This document shows, piece after piece, positions 1 through 64,000 of a stretch of 64,000 nucleotides of DNA. Each line of letters opens with the position of its first letter. The first letter of the stretch is position 1. Made by a program: the position numbers and the translations under genes. The notes beneath the pieces are model-generated. The model had not been told where the DNA came from and made no database searches. It saw only the letters and a list, made by a program, of their open reading frames with translations. The DNA lies in assembly GCF_009176545.1 (NCBI RefSeq), contig NZ_VTOJ01000001.1:1054001-1118000 (forward strand), read 5' to 3'. The DNA is from Salinigranum salinum. Its GTDB lineage: Archaea; Halobacteriota; Halobacteria; Halobacteriales; Haloferacaceae.

Positions 1-216
1 GGCCGCGACGTCGTTGCTCGCGATCGCGACGCCGAGCGTGCCGATCCGGTCGGCGGCCAGCGAGATGGGGTCCGCACTGACGACCATCGTCCCGTCGCCG
101 GTCGCCACGGCGGCGGCGTCCTCGCCGTAGCCGGCACCGACGAGCAGGTCGTCGTTGGGCGCACCCGTTCGCGAAAAGACGTACCGGTCGAGGTCCGCGG
201 GTGAGAGCTTTCCCAT
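1..216 (-). CDS. AIR synthase-related (HypE/PurM-like) protein, partial
   Basis: Only the N-terminal 72 residues are in the window; the gene runs off the left edge. The protein starts MGKLSPADLDRYVFSRTGA and continues with a conserved G-x-GEDAAAV segment and a VVSADPI segment. These match the N-terminal ATP-binding half of the PurM/HypE/ThiL fold, where acidic residues bind Mg-ATP. Many haloarchaea carry a stand-alone 'AIR synthase family' protein of this type whose substrate is not established. The ATG at 214-216 is the only plausible start. A pyrimidine-rich heptamer repeat lies about 25 bp upstream. HypE and ThiL cannot be told apart from this fragment. Confidence 0.7.
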   Translation of the reverse strand, partial: MGKLSPADLDRYVFSRTGAPNDDLLVGAGYGEDAAAVATGDGTMVVSADPISLAADRIGTLGVAIASNDVAA

Positions 217-240
217 ACCCTTCCCCTTGTCGTGGGCCAC

Positions 241-307
241 TCTTCTCTCTTCTCTCTTCTCTCTTCTCTCTTCTCTCTTCTCTCTTCTCTCTTCTCTCTT
301 CTCTCTT
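241..307. repeat. heptanucleotide tandem repeat TCTCTTC x ~9
   Basis: A nearly perfect run of a 7-bp pyrimidine unit (TCTCTTC in any phase) with about nine copies. It sits in the divergent gap between the HypE-like gene (minus) and the aminotransferase (plus). The opposite strand is pure purine (GAAGAGA). Copy number is likely to vary by slippage. Confidence 0.9.
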
Positions 308-377
308 CGTGTCGAGCCGCCCCCGTGTCCGCGCGACGGATCCGCACACCTAAGCCACGTCCGTCGAATCGTTCGCC

Positions 378-1427
378 ATGCAGATGACACCCGGCCCGAC
401 GGCGGTTCCACCACGGGTCCGCGAGCGGCTGAGCGACCCGATGCCCAACCCCGACGTGGAACCGGTCTTCTTCGAACTCTACGACGACGTCTGTGGGAAG
501 CTCCAGCGCGTCTACGACACCGACGACGACGTCGTCGTCATGGGCGGCGAGGGGATCCTCGGTCTGGAGGCGGCCATCGCCTCCACGGTCGCGCCCGGTG
601 ACGAGGTGCTGTGCGTCTCGAACGGACTCTACGGGGACGGATTCGCCGACTTCGTCGAGAGCTACGGTGGGCGACCGACGCTCGTCACGGCCGACTACGA
701 CGGCCCGCTCGATCTGGCAGCCGTCGAGACGACGCTCGAGGAGTCCACGTTCGAGGTCGCGACCATGGTCCACTGTGAAACTCCGACGGGAGCGCTCAAC
801 GACGTCGAGCCGGTCCTCGAACTGCTCGACGACCACGACGTCCTGACGATCGTCGACGCCGTCTCCTCGCTCGGGGGGACGCCGGTTCCGAGCGACCACG
901 TCGACATCACCCTCGGGGCGTCCCAGAAGGCGTTCAGCTCCCCACCCGGACTGACGACTGTCGCCGTCAGCGACCGCGCGTGGGACGTCGTCGAGCGACG
1001 CGATCCACCGTCGCTCTACACGAACCTCCTCCCGTGGCGCGAGACCGACGAGGGGTTCCCCTACACGCACCTCGTCGCCAACGTCGCCGCGCTGGACGAG
1101 TCGCTCTCGATGCTGTTCGAGGAGGGACTCGACGCCGTCTACGAACGCCACGAGACGGCCGCCGCGCACTGTCGCGACCGTGGTGCCGACCTCGACCTCG
1201 ACGTCTACACCGAGGCCGAACTGAGCGCGCCGACGGTGACGGCCTTCCACCTGCCGGGCGAGGCCGAGCGTCTCCAGCGTGAACTCGCCGCGGAACACGA
1301 CGTCGTCCTCGCAACGGGACTCGGCGACCTCGCGGGCGACGTCCTCCGGGTGGGTCACATGGGATACAACGCGGAGGTCGAGAAGGTCGACCGCGTCATG
1401 GATGCACTGCGAGCGGTACGTCGGTAG
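378..1427 (+). CDS. class-V PLP-dependent aminotransferase (alanine-glyoxylate / serine-pyruvate type)
   Basis: A 349-residue cytosolic protein, normal length for class-V (fold type I) aminotransferases. It starts MQMTPGPTAVPPRVRE, the usual opening of the alanine-glyoxylate/serine-pyruvate group. A GGEGILGLEAA segment (about residues 56-66) should bind the cofactor phosphate. D-A-V-S-S-L (about 160-165) carries the aspartate that pairs with the pyridine nitrogen. LGASQKAFSSPPG (about 180-192) carries the Schiff-base lysine. The C-terminal domain ends with RVGHMG, as in the family. The amino donor and acceptor cannot be read from sequence. The ATG at 378 follows the heptamer repeat by 70 bp. 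It converges on the PurD-like gene. Confidence 0.88.
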   Translation: MQMTPGPTAVPPRVRERLSDPMPNPDVEPVFFELYDDVCGKLQRVYDTDDDVVVMGGEGILGLEAAIASTVAPGDEVLCVSNGLYGDGFADFVESYGGRPTLVTADYDGPLDLAAVETTLEESTFEVATMVHCETPTGALNDVEPVLELLDDHDVLTIVDAVSSLGGTPVPSDHVDITLGASQKAFSSPPGLTTVAVSDRAWDVVERRDPPSLYTNLLPWRETDEGFPYTHLVANVAALDESLSMLFEEGLDAVYERHETAAAHCRDRGADLDLDVYTEAELSAPTVTAFHLPGEAERLQRELAAEHDVVLATGLGDLAGDVLRVGHMGYNAEVEKVDRVMDALRAVRR

Positions 1428-1922
1428 TACGCCGTCGACACCGCCCGAGAGGACTTCGAGCCGTGCGACGGGGCGGCGCTAGGCGTCCGGACCGACGCGG
1501 ATCTCCCGTAGACACGGGGCTCGAGCCAGACGAACGCCAGTCCGTCATTGGTGATGCACGGCCGGCTCCGTGCTCACCGGGCACTTCGCGCTTCGCTGCC
1601 GGCGGCACGATGCCCTATCAATCGAGTCGAAATGTACACATTACGTTAGATTTATCAACCAGTGTGTAGTTGTCGGTCACCGTCGGCCACAAAGCGGTCC
1701 CTAGCGGGTCGTGAGTGTCTCTGAAGCCTTTTAGTATCTTAGTTGGGACACGCTTCGAATAGCAAACTATAGCCCACGCTCCTGTAAGAACGGTAGAGTG
1801 GGGTCTCGTTACAGGTTTTGATTGGCGAGTGGGACGAGAGAACCACTTCTTCGCTCGTGCTCCCGCACAGCGGTACAAGTACTATTATCTACCGACGTCG
1901 GAGACCGACGCCCTCGACGGGT
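1428..1922. other. gene-free gap between convergent genes
   Basis: About 495 bp between the 3' ends of two convergent genes. Positions 1615-1800 are clearly more AT-rich than the surroundings. Short reading frames on both strands (for example minus 1878-1618) have basic, low-complexity translations and no recognisable motif. I see no RNA gene; this may be decayed sequence. Confidence 0.5.
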
Positions 1923-3263
1923 TCACGCGTTCGGATTCCAGCGTTCCTCGTCGTCCGGTCCGAGATAGCCCCACGCCTGAAGCCGGTCACCGTCTCCGCC
2001 GATCCAGCGTTCACCGATGTCGTCGCGGTAGTAGAGGTTCGGGATGACGATATCGTCCACGCGCTCGTAGGCCCGTTCGCGGGCGTTCTGCATCGTCTCT
2101 CCTTTGCCAGTCACAACGAGCGGCATGCCACTTTCGCCAGCGACCCGCCACTGTCCATCGATCTTCTTCGTGTCCTCTAGATGAATTCCGTCACGGCTCT
2201 CGGTCTGGAAGACGATCGCGGCGTTTCGAGAGTTCTCGTCGTACGTCTTCTCGTCGTCGAACGGGAACGGTGGCAGCACGACGCGAACCGCGATCTGGTA
2301 GCCGTTGTGGACCTCTAATTCGGGATCATTCCCGTGTGCGAGATCGTAAAAGAACTGTCCGGTTGCGGATTCGAACGACTCCTCTTGCAGTGCGATGGTC
2401 GGGTAGCCGAAGCGCGGGGTGAACTCCAGCGGGTAGATGCCGGTGTCGTTGACGATACAGTTGATGTCGATACTCCCGACGTAGCCTTCCGCAGCGAGCC
2501 ACCCCTCGAGCTTGCCGAGCGTCTCCTCGAACAGTTTGTTCCGCCCACCCCAGAACATCGACGTCCCCATCTCGCCCGTCGACGGCCCAATGTTTCCTGG
2601 GAACAGTTTCTTGTGCTCGAAATTGAAATTGACCTGGTCGATGAACTCCTTCCCGTTGAAGAACCCACAAATAGCGATCTCCACGCCCTCGACCTTCCGC
2701 TGGAGCTGGAAGCCCTTCATGCGGTGCCCCCACGCTTTCTTGTAGGCACGAAGGACGTCGACGACGTCGCTGCCGTCGTCCTCGTTCCCGACGTAGAGGA
2801 GTCGCTTGACGTTCTGGACCTCCCCGAGTGGTTTGATCACGTACGGTGCGGGGTTCTCTCGGACGTACTCGATGCCGGCGTCGAAGTCCTCGAAGACGTG
2901 ATGCTCGATAGTGTCGACACCGTGTGCTTCGAGAATCTCCATCGCGTAGCCACGGTCCTCCTCGAGTCGATCGGCGTTCGGGGTGCCACCGACAACGGCC
3001 TTTCCTTCCTCGCGGAGTTCCTGGGCGAGCGCGCCAGTGCCGACGTCTGAGCCGACCCAGATGTCGTCGAAAACGACGACATCGGACCACTCGACTTCGG
3101 CGCGCCAGTCGTCGGCCTTCGGGACGAACCCATTGCCGATCTCTTTGTCGGATTCGGCTTCGATGTAATACTTCACGTCGTGGCCCTCGCTGTGAATCTG
3201 CCACGCGAGGTCGGTGATCAGTGCGGCGTCGGCCGAGACGAACAGGAACTGTCTGGTCTCCAT
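1923..3263 (-). CDS. PurD-like ATP-grasp ligase
   Basis: A 446-residue cytosolic protein with the order of glycinamide ribonucleotide synthetase: an N-terminal Rossmann-like part (residues 1-100), an ATP-grasp core (about 105-330, with YVIKPLGEVQNVKRLLYVG, an EGVEIAICGFFNG strand and the metal-site stretch YPLEFTPRFGYP), and a C-terminal small barrel. The N-terminus METRQFLFVSADAALITDLA departs from the usual PurD glycine-rich opening. It may therefore be a paralogue acting on another amine and acid rather than the purine enzyme. The ATG at 3263 is supported by a TATA-like TTTATCAC about 58 bp upstream. No purine genes flank it. Confidence 0.75.
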   Translation of the reverse strand: METRQFLFVSADAALITDLAWQIHSEGHDVKYYIEAESDKEIGNGFVPKADDWRAEVEWSDVVVFDDIWVGSDVGTGALAQELREEGKAVVGGTPNADRLEEDRGYAMEILEAHGVDTIEHHVFEDFDAGIEYVRENPAPYVIKPLGEVQNVKRLLYVGNEDDGSDVVDVLRAYKKAWGHRMKGFQLQRKVEGVEIAICGFFNGKEFIDQVNFNFEHKKLFPGNIGPSTGEMGTSMFWGGRNKLFEETLGKLEGWLAAEGYVGSIDINCIVNDTGIYPLEFTPRFGYPTIALQEESFESATGQFFYDLAHGNDPELEVHNGYQIAVRVVLPPFPFDDEKTYDENSRNAAIVFQTESRDGIHLEDTKKIDGQWRVAGESGMPLVVTGKGETMQNARERAYERVDDIVIPNLYYRDDIGERWIGGDGDRLQAWGYLGPDDEERWNPNA

Positions 3264-3626
3264 TGGTGTGACCTCCGTCGCGGGGACTTCGATCTGTGAC
3301 GTGGAACAGCGGAACGAGTGATAAAGCTGACCCCAGAAACAGTGCTCGATGTCGACGTTGCTCCGCTCGGCGAACCGGGTCCCGTCGGCGCTGCCGTGCG
3401 GTGTCTCCGATCAGCGCCGCGTCGGGTGAGGGGTACGGGACGTCCTCGGGATCTACGCCACACACGCCCTCGCCGACGATACAGACGCTACCACCGAGGC
3501 ACGATCACGACCTCCGTGCCGGCACCGCCGGCCCGTCCCGAACGACGTCTCCGCGACGGGGTCCGGTTGTCACTGACGCAACATATTGTCACTGACGCAA
3601 CATACATACACGGCTCACCCCTGTGT
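3264..3626. other. divergent intergenic region
   Basis: 363 bp between the PurD-like gene (minus) and the histidine phosphatase (plus). It contains the presumed minus promoter (TTTATCAC, complement of 3318-3325) and a perfect 19-bp tandem duplication near its right end. Reading frames here are arginine/proline-rich shadows. No gene is seen. Confidence 0.5.
3567..3604. repeat. perfect 19-bp tandem duplication
   Basis: Two adjoining exact copies of TTGTCACTGACGCAACATA (3567-3585 and 3586-3604), ending 22 bp before the histidine phosphatase ATG. The location suggests a promoter or operator duplication rather than coding sequence. Confidence 0.95.
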
Positions 3627-4334
3627 ATGCGCATGAGTCGCGTCCTGTGGCTCGTCCGGCACGGGGAGCGCCGAGACGAGGTCGAGCCTGGGTGGACCGA
3701 GCAGGCCGACCGGCCGCACGATCCGCCGCTGACGGAGACCGGACGCCGGCAGGCCGCTCGCGTCGGGGAACGCCTCCGCGGCTGCGACGTCGAGACCATC
3801 TACACCTCACCGTTCCTCCGGGCGGCCGAGACCGCCCACATCGTCGCCGAACACCTCGACCGAACGGTGTTCGTCGATCACGGGCTCTCCGAACACCTCA
3901 ACGCGGCGTGGTTCGACGTCGCCCCGTCCGTGCTGACGCCACGGGCGCTCGCCGAGCGGTTCGATACCGTCGACCCGCTGCACACGTCGACGCGTCGCCC
4001 GCACTACCCCGAATCCGCCGAGGAGGCCGCCGAACGGACGGTCCGAGCGGTCCGTCGCCTGGCGAAAGACGACCCCTCCCCGACACTCTTCGTCGGCCAC
4101 GGGCTCACGGTCGGGAGCGTCGTCGCCGGGTTCACGGGCCGAACCGACGTTGAGACGCCCGTCTGCGGGCTCACCAAACTCACCGAGTACCCGTGGGGGT
4201 GGGAGGCCGACCTCCTCGCGGACACCTCCCACCTCGGGGAGCTGGACGTGGCGGTCGACGAGGCCGACGAAGGCGGCGAGACAGACGAATGCGGTGAGAC
4301 CGACGAGGCAGACGGTGCGGACACGGAGCAGTAG
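3627..4334 (+). CDS. histidine phosphatase family protein (phosphoglycerate mutase-like)
   Basis: A 235-residue protein. The start is ATG 3627 (MRMSRVLWLVRHGERRDE) or the in-frame ATG at 3633; the open frame extends further upstream but is non-coding in character. RHGER near residues 11-15 holds the catalytic histidine that becomes phosphorylated. SPFLRAAETA carries the second phosphate-binding arginine, and LFVGHGLTVGS holds the second catalytic histidine. This is the complete histidine-phosphatase motif set, so a cytosolic phosphomonoesterase or mutase is expected, with unknown substrate. The last 30 residues are a low-complexity acidic tail (EADEGGETDECGE repeats), which may be a haloadaptation. 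An ABC-2 cassette follows. Confidence 0.85.
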   Translation: MRMSRVLWLVRHGERRDEVEPGWTEQADRPHDPPLTETGRRQAARVGERLRGCDVETIYTSPFLRAAETAHIVAEHLDRTVFVDHGLSEHLNAAWFDVAPSVLTPRALAERFDTVDPLHTSTRRPHYPESAEEAAERTVRAVRRLAKDDPSPTLFVGHGLTVGSVVAGFTGRTDVETPVCGLTKLTEYPWGWEADLLADTSHLGELDVAVDEADEGGETDECGETDEADGADTEQ

Positions 4335-4557
4335 TCGTCGACCCGTCCCATCGTTGTCCACCCGCTCGTCCCGGAGTCGGTCCCGTCGCCTGTCCCGTTC
4401 ACGCCCCGATCCCGCCCCTGCTGGCCGTCCTGTACGCACCCCGGACGACGACACCCGACGGGGGGCCTGTCCCCGACACCATTATGTACGTCAAGCGTCC
4501 CTTCTCAGGTCGTCCGAAACCGACGTACCGTCGCGCGGACGGACTCCCTCCACACGC

Positions 4558-5565
4558 ATGACCGCGATCGACGTCTCCGGATTGACCAAGGCGTACGACG
4601 GGTTCGTCGCCAACGACGACCTCACGTTCAGCGTCGAGACGGGAGAGGTGTTCGGCTACCTCGGGCCGAACGGGGCCGGCAAGACGACGACGATCCGGAC
4701 GCTTCTGGGGTTCCAGTCGCCCACTGCGGGTTCCGCGACGCTCCTCGGTCACGACGTCTGCGACCCGCGAGCGCTCCGCGAGGCGAAGGCGCGCATCGGC
4801 TACCTCCCGGGCGAACTCGCGTTCGACTCTACGGCGACGGGCGAGGAGTTCCTCGACTACCAGGCCGCGCTGAAGGGCGACAGCCGGCGCGAGGAACTCC
4901 TCGAGCTGTTCACGCCCCCGCTGGAGAAACGGATCCGGGAGTACTCGACCGGGAACAAGCAGATGCTCGGCATCGTCCAGGCGTTCATGCACGACCCCGA
5001 TCTCCTCATCATGGACGAGCCGACCTCGGGGCTGGACCCGCTCAAGCAGGCGGCGTTCAACAGCTTCCTCCGCGAGGAACGAGACGCAGGTAAGACCGTC
5101 TTCTTCTCGTCGCACATCCTCGGCGAGGTCCGGCGGATCTGCGACCGCGTCGGGGTCATCCGCGAAGGTCGGCTCGTCACCGTCGAGGACGTCGACACAC
5201 TCCTCGAACGCGGCGGGAAGCGCGTCCACCTGCACACCGCGGAACCGCTCGACGAGGCGGATCTGGCACTCGACGGCGTCGTCGCGTTCGAGCGGGTCGG
5301 CCGCGAGGCGCAGTTCACCTTCGCTGGCGACTACACCGAGCTGGTGACCGCGCTGAGCGAGCACACCATCGTCGACATCGACGTCGAGGAGCCCCCCATC
5401 GAGGAGGTGTTCATGCACTTCTACGGTGAAACCGAGACCGAGACTGAGACCGAGACCGACGCCGCGACGGAACCGACCGTCGACGACCGGCTAGCCAGCG
5501 ACGACGAGCGGGTCAGCAACGACGACCAGCAGGCCGACGACGGCGAGGAGCACGCCGATGTTTGA
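4558..5565 (+). CDS. ABC-2 type transporter ATP-binding protein
   Basis: 335 residues starting MTAIDVSGLTKAYDGF at ATG 4558; the frame is open further upstream but that part reads as arginine-rich shadow. Walker A is [11 protein letters not shown] (about residues 37-47). The signature segment appears as YSTGNKQMLGI, with the usual second signature position altered from SGGxxQ to TGNKQ, as often seen in the CcmA/NatA group. Walker B is LLIMDEPTSGLDPL, followed by a switch histidine in SSHIL. The tail after residue 290 is a repetitive acidic run of Glu-Thr. It overlaps the permease gene by 8 bp, so the two are co-translated. Role: energises export or membrane remodelling by the adjacent permease. 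Confidence 0.93.
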   Translation: MTAIDVSGLTKAYDGFVANDDLTFSVETGEVFGYLGPNGAGKTTTIRTLLGFQSPTAGSATLLGHDVCDPRALREAKARIGYLPGELAFDSTATGEEFLDYQAALKGDSRREELLELFTPPLEKRIREYSTGNKQMLGIVQAFMHDPDLLIMDEPTSGLDPLKQAAFNSFLREERDAGKTVFFSSHILGEVRRICDRVGVIREGRLVTVEDVDTLLERGGKRVHLHTAEPLDEADLALDGVVAFERVGREAQFTFAGDYTELVTALSEHTIVDIDVEEPPIEEVFMHFYGETETETETETDAATEPTVDDRLASDDERVSNDDQQADDGEEHADV

Positions 5566-6346
5566 GACGACGCGGTACGAGTCGCGTCGGCGCGTCAAGG
5601 GGACGCTCGCGCTCACCGTCCTGCTGTCGGCGTTCGTCGGACTCGTCATCTCCATCTACCCCTCGTTCGCCGAGTCGACCGCCGAAATCGACGCACTCGT
5701 CGAGAGCCTCCCGCAGGCGTTCCGCGAGGGGTTCGGTGCCGAATCGTACGCGAGCATCGAGGGGTTCCTCTCGGCGGAAGTGTACCAGTTCCTCTGGGTG
5801 TTGCTCCTCGGCCTGTACTTCACCTACGCGGCCGGCGGACTCATCGCGAACGACGTCGAGAGCGGTCGCCTCTACCTGGTACTGGCGACGCCCATCTCGC
5901 GGACGCGGCTGGTCGTCGAGAAGTTCCTGTCGCTCGTCGTCCCCCTCGTCACGCTGAACACGGTGCTGCCCGTGTTCGTCTTCGGGGCGTCGATGGCCAT
6001 CGACTACGTGATCGACCCGTGGTACCTCCTCTTGGTCCACCTGCTGTCGATTCCGTACCTGCTGGCCTGTGCGGGCATCGGTCTCGTGCTGTCGGCCGTC
6101 GTCGACCGCGGCGAGGTCGCCCAGCGGAGCGGCATCGCGATCGTGTTCTTGCTGTTCATGCTCGACTCGGTCACGGTCGGGACCGACTTCGAGTGGCTGG
6201 GTTCCGTCAGCCCGACGCGGTACTTCGACCCGACCGAGATACTCCTCGACCAGACGCTCGACCTCGTCGGCGCGGTCGGCCTCCTGTTCGTCGCGAGCGT
6301 CCTCGTCGTCGTCGCGCTGGCACTCTTCCAGCGGAGGGACGTCTGA
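5558..6346 (+). CDS. ABC-2 type transporter permease
   Basis: 262 residues with about six hydrophobic segments, starting MFETTRYESRRRVKGT, the cytoplasmic basic lead of NosY-like ABC-2 permeases. A long extracellular loop between the first two helices contains IYPSFAESTAEIDALVESLP, and a later GGLIANDVESGRLYLVLATPISR segment is the classic ABC-2 cytoplasmic coupling motif (ENGTL...PISR type). The gene begins inside the last codons of the ATPase gene. With the ATPase it would form a homodimeric exporter in the membrane. The substrate is unknown. Confidence 0.9.
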   Translation: MFETTRYESRRRVKGTLALTVLLSAFVGLVISIYPSFAESTAEIDALVESLPQAFREGFGAESYASIEGFLSAEVYQFLWVLLLGLYFTYAAGGLIANDVESGRLYLVLATPISRTRLVVEKFLSLVVPLVTLNTVLPVFVFGASMAIDYVIDPWYLLLVHLLSIPYLLACAGIGLVLSAVVDRGEVAQRSGIAIVFLLFMLDSVTVGTDFEWLGSVSPTRYFDPTEILLDQTLDLVGAVGLLFVASVLVVVALALFQRRDV

Positions 6347-6446
6347 TGGCGTTCGTCGACGCCACCCCTCCGCTGCCCGATCGCCGTCGCACAGTCCACG
6401 TCTACCGCAACACCACCACCCACCCCTCTCACACCACACCCAGCCA

Positions 6447-8138
6447 ATGAACGGAGAGCACCCCGTCGTCGCACTCGTCGCACTCGTCGTCGTCGCGAGT
6501 CTCGTCGCGCCCGTCGTCGCACCAGTTGTCGCCGCCCAGACCACCGGGTCGGGACAGGTCCTCGGCTGGCCCGGACTGTCGGTCACGACGTCGACACCGG
6601 AACTCACGGCCGGCGGCGACCAGTCGCTCGCGCTCGAGATCCTGAACGATCCCGACCTCCGCAAGACGGGGCCCGAACGGTACGAGAACCGGGTCACGAC
6701 CGCACGCGCCGTGACGATCACGATCGACGACGGCGACCTCCCGTTCGACGTCCGATCGGAGACGGTCGCGGTCGGGGAGGTCCCGCCCGGGAAGACGTCC
6801 GTTCCAGCGGTGACTGTCACGGTCCCCGAGTCGGTGCCGCCGGGCCGGTACGAGATCCCCGTCGCGGTGACGTACTCGTACACGCGGCTGGTCTCGTACG
6901 ACGGCGACGACGTCTCCTACGCCAACGGTCGACGGACGATCACCGACGAGGTGACCGTCCGCGTCGACGCCCGACCCCGCTTCGCGGTCACGGGGACGCG
7001 GTCGACGCTGCAGGTCGGCGACACGGGGACCGTGACCGTCACCCTCGAGAACGTGGGGGCGGAGCCTGCCGGCGACGCCCGGATCACCCTCGTCTCGTCG
7101 TCCGCGAACGCGCGGATCACCGGTGCCGACGGACTCGGTGGCAACGGACCCGGCGGCGACCGACCGTCCGGCGTCGGCGAGTCGGCCATCGGGAGCCGGA
7201 CGGCCGTCTACGTCGGGGAGTGGCGTCCCGGCGAGGAACGCTCGGCCACCTACACGGTCGCCGTCGACGAGGACATCGACGCCGAGTCGCTCGCGTTCCG
7301 GGCGGCCGTCGAGTACGAGGACACCGACGGGGTCACGCGCACGTCGCGACCGCTCGCGCTCGGTGTGCGACCCGTGCCGGAGCAGTCGTTCGCGCTCGAC
7401 GACGTCCGGGCCGACCTCCGCGTCGGACGCACCGGGACGATTTCCGGGACCCTCGTCAACACGGGCGAGACGCCCGTCAGGAACGCGGTCGTGGTGCTGT
7501 CGACGGAGTCGTCCGAACTCGTCCCACGGCCGACGCGCATCGCGCTCTCCGACCTCGAACCCGGCGGCGAGGCGTCGTTCTCATTCGACGTCCACGTCTC
7601 CGACGCCGCCGCGGCGACGACCCACCAGGCCGACCTGACCGTCGAGTACCGCAACCAGCGGGGACAGCTCCGACGGAGCGACCCGCTCGAACGGTCGGTC
7701 GCGGTTGCCCCCGAGCGGGACCGGTTCGCGTTGACGCCGGTGAACGCCACGTTCGAAGTCGACTCGGACAACCCCCTCCGGGTCCGGATCACGAACCGCG
7801 AGTCGGTCACCTTCCGCGAGGTCCGGGTGGGGATCAACGCGACCGCCCCGTTCACCAGCGAATCCTCGACGGCGTACGTCGAGGCGCTGGACCCCGGCGA
7901 ATCCGCACTCGTCGTCTTCGAGGTGACGGTCTCCGAGGACGCCGTGGCGACCACGACGGCGGTCGACGTAACCGTGACCGCACGCGAACCCGACGGTGAC
8001 CGGATCCGCGACGGGCCGTACGTGATCCCGGTGACCGTCACCGAGGCGAGCGGGCCGGGGGATACGGTACTGCTTGGGGTGGGCGTCGTCGCGATCCTCG
8101 TCGTGCTCGGTGGAGGGTGGTGGTGGCTCCGGCGGTGA
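6447..8138 (+). CDS. secreted/membrane-anchored COG1361-like (CARDB/NEW3-type) protein
   Basis: 563 residues from ATG 6447. A signal peptide is visible (MNGEHPVVALVALVVVASL to about residue 30, with VVAAQ as a likely cleavage site). Three or four beta-rich domains follow with recurring phrases such as GDTGTVTVTLENVGAEPAGDA and GRTGTISGTLVNTGETPVRNA, typical of S-layer-like COG1361/CARDB domains. A single C-terminal helix (LLGVGVVAILVVLGGGWWWL) then ends with RR, anchoring the protein outside the cell. It follows the ABC-2 pair by 100 bp. COG1361 proteins often accompany ABC or MMPL exporters, so it may be the extracellular partner of that exporter; this is inference from neighbourhood. Confidence 0.85.
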   Translation: MNGEHPVVALVALVVVASLVAPVVAPVVAAQTTGSGQVLGWPGLSVTTSTPELTAGGDQSLALEILNDPDLRKTGPERYENRVTTARAVTITIDDGDLPFDVRSETVAVGEVPPGKTSVPAVTVTVPESVPPGRYEIPVAVTYSYTRLVSYDGDDVSYANGRRTITDEVTVRVDARPRFAVTGTRSTLQVGDTGTVTVTLENVGAEPAGDARITLVSSSANARITGADGLGGNGPGGDRPSGVGESAIGSRTAVYVGEWRPGEERSATYTVAVDEDIDAESLAFRAAVEYEDTDGVTRTSRPLALGVRPVPEQSFALDDVRADLRVGRTGTISGTLVNTGETPVRNAVVVLSTESSELVPRPTRIALSDLEPGGEASFSFDVHVSDAAAATTHQADLTVEYRNQRGQLRRSDPLERSVAVAPERDRFALTPVNATFEVDSDNPLRVRITNRESVTFREVRVGINATAPFTSESSTAYVEALDPGESALVVFEVTVSEDAVATTTAVDVTVTAREPDGDRIRDGPYVIPVTVTEASGPGDTVLLGVGVVAILVVLGGGWWWLRR

Positions 8139-8354
8139 CCGGTCGACGCGTCCTCGGTCACGAGGTGCGAACACGTGGAGGACGCTGTCCCGAACCGTCA
8201 CGTCGTCGTGTTCGGCGTTCCACGCGGTCGTGACCCGATTCCGACCACCAACGGTCCGACCGAGCGCGACCGTTCGGACACCCGCGCAGTGTCGCACTTT
8301 CACTTTCACCGTGCTAGGCTGAGCTACAAGCCACGTCGTCGCCTCTCTGTATCC

Positions 8355-8522
8355 ATGCTCGCACCGACATCCACCAGTGAGCCCCGAACGCGCAGACGGA
8401 TCGACGTCACCGATCTCTCGGCCGACACGGTCGACGCCTACGTCCGCGCACAGGCGATCGACGCCGTCGAACTGTCCTTCGAGCGGCGCGGTGCACGCAC
8501 GTTCCTCGTCGTCGAGTCGTAG
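8355..8522 (+). CDS. small hypothetical protein (55 aa)
   Basis: 55 residues from ATG 8355 (MLAPTSTSEPRTRRRIDVTD). The C-terminal half (residues 20-55) has a plausible beta-alpha-beta look with acidic, GC3-rich codons. I do not recognise a family. It lies 90 bp before tRNA-Ser, and an AT-rich stretch GAGCTACAAGCC precedes it by about 30 bp. A chance open frame is possible. Confidence 0.45.
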   Translation: MLAPTSTSEPRTRRRIDVTDLSADTVDAYVRAQAIDAVELSFERRGARTFLVVES

Positions 8523-8612
8523 ACGCCCGAGGAGATCTCGAGGACCTCCGACGACTCGACGGCCTCCGGAAATCGAAACCCATTACTTACCCCACGGCCG
8601 ACTGAGGAGTGA

Positions 8613-8697
8613 GCCGAGGTAGCCTAGCCTGGCCAAGGCGGTAGATTCGAAATCTACTGTCCATTCGGACACGTGAGTTCAAATCTCACCCTCGGCG
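8613..8697 (+). tRNA. tRNA-Ser (anticodon CGA)
   Basis: A complete cloverleaf: acceptor GCCGAGG (8613-8619) pairs with CCTCGGC (8690-8696), and the discriminator is G at 8697. The anticodon stem GTAGA/TCTAC encloses the loop TTCGAAA with anticodon CGA. A long variable arm (TGTCC...GGACA) makes it a class-II tRNA, as expected for serine. The T-loop reads GTTCAAATC. CCA is not encoded. No intron is seen. Confidence 0.97.
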
Positions 8698-8995
8698 CTT
8701 CTCTCCGTCCCACCCGGCGAGCGCGTGCTGGCGTGCTCGCCCTCCGAGGCACTGTCCGGCAGTCCAGTTCGACCCCGTCAGTCGTGTGCAGCGGCCGCCG
8801 AACACGACCGGCTCCGGACCGACTCTCGTCCCGGTCGGTCTATGACGCCCGGCTTCCGGTGTTCCGGTCGAACCCGTCCACTCTCTCCACCTGCTCTCGG
8901 CGTTCCGAACCGACGATCGATCCCGACCTGTCGCCTGTCCCACCGGTCGCGCGGAGTCGGACAAGGCTTTCACCGCGGCGCGGGTATCTCCGACT

Positions 8996-9796
8996 ATGAG
9001 CATCGACCGCGGCGTCGTCACGCAACCCGAGGTCAGCTTCGAACAGTACCTCCGGACTGCACGATCGGCCGATCTCGACTTCGTCGAGATACTGCTGGAC
9101 GGGCCGACCGATCGAGACTGGCTGGAACGAGTCGTCCGCGGCGAGGTCTCCGTCGACGTGGACGGGCTCTCGCTCGTCGTCCACCTCCCGTTCGAGGGAC
9201 TCGACCTCAGTGCGCCGTCCGAGGAGGTGCGGTCGGCGGTCGTCTCGGAACTCCACAGGTGTCACGCCGTCGCCGACGCTGCCGGCGCAGAGACGGTCGT
9301 CGTCCACCCGACCTCGCTCGCGTGGCGGAAAGCGCACGACACCGCGTTCCTGCGAGAACGCGTCGTTACCTCACTGACCGACCTCGCGGGGGCCGCCACC
9401 GACGCCGGGCTAGACGCGGCGCTCACGGTCGAGAACGTCCCGGGCGGCGTCGTCCCCACGAGCGACTTTCCGGACCTGCTCGCGGAGACGGCGCTGTCGA
9501 TGACGTTCGACACCGGTCACGCCCGGATCGACGGGTTCGACGATCGGGAGCTGAGCGAGTTCTGCGCCACGCACGCCGACCGAATCGCTCACGTTCACCT
9601 GAACGACACCAGACGACCGGCGGACGAACATCTGCCGGTCGGCTCCGGCACGATCGACTTCGTCGGTCTGTTCGACGCGTTGCCTGCGGGGTGGGACGGG
9701 ACGGCGTCGCTCGAGGTCAACACCCCGAACATGGCGTACATCGAGCACAGTGCGTCGTATCTCGATCGGGTGCTCGCCGAAACCGGGTACCGGTAA
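8996..9796 (+). CDS. sugar phosphate isomerase/epimerase-like TIM-barrel protein
   Basis: 266 residues, normal length for the xylose-isomerase-like/AP-endonuclease-2 superfamily. Likely divalent-metal ligands are visible in order: VVHP (His), LTVENVPGG (Glu), TFDTGHARIDG (Asp/His), HVHLNDTR (His) and SLEVNTP (Glu). This complete ligand set supports an active isomerase, epimerase or endonuclease, but the substrate cannot be inferred. A single-gene transcript is likely: tRNA-Ser lies 300 bp upstream and the next gene converges. The ATG at 8996 follows a GC-rich stretch with GCTTTCACC as weak promoter sequence. Confidence 0.85.
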   Translation: MSIDRGVVTQPEVSFEQYLRTARSADLDFVEILLDGPTDRDWLERVVRGEVSVDVDGLSLVVHLPFEGLDLSAPSEEVRSAVVSELHRCHAVADAAGAETVVVHPTSLAWRKAHDTAFLRERVVTSLTDLAGAATDAGLDAALTVENVPGGVVPTSDFPDLLAETALSMTFDTGHARIDGFDDRELSEFCATHADRIAHVHLNDTRRPADEHLPVGSGTIDFVGLFDALPAGWDGTASLEVNTPNMAYIEHSASYLDRVLAETGYR

Positions 9797-9831
9797 GCGA
9801 TCCGATTCGCCGATGCCCCCTCATCCGGCGC

Positions 9832-10983
9832 TCAGAGCAGCAGTCGCACGACCGCGACCATGGCGAACCCGACCAGCAGCAGTCCGATCCCGAGGAGCGC
9901 CAGCCGCGTCGACTTCTCTCGGGCGTCCTCGATCGGGAGCATGATGGTGAATCCACCGAAGGCGGTGAACAGTCCCCCGGTCAGCACGACGATGAGCGAC
10001 GCCGCCTCGACGAGCGTGAACTGGACCGCGATGGTAATCGTCGCGATGACGACCGCCAGCAGCGTGCTGAAGAAGCCGAGGAACTGGAGCGTCTGCGCCT
10101 GCAGCCGTTCCAGCCGCTCCTTCGACTCGTCGCGGACCCCCTGTATCTCCTCGATCGCCTCGGCGAGTTCCGCCTCGAACGCTTCCTGCTGGTTCTCGAT
10201 CTCCCGCTGTCCGGCCTCGACTTGTTCCCTGTACTTGCCGAGCCGTACCCGGGACTCGTACATCCGGTAGTTGATAACGCGGAGGGCGTAGTCGTCCTTC
10301 GCGTCGTCTTCGCCGTCGATGGCCTCGTGGATCCGTTCGAGCGCCCGGTCGTAGTCGCCCTGGAGCGCGAGGATGCGTCCGAGCGTCATCTTGAACTTCG
10401 GGTAGTCCGACTGATCTATAGCGCTTTTGACGTACCGTTCGGCCTCCGCCAGCAGCGCCTCTGGATCGTAGCCCAGCCGTTCCGCCTTCTCGTCTTCCAG
10501 CGCGCGGGCGATCCCTCCGGCGAGACTGTGAGCGACGCCGGCGTGATCTTCTCCGATCCGCTCGACTGCTTCACGTCCGTGTTCGATCGCCGCCTCGTAG
10601 CTCTGGAGCGTCTTCCCTTTCTTCGCGTGGAGGGCTTGGAGGTGCGGGTACATCCCGCGTTCGCTGAACTCCTCGTGATCGCGCAGGAGCGAACCGAACG
10701 TGGTGACGTTGCCCTGTCGACGATGGTAGGTACAGCGAGCAAAAAAGGCCGAGAACCTGACGAACTCCGCGTCCTCACAGTCGATGTCGCGCTCGTCCAT
10801 CTTCACGATCGTCCCGAGGTCGTCCCTCCGGCCAGGCGCCTGTTCGATGAGGCGCGTCAGTGCGAGTTCCCAGTTACGGTCGGCCTCCGGGGGAAGACCG
10901 CACAGGAACCCGATCAGGTCGTCGGTGCCGTCTCCGTCTTTCAACGCCTCGATTCGGGCGACGGTCTCCTCGCTGAGCCCCAT
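9832..10983 (-). CDS. TPR-like protein with C-terminal coiled coil and three membrane helices
   Basis: 383 residues. The N-terminal 250 residues are helical with TPR-like repeats (for example the GRILALQGDYDRALERIHEAI segment). A charged coiled coil follows (about 250-295: EIENQQEAFEAELAEAIEEI). Three C-terminal transmembrane helices follow (about 297-320, 325-346, 361-383). The soluble domain should face the cytoplasm. It lies 6 bp downstream of the PP2C-like gene on the same strand and is probably co-transcribed, which suggests a shared signalling or stress role. No enzyme motif is seen and the family is not recognised. Confidence 0.8.
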   Translation of the reverse strand: MGLSEETVARIEALKDGDGTDDLIGFLCGLPPEADRNWELALTRLIEQAPGRRDDLGTIVKMDERDIDCEDAEFVRFSAFFARCTYHRRQGNVTTFGSLLRDHEEFSERGMYPHLQALHAKKGKTLQSYEAAIEHGREAVERIGEDHAGVAHSLAGGIARALEDEKAERLGYDPEALLAEAERYVKSAIDQSDYPKFKMTLGRILALQGDYDRALERIHEAIDGEDDAKDDYALRVINYRMYESRVRLGKYREQVEAGQREIENQQEAFEAELAEAIEEIQGVRDESKERLERLQAQTLQFLGFFSTLLAVVIATITIAVQFTLVEAASLIVVLTGGLFTAFGGFTIMLPIEDAREKSTRLALLGIGLLLVGFAMVAVVRLLL

Positions 10984-10989
10984 CGGGAG

Positions 10990-11838
10990 TCACCTCGTGA
11001 AGTCGACCGTCGCCACCCCGACGTCGTCCGACGGCTTCAACCGAGGATACCGTTCGCACTCCGGGTCGGCCTCCTCGAACGCCCGCAACACCCGGATCGC
11101 GCGCTCGATCCCGTTCGACCGCACGTACGAGACGAGGTCGGTCCACTCCGCGAAGACGTCGTACGGGTCGTAAATCGGCTCGAAGCCGTCCGTGAACGAG
11201 AGCACGAACTCGAGTTCGTCGCGTGGGACATATCCCGTCTCGGCGTGATCGACGGCCTCGGGGTCGAATCCGAACGTCCAGTAGCCGCCGGGTTCGTTCA
11301 TCTGTTTCCTGTGCTCCACTAGGAGCGATTTCACGTGCTCGCGGAGGTCACTGTACGACACGTATCCGTCGGCGCGCTCGCGGATCGCGACCATCTCGTC
11401 GACCACGCGCGCGTCGAGTTCACGTGGCCCCTCACCGAGCACGGGGTCGACCCCATCGTCGCGGTCGACGACGACGCTACAGTCGCCGAGTACGAGGTAC
11501 TCGAGCGACCCGTCGTCCCACCGACAGACGGCTCCTGCTCCCGACGGGACCTCGTGTTTCTCGGCGGCTGCGGGTCCCGACAGCTCGGCGTACTCGTCCG
11601 CGACGCGTTCGACAGCGCTCGCAGCCACTGCCGACAGCTCCTCGTCGCTCTCGATCCGGTCGCGGAGCGCCTCGCACAACGCGTTCACGTACCACTGCGC
11701 GTCGGATTCGGCGTCGCTGACCTGCCGGTCGCCGAGTCCAGTCGCGCCGTCGAGCACGATCGCCGCGTTGTCCCCGGTCCACACCAGATCCTCGTTCGTC
11801 GAGACTCCCGCACGAACCGTGGACTGAACGTCGACCAT
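10990..11838 (-). CDS. PP2C-like protein phosphatase
   Basis: 282 residues from ATG 11838 (MVDVQSTVRAGVSTNEDLV). VWTGDNAAIVLDGATGLG matches the first metal-binding aspartate motif of the PPM/PP2C fold. SGAGAVCRW and LEYLVLGDCSVVV match the following strands (the family's G-D-S). LSFTDGFEPIYDPY carries the later metal-binding Asp-Gly. Predicted role: metal-dependent Ser/Thr phosphatase or regulatory relative in the cytoplasm. A TATA-like TATTTA (complement of 11863-11868) about 28 bp upstream places the transcript start at the ATG, giving a leaderless mRNA and supporting this start over longer frames. It is followed 6 bp later by the TPR membrane protein gene. Confidence 0.83.
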   Translation of the reverse strand: MVDVQSTVRAGVSTNEDLVWTGDNAAIVLDGATGLGDRQVSDAESDAQWYVNALCEALRDRIESDEELSAVAASAVERVADEYAELSGPAAAEKHEVPSGAGAVCRWDDGSLEYLVLGDCSVVVDRDDGVDPVLGEGPRELDARVVDEMVAIRERADGYVSYSDLREHVKSLLVEHRKQMNEPGGYWTFGFDPEAVDHAETGYVPRDELEFVLSFTDGFEPIYDPYDVFAEWTDLVSYVRSNGIERAIRVLRAFEEADPECERYPRLKPSDDVGVATVDFTR

Positions 11839-12348
11839 ACAGAGGTAACACGGACAGCCGGGTAAATAGCTTCCAGTTGTCGCCGTCCTACCGTCCCCTG
11901 GTCGTGATCGGTCCGAATCCGACTCGTCCGTCCCGTCGTCGAGATTCGGCGCTCCCGGGGATCGCCGAGTCGGAGCCGCTCGCTGCGAGCGGCGCGTAGG
12001 GTACGACCGGTCGGCGAGCCGCGCGGCTGCCCCCGGCGCGGCGGTCGCGACGAGGTGGGCGAGCTGGACGCGGAGGTGGTCGGCACAGAAGATCGGCGTC
12101 TCGTCGTCGACGGTGTACCTCTCGGTCACGTACTCGTTGTCGGTCTCGATGGAGCTCTCGAGTTCGTGCTCGGGGAGGGCGAACGCACCCGCCTTCGTAC
12201 GCTCGACGCAGCCGTCGGGGTGGCCGAACGGTCGTGTCGATCTCCACACGTTGACTCTCGAGCGGAGATCGACCCGACACGGTTCCGTGCTCCGCTGTCC
12301 GTTTTCGTCGTCCGGTGAGGACGCCTCACGGCTGACGTTCCCGCGGCG
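11839..12348. other. 510-bp gap with a possible coding remnant on the minus strand
   Basis: Besides the PP2C promoter, positions 12249-12010 (minus) read as an acidic, non-shadow peptide: CVERTKAGAFALP, then ETDNEYVTERYTVDDE and FCADHLRVQLAHLV. The frame has no stop before running into the PP2C gene, but after about 12000 the composition becomes arginine/proline/serine-rich and non-coding in character. A small gene that lost its stop codon, or a decayed gene, fits. I do not recognise it. Confidence 0.35.
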
Positions 12349-12729
12349 TCACTCCGAGGCGAGCCAGTCGGTGATGCGCTCGCCGCCGTAGCGCGGTTCC
12401 GTCCCGCGACGGGACTCGTGCGTGGTCGTTCCGGTCCACCCGAAGTCGGCGAGCCACGCCTGCTCTCCCGGCGATTCGTCGGGCGTCCGGGCGGTCACTC
12501 GGTGGAGCCATCCGACGAGGTACGCGTCGACGTTCGATCCGTCGTCGGGGTTCGCGGCCCGGATCCAGACGTTGCCCTCGCCCGGGTCGTCGGCGAGGTC
12601 GTCGGCCCACGACTCCGCCTCGTCGCGGCCGTCGAAGCGGTGGCGGACGCCTCGCTGGCAGACGACGCTGCCGACGGCCGCGTTCGACCGCCGGGCCGAA
12701 CGCTTCACCTCCACGAGGTAGTCTGACAC
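12349..12729 (-). CDS. haloarchaeal hypothetical protein (126 aa)
   Basis: 126 residues (MSDYLVEVKRSARRSNAAVG). It looks like a small alpha/beta fold: an N-terminal strand with basic residues, a helix rich in acid (RDEAESWADDLADD), a VWIRAANPDD strand, then YLVGWLHRV. The last third is rich in Thr/Arg/Trp with GWTGTTTHESRRGTE. There is no signal peptide, membrane segment or cysteine pair. I do not recognise the family. It is a monocistron between the PP2C region and the citramalate synthase gene. Codon use matches neighbours, so it is probably real. Confidence 0.7.
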   Translation of the reverse strand: MSDYLVEVKRSARRSNAAVGSVVCQRGVRHRFDGRDEAESWADDLADDPGEGNVWIRAANPDDGSNVDAYLVGWLHRVTARTPDESPGEQAWLADFGWTGTTTHESRRGTEPRYGGERITDWLASE

Positions 12730-12931
12730 GGGTGAAGGTACGCGTGCCCCCGACTTTTACTCGTCGTTTCCGCGGCTCGTGCGCGGTGTCTCCCCGTCGA
12801 TCTCCACGAGACGCCGGTTCGTGTCTCTCCGAGATGCGAGACGCGGATCGGCCAGGATTCGCGACCGTTCGGTCGATGGTTCGAACGTCGAAGTCGAGAC
12901 ACGACGCCGGTCGCTCGCGACTGCGACCCGC

Positions 12932-14509
12932 TCAGTCGTCGGCCGGGACGTGCTTCGAGTCGGCGGCGAGCAAGCGGTCGAGCGCGTCGATCATCGCCTC
13001 GACGCTCGCCCGCGTGATGTCGGCGTCCGACGCCGCCACCGTCACGGAACGGTCACCGCGGGACATCTCGACCTCGACGGTCACCACCGCGTCCGTCCCG
13101 CCGGTGATCGCGTCGACGTGGTACGACTCGAGTTCGGCGTCGGCGCTGGCGGTGAGCGCGGCGCGGACGGCCTCGACCGCGGCGTCGACTGGACCCGACC
13201 CGGTGCCCGAGGCGATCCGCTCCTCGCCGTCGACGAGCAGGCGGACGCTCGCGGTCGGGGTCCTCCCACCGGAAGCGGCGGTGAGGTCGACCAGTTCGAC
13301 CCGGCGCTCCCGTTCGCGCCCCTGGACGTCCTCGGCGATGGTGAGGAGGTCGGCGTCGGTGACCCGCTTGCCGCGGTCGCCGAGCTCTTTCACCCGCTGG
13401 ACGATCCGCTTGAGCTCCTCGCGGGAGACGTCGACGCCGTGTTCGTCGAGCGCCGCTTTCACGCCCGCACGCCCGGCGTGCTTGCCCAGTACGAGCCGCC
13501 GTTCTCGTCCCACAGTTTCGGGCGCGTACGGCTCGTACATGGCGTCGTCTTTGAGGGTGCCGTCGGTGTGAATGCCGCTCTCGTGTGTGAACGCGTTCTG
13601 TCCGACCACGGCCTTGTTCGGCGGGAGCTCGATCCCCGTCTTCCGCGAGACGATCCCTGCCAGGTCGTACAGCTCGTCGAGCTTGACCGTGTCGACGCCG
13701 TACACGTGGTGTAACGCGATGGCGACCTCCTCCAAGGCGACGTTGCCCGCGCGCTCGCCGATGCCGTTGACGGTACAGTGGACGAGGTCTGCCCCCGCCT
13801 TCAGCGAGGCGTAGACGTTCGTCATCCCCAGCCCGAGGTCGTCGTGGGTGTGGGTGCTCGTCGGCCCCAGTTCGGAGAGCCGCGACACGGCCTCGTAGGT
13901 GTGTTCGGGCCCCGCGTGGCCGACCGTGTCCGCGAAACAGATCCGGTCGGCACCTGCGTCGAGCGCGCTCCCGAGCAGTTCCTCGAGGTAGTCGAGGTCC
14001 GCACGCGAGCCGTCCTCGCCGATGACTTCGACCCAGAGCCCGTGGTCTTTCGCGTAGGCGACCAGCTCCTCCGTCGAGGCGACGTTCTCCTCGTACGTGG
14101 TGCCGACCTTCTGCTCGATGTGCCGGTCGCTCGCGGGGACGACGAGGTTGATCCCGTCGACGTCGCAGTCGAGCGCCCAGTCGACGTCTCTCGTCAGCCC
14201 CCGGCAGAACGACGTCACGGTCGCGTCGAGGTCGAGTGAGGTGACTCGGCTGATGGTCTCGCGCTCGCCCGCGCCGGTGCAGGCGCTGCCCGCCTCCACG
14301 TACTGCACCTCCGCGCGGTCGAGCGCGCGGGCGATGGCGGCCTTCTCGTCGGGCGTCAGCGAGATCCCGGGCGCCTGCTCGCCGTCGCGCAGGGTGGTGT
14401 CGAGCAACTGTACCGTCGTGCCGGAGACGAGGGAGCCGTCGCTACCCTCGAAGAGGTTGGTGTCTGTCAAAATGGGGTCCTGTCGGTCAGTCTCGTCGGG
14501 GAATTTCAC
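12932..14509 (-). CDS. cimA: (R)-citramalate synthase / 2-isopropylmalate synthase family
   Basis: 525 residues starting at GTG 14509. LLDTTLRDGEQAPGISLTP is the metal-binding DTTLRDGE signature of the HMGL-like TIM barrel. THTHDDLGLGMTN and HCTVNGIGERAGN are the second LeuA/CimA signatures. The C-terminal 130 residues form the LeuA-type allosteric dimer domain. The segment EAGSACTGAGERE resembles archaeal CimA more than isopropylmalate synthase, which usually has EAGFP. It condenses an acyl-CoA (acetyl-CoA) with pyruvate or ketoisovalerate, opening isoleucine or leucine synthesis. No leucine operon genes are nearby. A short leader frame overlaps the start. LeuA remains possible. Confidence 0.85.
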   Translation of the reverse strand: MKFPDETDRQDPILTDTNLFEGSDGSLVSGTTVQLLDTTLRDGEQAPGISLTPDEKAAIARALDRAEVQYVEAGSACTGAGERETISRVTSLDLDATVTSFCRGLTRDVDWALDCDVDGINLVVPASDRHIEQKVGTTYEENVASTEELVAYAKDHGLWVEVIGEDGSRADLDYLEELLGSALDAGADRICFADTVGHAGPEHTYEAVSRLSELGPTSTHTHDDLGLGMTNVYASLKAGADLVHCTVNGIGERAGNVALEEVAIALHHVYGVDTVKLDELYDLAGIVSRKTGIELPPNKAVVGQNAFTHESGIHTDGTLKDDAMYEPYAPETVGRERRLVLGKHAGRAGVKAALDEHGVDVSREELKRIVQRVKELGDRGKRVTDADLLTIAEDVQGRERERRVELVDLTAASGGRTPTASVRLLVDGEERIASGTGSGPVDAAVEAVRAALTASADAELESYHVDAITGGTDAVVTVEVEMSRGDRSVTVAASDADITRASVEAMIDALDRLLAADSKHVPADD

Positions 14510-14602
14510 GGCCAGCCGCCTCGCGGCGACTTCCTCTATCCTCCGTCGGTGGGTGTTCCGACATTGTACCGATACGGTGTGTCTCCCTGGTTATAAATTG
14601 GC
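14489..14602 (-). promoter_or_regulatory. promoter and 25-codon leader ORF before the citramalate synthase gene
   Basis: A TATA box (complement of TTATAAATTG, 14591-14600) lies about 30 bp upstream of an ATG at 14564, so the transcript should begin almost at that ATG. From it a 25-codon frame (MSEHPPTEDRGSRREAAGRE...) reads to a stop at about 14487, overlapping the synthase GTG start (14509) in another frame. It contains no leucine and one isoleucine, so classic attenuation is not obvious. Translational coupling or an annotation/frame issue at the synthase N-terminus are the alternatives. Confidence 0.45.
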
Positions 14603-14646
14603 CGGTTTCCGGACCGGGTCGCCCGATCGGCCGTCGGCTGTGCGGT

Positions 14647-14997
14647 TCACTCCTCGACGAGCCGGAGCCGATCGCCCACACGCACATCGTCCGCCGCACC
14701 CGCCGGCAGTTCGATCACGCAGTCGGCCCGTCCCCAGCCCAGCCCGATCCACGCCCGCAGTCGCTTGACCTTCGTCACTTCCTCCTCCCGAAGCCAGACG
14801 GCGTCGATCGGAAACGGGACACAGACCATGTGGAGGCTCCGGAACCCCTCTCCACCGAAGGGAAAGACGAGCGCGTAGTCGTCGGGGATCGAACGACGGA
14901 ACATCAGCCCCCGGGCCTGCGCCAGCGTCGACTCCGCGACCGTCACCCGGGTGGCGAGCGTCTCCGTTCTCTCACCGCGGTCGTGGAGGAGTCGCAC
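14647..14997 (-). CDS. DUF192 domain protein
   Basis: 116 residues from GTG 14997 (VRLLHDRGERTETLATRVTV). The DUF192 hallmarks are clear: QARGLMFRRSIPDDYALVFPF, then SLHMVCVPFPIDAVWL, and a C-terminal CVIELPAGAADDVRVGD. The length matches the family (110-120 residues). The open frame continues upstream but that part does not match the family. DUF192 proteins are small beta-barrels of unknown function; no signal peptide is present here, so it is cytosolic. It is transcribed divergently from the zinc-ribbon gene at 15136. Confidence 0.85.
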   Translation of the reverse strand: MRLLHDRGERTETLATRVTVAESTLAQARGLMFRRSIPDDYALVFPFGGEGFRSLHMVCVPFPIDAVWLREEEVTKVKRLRAWIGLGWGRADCVIELPAGAADDVRVGDRLRLVEE

Positions 14998-15135
14998 GTT
15001 TCCGTCCTCGACGGCGGGGGAGAAAAACACTCGTGTCCGGTTCTCCGCCGTGAGACCCCCGAATCGGCCGGGGTTTTCGGTTCGCTGGAATCGCCTGGGA
15101 AGGTTTAGTACCGTGGCAGTCGATAGCATACTGTG

Positions 15136-15282
15136 ATGACCCACGACCCCTACACACCCCCGGAGACCCGCACGTTCGAGTGTCTCGACTGCGGCCGCCG
15201 CACCGACGCCCAGCATCAGCCGGTGACGTGTTCGGTCTGCGGTGGCGACCTGCGCGACATCAGCGTTCCCAGCGAGCAGTGA
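15136..15282 (+). CDS. rubrerythrin-like zinc-ribbon small protein (48 aa)
   Basis: 48 residues (MTHDPYTPPETRTFECLDCG) with two CxxC pairs: ECLDCGRR and CSVCGGDL, forming one zinc ribbon, ending LRDISVPSEQ. This matches the widespread haloarchaeal 'rubrerythrin-like domain' micro-proteins of about 50 residues. It is too small to contain the rubrerythrin diiron domain. A TATA-like TTTAGTA at 15105-15111 is about 27 bp upstream of the ATG, consistent with a leaderless transcript. The function is not known. Confidence 0.85.
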   Translation: MTHDPYTPPETRTFECLDCGRRTDAQHQPVTCSVCGGDLRDISVPSEQ

Positions 15283-15579
15283 GACGTCCCCGGTGGACGG
15301 TGATCTCGCCACCGTACGACTACGGCACACGGTCCGACAGCTCCCCTGTCGCACGGAGCGGTCGGTAACCCACGTTCGGACCTCTCTCCGACCGCCTCTC
15401 CCGTGTCTCTCACTTCGCCCTCGCCGTCCTCACTGACTCGCGTCCTGCTCGCGTCGTCGACTACGCCGCTCGGAGCCAGTTCCTCACCGAACCCGCGGGC
15501 GGCTCCGCCCGCCCGCGTTCTCCGACGCACCGCCCGGCACCCCCACAGTTTCAACTACGATCGCGCCCTTCTTCGGGGC

Positions 15580-16119
15580 ATGGAGCGCACGCCCGAGGGC
15601 ACGTCCGTCGGCGTCGACGACCCCTACGAGTTCGCCGGCCCGTGCGACCACTTGACGAACGACGGCCGGTGCCGGTTCGCCTTCGACCGTGCGGGTCACG
15701 ACCCCGAGTTCGCCGCCGAACGCCGCCGTGACGACTACGCGTGTCTCGCGGCGGACGACGAACACGCGTGGCGCGACTGCCCGCACTACCGCTCGACCAC
15801 CACGGGCAGGACGTGTCGCCGCTGCGGTCTCGAGGAGGTCCGCATCGCCACCGAGACCGCCCGGCCGCTCCTCGAAGAACACCACCTCTCGTACCACGAC
15901 CGGGGGACGAGCCACGAGATCACCGTGACGCTCTGCCGGTGGTGTCACGCGAAGGTACACAACTCCTTCGCCCGGATCGACGACGACGCCTCGCCCGCCC
16001 CCGAAGCCGTCGCCGCGCGCGAGGAACGACGCAGTCGAGAACAGGCCGAGTTCGGCTTCACCTCGGCCCGGGAGCGGTACGGATCGGACGCGTCCGCTCG
16101 CGAGTCGCCCGACGAGTGA
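15580..16119 (+). CDS. haloarchaeal zinc-binding HNH-like protein (DUF7097-type)
   Basis: 179 residues from ATG 15580 (MERTPEGTSVGVDDPYEFAG). The N-terminal part has Cys/His-rich FAGPCDHLTNDGRCRF. The middle has a zinc knuckle GRTCRRCGLEEV, then LLEEHHLSYHDRGTSHEITVTLCRWCHAKVHNSF, which has the EHHL...LCxxCHxxxH layout of HNH nuclease folds. The HNH catalytic histidines and zinc cysteines appear present, but haloarchaeal members have no proven nuclease activity. The C-terminal 40 residues are charged and probably disordered. It is a monocistron upstream of the MFS gene. Confidence 0.75.
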   Translation: MERTPEGTSVGVDDPYEFAGPCDHLTNDGRCRFAFDRAGHDPEFAAERRRDDYACLAADDEHAWRDCPHYRSTTTGRTCRRCGLEEVRIATETARPLLEEHHLSYHDRGTSHEITVTLCRWCHAKVHNSFARIDDDASPAPEAVAAREERRSREQAEFGFTSARERYGSDASARESPDE

Positions 16120-16228
16120 CCGCCGCGGCCGAACCCCCACAGTCACGGCCCACTGCCGTCGTCCGGTGCTCGTCCTCCGCCCGCCCGCGGGTCGGGCGGC
16201 TTTTGTGACTCCTCCGTGAGTCGGGGGT

Positions 16229-17392
16229 ATGGACGCCGACGATCGCCGGCCGTGGGCGCTCGTCACCTTTGCGTTCGCGGCGCTCGTCGGACTCCTCCTG
16301 CAGACCCGTGGCGCGCTGCTCCCCAGCTTCCAGGCCAGCTTCGGCGTCACGGAGGCCGAACTGGGGCTGCTCGCGCCGCTCGCCTCGGCGGCGTCGTTCC
16401 TCGTCGTGCTCGTCGTCGGGCTCCGGGCCGGCGATCTCCCGCCCGAACGGAGCCTCGCGCTGTCGTTCGCCGGCGTCGCCGTTTCGCTCGTCGTCGTCTG
16501 GTGGGTGCCGACGTTCGGCCTCCTCGTGGTCGCGCTCGTCGGTGCCACCGCCGCAGCCGGCGTCGGGCGCGCGCTCGACCGTCCAGTGCTGAGCCACCTC
16601 TACCCGGCGGAGCGTCCCCGACTGTTCAGCCTCTACGAGATGTCGTGGGCCGTCGGCGCGACCGCCGGACCGCTGCTCGCCACCGCGGCGCTCTCGCTGG
16701 GTGAGTGGCGACTCACCTACCTCGTCGCCGCCGCGGGTTTCGGCCTGCTCGCCGTCGGCGTCTCCCGGCTGGAACTTCCCGCGGGCGTCGATCGGGAACG
16801 CTCGCTCGCGCTCTCGGCGCTCCCACGGCTGATCGGCCGCCCGACCGTCCGCACGATGTCGCTCGCGCTCGTCCTCTCCGTGGCCGTCGAGGCTGGCGTC
16901 TTCACCTGGCTTCCGTTCTACGCGACGGGGTTTCTCGACCGCGCGACCGCGACGCTCCTCCTCTCCGTCTACCTCGTCGCGTACGTCCCCGGTCGGTTCT
17001 TCGCCAGCCGCGTCGTGAGCCGAGTGGGACCCGAGCGGGTCGTCCTCGCCAGCGCGAGCGGCGGGGGCGTGGCACTCGTCGTGCTCCTCTCCGTTCGCAG
17101 CGTGCTCCCGGCCGCCGCCGCGAGCTTCGCGCTCGGCTTCCTCATCTCGGCGGTGTACCCGACGGTGCAGGCGTGGGCGACCGGAGCGCTCCCGGAGTTC
17201 AGCGGGCCGATCAACGCGGTCGCGAACGCCTCGGCGACCCTCGGCGCGGTCGTCTCGCCCGCGCTCGTCGGCTTCGCCGCCGACGCGACCGACATCGCGC
17301 TCGCCATGTGGCTCCTCCCGGTGTTCATGACCGGTCTGTTGCTCTTGGCGCTCGTCGTCGTCGCGCGGTCCAGCCGGCCGAGGCCCCAGTGA
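16229..17392 (+). CDS. MFS transporter
   Basis: 387 residues with 12 hydrophobic segments, all in the usual MFS spacing. The loop after the second helix is GLRAGDLPPERSLALS and the equivalent in the second half is RVVSRVGPERVVLAS. Two six-helix halves are separated by the loop around residues 190-205 (SRLELPAGVDRERSLALSAL). The substrate cannot be told. It is a membrane protein transcribed alone; the next gene converges 21 bp away. Confidence 0.9.
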   Translation: MDADDRRPWALVTFAFAALVGLLLQTRGALLPSFQASFGVTEAELGLLAPLASAASFLVVLVVGLRAGDLPPERSLALSFAGVAVSLVVVWWVPTFGLLVVALVGATAAAGVGRALDRPVLSHLYPAERPRLFSLYEMSWAVGATAGPLLATAALSLGEWRLTYLVAAAGFGLLAVGVSRLELPAGVDRERSLALSALPRLIGRPTVRTMSLALVLSVAVEAGVFTWLPFYATGFLDRATATLLLSVYLVAYVPGRFFASRVVSRVGPERVVLASASGGGVALVVLLSVRSVLPAAAASFALGFLISAVYPTVQAWATGALPEFSGPINAVANASATLGAVVSPALVGFAADATDIALAMWLLPVFMTGLLLLALVVVARSSRPRPQ

Positions 17393-17413
17393 GGTGCCCG
17401 GGTGGTCGACCGT

Positions 17414-19324
17414 TCACGCGGTCGATCGGTCGTCGACACACCGGACGCGGAACTCGAACCGCGCCCCACCGCTCGCGCTCTCCGTGACGCGGATCGCCCA
17501 CCCGTGTGCCTCCGCGACCTGCCGGACGATGGCGAGGCCGAATCCGGTCCCCGTCTGTGCCGTCGTGACGCCCGCGTCGAGGACGCGGTCGCGGAGATCG
17601 CGGGGGACGCCGGTCCCGTCGTCCTCGACGAAGAACCCACAGTCGTCGCCGTCCAGCGCCCCGACGCGGACGTTCAGGTCCGTGGTCGGCTCCGTGTCCG
17701 TCCCATGGGCTCCCTCGTCGTCCACGCCGTGCTCGACACTGTCGTCGGACGGCGTCCGACTGCCCGTGGAGCCGTGCTCCACACTGTCGTCGGCTCCCAG
17801 CCGATGGCTCGTGGAACCGTGTTCCACGCTGTTCCGAAAGAGGTTCTCGAGCAGTTGCCGGAGTCGCGTCGGGTCGGCGTCGACGGTGTCGTCGTCGACG
17901 ACCGAGAGGGTCGCCCCGGTGGTGTCGACGGTGGCCCACGCCTCACGTGCGGCGTCGGCGATAGACACCGGCTCGACGCTGTCGGGGTCGATCGCTCGGC
18001 CCTCGCGCGCGAGCGCCAGCAGGTCGTCGACGAGTTCGTCCATCCGGTCGAGCGTCGTCTCTGCGCGGTCGAGTTCCCCGAGGTCGCCCGTGTTCCGGGC
18101 GAGGTCGACGCTCCCGCGCACCACTGCGAGCGGGCTCCGCAGGTCGTGGCTGACGACGGAGGCGAACTCCTCGAGCTGTTCGTTCTTCCGCGCCAGCGCG
18201 CGTTCGCGCTCGTGACGCTCGGTCACGTCCACCTGCGACCCGAGGAAGTGGACGAGGTCGCCCTCGTCGTCGAAGATGGGCGTGATCTCGACGTGGTTGA
18301 CGAACGGCGTCCCGTCCTTCCGGTAGTTCGTGATCTCGACCGCACACGGCTCGGCGTTCTCGACGGCCTCGCGCATCCGCTCGTTCGGCTCCTCTTCGGT
18401 CTCCGGTCCCTGGAGATGTCGGGGGTTCTTGCCGAGCACCTCCTCGGCGTCGTAGCCGGTCATCTCCTGGTACCCCTCGTTGACGTACACCAGTGGGTTG
18501 TCCGGCTGGGTCGGATCGGTGAGCACGAGGCCGATGGCGGCGGCGTCCATCGCCCGCGTCTTCACCTGGAGGTCGTGCTGACGCTCCCGTTCCTCGGTCA
18601 CGTCCCGCGTCATCGTCATCCCCGCGACGACCTCGCCGTTCTCGCGGATCGGGACGAGATCGGAGACGAACTGCCGGTCCCGGTACTCGAACTCGAACGT
18701 CGACCGCTCGCCGTCGAACACCGCGCGGTAATCGTCCTTGTACGCGTCGACGAACCGCTCGGAGTGGACCTCGTGGATCGTCTTCCCCACCACGGCCTCG
18801 GGGTCGAGGTCGATCTGGTCGAACACCTCGCCGCCGACCCACGTGTACCGCAGGTCGCGGTCGAACAGCGAGACACCTCCACTGGGGATGTTCTCGACCA
18901 GCGTCCGGTACGCCGCCTCGCGTTCGGCCAGTTCCTCGTGGTCGGCTGGATCGACGGCGGACCCAGACGCCCGAGCGTCCGCCCGTCGGCGTTCGCGGTC
19001 GGCCAGCACGGCGTCTCTCACTCGCTCCTGCAGCGTCGCGAGGTCGTCCGTGCGGTGGTGCTGCACTCGTTCGTTGTCGATCCGGTCCCCGTGGTCGTCG
19101 GTCAGGACCACCACCGGCACGGCGAGGTCGCCGTCGGTCGCGCCGAGCAGTTCCCGTCCGCGCGCCGTCGACGTCGCGACGACGCAGTCGCACGCTGGGA
19201 GTGCCTCGACTGCCTCGGCTGTATCACTCGTCGTCCGGACGTCGACGTCGTCGAGCGCTCGCTCGACGGCCGCGACGTCGCACCGCTCGTCGGAGAGCAG
19301 TACGACTGAGATCCCCCCGGTCAT
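17414..19324 (-). CDS. PAS-domain sensor histidine kinase
   Basis: 636 residues, no membrane segments. Residues 1-115 are a degenerate receiver-like domain. PAS 1 spans about 135-245. PAS 2 spans about 255-372 and is LOV-like (GKNPRHLQGPETEEEPNE) but has Pro where LOV photosensors have the flavin-binding Cys. HisKA has its phospho-acceptor in VVSHDLRSPL (H393), and the HATPase domain has ENLFRNSVEH (N box), EDDGTGVP (G1) and GTGFGLAIV (G2). Between the N box and G1 is a repeated insertion (about 498-548) duplicating SVEHGST. It is a cytosolic sensor kinase with unknown partner; no response regulator lies beside it. Confidence 0.92.
   Translation of the reverse strand: MTGGISVVLLSDERCDVAAVERALDDVDVRTTSDTAEAVEALPACDCVVATSTARGRELLGATDGDLAVPVVVLTDDHGDRIDNERVQHHRTDDLATLQERVRDAVLADRERRRADARASGSAVDPADHEELAEREAAYRTLVENIPSGGVSLFDRDLRYTWVGGEVFDQIDLDPEAVVGKTIHEVHSERFVDAYKDDYRAVFDGERSTFEFEYRDRQFVSDLVPIRENGEVVAGMTMTRDVTEERERQHDLQVKTRAMDAAAIGLVLTDPTQPDNPLVYVNEGYQEMTGYDAEEVLGKNPRHLQGPETEEEPNERMREAVENAEPCAVEITNYRKDGTPFVNHVEITPIFDDEGDLVHFLGSQVDVTERHERERALARKNEQLEEFASVVSHDLRSPLAVVRGSVDLARNTGDLGELDRAETTLDRMDELVDDLLALAREGRAIDPDSVEPVSIADAAREAWATVDTTGATLSVVDDDTVDADPTRLRQLLENLFRNSVEHGSTSHRLGADDSVEHGSTGSRTPSDDSVEHGVDDEGAHGTDTEPTTDLNVRVGALDGDDCGFFVEDDGTGVPRDLRDRVLDAGVTTAQTGTGFGLAIVRQVAEAHGWAIRVTESASGGARFEFRVRCVDDRSTA
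17681..17833 (-). repeat. in-frame repeat copying the N-box region of the histidine kinase
   Basis: Within the kinase gene, the phrase SVEHGST recurs three times (the third copy SVEHG only) at intervals of 15-16 codons. The first copy belongs to the true N box (NLFRNSVEHGST). The extra copies lie in the ATP-lid loop and look like local tandem duplication. Confidence 0.8.
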
Positions 19325-19620
19325 TCGTCGGAACGATTCTCGTCAGTCACGTATATTGGTATCGATGTGAGTTATCGCATTGCCCGAATGTTGGCCGTCG
19401 ACCGACACATCGTGTGAGTGAAACGGGAGTTATCGATCGGTCACTGAGCATTTTACCGAGAACGAGTCACGTCGTGATGGGCCGACTCGTCGGCCTGTCG
19501 TGTCGGGTCGCCGCACGTACGCCCCGTCGACCGACGGCCCTCTCCGTCGTCTCCGGGACCGACTGCCGGCCGAACCTGGGTCCGATTCGCTTTTACCACT
19601 CTCCCGACTACCTTCCCGCA

Positions 19621-20184
19621 ATGACCCGCATCGCCATCGTGGACAACCACGGGCAGTTCACCCACTTGGAGCAGCGCGCGCTCCGGGAGGTCGGGGTCGA
19701 CGCCGACCTCGTCGACAACGACACCCCACCCGAGGAGGTCGTCGCCGACGTCGACGGCGTCGTGCTCTCGGGTGGCCCGTCGATGGATCGGATCGGCCGC
19801 GCCCGCGACTACCTCGCTCCCGACGTCGACGTGCCCGTCTTCGGCATCTGTCTCGGCATGCAACTCATCGCGGACGAACTCGGCGGCACGGTCGGAGGAG
19901 GCGACTACGGCGGCTACGCCGACGTCGACGTCGACATCGTCGACGCCGACGACCCGCTCGTCGGGTCGCTCGCGCCCACGACGCGCGTCTGGGCGAGCCA
20001 CGCCGACGAGGTGAAGACGCTCCCGCCGGGCTTCTCGCTCACCGCGGAGAGCGACGTCTGCGCCGTCGAGGCGATGAGCGACGCCTCAGCGGAGCTCTAC
20101 GGGGTGCAGTGGCACCCCGAGGTGGCCCACACCGAGCGCGGCGAGGAGGTCTTCGAGAACTTCGTCGCGCGCTGCCGGCGCTGA
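19621..20184 (+). CDS. guaAa: GMP synthase subunit A (glutamine amidotransferase)
   Basis: 187 residues, the archaeal split form in which the glutaminase is separate from the ATP-pyrophosphatase subunit. The triad is visible: nucleophile Cys in FGICLGMQ, and His/Glu in VQWHPEV. It starts MTRIAIVDNHGQFTHLEQRA, the family's usual N-terminus. It delivers ammonia to the synthetase subunit that converts XMP to GMP. The partner subunit is not in this window. The ATG at 19621 is chosen over the long arginine-rich upstream frame. TTTTACCACT about 30 bp upstream is the likely TATA region. Confidence 0.93.
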   Translation: MTRIAIVDNHGQFTHLEQRALREVGVDADLVDNDTPPEEVVADVDGVVLSGGPSMDRIGRARDYLAPDVDVPVFGICLGMQLIADELGGTVGGGDYGGYADVDVDIVDADDPLVGSLAPTTRVWASHADEVKTLPPGFSLTAESDVCAVEAMSDASAELYGVQWHPEVAHTERGEEVFENFVARCRR

Positions 20185-20299
20185 TCGGGACCGTTCGTTA
20201 CACGCGTCTGTCACGGAAAATCAGGTTTATGAGCGCGTCTGCCCTCCGTCTGACGGGAAAGGGGAGGACTTTACCATTTCGACGAGGTATCGTCGTGCA

Positions 20300-22201
20300 A
20301 TGACGGCGACACAGAGCGACCTCGCCGGGCTGTCGCGGTTCATCTTCCGCGCGCCGAACTGGTACACCAGCCTCGGCTTCGCCCTGTTCCTCGCCGCGAT
20401 GGCCGGGATCGCGGCGTTCGACTCCGGCACCGCGACCGAGTCGTGGCGCCGGGTGTTCATCCTCGGACAGGACGCGTGGGAGGGCATCTTCTACATCGGC
20501 ATCCCCACCGTGGTCGCCTCCGTCGGGACCGCCGGCGTCGACCGCTTCCTCGGTGGGAAGCTCACGCCCAACCGCTCGTCGCTCCTGGCGCTCGTCTGTG
20601 AGGTCATCGTCGTGGTCGCCGTGACCGCCGCGGCGGTCGTCAGCGTCTTCACGACGCTCGGACAGACGTTCGTCTTCGACGTCTTCGTGGTCGCGCTCTC
20701 GTCGATCTTCGCCTTCCGCCTGCTCGTCGTGATGGCCGTCTCACGCTCGTCGCTCCTCGTCGCCGCGGTCCCCGCGAGCATCCAGACCGTCGCCTCGGCC
20801 GTGCTGTTGTTCGTCTACAGCGGCACGGTCCGCTTCCTCGAGGTCGGCGGACCGCTCCTCCAGGCGTACCTGATGCCGTATCTCGCCCGGGCGGACCGCG
20901 CCCCCTCCGAGCTGCTCGTCGTCGGCCCCAACCACTTCACGCTGCTCGTGCTCACGTCGATCGTCTACGCCACCGGCGTCTACGTGTTCATCCGCGTGAT
21001 CGACCGCCCCTGGGAGCGCTCGCTCGGCGTGTCGATGCTCGACTTCCTCCGCGGCTTCATCGGCCACATCGCCGAGGGCTCCCGCGAACTGGAGGACTTC
21101 TTCGAACAGCTCGGCCAGGAGGCGATCGTTCCCGTCACCGTGCTGTCGTTCGAGCGGTTCGACGGCTCGGAGAAAGCCCGCTGGATCCTGCCGATGATTC
21201 ACCCGGGACCGATGGGTGAGATCGGCGGCGGCAACTTCCCCGAGCGGGTCGCCTCGCGCACCGAGGGGCTGGCGTTCCCGCCGCACGCGACCGCCGGGCA
21301 CGACTTCAACCTCGTCACCGAGCGCGAGGTCGACACGATCCTCGACGCCGCCGACCGCGCCTACGACCGGATCACCTACTCGCGGGAGGCGACTCCCAGT
21401 GTTCGCGTCCAGTCGGGCGAGGCGAAGATGCTCGCCCAGGGGTTCGACGACGACGCGCTCCTCGTCTCGACGTACGCGCCCGGCTACGCGGACGACGTCG
21501 AGTACGCCGTCGGCCTCTCGGCCGCCGCGGAGGCCCGGACCGCCGGTCTCGACGACGTGCTCCTCGTCGACGCCCACAACTCGAACAACGGGCTCGACGG
21601 ACCCGACCTCGGCCACGTCACGCCCGGCTCGAAACGGTCGTTCGACATGATCTCCGCGGCGGGCGACGCGGGGAGACGCCTTACCACCTCCCCGCGCGGC
21701 GACCTGGCGCTCGGGACGGCCTGGGACACGACGCCGTGGAACCCCAGAGACGGGATCGGTCCCCTCGGCATCCGCGTCACGGTCACGGCGGTCGACGAGC
21801 AGACCACGGCGTACGTCCTCGTCGACGGCAACAACATGGAGCCGGGGCTTCGTGACCGCGTCGTGGAGGCGCTCGACGATCTCGTCGACGTGAGCGAGGT
21901 GATGACCACGGACACCCACATCGTCAACACCGTCGAGGCGGACAACCAGGTCGGCGCGGCCATCGACCACGGGGCGTTCCTCGGCATCGTCACCGACCTC
22001 GTCGAGGAGGCACTCGCGGACCGCGAACCCGTCAGAGCGGGGATGGCGATGGAACGCGCGGAGGTCACGATCTTCGGTAACGACCGGACGGAGACGCTCG
22101 CCAGCCACGCCAACGCCGTCGTCTCGATGGGGGGTGCGCTCGCCGCGGCCGTCATTCTCGCGGCGATGGCCGTCAGCGTCCTCATCTTCTTCCTCGCGTA
22201 G
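20300..22201 (+). CDS. DUF2070 family membrane protein
   Basis: 633 residues. The N-terminal 240 residues have about seven membrane helices. Residues 240-610 are a conserved soluble domain with archaeal DUF2070 phrases such as MIHPGPMGEIGGGNFPERV, LLVDAHNSNNG and TDTHIVN. The last helix (AAAVILAAMAVSVLIFFLA) returns to the membrane. Several conserved His/Asp clusters suggest a metal-dependent hydrolase site, but the biochemical role of DUF2070 is unknown. The AT-rich GGAAAATCAGGTTTATGA about 80 bp upstream is a likely promoter. It starts at ATG 20300. Confidence 0.92.
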   Translation: MTATQSDLAGLSRFIFRAPNWYTSLGFALFLAAMAGIAAFDSGTATESWRRVFILGQDAWEGIFYIGIPTVVASVGTAGVDRFLGGKLTPNRSSLLALVCEVIVVVAVTAAAVVSVFTTLGQTFVFDVFVVALSSIFAFRLLVVMAVSRSSLLVAAVPASIQTVASAVLLFVYSGTVRFLEVGGPLLQAYLMPYLARADRAPSELLVVGPNHFTLLVLTSIVYATGVYVFIRVIDRPWERSLGVSMLDFLRGFIGHIAEGSRELEDFFEQLGQEAIVPVTVLSFERFDGSEKARWILPMIHPGPMGEIGGGNFPERVASRTEGLAFPPHATAGHDFNLVTEREVDTILDAADRAYDRITYSREATPSVRVQSGEAKMLAQGFDDDALLVSTYAPGYADDVEYAVGLSAAAEARTAGLDDVLLVDAHNSNNGLDGPDLGHVTPGSKRSFDMISAAGDAGRRLTTSPRGDLALGTAWDTTPWNPRDGIGPLGIRVTVTAVDEQTTAYVLVDGNNMEPGLRDRVVEALDDLVDVSEVMTTDTHIVNTVEADNQVGAAIDHGAFLGIVTDLVEEALADREPVRAGMAMERAEVTIFGNDRTETLASHANAVVSMGGALAAAVILAAMAVSVLIFFLA

Positions 22202-22309
22202 CCGCCACTCGCGAGGTGTCTCCCGTCCTCGTCGGAGCTCCCCCGTGGCGATCGCTGGCCGTCCACCGTCGGATCGCCGGCCGCCTCTCACGCCGTCGAA
22301 CCGGCCCGG

Positions 22310-22513
22310 TCAGTCCCGCAGTCGGAGCGTCCGCGTCTCGATCGCGCCACAGCTCGGACAGACGTGCCGATAGCTGACGCGATCGCCGGTCGTTCGGGCC
22401 TGCCACGCCCCGTCCGTGTCCACGTAGCCACACTCCCGGCAGCGGAGATCACGGTCGTACTGCGCCTTCAGTCGGTCCAGCGGGGTCGTTCCGCGTCCGT
22501 GGTCGACTGTCAT
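22310..22513 (-). CDS. HVO_0649-family zinc finger protein (67 aa)
   Basis: 67 residues (MTVDHGRGTTPLDRLKAQYD). One CxxC pair in RCRECGYVD and one in VCPSCGAIE form a single zinc ribbon separated by 27 residues. The PLDRLK start, the middle W-x-A-RTTGDRVSYRHV and the basic C-terminus match the small haloarchaeal HVO_0649 zinc-finger family, whose role is not defined. It lies downstream of DUF3194 on the same strand, 65 bp away. Confidence 0.8.
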   Translation of the reverse strand: MTVDHGRGTTPLDRLKAQYDRDLRCRECGYVDTDGAWQARTTGDRVSYRHVCPSCGAIETRTLRLRD

Positions 22514-22578
22514 GTGACAACATACGACACGGGTCGTGATAGCTGCTACGGTGGGCGCGGGGGTCGAGAGAGAAGGGG

Positions 22579-22845
22579 TTACTGCTCCGACGTCGCCGCT
22601 GCGCCGTCGGTCTCGTCGGCGAACAGATCGTCGACGGCCGCCTGCGCGGCTCGTGCGGCCTCGTCCGCGACCCGTTCGGCCTTCTCGTCGTCGGGCGCGT
22701 TCAGGTAGACGTCGACCTCGAGGACGCCCTCCTCGAACGTGACCGTGATGTCGACGTCGCGGACCGCACTCTGCTTGTACCGGTCGAAGACGACGCCTTC
22801 GGCGGCCTCGGCCGCGGTCTGGACGACTTCCTCGTCGGTCGGCAT
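22579..22845 (-). CDS. DUF3194 domain protein
   Basis: 88 residues (MPTDEEVVQTAAEAAEGVVF). The motif YKQSAVRDVDITVTFEEGVLEVDVYLNAP and the later helix ADEAARAAQAAVDDLF match DUF3194, an archaeal family almost always encoded next to prefoldin beta. Here it is 5 bp downstream of that gene, so co-transcription is expected. Its function is unknown; a chaperone or RNA-related role is inferred only from neighbours. Confidence 0.88.
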   Translation of the reverse strand: MPTDEEVVQTAAEAAEGVVFDRYKQSAVRDVDITVTFEEGVLEVDVYLNAPDDEKAERVADEAARAAQAAVDDLFADETDGAAATSEQ

Positions 22846-22850
22846 CGGCG

Positions 22851-23249
22851 TCAGTCGCCGCCGGCGCCGCCGGGGCCCATCGGGCCGCCGCCCGCGCCGC
22901 CCGCGCCACCCTGGAGCATCTGCTGGAGTTCCTGCTGGAGCTCCTCGAACTGGTCGCGGACGCGCTCTTCCTGTTTCGACAGCTGCTCGACACGGATCTC
23001 GAGCGAGTCGACGCGATCCTGGAGAGCGTCGTACGCCTCGTCGTACTCCGTCTCGACGAGCAGTTCGCCGACCTCGCGGTACATGACGGTGTCCTCGTCG
23101 ATGTCGTCGAGCGCGTCGAGCGCGGTCTGGGAGTCGTTGAGCGTCGACTCCGCCGACTGCTTCTGCGCGGCGACCTGCTGGGCGGTCTCCTGAAGATCCT
23201 GCAGTTCTTCGAGTTTCTCCTGCGCTTCCGGCGGTAGGCTTCCCTGCAT
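22851..23249 (-). CDS. pfdB: prefoldin subunit beta
   Basis: 132 residues. Two long coiled-coil helices (about 1-45 and 75-115) flank a central beta hairpin containing [19 protein letters not shown], the beta-prefoldin signature. The Gly-rich tail ([15 protein letters not shown]) is typical of haloarchaea. It works with prefoldin alpha as a hexameric holdase that passes unfolded proteins to the thermosome. The ATG at 23249 ([17 protein letters not shown]) fits the family start. Its neighbours (Pcc1, RpoP, L37Ae upstream, DUF3194 downstream) form the conserved archaeal cluster. Confidence 0.95.
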
Positions 23250-23446
23250 ACGCGGGAGGAGGGTATCCTCCCTGAAAAAGCCCCGTATTCGCGTTCGTCG
23301 CCCGCCAGCGGCGTGTGAACCGTTCCCGTCGTCGGGTCTCGTGGCCGTCACCGGCCCGGTGATCCGATGCCGCGGGCCGGCGTCGGCTCGAAACATGCGA
23401 GATACTCTCTCAGAACACTCATTTGTTAGTTGTACGTCACACGGGC

Positions 23447-23649
23447 ATGGGAGACATCGACGACGTCGAGGGACTGCCAGAGGGGGAGGACGAGATCGGC
23501 CCCAGCGGCGGAGATGTGCCGGACAGACCGCCGGGCCGGCCAACGACGGGACCGACAGTGCCGTCTGCCTCGAACTCGCGGGCGAGCGGTGGCCGCTGGA
23601 CACGACGCTCACCGGCGACGAGCGCTACACGTTCGCGTACCCGGCGTAG
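23447..23649 (+). pseudogene. small frameshifted gene
   Basis: An acidic haloarchaeal-type N-terminus, [20 protein letters not shown]..., opens at ATG 23447 but soon continues as arginine/serine-rich shadow. The neighbouring frame, from about 23540, reads [17 protein letters not shown] then [18 protein letters not shown] and stops at 23649. A single-base change near 23535-23550 would join both into one protein of about 67 residues. It sits on the plus strand inside the otherwise minus-strand prefoldin/Pcc1 cluster. The family is not recognised. Sequencing error is an alternative. Confidence 0.5.
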
Positions 23650-23678
23650 TGACGACGGCACCACCGTCACGCACGGTG

Positions 23679-23972
23679 TCAGTTCCCGTTCGCGCGGCGC
23701 TCGGCGGCCAGCGCACACACGTCTTCGGCCGTCTCGACCAGCCGGATCCACGTGTTCACGCCGGCGCGGAGTGCGATCAGGTCGTGCGCTCGGACGTCGA
23801 CGTGGAGCGTATCGCTCGCGCGGCGCACCGTGGCTGTCGAGCGATCGTCGTCGATCTCGCCGACTTCGACCGCGACCGCGTCCCCGACGAGCCGAGCGTC
23901 CCGCTCGTCGGCGTAGTCGAACAAGAGAGAGACCGTGTGCGGGTACGCGTCCGGTTCGGGCGTCGGGCTCAC
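23679..23972 (-). CDS. pcc1: KEOPS complex subunit Pcc1
   Basis: 97 residues from GTG 23972. The arrangement (VSLLFDYADERDARLVGDAVAVEV, then STATVRRASDTLHVDVRAHDLIALRAGVNTWIRLVETAEDV) matches archaeal Pcc1, a small dimerising alpha/beta protein. As part of KEOPS (Kae1, Bud32, Cgi121, Pcc1) it supports the universal t6A37 tRNA modification, helping hold the tRNA. The gene follows RpoP by 13 bp, in the conserved archaeal order, so co-transcription is likely. Other KEOPS subunits are not in the window. Confidence 0.9.
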   Translation of the reverse strand: MSPTPEPDAYPHTVSLLFDYADERDARLVGDAVAVEVGEIDDDRSTATVRRASDTLHVDVRAHDLIALRAGVNTWIRLVETAEDVCALAAERRANGN

Positions 23973-23985
23973 CGTCCGGCTCGTG

Positions 23986-24120
23986 CTACTCGACGGCGAC
24001 TTCCTTGACCGTCGGGGCGCGTTCCTTCAGGAGGACGCGGTGCCCGCAGAACGGACACCGGACGCCGCCGTACTCGTCGAGTTCGACGTCGCGCTTGCAG
24101 CGGGAACACTTGTAGCTCAT
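23986..24120 (-). CDS. rpoP: DNA-directed RNA polymerase subunit P (Rpb12 homologue)
   Basis: 44 residues ([19 protein letters not shown]). Two CxxC pairs (YKCSRCKR and [11 protein letters not shown]) make the zinc ribbon of Rpb12/RpoP, followed by the basic-hydrophobic C-terminal strand [12 protein letters not shown]. Its size matches archaeal subunit P, which stabilises the Rpo3-Rpo10-Rpo11 platform. It starts 7 bp after the L37Ae stop codon and precedes pcc1. Confidence 0.95.
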
Positions 24121-24127
24121 CGTCGGA

Positions 24128-24400
24128 TTACTCGTCGCTGTCGGCGCTGAGCGCCGCGCGGATCGACCGACTGACCTGTCGGCCACCGGGCGTCTGCGGA
24201 CGGTACGCGCCGCCGGTGAACACCTCGCCGGTGCGCTCGTTCTTCCAGACGCCCGTTCCAAGACGCTTCACGTCGTCGCCGTCGACTTTCGCGCTCCGCA
24301 TCTCGCCTTCGATCTCCTTGACGCGTCGGCGGGCCACCCGACCGTACCGCGCCCCGAATCGGCCGGCGCTCCCGACCTTGCTCGCCTTCTTGTCGGCCAT
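24128..24400 (-). CDS. rpl37ae: 50S ribosomal protein L37Ae, zinc finger lost
   Basis: 90 residues ([20 protein letters not shown]). The N-terminal [19 protein letters not shown] and the later [23 protein letters not shown] are clear L37Ae (eL43) hallmarks. The middle, which in Haloarcula and eukaryotes holds a four-cysteine zinc finger, here reads [17 protein letters not shown] then [10 protein letters not shown], with no cysteine at all. Fold stability must come from other contacts, as in other zinc-free ribosomal protein variants. It is the first gene of the L37Ae - RpoP - Pcc1 cluster. Confidence 0.93.
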
Positions 24401-24645
24401 AGTACCACGGAGTACCCCGAGCGGAGGGATAAACCCTACGAGTCCGACCGACGCGAGGGCCGACGTGACACGGTCGGCGGTGCCGGACACGCCGTCTCCG
24501 AACTGGCTCGTGTCGCCGTTTCACGCCGCGAGAGCGTCTCTCCTGCCCGGCCACGACCTCCGTCACACTCGTGGTCGGGGCTATGCGGCACGTACGGCGG
24601 ACGGCTCCGGCGATGGACGCGTTCGTCACTCGTCGTCGGTGTCGA

Positions 24646-25380
24646 TCACTGGTCTCGTTCCTGCAGTCCCGCCTCGCGCAGTGCCGCGTTGAGGTCCTCC
24701 CGCACGCGTTCGCCGGTCTCGCGGTCCATGGCGGTCGTCACCACCCGGTTCTCCTGCACGCTGGAGCCGTCGCGCAGGAGGAGGCGGACGTTGCCGTTCT
24801 CGTCGGCACGGGTGACTTTCGCCCGCAGGCTCTTGCGCGAACTCATCCCTCCCGCCTCGATGGGACCGGGGACGACTTTCTTCACGTGGGGGTGTTCGGC
24901 CACGACGCCGATGGCTCGTCGACCCTCGCGTCCGCCGATCAGCGTGGTGTGGCTCCCTCCGAGTTTCTCGGCGGGTGCGGCGTCGACCACTTCGAGCGTC
25001 CGTTCGCCCCGACGAGCGAGCACCGAGGCCACGGGGTCGGACTCGTCTCTGACACGGAACACGTCGTGGTGCAACTGCGCGCGGATCTCGCGGATGACGT
25101 CGTGGTCGCCCGCGACGTACACCTCTTCGGGACGCTTGCGGTGGATCTCGTCGGCGACGAGGCCGGCGAAGTTCCGGAGCTGGATCACGCCGTGTTCGTC
25201 GCCCTCCTCGGGGACCGTCGTGACGGCGAACTCGCCGACCTCGTCGTCGTCGTCGAGCATCGTCAGCGTGGCCCGCTCCCGCGAGACGTCGACGACGACC
25301 GTGTCGCAGTTGGCGGTGTCGCAGGTGAGACAGTAGTCGCCCGGGCGTTCGAGCGGGGACTCACACCGCCGGCAGTTCAT
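24646..25380 (-). CDS. DUF2103 domain protein with zinc ribbon
   Basis: 244 residues. The N-terminus (MNCRRCESPLERPGDYCLTC, then DTANC) is a zinc ribbon with CxxC pairs. Middle residues 50-140 are alpha/beta. Residues 145-190 carry GGSHTTLIGGREGRRAIGVV and AEHPHVKKVVPGPIEAGG, the DUF2103 signature. The tail (NVRLLLRDGSSVQENRVVTT) resembles OB/KH-like nucleic-acid binding folds. DUF2103 is annotated as predicted metal-binding in archaea; its function is unknown. It is a monocistron on the minus strand, between truD and the L37Ae group. Confidence 0.88.
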   Translation of the reverse strand: MNCRRCESPLERPGDYCLTCDTANCDTVVVDVSRERATLTMLDDDDEVGEFAVTTVPEEGDEHGVIQLRNFAGLVADEIHRKRPEEVYVAGDHDVIREIRAQLHHDVFRVRDESDPVASVLARRGERTLEVVDAAPAEKLGGSHTTLIGGREGRRAIGVVAEHPHVKKVVPGPIEAGGMSSRKSLRAKVTRADENGNVRLLLRDGSSVQENRVVTTAMDRETGERVREDLNAALREAGLQERDQ

Positions 25381-25639
25381 GCTCCTGACTGCGGGTGCCG
25401 GCGTAAAAGCCCGTCCGTTTTCGGTCGTCTACGAGGCCCGGTCCGGTACCGGTCGAAGCCCCCTGCAGGCGCGCACCGGACGTCCCGGGACTGTCGTGTG
25501 TGCCACGACGCCACTCCCGCTCGACCGGCTGGACGGTCCGCCGCCGGCGCTCTCCTCGTCGCCGCGACCGTCACTTCCGCGACGTCCCGTTCGTCCTCCT
25601 CGGACAGTCCGTCGCTGTCGAGCGCCGTGGACGCGGCGG

Positions 25640-27094
25640 TCAGAGGTCGAGCGGGTCGACTTTCAGGAACTCGCGGAGGAACACGGTCGCGTACGATCCG
25701 CGGGGGAGCGCGAAGTCGAAGGCGGCTCCCTCGTCGTCGACGGCCGTCTCGACGCCGGTCCGGACCAGCACGGCCCGGCGGGTTCCCGTCGAGTCGAACG
25801 CGCCGGGGAGCGCGAAGTCCGACGGCGCGAGGGCCAGCTCCTTGAGCACCGCGCGTTCGATGTCGCCCGGTTCTCCCACCCCCAGTTCGGTCTCCGTCCC
25901 GACGAGCGGCGCGGTGACGAACGCCCGCCCGCGCGCGCAGTGTCGTCGCATCACGTCGACCCGCGTCTCGGTCACGCGCTGTTCGCGGTCGGTGTCGGGG
26001 ACGGCGAACGGCGCGTCCACGTCGCGGTCCGTAAAGCAGACGACGTCGCCCGCGACCGGCTCAGAGAGGGGGAGTCCCCGGCGGAGACGCTCGCTCACGA
26101 TCCGGTTGAAGACGTACGACTGCGCGGCGTTGACGAAGAGCCGTTGCAGGTTCGACGGCACCGCTTCGAGCGCGTGGCGGAAACGGGCGTCCTCTGCGCC
26201 TTCTCCGTCTTCTGCGCCTTCTCCGTCTTCTGCGCCTTCCGCGTCTTCGGCGTCTCCACCCGCTTCGGCCTCACTCGCTTCGGCTTCCGTCCCCTCCGCG
26301 AGTCGGTGGAGCATCGACCGCTCGTACCGCAGATAGCCGGGGATGGTGTCGAGCGCCCGCTGCCAGTCGGGGTCGTCGCTCGTGGCCACCTCGTCGACGA
26401 CGGCTCGCGCCTCCTGTGTCTCTGCCGGTTCACTGTCGGCGGGGTCACCACAGTACGCCAGCACCGCCTCGCGCCACTCGCCGCGGACGACGTGGAGACC
26501 CACACGATGCGTGACGGGTCGGCGCGACCCGAACCGCTGGTGGCCGAAGTAGTTGGGGACGCCGACGTGCGCTCCGTCAGTCCCCCCAGCCAGGTCCGCG
26601 AGCGACTCGGTCACGGCGTCGATCCGGTCGGCGGCGGCCGCGGTGTCACACGCGAGGTCGCGAACACGGATGGAGAAGTCGTTGCCCGCGAGGTCGCCGA
26701 ACTGGAGCGCACGGCCGAGCCGACCGACGACCTCGATGTCGGCGTTTCGAACCGCCGGGACCTCGTCCGCAGAGACGCCCCGGAGCGAGAACAGCTGGGT
26801 CGTCACGGCGTGTTTGTCCTTCGTGCCGGCCCACGAGACGCGCTCGCGGCTCATCCCCAGCGCGTCGGACAGCCGCCCGGCGAAGTCGTTGGTGTCCCAG
26901 CCGTGGAGCGTCGCCCGGACGAGGAGGTGCGGGTAGTCGCCGGGGTCGCTCCCGACCGGTGCGGGGTCGAGCGTCTCGACCTCTCGCACGCGGAAGTCCT
27001 CGGGTCGGACCCTGAGCCGACCGCCCACGCCATCGGCGTCGCTCGCGTAGAACGCCATCCCGACCCGTTCCTCGCGGGGGTGTGCCGCGCGCAT
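25640..27094 (-). CDS. truD: tRNA pseudouridine(13) synthase TruD
   Basis: 484 residues from ATG 27094. [17 protein letters not shown] contains the TruD catalytic aspartate motif (GTKDKxA). [23 protein letters not shown] and [17 protein letters not shown] are TruD family signatures. The enzyme isomerises U13 in tRNA. A haloarchaeal low-complexity insertion ([12 protein letters not shown] type, about residues 262-298) sits between the catalytic parts and is encoded by an 18-bp tandem repeat. The TGA of the upstream pth2 shares its A with this ATG (TGATG), so the genes are translationally coupled. Confidence 0.95.
26190..26243. repeat. 18-bp tandem repeat inside truD
   Basis: Three near-identical units of CTTCTGCGCCTTCTCCGT (plus-strand reading). 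They encode the repeated acidic GAEDGE segment of the TruD insertion; the third unit diverges at its end. A copy-number-variable microsatellite within a coding gene. Confidence 0.9.
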
Positions 27095-27432
27095 CAGTAC
27101 AGCGAGAGGTCGCCGGTCACGCGGTCGACCTCGTCGTCCGCGGCGGGTCCGACGGCGACGGCGGTGACCGTCCCGGGCTCGAGCTGCGTGTGGCCCGCGT
27201 CGCGGACGACCGCGTTGGGGAGGCCGAGCCGTTCGGCCTCGCTCGCCACGTCGAACACCGCCTGCTCGCCCGACACCTTCAGGACGACCTTCTTCTGTCC
27301 CGACCCCTTCCACGCCTTCCGCGTCGAAGAGGAGGCGTCCTCGTACGCCGACAGCGACGCGTGGGCGACCTGCGCGGCCAGCTTCCCGCGCCCCATTCCG
27401 ATGTCGGTACGTGCGGCGATAGCCTGCTTCAT
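27094..27432 (-). CDS. pth2: peptidyl-tRNA hydrolase Pth2
   Basis: 112 residues from ATG 27432. [27 protein letters not shown] is the archaeal/eukaryotic Pth2 signature with the active-site lysine, GKxxAQ and the HAS motif; [20 protein letters not shown] is the second. It releases peptides from tRNAs that dropped off the ribosome. It is upstream of truD with a one-base overlap, a common haloarchaeal pairing. An AT-rich GTAAATAGATC around 27516 (plus-strand) is shared with the divergent gene at 27534. Confidence 0.95.
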
Positions 27433-27533
27433 AGCTCCCCTCGTCGGGCTAGCGTGAAGTCTCCTGCTATCCCGGAAGCGGTGCGGCGACCAGGGGCGGA
27501 ATACATATCCTTCGCGTAAATAGATCACATCCT

Positions 27534-27863
27534 ATGAAGATCGTCGGCATCGATACGGAGGACGTCCGCACTCGTATCCACGTTCGCGCCGGTCGCTCCG
27601 AGGGCGACGATCTGGTCGCCTACGGATTGCGACGACACGTAGACCGCCTCCCGTCCGACGCAGAGGCCCGTATCCGACGTGTTCTCTCGGATCACGACAT
27701 CGAACGGTATCCCGAAGGAGCGTACATCGGGACCTTCAGTTCACGACCACTGGAGGATTCGCGCATCGTCCGAGATCACGAGGAGATCGTCTCCGACCCG
27801 TATCCGCGCGACATCGAACTGACAGAGTTCCCACCCGAGGAAGGCCAACTCTACTACTGGTAG
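27534..27863 (+). CDS. hypothetical protein (109 aa)
   Basis: 109 residues (MKIVGIDTEDVRTRIHVRAG). It begins with a beta-strand, then DDLVAYGLRRHVDRLPSDAE, a predicted helix with ARIRRVLSDHD, and ends PPEEGQLYYW. There are no cysteines, signal or membrane segments. Codon use is slightly less GC-rich than truD/pth2. An AT-rich promoter (CGTAAATAGATC) is 17-24 bp upstream of the ATG, suggesting a leaderless transcript. I do not recognise a family. Confidence 0.65.
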   Translation: MKIVGIDTEDVRTRIHVRAGRSEGDDLVAYGLRRHVDRLPSDAEARIRRVLSDHDIERYPEGAYIGTFSSRPLEDSRIVRDHEEIVSDPYPRDIELTEFPPEEGQLYYW

Positions 27864-27905
27864 ACGGCGTGTAGAACTGGTCTCCGAACGACTGTCTGTC
27901 CGCTT

Positions 27906-28113
27906 CGTGATTCGAATCACGGGCGCTCCACTCGCGTCTTCCCCGATTCGAATCCCTCCACACGACCACTCCTCACACACACCCACACCGTGGAGCCGTA
28001 ACCAACCGTCCGTCTCTCGGTCGACTGAACCGTGTCGTTAGCTGAAAGGAGGCGCTAAGCCCCCACCCTCAACGGAGCGACCGAAGGGAGCGGAGTAGGG
28101 TCGGGTAGTTCAC
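27906..28113 (+). mobile_element. probable non-autonomous IS200/IS605 (IS1341-type) remnant with right end
   Basis: Positions 28037-28113 read CGTTAGCTGAAAGGAGGCGC, then TAAGCCCCCACCCTCAACGG, and end GGGTCGGGTAGTTCAC. From memory of haloarchaeal genomes, this closely resembles the conserved 3' end (tnpB trailer/omega-RNA scaffold and right terminus) of IS1341-type elements. No tnpB is present. On the left there is a perfect 16-bp palindrome CGTGATTCGAATCACG (27906-27921), and its core GATTCGAATC recurs at 27945-27954. ACCCT and AGGGT within the right part can pair. The right border coincides with the stop codon of the secreted-repeat gene. ISfinder comparison would settle it. Confidence 0.55.
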
Positions 28114-28532
28114 AAACTGGGTTTTCCGGACCCGCCGCCTCTGCCTGCGTAATCCGCGCTCACGGTGACGTTGTCGATCGGGAACGCGAAGCTCACGGCG
28201 TCGTTCTTCGTTCCATCACGCGAGTACTGGCGCGGCGGCGGGTACACGTCGTTGCCTTTCCCGTCGAGCGAGGCGTAGACTCCTGGCGGGGGGTACACGT
28301 CGTTACCCTTGCCGTCGAGCGACGCGTACAGACTCGGCGGGGGGGTGGGAACGTCGTTGCCCTTACCATCCAGCGACGCGTACAGATCCGGGGGATACGG
28401 GTCGTTGCCTTTCCCGTCCATGGGTTCGGCTGCGGCCGTTCCGACTCCGCCAACGACCCCGGCCGTCAGAACGGCCGCGATGAGGAGTGCTTTGATTACA
28501 GTGCGTCCAACCGTGATGTCGATTGCTTTCAT
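28110..28532 (-). CDS. small secreted repeat protein (DGKGND repeats)
   Basis: 140 residues from ATG 28532 (a GTG immediately upstream is alternative). A clear signal sequence (VIKALLIAAVLTAGVVGGVG then TAAAEP) is followed by four or five repeats: MDGKGNDPYPPDL, YASLDGKGNDVPTPPPSL, YASLDGKGNDVYPPPGV, YASLDGKGNDVYPPPRQ and a degenerate YSRDGTKND. The C-terminal 35 residues differ (VSFAFPIDNVTVSADYAGRG). No cysteines and no C-terminal anchor. It is probably exported; the proline-rich Asp/Gly/Asn repeats could bind cations or be a processed precursor, but this is a guess. The stop codon coincides with the edge of the IS-like remnant. Confidence 0.75.
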   Translation of the reverse strand: MKAIDITVGRTVIKALLIAAVLTAGVVGGVGTAAAEPMDGKGNDPYPPDLYASLDGKGNDVPTPPPSLYASLDGKGNDVYPPPGVYASLDGKGNDVYPPPRQYSRDGTKNDAVSFAFPIDNVTVSADYAGRGGGSGKPSL

Positions 28533-28663
28533 CACAGATGTATCCAGGTCGGGGGATTCGATGGAGACAGATGCTTACTATTGAAGCGCGTTCCGGGATA
28601 CGCATTCTAGATAGCTAGAGTTGTGCGCTCGGCGGCTCCGATCTCGCTTCGTTCGGCAGAAAG

Positions 28664-28685
28664 AGCCGGTGGAGGGGTTGTAACC
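28664..28685. repeat. left attachment site (attL) of the island
   Basis: 22 bp that copy the 3' end of tRNA-Thr at 44205-44226 in the same orientation: the first 13 bases (AGCCGGTGGAGGG) are identical and 19 of 22 match overall. It lies 44 bp before the integrase gene. The intact tRNA is at the other end, as expected for recombination into a tRNA 3' end. Confidence 0.8.
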
Positions 28686-28692
28686 TAAGGTT
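28682..28692. promoter_or_regulatory. palindrome in the integrase promoter
   Basis: Perfect 11-bp odd palindrome AACCTAAGGTT between attL and the integrase, about 37 bp before its ATG. It could be a binding site for the recombinase or a regulator. GGGAGT just before the ATG is a candidate ribosome-binding site. Confidence 0.4.
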
Positions 28693-28728
28693 TACATCCG
28701 TGTAAGTTATCCATCGGTTCAGGGAGTC

Positions 28729-29979
28729 ATGCCAACAGATCCCAAGGAAGCCGTCGAGCGTCTCGAAGACCGTATCAGAACCAGCGAGGAAATCAGACCG
28801 AACGACCGAGACAATCTTCTTGCGTTCATTGACCGTCTTCGTCTCCTTCGTACGGTGTACGGTGATCACCGCCGGGAGAAACTCCTCCGACACTGCACTA
28901 TTCTCGCAGAGGAACTCAACCAGCTCACAGAGGCGCTTGACGATCGCGAAGCGGCTGAGTCGATCGTCAAGTGGATCAATCGTAACTACCCTAACGAGGA
29001 GACGAACAAGGACTATCGAGGTGCTCTCAGGGCTTTCGCTAAGCGAGTCACAGAGGGTCCGGATATCCCTTCGAGCGTAGACTGGGTACCTTCTGGTACC
29101 AGCCGCAACTATGATCCAAAACCGAACCCATCCGAGATGCTTCATTGGAAAGACGACGTGATTCCGATGATTGACGAGACCCGGAACGCTCGCGATGCCG
29201 CACTTATCGCAGTTGCTTGGGACTCTGGTGCTCGAAGTGGAGAGATCCAGGCGATGTCGGTCGGAGACGTCTCTGATCACACTCACGGGCTGCAGATCAC
29301 TGTCGATGGAAAGAGAGGACAACGTTCCATCACGCTGTTTAACAGTGGTTCCTATCTGATTCGGTGGCTTCAGGATCACCCATGTTCGGATCAGCCAAAC
29401 GCTGATCTCTGGTGCAAGTTGAGTTCCGGTGAGAGTATCAGTTACCAGATGTATCGAAAGGCCCTGAATCAGGCTGCAGACCGAGCAGGCGTCACCAAAC
29501 CCGTGACGCTGACGAATTTCCGTAAGTCGTCTGCATCTCATCTCGCGAGCCAGAACGTGAATCAGGCCCACATCGAGAACCACCACGGTTGGAAGCGGGG
29601 TAGTAAAGTTGCCGCACGATACATAGTTATCTTCGGCTCGGACAGCGACAGAGAGCTCGCAAAAGCGTACGGTCTCGAGGTTGATGAAGAAGAAACCGAA
29701 CCGATTGGTCCTCTTAGCTGTCCTCGTTGCCAGCGCGAAACGCCCCGACATGAGGAGTTCTGTGTTTGGTGCGGGCAGGCACTTGAGCCCGGAGCCGTCG
29801 AGTCGGTTAGGCAGACAGAGCGTGACGTCAGAGATGCAGTGTTCCGCCTCGCTCGGAGCGATCCTGAACTCCTTACGGAAAGGGAACGGATTGAGGGGTT
29901 GATGCGCCTCGTCGAGAGTAGACCTGACCTGATTGATGACGCCGAAAGATACCTGGACGCTCTCGAATCTACCAGCTGA
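28729..29979 (+). CDS. tyrosine recombinase/integrase with C-terminal zinc ribbon
   Basis: 416 residues. A SAM-like N-terminal domain (about 10-110) is followed by a catalytic domain with R169 (DSGARSGEI), K195 (DGKRGQR), R265 in LTNFRKSSAS (Thr at the usual first His of HxxR), H286 in HHGW, and nucleophile Y298 in AARYIVIF. A zinc ribbon (CPRCQRETPRHEEFCVWCG) comes after residue 330, then a helical tail. This domain order is typical of haloarchaeal integrases of integrative elements. It probably integrates the 28.66-44.23 kb island into tRNA-Thr; attL is 44 bp upstream. GC is lower than in chromosome genes. Confidence 0.92.
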   Translation: MPTDPKEAVERLEDRIRTSEEIRPNDRDNLLAFIDRLRLLRTVYGDHRREKLLRHCTILAEELNQLTEALDDREAAESIVKWINRNYPNEETNKDYRGALRAFAKRVTEGPDIPSSVDWVPSGTSRNYDPKPNPSEMLHWKDDVIPMIDETRNARDAALIAVAWDSGARSGEIQAMSVGDVSDHTHGLQITVDGKRGQRSITLFNSGSYLIRWLQDHPCSDQPNADLWCKLSSGESISYQMYRKALNQAADRAGVTKPVTLTNFRKSSASHLASQNVNQAHIENHHGWKRGSKVAARYIVIFGSDSDRELAKAYGLEVDEEETEPIGPLSCPRCQRETPRHEEFCVWCGQALEPGAVESVRQTERDVRDAVFRLARSDPELLTERERIEGLMRLVESRPDLIDDAERYLDALESTS

Positions 29980-29981
29980 CA

Positions 29982-30182
29982 TCAATCCTGCTCCTCATTC
30001 GAGAGTCGGTCGATCTCCCGTTTTATCTCTTCACGATCGCGCTCGTCGCCGCCTCTGAGCAGAACTGCCAGAGCCAATCCTCGGACCGTTTCGTCGGTTC
30101 CGTGTTTGAGGATGTATGCAAGATCTTCTCGATGATTCTGTACGTATTCTCTGACTTCGGGTGGTGTCCGGTTGTTTTCCAT
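29982..30182 (-). CDS. small acidic protein next to the integrase (66 aa)
   Basis: 66 residues from ATG 30182 (MENNRTPPEVREYVQNHRED); ATG 30185 adds one residue. It is all-helical, acidic, ending REEIKREIDRLSNEEQD. Similar small proteins sit convergent to integrases in haloarchaeal proviruses and islands. It could be an excisionase-like or regulatory factor, but no helix-turn-helix is obvious. Its stop is only 2 bp from the integrase stop on the other strand. Confidence 0.7.
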   Translation of the reverse strand: MENNRTPPEVREYVQNHREDLAYILKHGTDETVRGLALAVLLRGGDERDREEIKREIDRLSNEEQD

Positions 30183-30376
30183 CATTCGGCGGCCGCAGAG
30201 CGCCACCCTCACTGGGTAAGGAAAACCTCTTTACTACCACACACTCTATTTTGGGTGTGGAGTGGCCTTCCTCGGCGCTCCTCGTTCTCGGTTCAAAACG
30301 GTATCACGGCATGCCTGGCAGCAACGACGTGATATCGTTCGAATCTACTCCTTTGAGAGCCATCGATTACAGCATG

Positions 30377-30413
30377 TTAGGTTAGTTTTCCCTTTTGTCA
30401 GGAAAACACCTAA
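30377..30413. other. hairpin (TTAGGT-GTTTTCC / GGAAAAC-ACCTAA)
   Basis: Left arm TTAGGT + TA bulge + GTTTTCC (30377-30391) pairs perfectly with GGAAAAC + ACCTAA (30401-30413), giving 13 base pairs around a 9-nt loop. It works as RNA on either strand or as a DNA cruciform. Confidence 0.75.
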
Positions 30414-30466
30414 GCTGATCCCACACAAAGACGCTGTTGGGGACGATCGACTGCAACCCTGAAGCT

Positions 30467-30504
30467 AGCAAACAACACGTGATTTCTCCCTCATGTTGCT
30501 TGCT
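30467..30504. other. hairpin with one mismatch
   Basis: AGCAAACAACA (30467-30477) pairs with TGTTGCTTGCT (30494-30504) with a single A/C mismatch. It lies between the 13-bp hairpin and the terminator-like structure. Confidence 0.6.
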
Positions 30505-30515
30505 GGTGTCGTCTG

Positions 30516-30544
30516 TCGCCCGGTCTTTCCCTGGGCGATTTTTT
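30516..30544 (+). terminator. intrinsic-terminator-like hairpin with T6
   Basis: TCGCCC (30516-30521) pairs with GGGCGA (30533-30538), followed directly by six T (30539-30544). Archaeal terminators need mainly the T-run, so the call depends on that. If functional, it would end a short plus-strand transcript that includes the two upstream hairpins. Confidence 0.5.
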
Positions 30545-31339
30545 ATCCCGAATCCATTTACACCACCAAATACTCCAAGCATCATTAAATTTTCTTTAAC
30601 CAACATATGTTCCAGTGCGTTGGTTAAATCCCGCTCCGGAAGTTTCGAAGCTCTTTGGATGCCGGGATAATTAAAAAATGAGCGTTCAGTAATCCATTAT
30701 CTGATTGAACAAATAAGAAAATATCTTGAGTTAGCAGCCATCCGCAGCTCACAATTCCAACCCCTTATTGCTAGGTAAATCACCCACGTCACGGTCTCTC
30801 AAAGTAACATAGCCGTATGAATACCTGAACTGGTGCGTTGTGGCTGGGATCTCGGCTCCAAGCCCTCGTAGTATTAAGTTAAATTAAACACTGGGGGGTG
30901 GGGGGGTGTGTGTGTCTACCCCGTTTCGTAAGGCATGTCGTAGTCTGTGTGCACCATTTGATTTGAACGGGTGTTAATGCATACTCCAGTCGAAATTGGA
31001 GTAAGACACCCATGAACATGAGCCGGATCCGAGAGTCTTGAGACGAACGCCTCAATGGATACGATAGTATCAAGTTCTGATAGAGACAGCGTATAAGACT
31101 TAGAGAGTATACTGCTCACACGTATTTCAAGGCGATTATCGGGCGCAGTTACACCCGGGTTCTTATTCTATCATAAGCAAACGTGATATCGAGGTCCCAG
31201 TACTCTAGCTCAGGCACCCAAAGACCGATCACTACTCCTCCCATAGATTCAAAAAGGCGGACTTGATCCAATTGCTGGCCTTCATTCATTTTTCAGCCGA
31301 AGATCACTTTTTTAATCGGGTGATGAGAGAGTCATATTC

Positions 31340-34300
31340 ATGATCGATGAAGGCGGACGTGTCTTTCTTTCTGACGAGCCGATTGAATCGCCCGAACAGG
31401 ACAAGTTCGAGCATCGGGAGTACGTTGATGCGCTCGAACAGATCCTCGAAAACGCTGAACCTCGGTGGAATATAGGTGTGTTCGGCAAGTGGGGCACTGG
31501 GAAGAGTTCGATAATCAATCTATTGTTCGACCGGCTGCAAGACAATCCAGCGTTCGACGATACGATCTGTGTCGAGTTCGATGCATGGACACACGCTGAG
31601 GAGTCGATTCGAACCGACCTGCTTCTCGGTATCGATTATCAACTTGGTGAAAAAACGGATACGAAGGTCGATGGCGAATACGGGATTCTTGGGGAGGACT
31701 ACATAACGGAAGAACTCTACGACATTACAGAAGAGACAGGGAGCGAGGATCTCTCGTATCGGGAGTACACCGCTAGGCTCCTTTCCCATTCCAAGCCCGT
31801 TACTGGAATCGTTGTGATAGCCGCCGTAGTTCTAGTTCTGGGCGTTCTCGCCAACGTACTGAATCTCGTCGGTGTTCTAAATCCAGACCCTGACCTAATG
31901 GCCACCGTCAATAGCATCCTCCAAATCGCCATTCTCCCACTGTTTTTGAGTCTCTTCATTTTCATGGCGAAACAGGTGGAAGACGCGACCTCCACCCTCC
32001 GTCAACGATACCCTCGGAAGGAATGGTCCGGCGCATATGAGCAATTGTTCGAAGAGATGCTCACCGATCTGGTCAAGAAAACTGAGAAAAAGAAGGTCAT
32101 CATATCGGTAGACAATCTCGACCGTTGTGAGAGCGACACCGTCTATGACGTCCTCGTCTCGTTAAAGACGTTCATGGAGAACGACCGCTGCACCTACATC
32201 ATCCCCTGTGACGATGAAGCACTTCTCAGTCACGTGCAATCTATCGACAGAGGGGGGTACTTTGAGGAGCCCGAGAACGAACGTGAATTCTTACGGAAGC
32301 TGTTCCAAGCGCATGTCCGTGTTCCGCCGTTCACTAACGAGGCAATCTCCGACTATGCCAGGGAGTTGAAAGGGCAACTTGATGAGGACCTTGGAGAGGA
32401 CTACGACGACGAGGTTCTGTCCGTAATCACGAAAGCATATGCCCGAAATCCACGCCGTATCAAACAGGCATTCAACCGGCTGACGACCCTGCGAATGTTG
32501 GCTCAAGAAATGGAAGCGACAGACCGTATGCGTGAGGGTGCAATCACAGATAATTACCCGTTTTTGGCCAAAGTATCGATACTACAGGAAGATTTTCCAG
32601 AATTCTATCGGGCGCTTCAGACGAATCCACGATTACTTGATGAATTCAATGACTACTTCGCCGGGCGTGTTTCCGAATCCGAACGAGAGAAGGAGCTGGC
32701 TGCGTATTTTGATCCTGATGAGAACGAAGACAACGGCTCAGTTGAAGGGCTGAGGGATTTTCTTCGGACAACCCGATACATTACTGACGACAACCCTCGT
32801 CGCTTTATTTACCTGAGCGAGCCATCATATGCACTCACCCTAGGAGACGACGAGCGCTTCGTACAGGACCTCCGTACCGGTCAGGTGGATAAAGTACGTG
32901 ATGAGTTGAAATCGCTTTTCGAAAGCGACGAGGACTTCACTCCCTATCTTGAGGCTATTCGAGATACGCTCGATGAGTGGAGCCACCTCAATTCGGAACT
33001 ATTCAACATCGTTGAGGGGTTGATGGAAGTTTTCAGCGCTCTCGACGAAGATTCCCAATCCAGAGTGGCTGCGGTTGTGAGCGAATACTTGGTCTCCGCT
33101 GACCGGAGACACTTCTTGGAGGATCTTGACCCACATCTCTCGTTCCCGCTCCTCCTCAAAATGCCTCATCGGGATTCTCAAATCCTTTTTAATGCATACG
33201 GACAACTAGCTGCCGACCCCGAGACCCTCCACGAGAACGTGCTTGAAGCATTTGTTTCTCACAGTGACGAAATCCCACGCTCTGCGCGGCGACCCCTTGC
33301 AGAAAATCTCACTCATCTGCGACAGAATCTACAGATAGATGAGTTCAAGCGGGCACTCGACATGCTTCACTCTTCAGCCCCAGCACGGGAGAAGTTCGCC
33401 ACGGCAAGCCTGTTGAAAGAGGCTGTTGAGCTAATCGAGTTAGATAACCAACATCAGTTCCAGAACCACGAGTACTACACTAAATTCGACCCGCAAGCGT
33501 CAATCGAGGCTCGAAGCACGTTTGTCAAAAAGCTGATTGACCTTTACAATGATGTTGAGGATGACAACGTCAAGAATCTCAACCAGAACCTTGCTGACAT
33601 CCTCCTTGATATCGAACCGGACTTGACAACACCGGCCACTCGCCGTCTCTATGACGAATTCCAGGGGTTAGTTCATGCGCCAAGTGGCGATGAAAGACAA
33701 CTCGTAGAAACGCTCTTTCATTTCTACGATGTTCTCGTGCCGAGCGATCAAGACGAATTCCGCCAACAGTGTGTAAACCAGATCCAGAACTGGGGCAGCA
33801 CCGCACAGCAGTATCTCAAGTGGGCAGAGCAGTACGACGTCCCACTACTCAATTCGGAAAACGCGGTGGAAGCAGCTCTCGCCCCGTTCCCCAACCAGAA
33901 CTCGAACGCAAATCTATTCACTAAAACGATCCTGCCCCTAATCCCTGAGGAATTTGACGAGGAAGTGACGGCGAAGAAACTACTCGATATTCTGGATAGC
34001 AGTGACGACTCGCATGCACAACTCGGGGCGGAAATTTTCTTGACCGCGCCCGAACGCTTCTCCAATGTCCAGGATTCGGTTGTTGATAAGTGCCTCAGCA
34101 AGGCGAACAGGACGAACGACATTAAGAGTAAGCAGACGTTTCTGACCGCGGTTTCAGGAGTGTTTACCGAATTGAAGGACAGCGATCAAGAACTATTCCT
34201 TAGCCAGCTGACTGAGCTGGCGCGTGGGAGTAATCGGGACAAGCAGGCCTTTGCCCAGGTGTGGCGAGAAGTTGAAGACGATCTTGAACCCGGACACCGG

Positions 34301-34699
34301 CGCACTATTGGACAGAACGTTCTCAGCGTGCTGGAGGATGAAGCGAGCGATCAAAATCAGCAGGTCCCGAATGATGAACTGGTGAAAGTTCTCCAATCGG
34401 TAACGGACTACCTTACGACGAATGCACATGAGGAATTTGTCCAACGGTTGAGCGATAAGTTGACAGATGGCGATATAGGATGGCAACAGAAGCAGGATAT
34501 TGTCGGGCAGCTTGTAGCGTTCGAAGATCTCGCTGGGCAAGAGGATCTGGTATTGACGCGTATCGAGGGAATGCTAAAGCAAAACTCGCAGGGGCGGCTC
34601 CACCAGACGACTGAAAAGAAACTGAACATACTCGAACAGCGTGACAAAATCGATCAAGAGCGAATCAAGGAAATCCGGAAGACCTACCTAGAGACGTAA
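31340..34699 (+). CDS. giant KAP-family P-loop NTPase with two membrane helices
   Basis: 1119 residues. Walker A is GVFGKWGTGKSS (46-57), the KAP form. Two hydrophobic helices (about 153-178 and 190-210) sit between Walker A and Walker B (VIISVDNLDR, 253-262), the KAP hallmark. After the NTPase domain (to about 440) come some 680 residues of helical repeat-like sequence with no named family. The protein should be membrane-attached with the NTPase inside the cell. A TATA-like TTTTTTAAT about 30 bp upstream of the ATG suggests a near-leaderless transcript. Many KAP NTPases are in defence islands, so an antiviral role is inferred from the neighbours. Confidence 0.9.
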   Translation: MIDEGGRVFLSDEPIESPEQDKFEHREYVDALEQILENAEPRWNIGVFGKWGTGKSSIINLLFDRLQDNPAFDDTICVEFDAWTHAEESIRTDLLLGIDYQLGEKTDTKVDGEYGILGEDYITEELYDITEETGSEDLSYREYTARLLSHSKPVTGIVVIAAVVLVLGVLANVLNLVGVLNPDPDLMATVNSILQIAILPLFLSLFIFMAKQVEDATSTLRQRYPRKEWSGAYEQLFEEMLTDLVKKTEKKKVIISVDNLDRCESDTVYDVLVSLKTFMENDRCTYIIPCDDEALLSHVQSIDRGGYFEEPENEREFLRKLFQAHVRVPPFTNEAISDYARELKGQLDEDLGEDYDDEVLSVITKAYARNPRRIKQAFNRLTTLRMLAQEMEATDRMREGAITDNYPFLAKVSILQEDFPEFYRALQTNPRLLDEFNDYFAGRVSESEREKELAAYFDPDENEDNGSVEGLRDFLRTTRYITDDNPRRFIYLSEPSYALTLGDDERFVQDLRTGQVDKVRDELKSLFESDEDFTPYLEAIRDTLDEWSHLNSELFNIVEGLMEVFSALDEDSQSRVAAVVSEYLVSADRRHFLEDLDPHLSFPLLLKMPHRDSQILFNAYGQLAADPETLHENVLEAFVSHSDEIPRSARRPLAENLTHLRQNLQIDEFKRALDMLHSSAPAREKFATASLLKEAVELIELDNQHQFQNHEYYTKFDPQASIEARSTFVKKLIDLYNDVEDDNVKNLNQNLADILLDIEPDLTTPATRRLYDEFQGLVHAPSGDERQLVETLFHFYDVLVPSDQDEFRQQCVNQIQNWGSTAQQYLKWAEQYDVPLLNSENAVEAALAPFPNQNSNANLFTKTILPLIPEEFDEEVTAKKLLDILDSSDDSHAQLGAEIFLTAPERFSNVQDSVVDKCLSKANRTNDIKSKQTFLTAVSGVFTELKDSDQELFLSQLTELARGSNRDKQAFAQVWREVEDDLEPGHRRTIGQNVLSVLEDEASDQNQQVPNDELVKVLQSVTDYLTTNAHEEFVQRLSDKLTDGDIGWQQKQDIVGQLVAFEDLAGQEDLVLTRIEGMLKQNSQGRLHQTTEKKLNILEQRDKIDQERIKEIRKTYLET

Positions 34700-35299
34700 G
34701 CCAAGTTTCCCACGGCATAGTTACTGATCCGTTCTACGCGCTGATGCCTGTTAACCTCGTCCCAACAAGGAATCATCGTCGTATCATGGTGATGTACCCT
34801 CCCAGTCTCTCCATCTCATTGAGAGTAGTGTCTAAATGTATCGTCCTGGCCGGATTTGCCATTTTAATACAATAATCCCCCCTTGGCGTAATAGAGCGTC
34901 GTCCGTATCAACCGATCCCATTGTCCAAATTCAGGAGTTAGTGCTGTGCGAAATTTGCGCGCTGTATTCAGCACTGGCAAAAAATCAATCATCGGTTGAG
35001 AGAATTTTCAATACGGTTGCTTACTATACCGGACTAATCCACACCTTTTCGAAGATTCTGACGGTATCCGGAGTCATGCATCAACATATGAGGAACCCCG
35101 CGGAACCGGGTCTTTGTGTAATAGGTGGGGGTTGCACGCTGAGAATATGCATTCTCCAGAACTGCACACACGACTGTCGTTGAAGTGTGCAGATTCACTC
35201 CAATCGAGTCTCCTCGGCGACGAAATACTGCAGTTGAGCCGGCCTATCCAAGCCGAGTATATAAGTGAACACTGGTTGCGTCACCCGCGAAAGATACCT
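34700..35299. other. 600-bp gap after the KAP gene
   Basis: No supported gene. The open frame at 34836-35183 has unusual composition (Cys/His/Ile-rich) and no motif. The right end holds the promoter of the following gene (TATATAAG, 35258-35265). Confidence 0.5.
35258..35265 (+). promoter_or_regulatory. TATA box of the RHH-like gene
   Basis: TATATAAG, 42 bp before the ATG at 35300, one of the best TATA boxes in the island. It fits a transcript with a short leader of about 10 nt. Confidence 0.6.
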
Positions 35300-35608
35300 A
35301 TGGTCCCGACGTGTGCACAAATGATGCGACTCAGAATGCCCGAATCGAGGAAGCGACTGTATAAGCGACTTCTCGAGGCGACCGGCGAGTCAACGAAGTC
35401 AAAGGCACTCGACCGTGCTGCCCGGTACTACTGCGAGATGCGCGGAGACACGGCAGTCGTTCCCGTCGGTGCGATCGGCGAGCTTCTGGCGGCGGCCGAG
35501 GAGCGCGGATCACTCACGGGCGAGGAGATCGCGGCCATCCTCGACTGTCAGTGGCTTCGCGTTGAGTATGAAACCGAGTGGTTGGTGGGCGATGGTGATA
35601 ACCGATAA
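35300..35608 (+). CDS. haloarchaeal small DNA-binding-like protein (102 aa)
   Basis: 102 residues from ATG 35300 (MVPTCAQMMRLRMPESRKRL). The core RLRMPESRKRLYKRLLEATG followed by STKSKALDRAARYY looks like a ribbon-helix-helix-type strand-helix-helix. The rest (AVVPVGAIGELLAAAEERGS, LTGEEIAAILDCQWLRVEYE) is helical. Very similar small proteins are frequent in haloarchaeal plasmids and proviruses. A regulator of the island is plausible but unproven. It converges on the mcrC-like gene. Its GC content is higher than in the KAP gene. Confidence 0.7.
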   Translation: MVPTCAQMMRLRMPESRKRLYKRLLEATGESTKSKALDRAARYYCEMRGDTAVVPVGAIGELLAAAEERGSLTGEEIAAILDCQWLRVEYETEWLVGDGDNR

Positions 35609-35651
35609 GCGACCGTGAGGTGCATTCATACTGCTCGCGGCAATCCGTGCG

Positions 35652-36980
35652 CTACTGGATCTCCTCCGGAACCCAGTTGGTTGAGGATCCACTTGACAGG
35701 AGGTTCTCCGCAGAAATATGTGTGATTCGCCCATCCAGTGGAGATGCCTCATTCACCTCGATGTCATCCGTAATGAGGAGTCCACGGACATCGACATCAT
35801 GTTCGGTGAGATAACCGTCCTTCTGCGCGAACTCGACGTATTTCAGTAGCTCCTCAAGCCCCCGGGTGAACGTCTGCTGGCTGTCGCTATACTTGATCTC
35901 GCCGAGAACAACCGCAGTTGGCGTTCCTCTCTCTCTGGAGTCGTACACCTCAATAACGAGATCCGGGCGGCCGTGGAATAATGAGGGCTCAGTGCTGCTA
36001 CCATGGAACGCCTCGGTCAATTTTTGATGCTGGCGCTGGACGCGCCTAACACGTTCAGCATAAGCAGTCTCCACACCGTTCAGTTCGAAAAGCGGCACAT
36101 AGAACGAAAGGCTACCACTTCGGTCGTGATAGACGTCGACGGTACGCTGCTGGTCCTCCAAGATGGCTAACTGCTTAGCACCCGATTCGATTGGCTGAAG
36201 GCGCCATGCCTGTGAGCGGAGCCCGTGCAGGAGCCGGAACACACAAAAAAGTTCGAAGAGCCGCGGTAACCGTTCAGGCACTACGAGCGTGTCTGTCAGC
36301 AGTTTAGAGATGTCTGCATCATCGTATGCTCCAGATAGCAAGCGTCGATAGCGGTCGTATAGCGTGAATGCCTCTGTATACAGCGTCTGTCTGGACCGTC
36401 GAGCCGTGTTAAGCATTCGACGTGTGACCTGAATATCTGCTCCGTCCTGTATTCGATTCAGATGGACGTTCCTAGCGTACACTCTGTCGAACATCGCGAT
36501 GCGCTCGGCTGGCCAGGCGTTCGTCCGCCATTCGTAATCAATCGCGGCGACGTCCTCATCCACCGTCGAGTGGATCATCCAGAGAAGCTTCTTCAGGACG
36601 AGGTTCTCGTCAATGTTGTACTCCGTGTATGGAGTCTTACAAGCGAACCTGGTTCGATCACCGGATTGATCGGCGTATCGGAGACGTGTCGTCGCCGGCC
36701 AATCGATCCCTCCCCGGACCTCTCCTTGTGTGACCTCACGTTCGCGCTGGTTAGCGGTCTTGACACGCCGGAGTCTCTCTTGAAGTGCTTTGATGAAGTT
36801 GACAACCTCGTCACTGAGGCAATAATGGATTCGCTTGAGACGGTCGAGATTCTCGATGTTTAAATCTGTGATGTCAAGATGTCGAGTGACTTCTCGCTGG
36901 TTGATCGTCCCGTTTCGGAGATACGTGACCAGCTCCTCCTGAACGCTATCCACCAGTATGGTGCGGCCCAGTTTACTCAT
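35652..36980 (-). CDS. McrC-like PD-(D/E)XK nuclease (DUF2357-like)
   Basis: 442 residues from ATG 36980 (MSKLGRTILVDSVQEELVTY). The N-terminal 200 residues are helical. The C-terminal part has the nuclease helix LPRLFELFCVFRLL (about 238-251) and the catalytic pair RPDLVIEV (338-345) and EIKYSD (361-366), a PD-(D/E)XK site as in McrC and DUF2357 proteins. It would be the endonuclease partner of the McrB-like GTPase. The start overlaps the mcrB-like stop by 8 bp, so the two are translationally coupled. It is the last gene of the three-gene minus-strand module. Confidence 0.8.
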   Translation of the reverse strand: MSKLGRTILVDSVQEELVTYLRNGTINQREVTRHLDITDLNIENLDRLKRIHYCLSDEVVNFIKALQERLRRVKTANQREREVTQGEVRGGIDWPATTRLRYADQSGDRTRFACKTPYTEYNIDENLVLKKLLWMIHSTVDEDVAAIDYEWRTNAWPAERIAMFDRVYARNVHLNRIQDGADIQVTRRMLNTARRSRQTLYTEAFTLYDRYRRLLSGAYDDADISKLLTDTLVVPERLPRLFELFCVFRLLHGLRSQAWRLQPIESGAKQLAILEDQQRTVDVYHDRSGSLSFYVPLFELNGVETAYAERVRRVQRQHQKLTEAFHGSSTEPSLFHGRPDLVIEVYDSRERGTPTAVVLGEIKYSDSQQTFTRGLEELLKYVEFAQKDGYLTEHDVDVRGLLITDDIEVNEASPLDGRITHISAENLLSSGSSTNWVPEEIQ

Positions 36981-39117
36981 CAGAGCGTGGCGGGAGGTCG
37001 AAGAAGTCCTCAGCCTTCCGTTCGAGCCACTCTCCCTCAAGCGTGAGATCAACCGTGCCCGTCTCCGTCTGCACCTCGGTCGCGGTCAAGGATCCGACGA
37101 GGCTCCGCTGTTCCTGAGGTGCCATTCCTTCGAGCTGGGGGAACACTAATGCGACGACCGCGTCGGTGAGAGCAGGACCTGGATCTTCGCTCACTTCCGG
37201 CCCCGTCGCAGCGAGGTACCCAAGGATGTCCCGGACGATGGAGGGCCCAATGGTCTGGTGTTGATTCACTTTCTGCCAGACGACAGCGACCTGTTCATAC
37301 GTCGTCTCCAAAACGCCTCGTAGTGACTCGTCAGCGTTGAGCCACACGGTAGCGTAGTTCTCGTCTTCGTTTGGATCCAGCAGTGAGGTCCGGACTCGAC
37401 CGTTCCTCCTGAGCCGTGGGACTCCAAGATGGATGAAATTAAAACGCCGCATGAACGCATATGAGAGTTCATAGAGCGATGTTTTATCATAGGTGTTCAT
37501 TGTGGCGAGGAGTCGCCAGCTAGGAGTGACTGGAAAGATATCCTGGTTCGTGACGATCGATCTAAGACGATCGTGTGTGGTCTCTTCATCGAGCGATGCG
37601 ATCTCGACTGGTTCGTCCCGCTCGTAGGGGAGTTGTACCGAGTCTCCAGAGAGTACTGAGAATAACTGACCGAACGCTTTGTCGATATCAGAACGGTTGA
37701 TCTCGTCGATTACCAACCATTCATTCCTAATCTCGCCATCTTTACGAAAGCAGTCCAGAAAGATTCGAGGCTGAAACACCAGTTCGTCTCCCTCAGCCGA
37801 TCGGTTAGGCACGTATCCACCGATTGTGTCGAAGGTGGTCCATTCAGCTGTTGCCGTCGTGAACCGATAACCGTCCACAATTTCGCCCTGAGATTCCGTT
37901 ACCTGCTCACAGATATGCTTGGCCAACTTTGTCTTCCCCGTCCCGGGTGGTCCAGTGAAAATGATGTGTTTTCCAGCATTGAGAGATGCATTCACTTGTC
38001 GGCGGATGCGAGCCCTTTCACCTCCGTGGAAATAGAGATTATCTGGCAACCCGATATCCATATGGGGTAGTTGGAGTCGTCCTTCCAGTCTAGAAGCTTG
38101 TGACCCCTCGACTTGTCCTTGTTCAAGCAGATAATCTCCAGCCTCTTGGCTCAGATTAAATAGGTACTGCTGATTGATCCCAGCTTTGTTGATCGGATAA
38201 TATTTTTCCAGACGGACGTCTTCCTGCCAGAGGTACGAAAAAATGTCTGAGAACTGTAATGGCGAGTCGAATCTGTGAATCTCGATGTCTACCCGTCTCT
38301 TTTCTTCACCATCAACAGTCACAATGTATGGATGTGATACAACTTCTGAGTATGCAATTATCTCCCCATTCTGGTAATTGAATACAGTATCCCCCTCTTG
38401 AAGTTTGGCGAGGTCGTAATTCGGAAAATCGGTTCGTGGGGCTTGGAGAAAACCTTCCTCTATCTCCTCAGGATTGTTACTCTGGTTCACCCAATAGTAC
38501 GGAGCTAGTTCGCTGGTTGATTCGTCGGGTGGACAGAGCCGTCTTCTGCTTTGACTCTTGATTCCGAATAGAGCTGACGAGGGATCTCCGGTAGATGAAT
38601 TTTCTCTGAGGTGCTGGATGAAGTTAGAAATCGACTCGTATTCATCGTAGAAATTCGAGTTCGGTTTGTCAAAGTTAATCCGACTAAACGCATCATATGG
38701 GAATCCTGAATAACCCATCAGATTCCAAAATTCGTCTGCTGGTTTGTAGATATCGTAAACCCCGACCAGCCGAATTACAGTCGTATACGGATCGCCTGTT
38801 GTATATTCCCATCCGATATCTTCAGCGAACTGTTCCGCGCTGTCGACACCGAGTATATGTGATTCGGCAATCTCACCGAGTGCAATATATTCATCCGTTT
38901 CACGATCCGCGAATAGCAACCAGTCGCCTGTCAACCCAGTTACGTCGGTGCGAGTACCCCATATCCGGGAGATCTCTTCGGAAACTGTACCTGAAAAATA
39001 CTTCTCAATGACGGCTGAGTCGACACCCTCAATGACCGTCTTCCTGTAATTTTCACGCATGACCGGAGGGTCACCCTCCGAGATTGGAACCTGATATACA
39101 TCTGGATCTTGAGACAT
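36973..39117 (-). CDS. McrB-like AAA+ GTPase with two PUA/EVE-like domains
   Basis: 714 residues from ATG 39117 (MSQDPDVYQVPISEGDPPVM). Residues about 45-150 form a PUA/EVE-like domain (RIWGTRTDV...GDWLLFADRETDEYIALGEIAES, WNLMGYSGFP). Residues about 207-325 form a second, EVE-like domain (YYWVNQSNNPEEIEEGFLQA). The AAA+ domain follows with Walker A GPPGTGKT (389-396), Walker B WLVIDEINRSD (468-478) and the McrB-type sensor MNTYDKTSLYELSYAFMRRF. McrBC-type systems translocate on DNA and cut when the reader domain meets a modified base. The two PUA/EVE domains are likely readers here; the target base is unknown. Confidence 0.88.
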   Translation of the reverse strand: MSQDPDVYQVPISEGDPPVMRENYRKTVIEGVDSAVIEKYFSGTVSEEISRIWGTRTDVTGLTGDWLLFADRETDEYIALGEIAESHILGVDSAEQFAEDIGWEYTTGDPYTTVIRLVGVYDIYKPADEFWNLMGYSGFPYDAFSRINFDKPNSNFYDEYESISNFIQHLRENSSTGDPSSALFGIKSQSRRRLCPPDESTSELAPYYWVNQSNNPEEIEEGFLQAPRTDFPNYDLAKLQEGDTVFNYQNGEIIAYSEVVSHPYIVTVDGEEKRRVDIEIHRFDSPLQFSDIFSYLWQEDVRLEKYYPINKAGINQQYLFNLSQEAGDYLLEQGQVEGSQASRLEGRLQLPHMDIGLPDNLYFHGGERARIRRQVNASLNAGKHIIFTGPPGTGKTKLAKHICEQVTESQGEIVDGYRFTTATAEWTTFDTIGGYVPNRSAEGDELVFQPRIFLDCFRKDGEIRNEWLVIDEINRSDIDKAFGQLFSVLSGDSVQLPYERDEPVEIASLDEETTHDRLRSIVTNQDIFPVTPSWRLLATMNTYDKTSLYELSYAFMRRFNFIHLGVPRLRRNGRVRTSLLDPNEDENYATVWLNADESLRGVLETTYEQVAVVWQKVNQHQTIGPSIVRDILGYLAATGPEVSEDPGPALTDAVVALVFPQLEGMAPQEQRSLVGSLTATEVQTETGTVDLTLEGEWLERKAEDFFDLPPRSDE

Positions 39118-39349
39118 TGAGTACCATCCTGCACTCAAGCAGTAGACTAAATTCTTACTTCGGTGCTACCTGATTAACCTCTGAAAACTGCGTCGAGCTT
39201 AGACGTATGCACCGCCCACACCCTGCATGATTACATCTGTTCTAGGCTGGTACTTGATGCCGGATCCGCTTAGATAGCGTCAGTAATCGGTTATCCCGAA
39301 CTGCGAGTCAAGTACGAATTGAGGTTACGCGAGTACCGGTGACAGAACG

Positions 39350-40540
39350 TCACCGTGCTATCTCGGAGTTGTGGTATTGTAGGTACACCTCTCCGACCTC
39401 GTGATCGCTGTGAACGCTTAGTGAGTGACCCGAGATCTCGGTATCGTATTCGTGCGTGATTTGCAGTGAGTCAGGCTCAATTCTAACCATGCCGTTGTCG
39501 AAATCGGCGTGGTGATTCGGACACAGGACAATCATGTTCTCACTCACGTCGGGCCCATCGTGTGGACTCCCGAGAGGCTGGAGATGGTGAACCTCTGAAT
39601 ACCCCTTGTTCGAACTTTGCTGTAGTCGCGTCTCACAAATCTGGCACCGGTGATCGTATAAGCATTTCAGCTCTTCTACCAGCCTCTGGTCCCTCTGTAC
39701 TTGATCTTGGACCGTACTCCGACGTTTAGGGCTCTCTGTTCCCAGCTGCTCGAGAACGGTCTCACTAGTCTTCTCTACTTCCCTTGGCCGCCAGAGAATC
39801 GCAGATTCGATTGATCCATATTCTCGTCGTAGCTCCTCTGTCACTATGTCTGAGACCCTCATAAAACCGGTTACGATCTGCCGATCTCCGTATCCCAAGA
39901 GGCTCCAAACCTCGCCAATGTCCGGTCCCCAGTCGTCGTACTCCGTAACCAGGTAGACCCACTTGCTCTGTGGATTGTTCCAGAGCCAGTCACCGATCAC
40001 GTCGCTTTCGATGGTCCTCTTGACCCGCCCCGAGGCGATGAAGTCTCCATCGTGGTAATACAGGACGAGATCGCCGGGGCACATTCGATCAATATAAGAT
40101 TGGTGAGCAGGCGAATCAGTCTCCTCGATACCCCAGATCCGCGTAGGCAGTTCGTGCTCGAGTTCTTCGGGAACAGTTGCCCACCCTTCAGTCACTTCGC
40201 TTCGAACCGTCCGAGCGAAACGATCAATCCACTCGTCCGATACTGGTTGCAGGTAGAGCGCTGGAAAATTATAGAACCAACTACCGTCTCGTCGCTCAAC
40301 TCTGCTGTTCTCCTTCCGTTTCAGTTGTTGCTGGACCCTACGAGTAGCGTGCATCCACTCGGGCTGGTCAGTGCCTCCGTCACACACTTCTGAACAGAGG
40401 TAATCGTCGTCACAGAGATCTGGATATGCAGACTTCACTGCCGGATATACCTCCTCAGTCGTGTCTCGAGTTCCCGAGGGAACACAGAGCAGCTCTGTCT
40501 CCAGTAGACGATCTTGGAGAGCACGCACATCGTCCCTCAT
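39350..40540 (-). CDS. HNH endonuclease with PUA/EVE-like domain
   Basis: 396 residues. An N-terminal winged-helix-like region (about 1-120) is followed by a PUA/EVE-like domain (about 130-232: RIWGIEETDS..., CPGDLVLYYHDGDFIASGRV, VWSLLGYGDR). A C-terminal HNH domain (about 295-352) has C299xxC302, H318-H319 (EVHHLQPLGSP), C340 and H343-H344, a full zinc and catalytic set. The PUA/EVE part resembles the first domain of the neighbouring McrB-like protein. Such architectures suggest modification-dependent cleavage (type IV restriction). It is the promoter-proximal gene of the minus-strand module, 232 bp before mcrB-like. Confidence 0.86.
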   Translation of the reverse strand: MRDDVRALQDRLLETELLCVPSGTRDTTEEVYPAVKSAYPDLCDDDYLCSEVCDGGTDQPEWMHATRRVQQQLKRKENSRVERRDGSWFYNFPALYLQPVSDEWIDRFARTVRSEVTEGWATVPEELEHELPTRIWGIEETDSPAHQSYIDRMCPGDLVLYYHDGDFIASGRVKRTIESDVIGDWLWNNPQSKWVYLVTEYDDWGPDIGEVWSLLGYGDRQIVTGFMRVSDIVTEELRREYGSIESAILWRPREVEKTSETVLEQLGTESPKRRSTVQDQVQRDQRLVEELKCLYDHRCQICETRLQQSSNKGYSEVHHLQPLGSPHDGPDVSENMIVLCPNHHADFDNGMVRIEPDSLQITHEYDTEISGHSLSVHSDHEVGEVYLQYHNSEIAR

Positions 40541-40962
40541 GAGTGTCTCTCACGTTGTTCCAGCGTTGTTGTAGGTCTATCTCTGACCATCGCAGTCTAA
40601 TCGTTGATCGCTCGTGCGTCCCATTATATACCGATTTATGTAGCGAGGGTCCAGAGCGCGGTGCTGGAGTAACCGAACATAGTTCGTCAATCCGACCTCG
40701 ACTTAGCTGGACTCCGCAGTTAGATACTCTCCTCAGATCAACTGAGACTATACACACTGTCGAGGGTCAGGGCAGAGCCTGTGTGCATACATCGAGATCT
40801 CTGAATACATCAAGATACTACCCCAAGGGGTGGCGGGTTTCGACAGTACGTCCGGAGAGGAGTCATCAGTGAGTAATAACCAATAATATATTTGATATTA
40901 GATGGTCGTATGGGAGTCACGGCTCCGGTAAATTGATGTCACGCGTCACTAATAATCATATA
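40541..40962. other. divergent promoter region between HNH and ATPase genes
   Basis: 422 bp, no gene supported. A TATA-like TATATAAT on the minus strand (complement of 40624-40631) is about 88 bp upstream of the HNH gene. Before the ATPase gene, the stretch AATAATATATTTGATATTAG (40883-40902) is strongly AT-rich and is the likely promoter. Confidence 0.5.
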
Positions 40963-42222
40963 ATGCACGTAAGCGATATTTTCCCACATAATAGTTATCC
41001 TGAATACACATACGTCAAACGAGAAAAGCGTGATTTGGAAGAAAACCTCGAAGACGCACTTCGAATGTCTGGGAGTATTGTTTCTATTTCTGGACCTTCT
41101 AAATCAGGAAAGTCCATGCTAGTCAAGCGGGTCGCAAAGAACAGTCATATCGAACAAATTGCAATCGTAAACGGTTCAGAAATCGAAAGCACCGGAGATC
41201 TGTGGCGACAAGCTCTAGATAATTTGGGTACTCCTACTACTACTGAACGCCATTCCTCTGAAACGGATGAGAGTGGAAATACAATAACAGGAGGAATAAG
41301 CACGGTAGTTAGTGCAGGTGCTGATAAACATTCACGGAGCGCCGAAACAGACACTGATGTCAAAGTCGATTCTAGGCGAGGACTAAGCAAACTCATCGAG
41401 GTTGTTGACAAGGACAAATTCGTTCTGCTAATCGATGATTTTCACTATATAAAATCAGATGTTCAATCGGATATCGCGGAGGCGATCAAAGCCGCAGCTG
41501 AACGGGGAATTTCGATTTGTGTGGCACTTGTCTCATATCGGAGCGAAAACCTTGAGAAGGTGAACGATGATCTGGCGGGGAGAGTATATAACATCAAACT
41601 GGATTACTGGCACGAACATGAGCTAAGAGAAATTGCTGAGCTCGGCTTCACAGTCCTGAACGTAGAATTTTCTGAATCTCTAATTGAGACTCTTGTGAGA
41701 GAATCTGCAGGCTCTCCATTATTGATGCAGCTACTCTGTTACAGCACATGTCTCCACAACGACGTTCGCGAGCCACAAGATGAACATCGAGTCATCGAAA
41801 TGGAAGAGGGCGATCGAGATGGGATATTCGAGGAAGCAATAAAGTGGGGTGGTTACTCAGACGTAGTTTCAGCGATTAACGACGGAGCGACGACCCGTGG
41901 AGAGGGTCGAAAACTGTATCCATTAAAAACAGGATCAGAGGGCGACTATTACGAGTGCTGTCTAAGGGCCATCGCTGCAAACCCTCCTGAATTCTCGTTC
42001 ACCCGTAACGAGTTATATAATCGCGTAAAGCACGAATGCGCAGGCACTCACCCACAGTCAAATCAAGTCTCTCTCTTCTGTGAACAGATGGACAAGATAA
42101 CCAAGGAAGAACGCCCAGACTCTCGATTAGTAGATTGGGATGAAGATGAAGACACTCTCCACATCTCTGAGCCAGGACTTCTATTCAATATCAGGTGGTC
42201 CGTTCGATTGGGGATTGAGTAG
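40963..42222 (+). CDS. STAND-like P-loop ATPase
   Basis: 419 residues from ATG 40963 (MHVSDIFPHNSYPEYTYVKR); ATG 40936 is an in-frame alternative. Walker A is SGPSKSGKS (about 43-51) and Walker B FVLLIDDFHYI (153-163). A glycine-rich inserted loop (TGGISTVVSAGADKHS, about 109-124) lies between them. The C-terminal half is helical with a possible winged helix (FSFTRNELYNRVKHE). An 'S-G-P-S-K-S-G-K' P-loop after a PEYTYV-type N-terminus is a bacterial/archaeal ATPase family that I recall as often near defence genes. Membrane segments are absent. The gene is AT-rich. No sensor or effector domain is recognisable. Confidence 0.78.
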   Translation: MHVSDIFPHNSYPEYTYVKREKRDLEENLEDALRMSGSIVSISGPSKSGKSMLVKRVAKNSHIEQIAIVNGSEIESTGDLWRQALDNLGTPTTTERHSSETDESGNTITGGISTVVSAGADKHSRSAETDTDVKVDSRRGLSKLIEVVDKDKFVLLIDDFHYIKSDVQSDIAEAIKAAAERGISICVALVSYRSENLEKVNDDLAGRVYNIKLDYWHEHELREIAELGFTVLNVEFSESLIETLVRESAGSPLLMQLLCYSTCLHNDVREPQDEHRVIEMEEGDRDGIFEEAIKWGGYSDVVSAINDGATTRGEGRKLYPLKTGSEGDYYECCLRAIAANPPEFSFTRNELYNRVKHECAGTHPQSNQVSLFCEQMDKITKEERPDSRLVDWDEDEDTLHISEPGLLFNIRWSVRLGIE

Positions 42223-42461
42223 TAGCAGCCACAATTGGCTTGCGTCGATGTTTGTAGGACTGAAGTATTTTGAACTAGTACCCTTAGGTACACCCCTAAC
42301 AGAGAACCCGACAGCTCCGGTCGGATTCGTTCCCTCACGTAATCCTGAGAAGCACTGTCTCCGAATAGTCGGTCTACAACAGCCTACGAACAGCCCCACC
42401 AGTCGGCAACATATGTCGCGATTACCGTCCCTCGACAGTGTTGCCACTCAGCAGTCGGTCG

Positions 42462-44120
42462 CTACCCGAGCGCTTCCCACACCCTTCCGCCGATCGTCCG
42501 GGTTCTCTCCTCAGCCTCGATGGACCGAAGCTCGTGTTCTGGTTCTGTGATTCGGTACCGGTAGCGCCCTGACCGATACGTGACGGAATCCCTCTTGCAG
42601 TCTTCCCACAGTGAGAGACCCTCCCTGAGTAACCTCTTCACCTCTTTCCGGTGTTCCTCGTCGGAAAGTTCTCCGAGATCGAGGAATACTGAATCGTCTC
42701 TCTCATTCACCCGCACGTCGTGTTTGGCAGCCCATGCGATGAAAGCAGAGGTGCGTCTGTCCAATCCTCTCTCTGCCGCTTCGAGAGCTTTTGCACCAGC
42801 TTCGAGCGCTCGTTCACTCGCTCTCTTGGCTTCTGTGACTGCCTCGTGAACGAGCTCTGCAACGTAATGCGAACGGAGACTAACTGACCCGTATTCTCTC
42901 TCGACCAACTCACTAATTCGATCCAGTGCCCGCCGAACACTGTCTGGGTGCCGGTCGGTCTCCTCTGCGATACGCTTCGGAGAAACAGTCCCCCCGTCAG
43001 AAACGAGGACACTGAGTGATTCCCACTCGACCGGACTAAGACCGTCTGCGATATGCTTGATGACGACACTCTCCTGGGACTGCCGAATCCGAGTTAGGTT
43101 CAGGTCTATGATTTGCCGTTCCCGATCGCTCTCGATCGCGGGGAAATAGGCATCTTTGACGTAGGTGTCTCCACCGGGACGAACGTCGATTCCGCTATTC
43201 GCGAGTACGCTGAGTACACTCTCTTCGAGTTCGTGTGTTAGCTGCTCGATCTCTTCGCTACTCACACCCAACTTTCCCTTCCACCGACTTACTTGGTAAG
43301 ATGCACCGAGTTTCGGATGACGGAGTGGGTTGTTCTCTGGGAAGGAGAGTGCCTCTCTCGCGTAGTAGTGCTTGATCTCTTTCGGAAGTTCGTGGGATGG
43401 GAAAGCTTCCTGGATCCGCCGCTGATCAAGGGTTACGGTATGGTAGTACCCAGGTAGGTTCTTACCGTCCTCTGTCTGGTCGTTCTGGACTAACTTACGG
43501 TATCCTTCCCGGTCGTTCTCCAGCAAGTGTCCCATCTGAACGATTGGACCGTCTCGAGCGTGAACTGGACCACTCACCTCGTGATTGAGCCGGATGTAGC
43601 GCTCAGCATCCTGGATGTTACTATACGGGTGAGGACCAGAGAAGTAAGTCGAGTCAATCCCGACTGCTTCAGCTGCACACTGTAGAAGGGGTAGGTATCT
43701 CTTGAACTCGATATTCGACCCACTCACTCGAACATTCACACCCTCACCAAATCCCTCGGGCACGGGTACCCGGCTGCCTCCCTTCGACTTCATTCCCACC
43801 CAACGTGGAGCGATATGTGCGTTGAATTTTCGCTGACCTACGGAATCGTCCTTGCTTGAAATCGCGAGACGGAACTCTCGGAGTGTCTCAAGCTCGAATC
43901 GTGTCCCGCTCGGTGTCGTTTTTCCAGGGTGTTCTAAGCCGCTCTCTTGGAAGTAGAGCGTAACTGCCCACTCCTCACCCTCAGCAGTGAAAGATGCTCT
44001 CTGTGACCCCTCTCCTTCTTTCACCCGCTTGTCTGCAGCGAAGTACGGGAAGAGACCGCGATCGTTGAAGAGGTAGTTCGCACTGAACTCGTGCGGTGCC
44101 GTCTCGATTAGGACGGTCAC
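42462..44120 (-). CDS. haloarchaeal mobile-element winged-helix protein (DUF7845-like)
   Basis: 552 residues from GTG 44120, chosen because GGGAGGT lies 7-8 bp upstream; GTG 44129 also is in frame. The N-terminal 330 residues (VLIETAPHEFSANYLFNDRG..., then KFNAHIAPRWVG) match a haloarchaeal element-borne family I associate with DUF7845. A winged helix-turn-helix follows (about 370-425: LSPVEWESLSVLVSDGGTVS, SPKRIAEETDRHPDSVRRAL). A long Ala/Glu coiled coil (about 440-475) precedes the last 80 residues. Related genes sit at the end of integrative elements, so a replication or regulation role is suggested. It ends the island next to tRNA-Thr. Confidence 0.72.
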   Translation of the reverse strand: MTVLIETAPHEFSANYLFNDRGLFPYFAADKRVKEGEGSQRASFTAEGEEWAVTLYFQESGLEHPGKTTPSGTRFELETLREFRLAISSKDDSVGQRKFNAHIAPRWVGMKSKGGSRVPVPEGFGEGVNVRVSGSNIEFKRYLPLLQCAAEAVGIDSTYFSGPHPYSNIQDAERYIRLNHEVSGPVHARDGPIVQMGHLLENDREGYRKLVQNDQTEDGKNLPGYYHTVTLDQRRIQEAFPSHELPKEIKHYYAREALSFPENNPLRHPKLGASYQVSRWKGKLGVSSEEIEQLTHELEESVLSVLANSGIDVRPGGDTYVKDAYFPAIESDRERQIIDLNLTRIRQSQESVVIKHIADGLSPVEWESLSVLVSDGGTVSPKRIAEETDRHPDSVRRALDRISELVEREYGSVSLRSHYVAELVHEAVTEAKRASERALEAGAKALEAAERGLDRRTSAFIAWAAKHDVRVNERDDSVFLDLGELSDEEHRKEVKRLLREGLSLWEDCKRDSVTYRSGRYRYRITEPEHELRSIEAEERTRTIGGRVWEALG

Positions 44121-44204
44121 AGAGCCCACCTCCCGACAACCGAGAGAGCCCGATCAGAGACCCCACGGAGTAATGTCTCTATGGGATGTAAACCAAACGT
44201 AGGA

Positions 44205-44226
44205 AGCCGGTGGAGGGATTTGAACC
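44205..44226. repeat. right attachment site (attR) inside tRNA-Thr
   Basis: The 3' 22 bp of the tRNA-Thr gene (plus-strand reading starts AGCCGGTGGAGGG), repeated imperfectly as attL at 28664-28685. The tRNA is intact, so integration preserved its sequence. Confidence 0.8.
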
Positions 44227-44277
44227 CTCGGCCTATTCCTTACGAAGGAATCGCTCTGCCAGCTGAGCTACACCGGC
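44205..44277 (-). tRNA. tRNA-Thr (anticodon CGT)
   Basis: Acceptor GCCGGTG (complement of 44271-44277) pairs with CACCGGC (complement of 44206-44212); the discriminator is T at 44205. The D-arm has GCTCAGCTGGCAGAGC. The anticodon stem TTCCT/AGGAA holds loop TCGTA with anticodon CGT. The T-arm has GGGTTCAAATCCC. No intron and no encoded CCA. Its 3' half is the integration target of the island. Confidence 0.97.
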
Positions 44278-44333
44278 ACGCCGTCGTGCACACGCACCTA
44301 CCCCCAAGAGGAAAATAAGGCTTCCGAAACGGC

Positions 44334-45410
44334 CTACTGCGTGCGACGAAGCCGCACGTCGAGACAGACGTTCACCTCGTGAGGCGCGTACGATCGGACG
44401 ACGTGTTCGGTCTCGACGCTCACCTCGTACGCGGGTTCGGCGGCGGCCCGGATCGCTTCGATCCCGGGGGTGAACGGGTTCTCGTCGTGCTGGATGTCGT
44501 AGTAGTGGAGGACGCACTCGTCGCCCGCGAGGGCGACTGCGGTGTCGAGAAACGCGTCGGCGGAGTGGGGGAGGTTCATCACGATCCGGTCGGCCCACCC
44601 CGCGTAGTCGGCGGCGACGTCGCGCACGTCGCCGTGGATCGCCGTCACGCGCTCCACGACGCCGTTGCTGCGGGCGTTCTCGCGGAGGTACGCGACCGCG
44701 TCGGGGTTGAGGTCAACGCCGACGACCGTCGCGCCGCGGGCAGCCATCGGCACGACGAATGGACCGACACCGGCGAACATGTCGAAGACGCGCTCTCCCT
44801 CCCGGACCTGCGAGACGACGCGGTGGCGTTCGGTGGCGAGTCGGGGCGAGAAGTACACCGTGGCGATGTCGAGGGTGAACTCGTGGCCGTATTCGCGGTG
44901 GACGGTCTCGGTTCCCTCGCCGACGAGCACGTCCCAGTCGCGCACCCGGAGTTCGCCCTTGATCTTCGAGGCGCGGTTGACCACCGTCTCGACGGGGAGG
45001 TCCGACTCGACGATCGCCTCGGCGATCCGCCGCGCACGCGCCGGGTCGTCCTCGTCGAGGATGGCGATATCGCCGAGTCGTTCGAGGCTCGGCTCGAAGC
45101 CGAGAAGGTCCGCGGGCGTCACCTGCGTCTCGCGGGCCGGGGCGTCGCGGGCGACGACCGTCACCGTCGGCTCACCGTCGCCGTCGGCGTCGTCGGTGTT
45201 CTCGCGCTCACCGTCGTCCTCGCCTTCGCCTTCGCCGTCGTCGTCGGCTCCGAGCACTCTGACGGCGGCCGCGGGGTCCCGGACCGGAACGTAGAGCCAC
45301 CCCTCCTCGACGACGATCTCGTGGTCGGTGTCGAGGAGGTCGGCCGCCGCGAGTTCGCGGCGCGTCTCCTCGCCGGCTTCGCGGGGGACGCGCACACAGG
45401 GAACGCTCAT
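44334..45410 (-). CDS. trm5: tRNA (guanine(37)-N1)-methyltransferase Trm5
   Basis: 358 residues. The N-terminal domain ends with an acidic loop (ADDDGEGEGEDDGERENTDD). LGDIAILDEDDP and ASKIKGELRVRDWDVLVG precede the SAM-binding part, where FDMFAGVGPFVVPMA is motif I, VVGVDLNPDAV motif II and MNLPHSADAFLD the catalytic NPPY-like motif (NLPH) typical of Trm5. It methylates G37 next to the anticodon to keep the reading frame. An unusually acidic inserted segment (residues about 52-75) fits haloadaptation. Confidence 0.93.
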   Translation of the reverse strand: MSVPCVRVPREAGEETRRELAAADLLDTDHEIVVEEGWLYVPVRDPAAAVRVLGADDDGEGEGEDDGERENTDDADGDGEPTVTVVARDAPARETQVTPADLLGFEPSLERLGDIAILDEDDPARARRIAEAIVESDLPVETVVNRASKIKGELRVRDWDVLVGEGTETVHREYGHEFTLDIATVYFSPRLATERHRVVSQVREGERVFDMFAGVGPFVVPMAARGATVVGVDLNPDAVAYLRENARSNGVVERVTAIHGDVRDVAADYAGWADRIVMNLPHSADAFLDTAVALAGDECVLHYYDIQHDENPFTPGIEAIRAAAEPAYEVSVETEHVVRSYAPHEVNVCLDVRLRRTQ

Positions 45411-45742
45411 CGTCGTCGACGAGGCCGCAGACGCGAGTAAGGCTGACGTTTCGCGACGACTGGTCCGCGGGCGGACCCACGCCGTGGACGCCCGAACGGG
45501 GGCTGTGCTGGCTCGTCAGGGGATCCCGGCCAGAGACGACTCCGAGCGTGACGGAGCGAGGACTCCGAGACCACGAAAACGACACGGAGACGACCACGAA
45601 CCCGACGACCGGGACCGACTCGCACGGTCGTCGGATCGTCGTCTGAGAAACCGGGACTGCAACGCCACCGAGCGAGCACAGAACGCTACTGAGCGAACGC
45701 GGAACGCCACCGGGCCACGGATCGTCGTGTCTCCCGATCGAC
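45411..45742. other. gap containing a 21-bp tandem repeat
   Basis: 332 bp between two minus-strand genes. A 21-bp degenerate repeat (AACGCCACCGAGCGAGCACAG and two diverged copies) spans 45661-45720. Nothing else is seen; the frames are arginine-rich shadows. Confidence 0.5.
45661..45720. repeat. degenerate 21-bp tandem repeat x ~2.9
   Basis: Units start at 45661, 45682 and 45703. They share AACGC(C/T)AC(C/T)G(A/G)G and diverge elsewhere. Intergenic. Confidence 0.7.
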
Positions 45743-46213
45743 TCAGACGACGAGCCGCGGACCGGACTCACAGCCGGGCGCGTCGCCTGCGGCGGCGGCT
45801 TCGATCCACTCCCTCGGCGTCCACTCGCTGCCGCCTTCGACGCACGGGGCGACCCAGCGGAGCGTCCCGTCGCGCCACACCGCCAGCGCGGTCTGCGGGA
45901 GCGACAGCGCCGTGTACTCCGGCCCCATGCGCCCGACGCCGGCGGTCGTCCGTTCGGTGAAGGCCGGTAGCGTGACGCCCTCCCTCGCCGCCCACCGGCG
46001 GAACGCGCGGATCCGGCCCCCGATCTCGCGTTCCCTGGCCACCGTCGGTCCGTCGAGTGCGATCTCGTGTGGCCAGCTTCGGACCTCGACGGAGTCGATC
46101 ACTCCTCGTCGTTCGAGCGCCGCGAGCCGTCGGCGCAGGTCGTCGTGTTCCTCGCCCGCCCCCGCGGGGAGTGTCCGTATCCACAGCTCGACCCGGGGTG
46201 GCGTCGTCTGCAT
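45743..46213 (-). CDS. haloarchaeal conserved hypothetical (HTH-type, 156 aa)
   Basis: 156 residues from ATG 46213 (MQTTPPRVELWIRTLPAGAG). It has a helical segment DLRRRLAALERRGVIDSVEV like a small HTH, then RWAAREGVTLPAF and the conserved-looking PEYTALSLPQTALAVWRDGT. The C-terminal half has LRWVAPCVEGGSEWTPREW. It resembles a common haloarchaeal family of about 150 residues labelled 'HTH domain protein'; the role is unknown. It is a monocistron with ATG 46222 as an alternative start. Confidence 0.7.
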   Translation of the reverse strand: MQTTPPRVELWIRTLPAGAGEEHDDLRRRLAALERRGVIDSVEVRSWPHEIALDGPTVAREREIGGRIRAFRRWAAREGVTLPAFTERTTAGVGRMGPEYTALSLPQTALAVWRDGTLRWVAPCVEGGSEWTPREWIEAAAAGDAPGCESGPRLVV

Positions 46214-46360
46214 AGTCCTCACCGTCTACAGAGACGTCTGCCGGGCGAAAAGAGCCCCCGTGCGCTTCCCGCGGCGCGAGAATCGCTCGGCTACCGGCGA
46301 ACGCCTCCGTCATTCGACCGATGGCGAACGCCTTTGTCACTCGACGCTGAACGCCAGCGC

Positions 46361-47071
46361 GTGCGCCGCCTGCCCCGCGTCTTCGACTCCGCCCGCGACC
46401 GTCGCCGGGCGCTCGCCCTCCTGGCCGCGTACGTCCTGTTCGCCGCGTTCGTCACGTTCGGCCTCCCGCGTCTGTACCCACCGCTGGCGGACCCCGTGGC
46501 GGTCCGGACGGCCATCCGGGCGACGGGGACGCTCGCGCCGGTCGTCTTCCTCGTCGTCCAGGCGCTCCAGGTGCTCGTCGCGCCCGTGCCGGGGCAGGTG
46601 CTCGGCTTCGTCGCCGGCTACCTCTTCGGGGTCGTCGCCGGGACGGCACTCAGCGTCGCGGGGGCGACCATCGGGGGCTACGTCGCGTTCGTGCTCTCCC
46701 GGCGGTACGGGCGACCGGTCGTCGAGCGCCTCGTCGCCGAGGACGCGCTCGTGCGGTTCGACGACTTCTCGGCCGCCCACGGCGACGTCGCCCTCTTCTT
46801 GATCTTTCTCGTCCCCGGGCTCCCGGACGACAGCATCTGCTTCCTCGCGGGCATCAGCGACGTCGACACCCGCTCGTTCCTCCTCGCCTCGGTCGTCGGG
46901 CGGCTCCCGGGGTACTTCCTCGTGGCACTCGCCGGTGCGCGACTCGCGCAACGACGGACCGTCGAAACCGTGGTCCTCCTCGTGGCACTCGCGGTCGTCT
47001 CGGCGGTCGGCTATCTGGCCCGCGACCGGATCGCCAGCCGGCTGAGCGACGAGCGGTCGGCGGGACCTTGA
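46361..47071 (+). CDS. TVP38/TMEM64 family membrane protein
   Basis: 236 residues from GTG 46361 (VRRLPRVFDSARDRRRALAL). About five to six hydrophobic segments. The conserved VTT/SNARE-associated region is clear: VVFLVVQALQVLVAPVPGQV, GYLFGVVAGTALSV, GATIGGYVAFVLSRRYGRP, and the later LVPGLPDDSICFLAGIS. Members flip or organise lipids in other organisms; the role in archaea is not established. The chosen start is in frame after a non-coding-looking upstream stretch. ATG is absent nearby. Confidence 0.88.
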   Translation: MRRLPRVFDSARDRRRALALLAAYVLFAAFVTFGLPRLYPPLADPVAVRTAIRATGTLAPVVFLVVQALQVLVAPVPGQVLGFVAGYLFGVVAGTALSVAGATIGGYVAFVLSRRYGRPVVERLVAEDALVRFDDFSAAHGDVALFLIFLVPGLPDDSICFLAGISDVDTRSFLLASVVGRLPGYFLVALAGARLAQRRTVETVVLLVALAVVSAVGYLARDRIASRLSDERSAGP

Positions 47072-47130
47072 GCCCGCCGTGGCGACCCATCGGCGGGATC
47101 CTGAGTCCGCCGCGGCGAGCCATCGACCCA
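47065..47130. repeat. imperfect 33-bp tandem duplication
   Basis: Two copies of a segment containing GAGCCCGCCGTGGCGACCC (47070-47088) and its variant GAGTCCGCCGCGGCGAGCC (47103-47121), 33 bp apart. It starts at the end of the TVP38 gene and continues into the intergenic gap. Confidence 0.6.
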
Positions 47131-47204
47131 GGCGGCCTCCGGAGCGCCCCCGGTGACCCCCCTCGTCCCGCCCCTGGACGCAGTGTCGACACACCCCGAG
47201 TCGC

Positions 47205-47645
47205 TCACCCGAACCGGGGCGTCTGCCGACCCGTCACGGACTCCGCGCGCAACTCGAACAGCCGGATCTCGGTGTCGCCGACGTCCTCGTCGAAGACGCG
47301 TGCGGGGCCGAACCGCTCGTTGACCGCGGCCGCGTCGTACGCGTCGGAGTCCTCGACGGGACCGACCGGTCCGCGCGCGACGACGCTCCACGAGTCGCCG
47401 TTCGTCGCGCCGTACACGACGAAACACGCCTCCGTCGTCGACTCGAGGAACTCAAGTTTCTCGCTGTCGCCGTCGTCGGTCAGGCGGAACAGGAGATTCC
47501 CCTGCTGGTAGTACGAGTGGACCGGGACCGCGTACGCCCGGTCTCCGTCGGCGAGCGACAACACCCCGGTCTCGGCCTCGCGGAGGTGGCGCTCGACGTC
47601 CGACTCCGCCATCCCGACCGTGTAGACGAATTCGATGTGTTCCAC
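47205..47645 (-). CDS. pyridoxamine 5'-phosphate oxidase-like protein
   Basis: 146 residues (MEHIEFVYTVGMAESDVERH). The split-barrel flavin-binding fold is indicated by TGVLSLADGDRAYAVPVHSY, YYQQGNLLFRLTDDGDSEKL and ACFVVYGATNGDSWSVVARG. It may be an F420 or FMN-binding reductase or a pyridoxamine oxidase relative; size and motifs do not decide. It is cytosolic and monocistronic. The gene after it on the same strand is UspA. Confidence 0.83.
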   Translation of the reverse strand: MEHIEFVYTVGMAESDVERHLREAETGVLSLADGDRAYAVPVHSYYQQGNLLFRLTDDGDSEKLEFLESTTEACFVVYGATNGDSWSVVARGPVGPVEDSDAYDAAAVNERFGPARVFDEDVGDTEIRLFELRAESVTGRQTPRFG

Positions 47646-47679
47646 CGTGACACCCGTCTCGGGTAGGTCGGCCAGGTGA

Positions 47680-48123
47680 TTAACCCCTCGCCTCGTCGGG
47701 CGTCGACAGCGGCGTCGACAGCACGGGGACGGGCGACTGTCGGACGACGCGTTCCGTGACGCTCCCCAGGTGTCGGACGCGGTCGAATCCGGTACGGCCG
47801 TGCGTGCCCATCACGATCAGATCGCTCCCGTAGGCGTCGGCGGCCGCGACGATCTCCTCGTGGGGGACGCCGCGCCGGAGGTGCGGTTCGGCGTCGACGC
47901 CGGCCCGCTCGCAGGCGTCCGTGACGGCCCCGAGCGCGGTCTCGGCCTCGGCTTCGAGCCCCTCGACGACGACGTCGTACTCGGCCGCCGCGGGGAACGT
48001 CTCGTCGACGACCGCGAGCGCGTCGATCGTCGCACCGCACCGCGTCGCGATCGTGATCGCCTGCTGCACGACGGCCTCGGTGCCGTCGCTGCCGTCCGTG
48101 GGGACGAGGAGACGGTCGTACAT
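47680..48123 (-). CDS. universal stress protein (UspA family)
   Basis: 147 residues. It starts MYDRLLVPTDGSDGTEAVVQ and ends with the ATP-binding motif GTHGRTGFDRVRHLGSVTE (G-x2-G-x9-G-S/T), so it belongs to the ATP-binding Usp group. It is cytosolic. Its role is general stress response by analogy. A second Usp gene is divergent, 160 bp away. Confidence 0.92.
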   Translation of the reverse strand: MYDRLLVPTDGSDGTEAVVQQAITIATRCGATIDALAVVDETFPAAAEYDVVVEGLEAEAETALGAVTDACERAGVDAEPHLRRGVPHEEIVAAADAYGSDLIVMGTHGRTGFDRVRHLGSVTERVVRQSPVPVLSTPLSTPDEARG

Positions 48124-48282
48124 GCACGGCCGTTTCGCGCGCGTCGTTCAATACTGTTCCGCGACACGGCTGGATCCCCGACTCGACGGTCGGGGTCGTT
48201 CCCCCGCTCGCGACGGCGGCGGGCCGACCGCGTCACCGACGCGGCCACAACGGTTAGGATAGTTGCCGCGTTGACAGTGGGT

Positions 48283-48711
48283 GTGTACGACGCCGTCCTC
48301 CTCGCCACGGATGGGAGCACCCCCGCGAGCCGTGCGCTCGACCGGGCGGTGGCCCTCGCCGTCGAGACCGGTGCGACGCTGTACGTGCTCTCGGTCGTCG
48401 ACACGGCCGATCTGGACCTGTTCTCGGGGGCCGACACCGACACCGTCGACGACCTCTTTCGAGGGGCGGCCCAGAGCGCCGTCTCGGACGCCGGGGCGCG
48501 CGCCGAGGCGGCGGGGGTCGACGTCGCCCGCGCGGTTCGCGTCGGCGCCCCACACCGGGAGATCTGCGCGTACGCCGACGAGGTCGGGGCCGACGTGATC
48601 GTCGTCGGAACGCACGGCCGGACGGGGCTCTCGCGGGCGTTCCTGGGGAGCGTCGCCGCCCGGGTCGTCCGGACTGCACCGGTGCCCGTCCTCGTCGTCC
48701 CGCCGATCTGA
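48283..48711 (+). CDS. universal stress protein (UspA family)
   Basis: 142 residues from GTG 48283 (VYDAVLLATDGSTPASRALD), like the paralogue on the other strand. The ATP motif GTHGRTGLSRAFLGSVA is intact. A GTG at 48277 would add two residues. The gap to the divergent usp gene is 160 bp and may hold both promoters (AAGGTTAGGATAG region). Confidence 0.9.
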   Translation: MYDAVLLATDGSTPASRALDRAVALAVETGATLYVLSVVDTADLDLFSGADTDTVDDLFRGAAQSAVSDAGARAEAAGVDVARAVRVGAPHREICAYADEVGADVIVVGTHGRTGLSRAFLGSVAARVVRTAPVPVLVVPPI

Positions 48712-48719
48712 GTTGGCCC

Positions 48720-49373
48720 CTAGCCACGCATCAGGTTCATCACCTCGTCTGCGACGTCGGGTTCGACCGCGACGACGTAGCGCCGTCCGGGGTCGAGCGT
48801 CGTGTCGGGACGCGCGATACGCTCGCCGTCGTCGTCGGAGATCACGAGCGTCCCCGAGGGGAACCGGATCTCGCTCAGCGTCTTCCCGGCGGCCGGCGCG
48901 CCCTCGGCGACCCGGATCTGCATGATGTCGAGTGAGCCGGTGACGTCGGCGAGCGTCTGGACGTCGCTCCCGAGGATCTCGTTGACCGCGACGCGAGCGC
49001 CGGCGCGCTCCGGGAACAGCACCGCGTCGACGAACCGCGTGTACGCGTCGGCGGCGGCACGATCGATACGAGCCACGGTCCGAACGTCGGGCGACATCTC
49101 CCTCGCCGCCATACAGACCGCGAGGTTCAGGCCGGTCTCGCCGGTCAGCCCCGCGATCGCGTCCGCGCGCTTGACGTCGGCCTGTTCGAGGATGTCGGGG
49201 TTGGCCGCGTCCCCCTCAATGACCGTCGCGAAGTACGCGTCCGCGATCTCGTTACACCGCCGTTCGTCCCGCTCGATGATGATGACGTCGTGTCCCTGGT
49301 CGTCGAGTATCTCCGCTGTCTGGAAGCCGACACGGCCGCCGCCCGCGACGATGACGTCGAGTTTCGCTGTCAT
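48720..49373 (-). CDS. trkA: TrkA-type potassium uptake regulator
   Basis: 217 residues: RCK_N with the Rossmann nucleotide motif VAGGGRVGFQTAEILDDQG and acidic VIIIERDERR (about 8-37), then RCK_C from about 135 (LGSDVQTLADVTGSLDIMQI). This is the regulatory subunit that binds NAD or ATP and gates a Trk/Ktr potassium channel in the cytoplasm. No channel subunit gene is in the window. It is followed 24 bp further upstream on the same strand by the APC permease gene and may be co-transcribed with it. Confidence 0.9.
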   Translation of the reverse strand: MTAKLDVIVAGGGRVGFQTAEILDDQGHDVIIIERDERRCNEIADAYFATVIEGDAANPDILEQADVKRADAIAGLTGETGLNLAVCMAAREMSPDVRTVARIDRAAADAYTRFVDAVLFPERAGARVAVNEILGSDVQTLADVTGSLDIMQIRVAEGAPAAGKTLSEIRFPSGTLVISDDDGERIARPDTTLDPGRRYVVAVEPDVADEVMNLMRG

Positions 49374-49397
49374 AGTGTTGTGAGTGTGTTGTGGTGC

Positions 49398-50942
49398 TCA
49401 GTCGTCCTCGTCGGCGGCCGGTCCCGTGTCGGAACCGGCGCCTGTTCGGCCGTCCTCGTCGGCCAGGCTGGTACTCGTCTCGCCGACCGCGCCGGCTTCA
49501 CCCAGGTCCCCCGCCTCGCCGACCCCGGTGACGCCGGACCCGGGCGACTCCCGGTACCGGTCGAGCGCGACGTACGCGACCACGCCGAGGAGGATCCAGG
49601 CGACGCTGAGGACGAGGGCGAGCGGATCGGTCTGGATGAGGAATCGCACGAGGACGCCCGTCAGGACGAGGTTCAAAACGATGCCGAGCACCGGCGGGAG
49701 CGGGTAGAACGGCATCTCGTACGGCCGGGTCATGTTCGGTCGCTCCCGGCGGAGCTTGATCACCGCGCCGTTCACCACGACGAACGACAGGAGGAAGAAG
49801 AGGCTGGACATGTTGCCGGCGCTCTGCGTGGGCAACACGACGGAGCCGAGCATCACGACGGCGCTGGCGACGATCGCCACGAACGGCGTCCCGAAGCGGT
49901 GGTGAATCTGGCCGAAGCCGGGGAGGAGCTGCCCCTCGCGACCCATCGAGAACGCCACGCGCGAGGAGGCGATGACGACCGCGTTCAGCGCGGTGAGCGT
50001 CGAGAACACCGCGCCGAACACGATGACAGCGCCCCCGTTCTTGATCACGGGCAGCCCCGTCGGCATGAACTCGGTCGCGGCCTGTGCGATGCCGGCCTCG
50101 CCCGCCTCGGCCAGCCCGCCCGCGCCGAGCGTGCCGATGGCGACCGTTACCACGAGGAGGTAGACGATCACGGTCACTGCGAGGCTGACGAAGATCGCCT
50201 TCGGGATGTTCTCGCGCGGGTTCTTCACCTCCTCGGTGACGGTGGTGATGAGGTCGTACCCCTCGAACGCGATGAACGTCAGCCCCATCGCCGGCAGGAT
50301 GGCGAACGCCGTCCGATCGCCGGGGAACAGCGGCTGAAACTCGGCCGTCGAGAACATCGGTGACGCGACGCCGAAGCCGACGAAGATCATCAGGATCGTC
50401 ACCTTCGTCGCCGTGAAGATCGTCTCGACGCTCCCGCTCGCCGCCGTCGAGACGGCGTTCAGTGCCACGAACAGTGCCACCGCCGAGAACGCGAGACCGA
50501 CGCTGGCGGGGATGCCCACGTCGATCACGGGCAGGGCGACCGCGCCGACCTGCTCGGGCGGCGGGACGATGCCGTAGACGTGGAGCAGTTCGAGGAAGTT
50601 GGGGGCGAAGCCGAGCGCGTACAGCGCGCCGGCGATCATGTACGCGAACCAGAGCATCCACCCCATCAGGAACGACTGGAGGTCGGCGAACACCTCGCGG
50701 ACGAAGGCGTACCCTCCACCGGACTTGGGAATCGCGGAGGCGAGTTCGGCGTACGACAGCCCGGTAAAGGCCGTGACGACGCCGTTGAGCGCGAAGACGA
50801 AGATCGCCGCCGGGCCCGCGATCTCCGCGGCGAGTCCGGTGAGGACGAAGATGCCCGCACCGATCATCGCGCCCATCCCGATCATCGTCGCGTCGAGCAG
50901 ACCGAGTTCTGCCTCCGGTGTGCGCTCCCCGTGGCTACTCAC
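49398..50942 (-). CDS. APC-family amino acid permease
   Basis: 514 residues from GTG 50942, with GAGGTGGG 5-12 bp before it as ribosome-binding site; a frame from GTG 50957 exists. About 12 transmembrane helices. GMGAMIGAGIFVLTGLAAEI is the classic TM1 unwound substrate-binding stretch, followed by the TM6-like FIAFEGYDLITTVTEEVKNP. The C-terminal tail is acidic and disordered (TSTSLADEDGRTGAGSDTGP). It is likely an amino acid/H+ or Na+ symporter; substrate unknown. The gene shares its operon direction with trkA, so coupling with potassium signalling is possible. Confidence 0.92.
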   Translation of the reverse strand: MSSHGERTPEAELGLLDATMIGMGAMIGAGIFVLTGLAAEIAGPAAIFVFALNGVVTAFTGLSYAELASAIPKSGGGYAFVREVFADLQSFLMGWMLWFAYMIAGALYALGFAPNFLELLHVYGIVPPPEQVGAVALPVIDVGIPASVGLAFSAVALFVALNAVSTAASGSVETIFTATKVTILMIFVGFGVASPMFSTAEFQPLFPGDRTAFAILPAMGLTFIAFEGYDLITTVTEEVKNPRENIPKAIFVSLAVTVIVYLLVVTVAIGTLGAGGLAEAGEAGIAQAATEFMPTGLPVIKNGGAVIVFGAVFSTLTALNAVVIASSRVAFSMGREGQLLPGFGQIHHRFGTPFVAIVASAVVMLGSVVLPTQSAGNMSSLFFLLSFVVVNGAVIKLRRERPNMTRPYEMPFYPLPPVLGIVLNLVLTGVLVRFLIQTDPLALVLSVAWILLGVVAYVALDRYRESPGSGVTGVGEAGDLGEAGAVGETSTSLADEDGRTGAGSDTGPAADEDD

Positions 50943-51321
50943 GACAACCCACCTCACGCGACCGCGTGGGGTGACGACCGATCTCGTCGGCGTCGGTGGC
51001 CGTGTCGATTCGTGTTCTCACTGCGTCGGCGCGCCGGTCTCGTGTTCGTCGAGTCGGTACTCCCGGTGTCGGCCGTCCTGTCCGTCGACACGGCCCCATG
51101 TCCGAGCGCATTTGATTCCAGCCCCTTTGGTTCTCGGGCCCGATTCCTCCGTTCCCGGAATCGTCCCCCGTGTTCTTGATAGCGGGGGATCGTCGGCGAT
51201 CGGCCGGACCGTTCCATCCGCGCTGGTCGTTGCGAGCGATCCCGGGCGTCACCCGATCGGCTGGAGTCGTCGCGCGTCAGCCTCAGCCGACCTCACGGGG
51301 TCGTCGCCCCCGGGCCCGCCC
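50943..51321. other. 379-bp gap between permease and cetZ
   Basis: No gene is seen. Frames on both strands translate to arginine/serine-rich shadow. It holds the permease promoter on the minus strand (region 50960-51000). Confidence 0.5.
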
Positions 51322-52485
51322 TCAGAAGAGAGTGTCGAGTTTGCCGTCGGTGTCGAGGAGGTCCGAGAGCCGTTCGGGGCTGGCCGCGTCGCGCTCGCCG
51401 AACTCGCGCTGGGCCTCGATGGCGACCGCCTGCAGCTCTTTGATCCGCGGGACCGACGTTACCCCCGACAGGAGAACGACCACGGCGACGTACCCCGAGT
51501 CGACCGGGTAGTCGCCGCCGCGGACTTCCATCGTCCCGGTCTCTGATTCGAGCCACTTGCGGCCGTGTTCGATCCCTCGCCGCGAGAGCGCCTCGGGCGG
51601 GCCACTCACGACGACGAGCGCGCGTTCGGTCCCCTGGACGAGACAGGGAAGCGTGAGCCGACCGAGCGTCGCCCGACGGACGAGACTCGACACGCGGTTG
51701 ACCACGTTCGAGTCGTCGACGACCGCCTCCTGCTTGCCGCGGAACCGCGAGAGCAACCCGCCACGCTCGCGGTCGATCGGGGCGGCCGCGTAGCCCACGG
51801 TGGAGACGCCGCCGGACGCGAGGGTGTTGATGATCTCCGAGGAGTCGACGACGCTCTCGGCGACCTGTCCGTCCGTGATCTCGCCGGCCGAAAAGAGGAC
51901 GCCGAGACGGCGCGCGAGCTCCTCGTTGAGTTCGGCGTACCCCTGCTTGACCGACTCGCCGGTCTTGCGCCAGGCGTCGTTGTCGAAGACGATGAGGTTG
52001 TCCACCTCGCGAACGAAGGTCTGGAACGACCGCGCGGCGTTCAGCGTGTAGATCCCGCCCTCGTCGCGTCCGGGGAGGAGGCCGAGTCCGTACACCGGCT
52101 CCGTGTACAGCCGCTTCAGTTCGTGGGCGAGCACCGGCGCGCCACCCGAGCCGGTGCCGCCGCCCAGCCCGGCGACCACGAGGAACGCGTCCACCTCGTG
52201 TGTCGGCGTGTCGTCGAGCGCGCCGAGCACCTCGTCGATGTCCTCGGCCATCACCTCCGCGCCGAGCTCGTTGTCCGCGCCGACCCCGTGACCCTTCACG
52301 CGCGCCTGTCCGACGAGGACGCGGTTCGCGGTCGGGATCGTCTCGAGCCCGAGGAGGTCGGCGCGGGCCGTGTTCACCGCGAGTGCTCCCACGACGAACT
52401 GGCCCTTCGTCTCCCTGTCGTAGCGCACGAGCGCCTCCACCACTTTGCCGCCGGCCTGGCCGACGCCGATGAGTACGAGTTTCAT
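51322..52485 (-). CDS. cetZ: CetZ tubulin-like protein
   Basis: 387 residues. N-terminal GTP-binding motifs GVGQAGGKVVEALV (about 7-20) and the tubulin/FtsZ signature AGLGGGTGSGGAPVLA (105-120) are intact. The second half has the T7-region DNDAWRKTGESVKQGYAELN and STVGYAAAPID, as in haloarchaeal CetZ. It makes GTP-dependent filaments used in cell shape and motility. Divergent from a small membrane-protein gene. Only one copy is visible in the window. Confidence 0.94.
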   Translation of the reverse strand: MKLVLIGVGQAGGKVVEALVRYDRETKGQFVVGALAVNTARADLLGLETIPTANRVLVGQARVKGHGVGADNELGAEVMAEDIDEVLGALDDTPTHEVDAFLVVAGLGGGTGSGGAPVLAHELKRLYTEPVYGLGLLPGRDEGGIYTLNAARSFQTFVREVDNLIVFDNDAWRKTGESVKQGYAELNEELARRLGVLFSAGEITDGQVAESVVDSSEIINTLASGGVSTVGYAAAPIDRERGGLLSRFRGKQEAVVDDSNVVNRVSSLVRRATLGRLTLPCLVQGTERALVVVSGPPEALSRRGIEHGRKWLESETGTMEVRGGDYPVDSGYVAVVVLLSGVTSVPRIKELQAVAIEAQREFGERDAASPERLSDLLDTDGKLDTLF

Positions 52486-52572
52486 GCTGATAATGTCGAA
52501 TGAAATATGGGTCGCGTGGTATTGAACACAGCGGTGGGGGAGTTTAGATACGACCGCTCCCTACCGGCGGAC

Positions 52573-52869
52573 GTGACCGACCCGTTCCCCCCACCGTCAC
52601 CCGGTCCGTCGCGCGAGCGGCTCGCCGTCAGACTCGGCTGTACGGCGGTCGCCGCCGGTGTCTCCGTCGTCGTCTTCCGCGACGTCGTGACGGAGGCGCT
52701 TCCGCTCCTGTGGCCGCCGACCGATCCCGTCTCGCGGTGGGTCGGGCTGGTGACCGTCCTCGCCGTCTCGTTTCTCGTGTTGCCGGGCGTCGTCGGGACG
52801 CTCGTCGCCGATCGTCTCTACGACGCCGTTCAGGACTCTCCGGACGAGGCCGTCGAGGGGCGCGACTGA
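52573..52869 (+). CDS. small membrane protein (98 aa)
   Basis: 98 residues from GTG 52573 (VTDPFPPPSPGPSRERLAVR); an in-frame ATG at 52507 would add 22. A proline-rich N-terminus precedes two hydrophobic stretches (LGCTAVAAGVSVVVF and VGLVTVLAVSFLVLPGVVG). The C-terminus is acidic. A TATA-like TTTAGATAC (52541-52549), about 28 bp upstream of the GTG, supports this start. It is divergent from cetZ and convergent with btuD (40 bp overlap of ends). Unknown function. Confidence 0.65.
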   Translation: MTDPFPPPSPGPSRERLAVRLGCTAVAAGVSVVVFRDVVTEALPLLWPPTDPVSRWVGLVTVLAVSFLVLPGVVGTLVADRLYDAVQDSPDEAVEGRD

Positions 52870-54224
52870 CTCCGCCCGCGGTCGTCCCCGATCGACTCCT
52901 CGCCGGTCGTCGTCGATCCTTCGCCGTTCGTCGTCGACACCTCGTTGCCCGTCGCCGGTTCGGTCTCGTCCCCGTCGGTGGTGCTGTCGATCGGGTTCGA
53001 CGGACCGACGGCGGTCTCGATCGCTCCGAGCACGTCCTGTCTGTCGACGGATGTTCCCCGCTCGCGGAGCCGATCGTACGCGTCTTCGCCTCGCTCGCCG
53101 GCGAAGTTGCGCGCTGCGAACGGCCGGCGTTCGACGAGGACGATCTCGTCTGCCGCCGCCGCGGCCTCGAGGTTCGGGAGGTTGCCGTCGCCGACCTCGA
53201 CGTCGGCGACGACCACGGCGTCGGCAGCCGCCACGCGCGAGTCGACCTCGCGTCTCGCCGCCTCGTCGACGCCCGCGTACGGCGGGACCGTCACGACGTC
53301 GAGCCCGAGGTGGCGGGCGGTCTCGGTGTCCGTGTCGCCCTCGTTGAGCGCGCCCACCGTGACGGTGTAGCCCGCCGCCGACAGGAGGTAGAGGACGCGT
53401 GCGGCGCTCCCGCCGCCGCCGACGACGTGGATCCGCCCCGCCGACCCGCCGCTCGGTTCGGGCAGCGCCGTGACGTACACCGAGCCCGTCACGGGGTGGC
53501 GGGAGACGACGGCGTTGGCCTCGAACGCCTCGCGCAGCCGTGGTTCGGTCAACACCTCCCTCGGCGGTCCCGACGCGAGTACCTCGCGCCCGGCGAGCAA
53601 CACCAGTCGGTCGCAGTAGTGCGCCGCGAGGTTCAGGTCGTGGATGGCCGCGACGGCGGTCTTCCCCTCCCCGACGAGTTCCCGGACGAGTTCGAGCGTC
53701 CGGACCTGGTGGTTGATGTCGAGGCTCGCCGTCGGTTCGTCGAGGAGGACGACCGGTGTCTCTTGGGCGAGCGCACGGGCGATGAGTACCCGCTGCCGCT
53801 CACCGCCCGAGATCTCGGTGACGCCCCTGTCCGCGAGGCCGACGACGTCGGTCCGCTCCATCGCTCGGTCGACCGCCGCCCTGTCTTCGGGTCGCCACGT
53901 GCCGAACCGTGATCGGTGCGGAGTCCGGCCCATCTCGATCGCCTCTCGAACGGAAAAGTCGAACGACAGCGACGTCGTCTGCGGGACCGTCGCGACGAGT
54001 CGACTCGCCGCCCGCGAGGAGAGGTCGTGGACGTTCTCGCCGGCGACGCACACGCGCCCCCGGGCGGGCGAGAGCGCTCCGTTGATCGTCCGCAAGAGCG
54101 TGGTCTTGCCCGCGCCGTTCGGGCCGACGAGACCGACGAACTCCCCTGCCGAGACGGTCGTCGATACCCCGTCGAGCACGTGGTCGCCGCCCAGCGTGAC
54201 CACGAGCTCCTCGACCGAGATCAC
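52830..54224 (-). CDS. btuD: BtuD-type ABC transporter ATPase with extra C-terminal domain
   Basis: 464 residues from GTG 54224. The ATPase is standard: Walker [12 protein letters not shown] (about 34-44), signature [16 protein letters not shown], Walker [13 protein letters not shown], switch His in AAIHDLN. Residues about 270-410 form a second Rossmann-like domain ([20 protein letters not shown] then [20 protein letters not shown]), and the C-terminal 55 residues are low-complexity acidic. The pair BtuCD imports cobalamin, here in the inner membrane with energy from ATP. Overlap with btuC is 4 bp (GTGA). The extra domain is unusual compared with bacterial BtuD. Confidence 0.88.
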
Positions 54225-55240
54225 AGCCGGCGCACCTCCCGCGAGCGGAGGAGGTAGACGAAGAAGGGCGCGCCGACCGCGGCGGTGACGATCCCCACCG
54301 GGAGTTCGGCGGGTCCCGACCGCGCGACGGTGTCGGTGACGACGAGAAAGGCCGCGCCACCGAGCGCCGACGCGGGGAGCAACACGCGGTGGTCGGGGCC
54401 GACGACGAGCCGCATCATATGTGGCACTACGAGCCCGACGAAGCCGATGACGCCCGAGACGGCGACGGCGGCCGCCGTGACGAGGCTGGCGAGCGCGAGC
54501 AGGAGTCGCTTGGTACGCTCGACCTCGATGCCGAGCGAGTGGGCGTCCTCCTCGCCGAGCAACAGGACGTTGAGGTCTCTGGTGTACACGAGCAACACGA
54601 CGAAGACCGGCGGGAGGACGACGAGCGTGGCCCGCACGTCGCCCCACGAGGCGTCGTGGAGGTGGCCCATGAGCCAGAAGACGGCGCGGTTGAGGCTCTC
54701 GCCCGTCTGGAGGAGGAGAAACGAGACCACCGCTCCCAGGAAGGTCTGGACGGCCAGCCCCGCCAGCAGGAGCGTCGCCACGGGCGTTCGGCCGTTCTCG
54801 GTGGCGACGAGGTAGACGGTGAAGGCGGCGACGACCGCGCCGACGAACGCCGCCGCCTGCAGGCCGATGCCGAACGGGAGCGCGGGCAGGGCGATCGAGG
54901 CGACCGCGCCGACCGCGGCACCGGAGGAGACGCCGACGATCGAGGGATCGGCCATCGGGTTGCGAAAGAAGCCCTGCATGACGACGCCGGCGGTCGCGAG
55001 GGCGAAGCCGACGACGGCGGCGAGCGTGATCCGGGGCATCCGCACGCGCTGGACGATGACCGTGGCCTCCTGCGGCACGTCGAACGCGACCCCTGGCAGA
55101 GCGTCGAGGACGATCCGCGCGACCGTGGTCGGCGGAATGCTGACGGGGCCGACCCCGGCGCTCGCGACCATGGCGACCGCACAGACCGCGGCGAGCCCGA
55201 CCGACCAGCCCACGGCTCGGACGCGCACGTCCCGGGCCAT
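54221..55240 (-). CDS. btuC: BtuC/FecCD-type ABC transporter permease
   Basis: 339 residues from ATG 55240 ([20 protein letters not shown]), about nine to ten helices. The FecCD hallmarks are seen: [20 protein letters not shown] followed by [21 protein letters not shown], and the later [20 protein letters not shown] coupling-helix segment. It forms the membrane channel of the vitamin B12 (or other corrinoid/siderophore) importer with BtuD. A solute-binding protein gene (btuF) is not adjacent here. AT-rich ACGTAAATACGTG about 20-30 bp upstream is the likely promoter. Confidence 0.88.
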
Positions 55241-55445
55241 CTCGAATACAACCGCAGTTTCAATACGTAAATACGTGTTGTACTCGGGATGCACCGACGG
55301 CGACCGCCGATGTCCTCGACTACGCCCGACTGCGAGACGCGATCCCGAGTGTGTCTCACGGCTCTCGAGCCCAACTCGACGGCGTCACCGGAGACGGACA
55401 CGCCCAGACCACAACCGTATTACGGCGTCGTCTCCCTCGTCGGGT

Positions 55446-55724
55446 ATGGTCGAGAACGTCATCTGGCCCGCGTACTTCGACGCCGCCCTCACCCGCTCCG
55501 AGGGGCGCCGGGTCGCCCTGGACCAGGCGGTCGAAGAGCCGACCGTCGACGAGCTCGCGAAAGCCGTCCAGCAGGTCGGCTACGACGCGGTCATCGAACG
55601 CGACAAGACCTACTCCCGGGAGTACGAACAGCGCGGTCGAGTGCTCGTCCAGGGGGCCGACGACGCCTCGAAGAACGACCTCGTGCAGGCCGTCGCCGCC
55701 TACGTCACCATCCTCCGCGACTGA
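55446..55724 (+). CDS. srp19: signal recognition particle subunit SRP19
   Basis: 92 residues ([20 protein letters not shown]). [28 protein letters not shown] and [20 protein letters not shown] match archaeal SRP19, which binds 7S RNA and helps SRP54 join the particle. The start ATG 55446 is standard. It precedes gar1 by 20 bp, a conserved haloarchaeal pairing, so co-transcription is likely. The 7S RNA gene is not in the window. Confidence 0.95.
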
Positions 55725-55743
55725 TGTCGGGGGAGGACCGTCG

Positions 55744-55968
55744 ATGAAGCGCGTCGGCACCGTCTCCCGGATCGCACAGGGGGTCGCCATCGTCCGACTC
55801 GACGACGACCCTCCCGAGATCGGAACGCCCGTCGTCGACGACTCGCTGTCGCGGGTCGGCCGCGTCGTCGACGTGTTCGGCCCGGTCGACCGGCCGTACG
55901 TGGCGGTCTCGCCGTCGAGCGGCGTCACTCTCGCGTCGCTCGTCGGCTCGAAGCTGTACGCGCGCTGA
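55744..55968 (+). CDS. gar1: H/ACA ribonucleoprotein protein Gar1
   Basis: 74 residues (MKRVGTVSRIAQGVAIVRLD). The small beta-barrel signature includes the Gar1 phrase PEIGTPVVDDSLSRVGRVVD then VFGPVDRPYVAVSP. It is the H/ACA sRNP component that speeds turnover of guided pseudouridylation with Cbf5, Nop10 and L7Ae. It is 20 bp after srp19. The next gene starts 59 bp downstream. Confidence 0.93.
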   Translation: MKRVGTVSRIAQGVAIVRLDDDPPEIGTPVVDDSLSRVGRVVDVFGPVDRPYVAVSPSSGVTLASLVGSKLYAR

Positions 55969-56026
55969 TGTGTGTCGGGAACGGGGAACGAAAAACGCCA
56001 AACCCCTGCCCCCGAAACGCGGAGGC

Positions 56027-57085
56027 ATGAAGCCTCGCGTCTACGGCGGCATCGCGTTCGCCGCCCTCCTCTTTCTCCTCGTCCAGCTGGGTGCACTGGC
56101 GCTCGTCCCGACGTTCTACGCCGAGGGGTACCAGCAGGTAGAGGATCCGACCGACCCCGCGAACAGCCTCCTGTACATCGGCGCGATCCTCGTCGCGACG
56201 GCGTTGATGCTCGCCGCGTTCAAGTACGACTTCGACTGGGCCGTCCGCGGCGTCGTCGTCTTCACCTCCGGTCTCCTGTCGTGGTACGTCTTCGCCGTCC
56301 TCGTTCCCGGCGTGGCCGCGCTCGTACTCGCGGCCGGCGTCGCGGTCGCGCTCCTCGTCCACCCCGAGTGGTACGTCATCGACACCGCTGGAGTGTTGAT
56401 GGGTGCGGGTGCCGCGGCCCTCTTCGGGATCAGCTTCGGGGTGCTCCCCGCGATCGTCTTGCTCTCTGTGCTCGCCGTCTACGACGCCATCTCGGTGTAC
56501 GGGACGCGGCACATGCTCGACCTCGCCGAGGGCGTGATGGACCTCCGCATCCCCGTCGTGCTCGTGATCCCCACCAGCCTCTCGTACTCGCTCCTCGACA
56601 CCGACTTCTCCGGTGCGAACGAGGTCCACAGCGCCGATGGGGACGAGGAGACGGCGGCCGACGGAGCGACAGCCGATGGCGGGGACCACGACGAGGACGA
56701 CGTCGCCGACGAGCTGGCGAACGGCGAGGGGAACGGCTCCGACACCGACACGGACCCGGCGGCCGACGACGAGTCGGTCCGCGACGCCTTCTTCATCGGT
56801 CTCGGCGACGCCGTCATGCCGACCGTGATGGTCGCCAGCGCGGCGTTCTTCTCGCCGGCCGCGTCGCTCGGCATCGCCTCGCTCTCGGCGCTGAACGTCC
56901 CTGCACTGACGGCGATGATCGGCACGCTCCTCGGTTTCTTCGTGCTGATGTGGGCCGTGACGAAGGGCCGCGCCCACGCGGGGCTCCCCCTGCTCAACGG
57001 CGGTGCCATCGGCGGCTACCTCCTCGGCTCGGTGATTGCGGGCGTCCCGCTCGTCGAAGCGTTCGGCCTCGCGTCGTACCTGTAG
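56027..57085 (+). CDS. presenilin-like A22 family intramembrane protease
   Basis: 352 residues with about nine hydrophobic segments. LAVYDAISVYGT and FFIGLGDAVMP carry the two catalytic aspartates (YD and GxGD); GLPLLNGGAIGG is the third, PAL-like motif. A 65-residue acidic loop between YD and GxGD (DEETAADGATADGGDHDEDD...) takes the place of the large presenilin loop. It cleaves membrane proteins inside the bilayer. The frame opens upstream, but ATG 56027 (MKPRVYGG) fits the family. It is probably in the srp19-gar1 transcription unit. Confidence 0.9.
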   Translation: MKPRVYGGIAFAALLFLLVQLGALALVPTFYAEGYQQVEDPTDPANSLLYIGAILVATALMLAAFKYDFDWAVRGVVVFTSGLLSWYVFAVLVPGVAALVLAAGVAVALLVHPEWYVIDTAGVLMGAGAAALFGISFGVLPAIVLLSVLAVYDAISVYGTRHMLDLAEGVMDLRIPVVLVIPTSLSYSLLDTDFSGANEVHSADGDEETAADGATADGGDHDEDDVADELANGEGNGSDTDTDPAADDESVRDAFFIGLGDAVMPTVMVASAAFFSPAASLGIASLSALNVPALTAMIGTLLGFFVLMWAVTKGRAHAGLPLLNGGAIGGYLLGSVIAGVPLVEAFGLASYL

Positions 57086-57315
57086 GCCGCCGGCGATGCA
57101 TGAGCGGTCGGCGTCCAGCGACCGTCTGCGAACAGGCGGCACGCTCGTGGCGACGTCGGTTTCGACCCCGGGGCGGCGTGCCACACGACCGCGAACACCC
57201 CGTGGCAGCTCTCACACGCTCACACGGTGGGCGTGGCCGCGGCATCGTACATGAACGTTCGGCGTGCCACCGGACGACAGTGGCCGAGTGAGGCAACGGC
57301 GACCCCAGCGACGCG

Positions 57316-57801
57316 TTACGTCTCCGGCTCCGGCTGCCCCGACCGCACCTTCACCGCCATCCCCGTCTCGAAATCCCGCATCGCCGCGGCGGAGAGCTCC
57401 GCTCGGCCGACCGCGAGCAGCGTGTCCGACGGGGTCACGACGACGACCTCGTCACCCGGACGGACGGCGGGATCGACGTCCCGCACGAACTTCGCGAAGG
57501 CGTTCTTGCCGTCGCGGACGAACGGTTCGGACTCGTCGCCGACGACGACGCGGTACGCCGGTTCGTCGAGCGCGGCGAGCAGACGCCGCCCCCCCTCGAC
57601 CCCGAGGGTGAACCGCCCGTCGACGGCGTACGTGACCAGTCGACCGGCGTCGGCGTGAACCTGGCTGGGACGCCCACTCGAGGTCCGATCGATCCGGAGG
57701 GTCTCGGCCGGGGGGAACAGCCCAGCTCCCGCGCCGCGCCCGAACTGGTAGTCGGCGACCGTCCGCAACTGGCGCAGGTCGCGCTCGTCCGCGTCGCTCA
57801 T
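57316..57801 (-). CDS. PUA domain-containing protein
   Basis: 161 residues from ATG 57801 (MSDADERDLRQLRTVADYQF). Residues about 75-150 form a PUA domain: AFAKFVRDVDPAVRPGDEVV and VTPSDTLLAVGRAELSAAAM. The first 70 residues (GRGAGAGLFPPAETLRIDRT) resemble the leading part of archaeosine-transglycosylase-like PUA proteins. An RNA-binding role is likely; no catalytic site is seen. Monocistronic. Confidence 0.83.
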   Translation of the reverse strand: MSDADERDLRQLRTVADYQFGRGAGAGLFPPAETLRIDRTSSGRPSQVHADAGRLVTYAVDGRFTLGVEGGRRLLAALDEPAYRVVVGDESEPFVRDGKNAFAKFVRDVDPAVRPGDEVVVVTPSDTLLAVGRAELSAAAMRDFETGMAVKVRSGQPEPET

Positions 57802-57922
57802 GACCGATCCTCCCCGTGGTGTGGACAAAACCCTTCGGCTTCCGGTCTCCCCGCTGTGATCACTGCTGACACGGGCGGTCGAGACAGCAACTCATATACC
57901 CGTGAATTACTGAGAGGCGGTC

Positions 57923-58090
57923 ATGAACGTCAGACTCGCGCTCGCCGGCGTCTGTCTCCTCCTGGCGAGTAGCGGCCTGTTCGCCGCGAGCAACGCCCCG
58001 AACGGCGTCCCGCTCGTCCTCGCTCTCGCTGCCGTCTGCGGTGCCACCGTCGCACTCGCCCGCTTCGGCACCCGCCGTGGCGCCGCGTAG
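57923..58090 (+). CDS. small membrane protein (55 aa)
   Basis: 55 residues (MNVRLALAGVCLLLASSGLF) with two hydrophobic segments (residues 3-22 and 29-46) and a basic end (RFGTRRGAA). GAGAGGCGG 5-13 bp before the ATG resembles a ribosome-binding site, and CTCATATACC about 35 bp upstream a TATA box. Function unknown. Confidence 0.6.
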   Translation: MNVRLALAGVCLLLASSGLFAASNAPNGVPLVLALAAVCGATVALARFGTRRGAA

Positions 58091-58271
58091 ACCGTCATCG
58101 CCGTGGGCTACTTCGTCCCCTCTTGATCGCTACCACGACAGTGTCGTGACTCCGGTGAACAGAGTGGTCAGAAACGCTACTGACGGCTCACGCTACGCCG
58201 CGTTTCGTCGTCCCGGAGCCGTCAACGGGCCGAGCGGATCGGGTGGTCCGGGGCTCGGATCCCGGAGCGGT

Positions 58272-58769
58272 TCACAGCAGGAACGTCTCCTGGCGCTCGG
58301 AGAGGTCGAGGAAGGCGTCCGCCGCCTCGACGAGTTCGTCGGCCGTCGACTCCGAGAACGCCATCACCTCCACCCGGACGCCCTCGTGGCGGAGGTGCGA
58401 ACAGAGCCGCGAGAAGTCGCCGTCGCCGGTACAGAGCACCACGCTGTCGACGTGTGAGGCGAGGGTCACGGCGTCGAGGCTCATCCCGACGTCCCAGTCG
58501 GCCTTCTTCGACCCGTCGCCGAACGTCTTGATGTCCTTGATCTTCGTCTCGAAGCCGATGTCGACCAGCGCGTCGAAGAAGCGCTCCTCGTCGGGCGAGT
58601 CCGCCCGGATGACGTAGGCGATGGCACGGACCAGTTCGCGGCCGGAGACGCTCTTCTCAAGGAGCGCGGAGTAGTCGATGTTCCGCGAGTAGAGGCTGTG
58701 TGCGGAGTGATAGAGGTTCTGCGCGTCGACCAGCACGGCGACCCGCTGGTGAGGGTGGATCTCGGTCAT
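58272..58769 (-). CDS. NYN domain (LabA-like PIN nuclease) protein
   Basis: 165 residues from ATG 58769 (MTEIHPHQRVAVLVDAQNLY). VLVDAQNLYHS carries the first acidic residue, KKADWDVGMSLDAV the second and VVLCTGDGDFSRLCSHLR the third, the NYN/PIN metal site, so it may cut RNA. Length and order match haloarchaeal NYN proteins. Cytosolic. Specific targets are unknown. Confidence 0.9.
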   Translation of the reverse strand: MTEIHPHQRVAVLVDAQNLYHSAHSLYSRNIDYSALLEKSVSGRELVRAIAYVIRADSPDEERFFDALVDIGFETKIKDIKTFGDGSKKADWDVGMSLDAVTLASHVDSVVLCTGDGDFSRLCSHLRHEGVRVEVMAFSESTADELVEAADAFLDLSERQETFLL

Positions 58770-59221
58770 TGACGAACGACGCAGGCCCACGGACTAACGG
58801 TTGTCGGTCCGGCGAGACGTGTGTCTTCGAGAGGATTTCACCCGTCGGCGTCGTCGCGCGTGCTGTGGCCGGTTCACGGACCTCGCCGGACGTGCCTCAC
58901 GCGCGCTGTCAACCGTCCCCGTCGGAGGCTCGGTTCCGTGAACGTCCAGTGCCGTGTCCGGTCTTCCGGAGCAGGACTCCACCAGTGAAGGGTGGCAGTG
59001 TCGTACGTCGTGAGTGGGGAGTTCGGAGCAGCGGACGACGGCGAACCGTGCTGTTCGCTCAGTCCAACAGCATCAAAGCGACGCCACGGGGAGTTCCACG
59101 GGCGGATTCCAGTCGAGGAGTTCACTCGAGCAACAACTTTATGACCAATTGGTGTACAACACTGTACTCGTAGATGATCAGTACATCAAAAAAACATATG
59201 GATCGATAAATTTCACTGGAT
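58770..59221. other. 452-bp gap before the malectin-repeat gene
   Basis: No gene. The right 90 bp (59135-59221) is AT-rich and holds the presumed promoter of the secreted protein, with a 14-bp inverted repeat GTACA-ACAC-TGTAC at 59154-59167. Confidence 0.5.
59154..59167. promoter_or_regulatory. 14-bp inverted repeat in the malectin-gene promoter
   Basis: GTACA (59154-59158) and TGTAC (59163-59167) around a 4-nt spacer, 55 bp before the start codon, in an AT-rich stretch. It could bind a dimeric regulator. Confidence 0.35.
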
Positions 59222-62200
59222 ATGAATACGCTCGATCTAACACGAATAACGGCCCGGTCGAGGGGCGTGCAACTGGTCGCGGCCGTCTGTTCTCTGCTCG
59301 TGGTGACAAGTCTCATGACCGTGGGCGTCGGACTCTCGAGCGCCCAGACCGACGAGTCTCCTGTCGTGTTCGCGGTCAACGCGGGCGGACCGGCGTACAC
59401 TGCGAGCGATGGGACCGTCTACCAGGCCGACACGAACTTCGACGGTGGGGCGAGTTTCCAGACCGGTTCGGCCGGGACGCCGTCGGATCCCGAAATCGAG
59501 AGCACGACCGACGACCTCCTGTATCAGTCCGAACGGTACGGGACCTCGTTCGGGTACGACGTGTCGGTACCGGACGGGACGTACGAGGTGACGGTACAGT
59601 TCGCCGAGATCTATCAGGGTGTTTCCTCGAACGACGTGCCGGACTCGTCGGGTCCGACCGACGGGACCAACGAGAACGACCGGGTGTTCGACGCGTCGAT
59701 CGAGGGGACGACGGTGCTCGACGGCTACGACATCTTCGCCGAGGTCGGCCCGCTCACCGCGACCCAGAAGACGTACACGGTCGAGGTCACCGACGGGACG
59801 CTGAACCTCGACTTCGACGCGGTCAACAACAACGCCAAGATCAGTGCTATCAAAGTCTCGAGCGCCCAGACCGACGAGTCTCCCGTCGTGTTCGCGGTCA
59901 ACACGGGCGGACCGGCGTACGCTTCGAGCGATGGGACCGTCTACCAGGCCGACACGAACTTCGACGGCGGGACGGTTTTCCGGACCGGTTCGGCCGGGAC
60001 GCCGTCGGACCCCGAAATCGAGAGCACGACCGACGACCTCCTGTATCAGTCCGAACGGTACGGGACCTCGTTCGGGTATGACGTGTCGGTACCGGACGGG
60101 ACGTACGAGGTGACGGTACAGTTCGCCGAGATCTATCAGGATGTTTCCTCGAACGACGTGCCGGACTCGTCGGGTCCGACCGACGGGACCAACGAGAACG
60201 ACCGGGTGTTCGACGTCTCGATCGAGGGGACGACGGTGCTCGACGGCTACGACATCTTCGCCGAGGTCGGCCCGCTCACCGCGACCCAGAAGACGTACAC
60301 GGTCGAGGTCACCGACGGGACGCTGAACCTCGACTTCGACGCGGTCAACAACAACGCCAAGATCAGCGCTATCAAAGTGACCACAGTCGACGGTGACCCC
60401 GTCGGTGACTCGCCGACCTCCGACGCGATCTACCGGGTGAACGCCGGCGGCAGCCAGCTTTCGGCTGCGGACGGCGGTGGCGACTGGCTCGCCGACACCG
60501 CCTCCGATCCCGCCGCCGACACGAACGCCGGCGCCGCGAACAGCAAGGCGTACTCGACGTCGGACGACATCCCGACCACGGGATCGGTTCCCGCGACGAC
60601 ACCCTCCGAGGTGTTCGAGACCGAGCGCTACGATCCGGGCTCGGGCGACGAGATGTCGTGGAATATCCCGGACGTCACGGGTGGCGAGACGTACGAAGTG
60701 CGGCTGTACTTCGCCGAGATCTACCACACCTCGGACGGCCAGCGGGTGTTCGACGTCTCCATCGAGGGGACGACCGTGCTCGACGACTACGACATCCACG
60801 CCGACGTCGGCCACGACACCGGCACCGTCAAAACGTTCACCGTCGAATCCAGCGCGGAACTCGACATCGACTTCACCCGCGAGACGGGCAACCCGAAGGT
60901 CGCCGCGATCGAGGTCGTCCCCGTCGACGGGACGGGCAACACCGCGCCGACGATCGACGCGATCGCGGATCGGACCGTGGTCGAGGGTGATTCGATCGAC
61001 GTCTCGGTGAGCGCGTCGGACGCCGACGGCGACAGCCTGTCACTGTCGCTCGGGCAGGCGCCCGGCTTCGTCTCGCTGACCGACGACGGCGACGGAACCG
61101 GCACGGTCAGTGTCGACACGGCGGCGGGCGACGCCGGTACCTACACCGTGGACGTGGTGGCCGACGACGGAACCGCCACGACGACCGAGAGCTTCACCGT
61201 GACCGTCGACGACGGGACGAACACCGCGCCGACGATCGACGCCATCTCGGATCGGACCGTGGCCGAGGGTGATTCGATCGACGTCTCGGTGAGCGCGTCG
61301 GACGCCGACGGCGACGGCCTGTCGCTGTCGCTCGGGCAGGCGCCCGGCTTCGTCTCGCTGACCGACGACGGCGATGGGACGGGGACGGCGACGATCGAGC
61401 CACAGACGGGTGACGCCGGCACCTACACCGTGGACGTGGTGGCCGACGACGGGACCGACACGACGACCGAGAGCTTCACCGTGACCGTTGAATCGGACTC
61501 GACCTCCGGCGAGGTGACGATCGCGGTCAACGAGAACGGCGGGATCGACACGTCGACGTACAGAACTGGCTCGTTCGAGATCAGCAACACGGGTGACGAA
61601 CCGATCGAGTCGATCACGATCGATCTGCGGTCGTCGATCCTGCCCGATCTAGTGTTCGATCCGGAGGGGACGGCCGGCGACGACGCGGCCAAGGGCTTCG
61701 TGCTCGACGAGGACAACACTGGTGGCACCGTCCAGTCGAGTTTCTCGAACCCGCACAACGGCGTCGACGGTTCTGACGGCTACGACACGCTGACGATCAC
61801 TTTCGGCTCGTTCCAGCCGGGCGAGTCGATCGCGTTCTCGGCGGACAACGATCCCACGAGTATCAAGGGCGCGGGGAGCGGCCAGCAGACGGAGGCCGGT
61901 CCCGTCTCCGGGCTGGAGCTCACGGGATCGACGGTGACGACCGAGTTCGGCGACGGTGCGACGGTGGAGACGTCGCTGTTCAGCGACGGGAGCAACGGCG
62001 GGTCGCAGGCGGTCGGTGACGGGGAGGTGGCGGCCGCCCCGACGATCGGCGTGGACGGCGTGTCGCTGTCGTCGACGACGCTCTCGTCGGATCACACCGC
62101 CGCGACGGTGACCGACGCCAGCCAGACCGTGACCGTCACGGGCGAGCCCGGGAGCACGGTCACGCTGCTCCGGGTCGAGGCCGAACTCAACCTCGAGGAC

Positions 62201-62434
62201 GTCCCCACGTACGACGGCACTCCCGGCTACGAGATCGAGGAGTACGAGGGCAACACGGCGATCCAGGTCGAGGAGTACACCGTGACGATCGGGAGTGACG
62301 GCACCGCGAGCGTCCCCGTCACCCTAACCGACTCCACGTCGGTCGGCGGCTACAACTACTTCATCGCCGTCACCGACGACGGGGAGGGAGAGACCGGCAC
62401 CACCTCGAACACGGTCGTCCTCAAGTACGAATAG
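59222..62434 (+). CDS. large secreted malectin-repeat protein
   Basis: 1070 residues. A signal peptide (to about residue 40, GVGLSSAQ) precedes two near-identical malectin domains of 174 residues (59341-59862 and 59863-60384: VVFAVNAGGPAYTASDGTVY..., GTYEVTVQFAEIYQ). A third, diverged malectin domain follows (from about residue 400: VNAGGSQLSAADGGGDWLAD, YEVRLYFAEIYHTSDGQRV). Two cadherin/Ig-like domains (NTAPTIDAIADRTVVEGDSI and copy) and about 320 C-terminal beta-rich residues end the protein. No C-terminal anchor. It is probably exported and carbohydrate-binding. Confidence 0.88.
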   Translation: MNTLDLTRITARSRGVQLVAAVCSLLVVTSLMTVGVGLSSAQTDESPVVFAVNAGGPAYTASDGTVYQADTNFDGGASFQTGSAGTPSDPEIESTTDDLLYQSERYGTSFGYDVSVPDGTYEVTVQFAEIYQGVSSNDVPDSSGPTDGTNENDRVFDASIEGTTVLDGYDIFAEVGPLTATQKTYTVEVTDGTLNLDFDAVNNNAKISAIKVSSAQTDESPVVFAVNTGGPAYASSDGTVYQADTNFDGGTVFRTGSAGTPSDPEIESTTDDLLYQSERYGTSFGYDVSVPDGTYEVTVQFAEIYQDVSSNDVPDSSGPTDGTNENDRVFDVSIEGTTVLDGYDIFAEVGPLTATQKTYTVEVTDGTLNLDFDAVNNNAKISAIKVTTVDGDPVGDSPTSDAIYRVNAGGSQLSAADGGGDWLADTASDPAADTNAGAANSKAYSTSDDIPTTGSVPATTPSEVFETERYDPGSGDEMSWNIPDVTGGETYEVRLYFAEIYHTSDGQRVFDVSIEGTTVLDDYDIHADVGHDTGTVKTFTVESSAELDIDFTRETGNPKVAAIEVVPVDGTGNTAPTIDAIADRTVVEGDSIDVSVSASDADGDSLSLSLGQAPGFVSLTDDGDGTGTVSVDTAAGDAGTYTVDVVADDGTATTTESFTVTVDDGTNTAPTIDAISDRTVAEGDSIDVSVSASDADGDGLSLSLGQAPGFVSLTDDGDGTGTATIEPQTGDAGTYTVDVVADDGTDTTTESFTVTVESDSTSGEVTIAVNENGGIDTSTYRTGSFEISNTGDEPIESITIDLRSSILPDLVFDPEGTAGDDAAKGFVLDEDNTGGTVQSSFSNPHNGVDGSDGYDTLTITFGSFQPGESIAFSADNDPTSIKGAGSGQQTEAGPVSGLELTGSTVTTEFGDGATVETSLFSDGSNGGSQAVGDGEVAAAPTIGVDGVSLSSTTLSSDHTAATVTDASQTVTVTGEPGSTVTLLRVEAELNLEDVPTYDGTPGYEIEEYEGNTAIQVEEYTVTIGSDGTASVPVTLTDSTSVGGYNYFIAVTDDGEGETGTTSNTVVLKYE
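59341..60384. repeat. 522-bp tandem duplication inside the malectin gene
   Basis: Copy 1 (59341-59862) and copy 2 (59863-60384) both start CGCCCAGACCGACGAGTCTC and are almost identical at nucleotide level. The duplicated unit includes the segment just after the signal peptide, so the duplication boundary lies inside the mature N-terminus. Confidence 0.95.
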
Positions 62435-62625
62435 CACACGAACAACACCGAATAACACACGAACGACACGGCGTCGACACTCGACGACGACCGACGCCAC
62501 CGCCACCGGTAGTAGTTTGTAGCCGGTCGGCGCGTTCGATCGGTCGACGTGTGCCGGAACGCCACGGCTTCGTCCCTCTCTTCAGGACCGGACGGCCGGA
62601 ACCAGCTGCGCCGGATCCGACCCTG

Positions 62626-63329
62626 TCAGGTCGTCTTCGTGGTCACGCGGAACTCCGACAGCGGGTCGACGAGTCCCCAGGCGGTTCCGGCGGGGTGGAC
62701 CAGTGAGACGAGCGGCAGCAGCGGGAGCGCCGCGAGGAGGCGAACTGATCGCTCCTCACGCGCTCGACGGTACCAGAGCGCCCCACGAGCGTACCAGGAC
62801 GCCGTCAACGCCCCGAGGAGCATCGAGCCGAACCGGAGGAACGGATCGCTGATGACGACCGCCCCGGTGAGCGTGAGCGGGAGCGTCACGGCCGTCACCA
62901 CCGGCGACAGCGCCCACGCGTAGTTCCGGACACGGATCAGGAGCCGGCACCCGAACGGGAGCCTCGATGCGTCGGCGTGGTTGCCGGCGGCCCACCGTCT
63001 CCGCTGCTGGGCGATCTCCACGAGCGGCGGCGGTGCTTGGGTCCGACAGACGACGTCGGCGAGCTCGAAGTCGAGGTCCCGACCTGCGCCGCCGCCCAGA
63101 CGAACGTCAGGACTACCCACACGAGGGTGACGTCACCGAAGACGAACAGGCTCACCCACAGCACCGCCCGGGCTCCGGTGTCGGCCGTGCCGACGAGGAA
63201 CGTCCACGCCGTACTCATGGCGTCGACGTGCTCGGCACCGGGTGGCGACCCCCAGCCGACGTCCACGCCGACGCCCATGCCGATCAGCACGAACAGGACG
63301 GTCGCGACTCCGAGGAGCGCGCGCCTCAT
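62626..63329 (-). pseudogene. membrane glycosyltransferase family 2 remnant (internal deletion)
   Basis: An N-terminal frame (MRRALLGVATVLFVLIGMGV, from 63329) has two membrane helices ending WVVLTFVWAAAQV. A second frame continues with AGRDLDFELADVVCRTQAPP, PLVEIAQQRRRWAAGNHADA and helices to a stop at 62626. The second part is the C-terminal portion of a GT2 membrane transferase (QxxRW-type motif present). The catalytic core with the DxD is missing and the frames differ, so a deletion removed most of the enzyme. Inactive. Confidence 0.75.
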
Positions 63330-63827
63330 CCTATCCGGCGGTGCGGACGGAGAGCAGTTCAAACACCGACTCGCTACCCCCGTTTTCCGGGGGGTTCAGC
63401 CCGATTTGCGTCGAGTTACTTCCGTCAGCAACGGCGTAACGCCGTGATCTGCCGTACCCGGCGGACCGACCACGACGACCCTCGCGATCGGTCCGTTCTC
63501 CGGCTCGCCCGCGCGAGCGACCCGTCCACGGGGACGCTGTGGTTCGTGTTGATGCATCTCCCGTGGTCCTGTGGTTCGTGTTGACTCGCGACGACTGCTC
63601 CCGCAAGCTATAACAGGGTGAGCGTGCGTGGAATGAGACGTGACACGATCCACGTCTCGCAGCGCTCGCCCGTGGAGAGCCACACGTGGGTCGACGCCGA
63701 AATCGAAAAAACGCGTTTTCTGACGCTCGCGGCGGGAGTAGCGACCCCGTCCCGGGCGGTTCTCGACGCTCCGTGAGCGACACGTAACGACCAAGCGACC
63801 CACACCACACGACGACATCCACAACCC
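63330..63827. other. 498-bp gap before the aldolase gene
   Basis: No gene. Two direct copies of TGTGGTTCGTGTTGA (63538-63552 and 63570-63584), 32 bp apart, and a purine-rich AATCGAAAAAACGCG stretch (63701-63715) are the notable features. They lie 240-290 bp before the aldolase start. Confidence 0.5.
63538..63584. repeat. two direct repeats TGTGGTTCGTGTTGA
   Basis: Copies at 63538-63552 and 63570-63584, start-to-start distance 32 bp (about three helical turns). That spacing puts them on the same face of DNA, as a regulator site would. Confidence 0.7.
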
Positions 63828-64000
63828 ATGACGATCGACGAGTTCCGCGGCGTGTACCCGGCGATGTGCACGCCCTTCCACGACGACGACAGCATCGACT
63901 TCGAGACCCTCCGCGACGACGCCCGACGACTGGTCGAGGCCGGCGTTCACGGCCTCGTCCCCGTCGGTTCCACGGGCGAGTCAGCGACGCTCTCGCACGA
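63828..64000 (+). CDS. dihydrodipicolinate synthase (DapA) family aldolase, partial
   Basis: The first 57 residues are in the window (MTIDEFRGVYPAMCTPFHDD...). PAMCTPF and LVPVGSTGESATLSHD match the start of the DapA/NAL TIM-barrel family, where GSTGE binds the carboxylate of the pyruvate-like substrate. The Schiff-base lysine lies beyond the edge. Haloarchaeal members include lysine-pathway DapA and 2-keto-3-deoxygluconate aldolase (KdgA); the N-terminus does not decide between them. Confidence 0.85.
   Translation, partial: MTIDEFRGVYPAMCTPFHDDDSIDFETLRDDARRLVEAGVHGLVPVGSTGESATLSH

Follow-up and report, generated by a model that had tools for sequence, protein, structure and literature searches.

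We find that three same-strand genes of Salinigranum salinum, encoding an HNH protein, a McrB-like motor and a McrC-like nuclease, sit on a 15.5-kb element integrated in tRNA-Thr, within the 64,000-nucleotide stretch of DNA that we analysed (the window). On its domain homologies the locus is an Nd-YTH-HNH protein plus a YTH-EVE-McrB/McrC pair, where Nd denotes the N-terminal ~90-residue domain of the HNH protein, and we think it probable that these are two independent type IV restriction systems carried as cargo on one integrative element. The gene order, domain homologies, catalytic motifs, pocket-type residues and the element with its att repeats are all read from the DNA itself.

Gene layout and the integrated element

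The preliminary description of this DNA had placed the three genes in a single module. The genes themselves are real and lie on one strand, as that description had it, with an 8-bp overlap of McrB and McrC (Table 1); the McrB frame opens at TTG 39138, and ATG 39117 is the likely start. A gap of 232 bp lies between the HNH stop codon and the McrB ATG, so the HNH gene is on the same strand as McrB without being tightly coupled to it, and coupling of all three genes is therefore not implied.

Table 1. Features of the element and of the three restriction genes, in window coordinates
Feature	Position	Strand	Evidence
att repeat, left copy, 13 bp	28664..28676	+	exact repeat
Tyrosine integrase of the element	28729..29979	+	profile matches
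McrC-like nuclease gene	35652..36980	-	ORF from ATG 36980, 442 aa
McrC PD-(D/E)xK catalytic motif, P339 D340 ... E361 x K363	35892..35966	-	invariant in 32 rows
McrB stop / McrC start overlap, 8 bp	36973..36980	-	ORF ends
McrB-like AAA+ motor gene, tandem readers	36973..39117	-	ORF, 714 aa from likely start ATG 39117
McrB AAA+ domain: Walker A GPPGTGKT, Walker B VIDEINR, NxxD signature MNTYD	37099..38046	-	Pfam, PDB, motifs
EVE-type reader of McrB	38122..38502	-	profile match; Pro227, Gln316, Tyr318 at VcaM4I P24, Q128, Y130 places
YTH-like reader of McrB	38617..39105	-	iterated profiles; Trp53, Trp103 invariant (41 rows)
HNH gene (Nd-YTH-HNH)	39350..40540	-	ORF, 396 aa
HNH (beta-beta-alpha-Me) nuclease domain, residues 276-371, TagI-like	39428..39715	-	Pfam, PDB
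YTH-like reader of HNH protein, residues 95-245	39806..40258	-	iterated profiles; Trp136, Trp187 invariant (41 rows)
Nd, N-terminal ~90-aa domain of HNH protein	40271..40537	-	6-row alignment
att repeat, right copy = 3' end of tRNA-Thr	44205..44217	+	exact repeat
tRNA-Thr	44205-44277	-	right att copy at 3' end

The integrase starts 52 bp inward of the left att repeat, and GC content is 51% between the repeats, compared with 68% to the left and 69% to the right within the window. In one same-genus relative (G166), just 246 bp separate the counterpart of the left flank (window 28114-28621, 72% identity) from that of the tRNA side (from 44205, 79%), which we read as a near-empty site of the element; such a site is found in one of three same-genus relatives only, because the left-flank piece lies elsewhere in the other two (G165 and G167). 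The element also carries a KAP NTPase, a DUF7845 regulator (phrog_3288) and an AAA protein resembling PADLOC PDC-S59 (E = 1.4e-33).

Reader and nuclease domains of the three proteins

Residues 93-248 of the HNH protein and 14-173 of McrB recognise each other in iterated profile searches (E = 1.1e-36 and 6.3e-32), which unite HNH 93-248 with McrB 12-175 in a single family. We built a family profile from 41 of the 42 rows remaining after near-copy removal, one partial row being dropped, and find that its best solved match is the YTH-like N-terminal domain of McrB from Thermococcus gammatolerans (TgMcrB; E = 1.9e-11), reported to bind 6mA (PMC7641849, PMC11037411), with a weaker match to the YTH protein Mmi1 (E = 0.1). 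The sole invariant columns of the family are two tryptophans (41/41 rows), which align with Trp residues of both TgMcrB and Mmi1 and which we infer to be the 6mA cage.

For the window proteins the YTH label is transitive: taken by itself, the HNH clade (A7, 12 rows) has no match to TgMcrB, and the clade of the window McrB domain (A8, 16 rows) reaches it at E = 0.081 only. A third clade (A9, 15 rows) matches TgMcrB at E = 3.6e-9 and provides the bridge, with A7 aligning to A9 at a probability of 99.6 over 156 columns and A8 to A9 at 99.5, both almost full-length. The Pfam EVE model is at noise in the HNH protein (0.12), finds nothing in the first McrB domain or, at E 0.001, in the organism's own genome, and reaches 7/41 family rows (best 2.3e-4); no Pfam YTH model is among the matches of these 41 rows. 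It took relatives of the window proteins to reveal the reader domains. We considered a classical EVE reader in the HNH protein and rejected it, since the HNH clade aligns with the EVE profile at a probability of 63 over just 28 columns, versus the 156 columns shared with A9. The YTH-like family profile (A1) likewise hardly aligns with EVE (probability 10.8). AlphaFold models are of poor quality (mean pLDDT 46.6 and 40.7) and confirm no fold.

These results sharpen the earlier account, which had assigned EVE-like readers of the PUA superfamily to both proteins, two of them to McrB. Iterated profiles and profile alignments bear out the presence and number of the readers, and clade-to-clade alignment also bears out the common reader family of the HNH and McrB proteins; the EVE typing stands for the second McrB domain, from its match to VcaM4I, and gives way to a YTH-like assignment, from the TgMcrB match, for the HNH reader and the first McrB domain.

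It is possible, if somewhat unlikely, that the shared reader senses a modified cytosine, as EVE and SRA domains do, rather than 6mA, the likeness to YTH being one of fold only. Most prokaryotic YTH-like domains on McrB or PD-(D/E)XK nucleases are described as hard to separate from EVE by HHpred (PMC7641849), and both the reach of Pfam EVE into the family and an Nd domain that precedes a weak SRA-type match (below) would fit such a reader; against this, the family finds its closest solved counterpart in the TgMcrB domain, for which 6mA binding is reported, and the invariant tryptophans align with those of that very domain.

In a tree of 68 YTH-like domains, an all-HNH clade of 13 (support 100/96) contains the domain of the window HNH protein, and a clade of 27 (26 McrB, 1 alone; 98/88) contains that of the window McrB; since the two domains fall in different supported clades we reject a recent local copy of the reader between the window genes. 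Well-supported branches require the HNH label to change at least 4 times, while the deep joins are unsure because several branches are long. The tree suggests that one YTH-like family has moved repeatedly between HNH and McrB enzymes, and such moves would make reader swapping in type IV restriction measurable.

The HNH protein matches Pfam HNH_2 (E = 3.1e-8), and in the PDB search TagI matches its residues 243-394 (E = 2.7e-21); we predict that the Nd-YTH-HNH protein is an NTP-independent modification-dependent endonuclease. In Nd, C19, C43, C49 and H64 are invariant (6/6 rows) and possibly form a metal site, and the six-row alignment gives no meaningful Pfam or PDB match (best PDB E = 0.33). 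At a further locus (L169), Nd stands ahead of a weak SRA-type match (E = 0.0058), as if the reader had been exchanged within one frame; a Pfam search of the window HNH protein gives no SRA match. With repeats removed, we count 22 YTH-HNH proteins, 3 of these with Nd, together with 3 Nd-HNH proteins without a YTH match and 29 HNH proteins without Nd or YTH, in a set gathered by likeness rather than sampled at random and in which a few of the YTH-HNH proteins are cut or partial. A match covering both YTH and HNH is present in 12/391 haloarchaeal genomes at E 1e-20. The window HNH protein has no tblastn match in phage records, and scans of viral contigs returned one weak HNH piece and four stretches with no relative among them, other scans being empty.

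The McrB motor is recognised by Pfam AAA_5 (E = 7.2e-14) and by solved McrB proteins (from E = 8e-8), and it has the Walker A, Walker B and NxxD signatures of a McrB AAA+ motor; in a set that includes some truncated loci, 69/106 McrB proteins have all three. Walker A is followed by a lysine. The second reader domain (14 rows) matches the EVE domain of VcaM4I (E = 8e-7), with Pfam EVE below cut-off (0.052). Counting along the VcaM4I alignment, which as shown leaves the W82 place uncovered, puts Pro227, Gln316 and Tyr318 on P24, Q128 and Y130, reported as pocket and wedge residues (PMC7897488); the equivalent residues recur as Q in 10/14, Y in 12/14 and P in 5/14 of the EVE rows. By this alignment the domain is EVE-type, with the wedge Gln and pocket Tyr kept. 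Architecture counts with repeats removed give 4 YTH-EVE-AAA and 2 EVE-YTH-AAA proteins, and at 58 McrC loci the adjoining McrB has neither domain in 25 cases, EVE only in 15, YTH only in 12 and both in 4. The tandem YTH-EVE McrB recurs, order unchanged, in 3 other haloarchaeal genomes (L074, L080 and L215).

The window McrC gives no meaningful Pfam or PDB match, and we recognise it by its overlap with McrB and its invariant PD..ExK site. In an alignment of 32 of 45 domain-length matches, with near copies removed, DUF2357 and McrBC Pfam matches are weak and reach 3/32 rows each. A simple text pattern, PD..(D/E)xK[YF], is found in 27/46 McrC proteins, some from cut loci. By these comparisons the window McrC is divergent from the Pfam McrC models. 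The McrBC pair proposed earlier is supported at the level of sequence, with a putative McrC as the partner, and so is the modification-dependent (type IV) theme.

Distribution of the HNH and McrBC genes

We surveyed 391 haloarchaeal genomes with the window HNH protein (E 1e-20) and McrC (E 1e-10) as queries. HNH matches occur in 70 genomes (77 places) and McrC matches in 125, and the two occur together in 20 genomes, with 22.4 expected if they were independent. Restriction to matches that cover the HNH part leaves 58 genomes, of which 15 have McrC (18.5 expected), and restriction to YTH-HNH matches leaves 12, of which 4 have McrC (3.8 expected), so that co-occurrence of HNH and McrC is at chance level in this sample. 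Only in the window does an HNH gene matched at E 1e-20 share a contig with McrC at less than 10 kb; two further genomes (G177 and G302) have a match within that distance, there the YTH domain inside McrB itself, and the next nearest HNH-McrC pairs are 11.4 kb (G047) and 12.8 kb (G328) apart.

Closer inspection of neighbourhoods gives the same picture. Among 58 McrC loci counting the window, 48 of them flanked by 5 kb or more on each side and 3 of them without a McrB found within 600 bp, an HNH-profile gene lies at most 5 kb from McrC in 3, namely the window, L085 and L205; in the latter two it is of weaker kinship, on the opposite strand and without a YTH match, so that a same-strand HNH gene within 5 kb is found in the window alone. 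Conversely, McrC and McrB motor profiles (E 1e-3) match 0/22 chosen YTH-HNH or Nd-HNH loci within the available stretch of 9.3 to 25.2 kb, a set that leaves out the partial gene at L129 and the short loci L197 and L198; these 22 loci are 21 distinct places because L161 and L175 are the same record. Annotation agrees, with no McrB or McrC at the loci of Natrinema caseinilyticum, Halocatena marina, Halorubrum sp. PV6 and Halalkalicoccus jeotgali, where plasmid gene tables are incomplete; the N. gelatinilyticum record carries no annotation. Three annotated McrBC relatives have no HNH-labelled gene, and one of them (L172) carries a DUF262 gene.

We consider it improbable that the three genes form one cooperative system, the HNH protein working jointly with McrBC by way of the shared reader type. 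The genes are adjacent on one strand with a 232-bp gap and have a reader family in common, and the weaker HNH genes near McrC at L085 and L205 might be taken as further cases; set against this are the chance-level co-occurrence, the want of a second case within 10 kb at E 1e-20, the strand and domain content of those two HNH genes, the HNH-relative loci devoid of McrBC and the separate clades of the window YTH domains. With no repeated co-location in the 391 genomes or the 58 and 22 loci, we reject a conserved HNH-McrB-McrC system and with it the single three-gene module of the preliminary description. The impression is of an HNH nuclease and an McrBC pair travelling side by side rather than of a conserved machine in three parts.

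Relation to known systems and proposed mode of action

TgMcrBC (PDB 6p0f, 6p0g, 6ut5) resembles the window pair in its YTH-like N-terminal reader with two Trp columns, its AAA+ NxxD motor and its McrC partner. The window McrB differs in an added EVE domain between YTH and AAA+, in a reader whose homology is visible through intermediates only, and in its Lys in place of the guanine-stacking Trp that is reported directly after Walker A in TgMcrB (PMC7680126). The EVE-McrB systems of Bell et al. 2020 are described as having EVE in McrB, often with extra domains (PMC7641849), whereas the window McrB has YTH-like and EVE domains in tandem. VcaM4I (EVE-HNH, PDB 6yex), whose EVE domain was matched by the second reader of the window McrB, shares the reader-plus-HNH plan of the window HNH protein, which has a YTH-like reader instead of EVE and an extra N-terminal Nd, and whose HNH part matches TagI, not VcaM4I, in the PDB search. 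Relative to TagI (SRA-HNH, PDB 6ghs), with its homologous HNH domain, the window protein has Nd and the YTH-like reader in place of SRA. HHPV4I, HhiV4I and others are reported as haloarchaeal or haloarchaeal-virus PUA-wH-HNH enzymes, with 6mA dependence shown for HHPV4I and the winged helix described as the part that senses 6mA (PMC10101028, PMC11037411); in the window HNH protein, unlike these, we identified no winged helix. In the literature searched, which includes a minority of subscription papers, no title or abstract opening speaks of HNH joined with McrBC in one system or of a McrB with YTH and EVE in tandem, and the term YTH-HNH occurs nowhere beyond PMC11037411, where such fusions are mentioned as planned work.

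Two systems acting separately would work as follows. In the first, the two-gene McrBC, the YTH-like and EVE domains of McrB would scan incoming DNA for modified bases, presumably by base flipping; the AAA+ ring would then translocate, and McrC would cut through its PD-(D/E)xK site. In the second, the one-gene Nd-YTH-HNH, the YTH-like domain would recognise a modified base, N6-methyladenine being the likeliest, and cleavage nearby by the HNH domain would need no NTP, by analogy with TagI and VcaM4I and their cytosine readers. The base read, base flipping, independence of action and antiviral function are inferred throughout. It is very improbable that the target is RNA or that the system acts abortively, as proposed for CoCoNuTs: eukaryotic YTH domains are reported to sense m6A in mRNA and YTH-like domains to be present in most Type I CoCoNuTs (PMC11090510), but the window McrB has NxxD rather than the NxD GTPase signature given there as defining a CoCoNuT, on which ground we reject membership, the McrC PD-ExK residues are kept, and the HNH domain is of the kind found in the DNA nuclease TagI.

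A more specific, and unlikely, form of the two-system reading is an adenine-centred defence in two layers, with a stand-alone YTH-HNH for 6mA and a dual-reader McrBC for 6mA and 5mC/5hmC. If it were true, the tandem YTH and EVE domains would let one motor answer either mark or both, as an OR or an AND gate. To our knowledge, no restriction motor that reads two different modified bases would have preceded it, and YTH-HNH would then represent a new class of 6mA-dependent nuclease. The small number of known readers of 6mA in DNA has been called surprising (PMC11037411).

What is new in the window is the presence of YTH-HNH and YTH-EVE-McrBC together on one mobile element, and it offers a YTH-HNH frame that is open and testable, with the HNH residues in place. 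Matches to N6 and N4 methylase families are present in the organism's own genome, and self-methylation is therefore possible.

Integrative element and its other cargo

We find that an integrase gene adjoins the left end of the 15.5-kb tRNA-Thr element, and that a near-empty site for this element is present in one relative (genome G166). Near its tRNA end the element has a DUF7845 gene. The 429-aa AAA gene, whose product matches the candidate defence family PDC-S59, lies upstream of the HNH gene on the opposite strand. The kinship of the KAP NTPase to QatA covers its ATPase part.

Features of the element, and an HNH gene at another locus (window coordinates unless a locus is named)
Feature	Position	Remarks
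Integrative element, 15.5 kb	28664-44217	inserted in tRNA-Thr(cgt); 13-bp att repeats
KAP NTPase, 1119 aa	31340-34699	PADLOC match to QatA, E 1.9e-18
Nd domain (N-terminal in HNH protein)	40271-40537	C19, C43, C49, H64 invariant (alignment of 6 rows)
AAA protein, 429 aa	40933-42222	PADLOC match to PDC-S59, E 1.4e-33
DUF7845 protein	42462-44129	phrog_3288 'transcriptional regulator', E 1.1e-192
HNH gene, 328 aa	L205 10744-11730 (G408)	strand opposite to McrC; without YTH match

Nd domain and possible viral relatives of the HNH protein

Pfam and PDB searches with the Nd domain return no meaningful match; the domain is also present in HNH proteins without a YTH match at three loci (L169, L197, L198). 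Residues 95-354 of the HNH protein (window 39353-40540) are matched by phrog_14240 (E 1.1e-10), a 315-aa family of unknown function, and this match hints that YTH-HNH relatives are carried by viruses.

McrBC and HNH genes at other loci

The 328-aa HNH gene of G408 is found about 775 bp beyond McrC. In the source genome itself, a 93-kb contig encodes a divergent second McrBC (L095, G000:C3:42001-62000) together with an N6_N4_Mtase-type gene at about C3:55838-57565.
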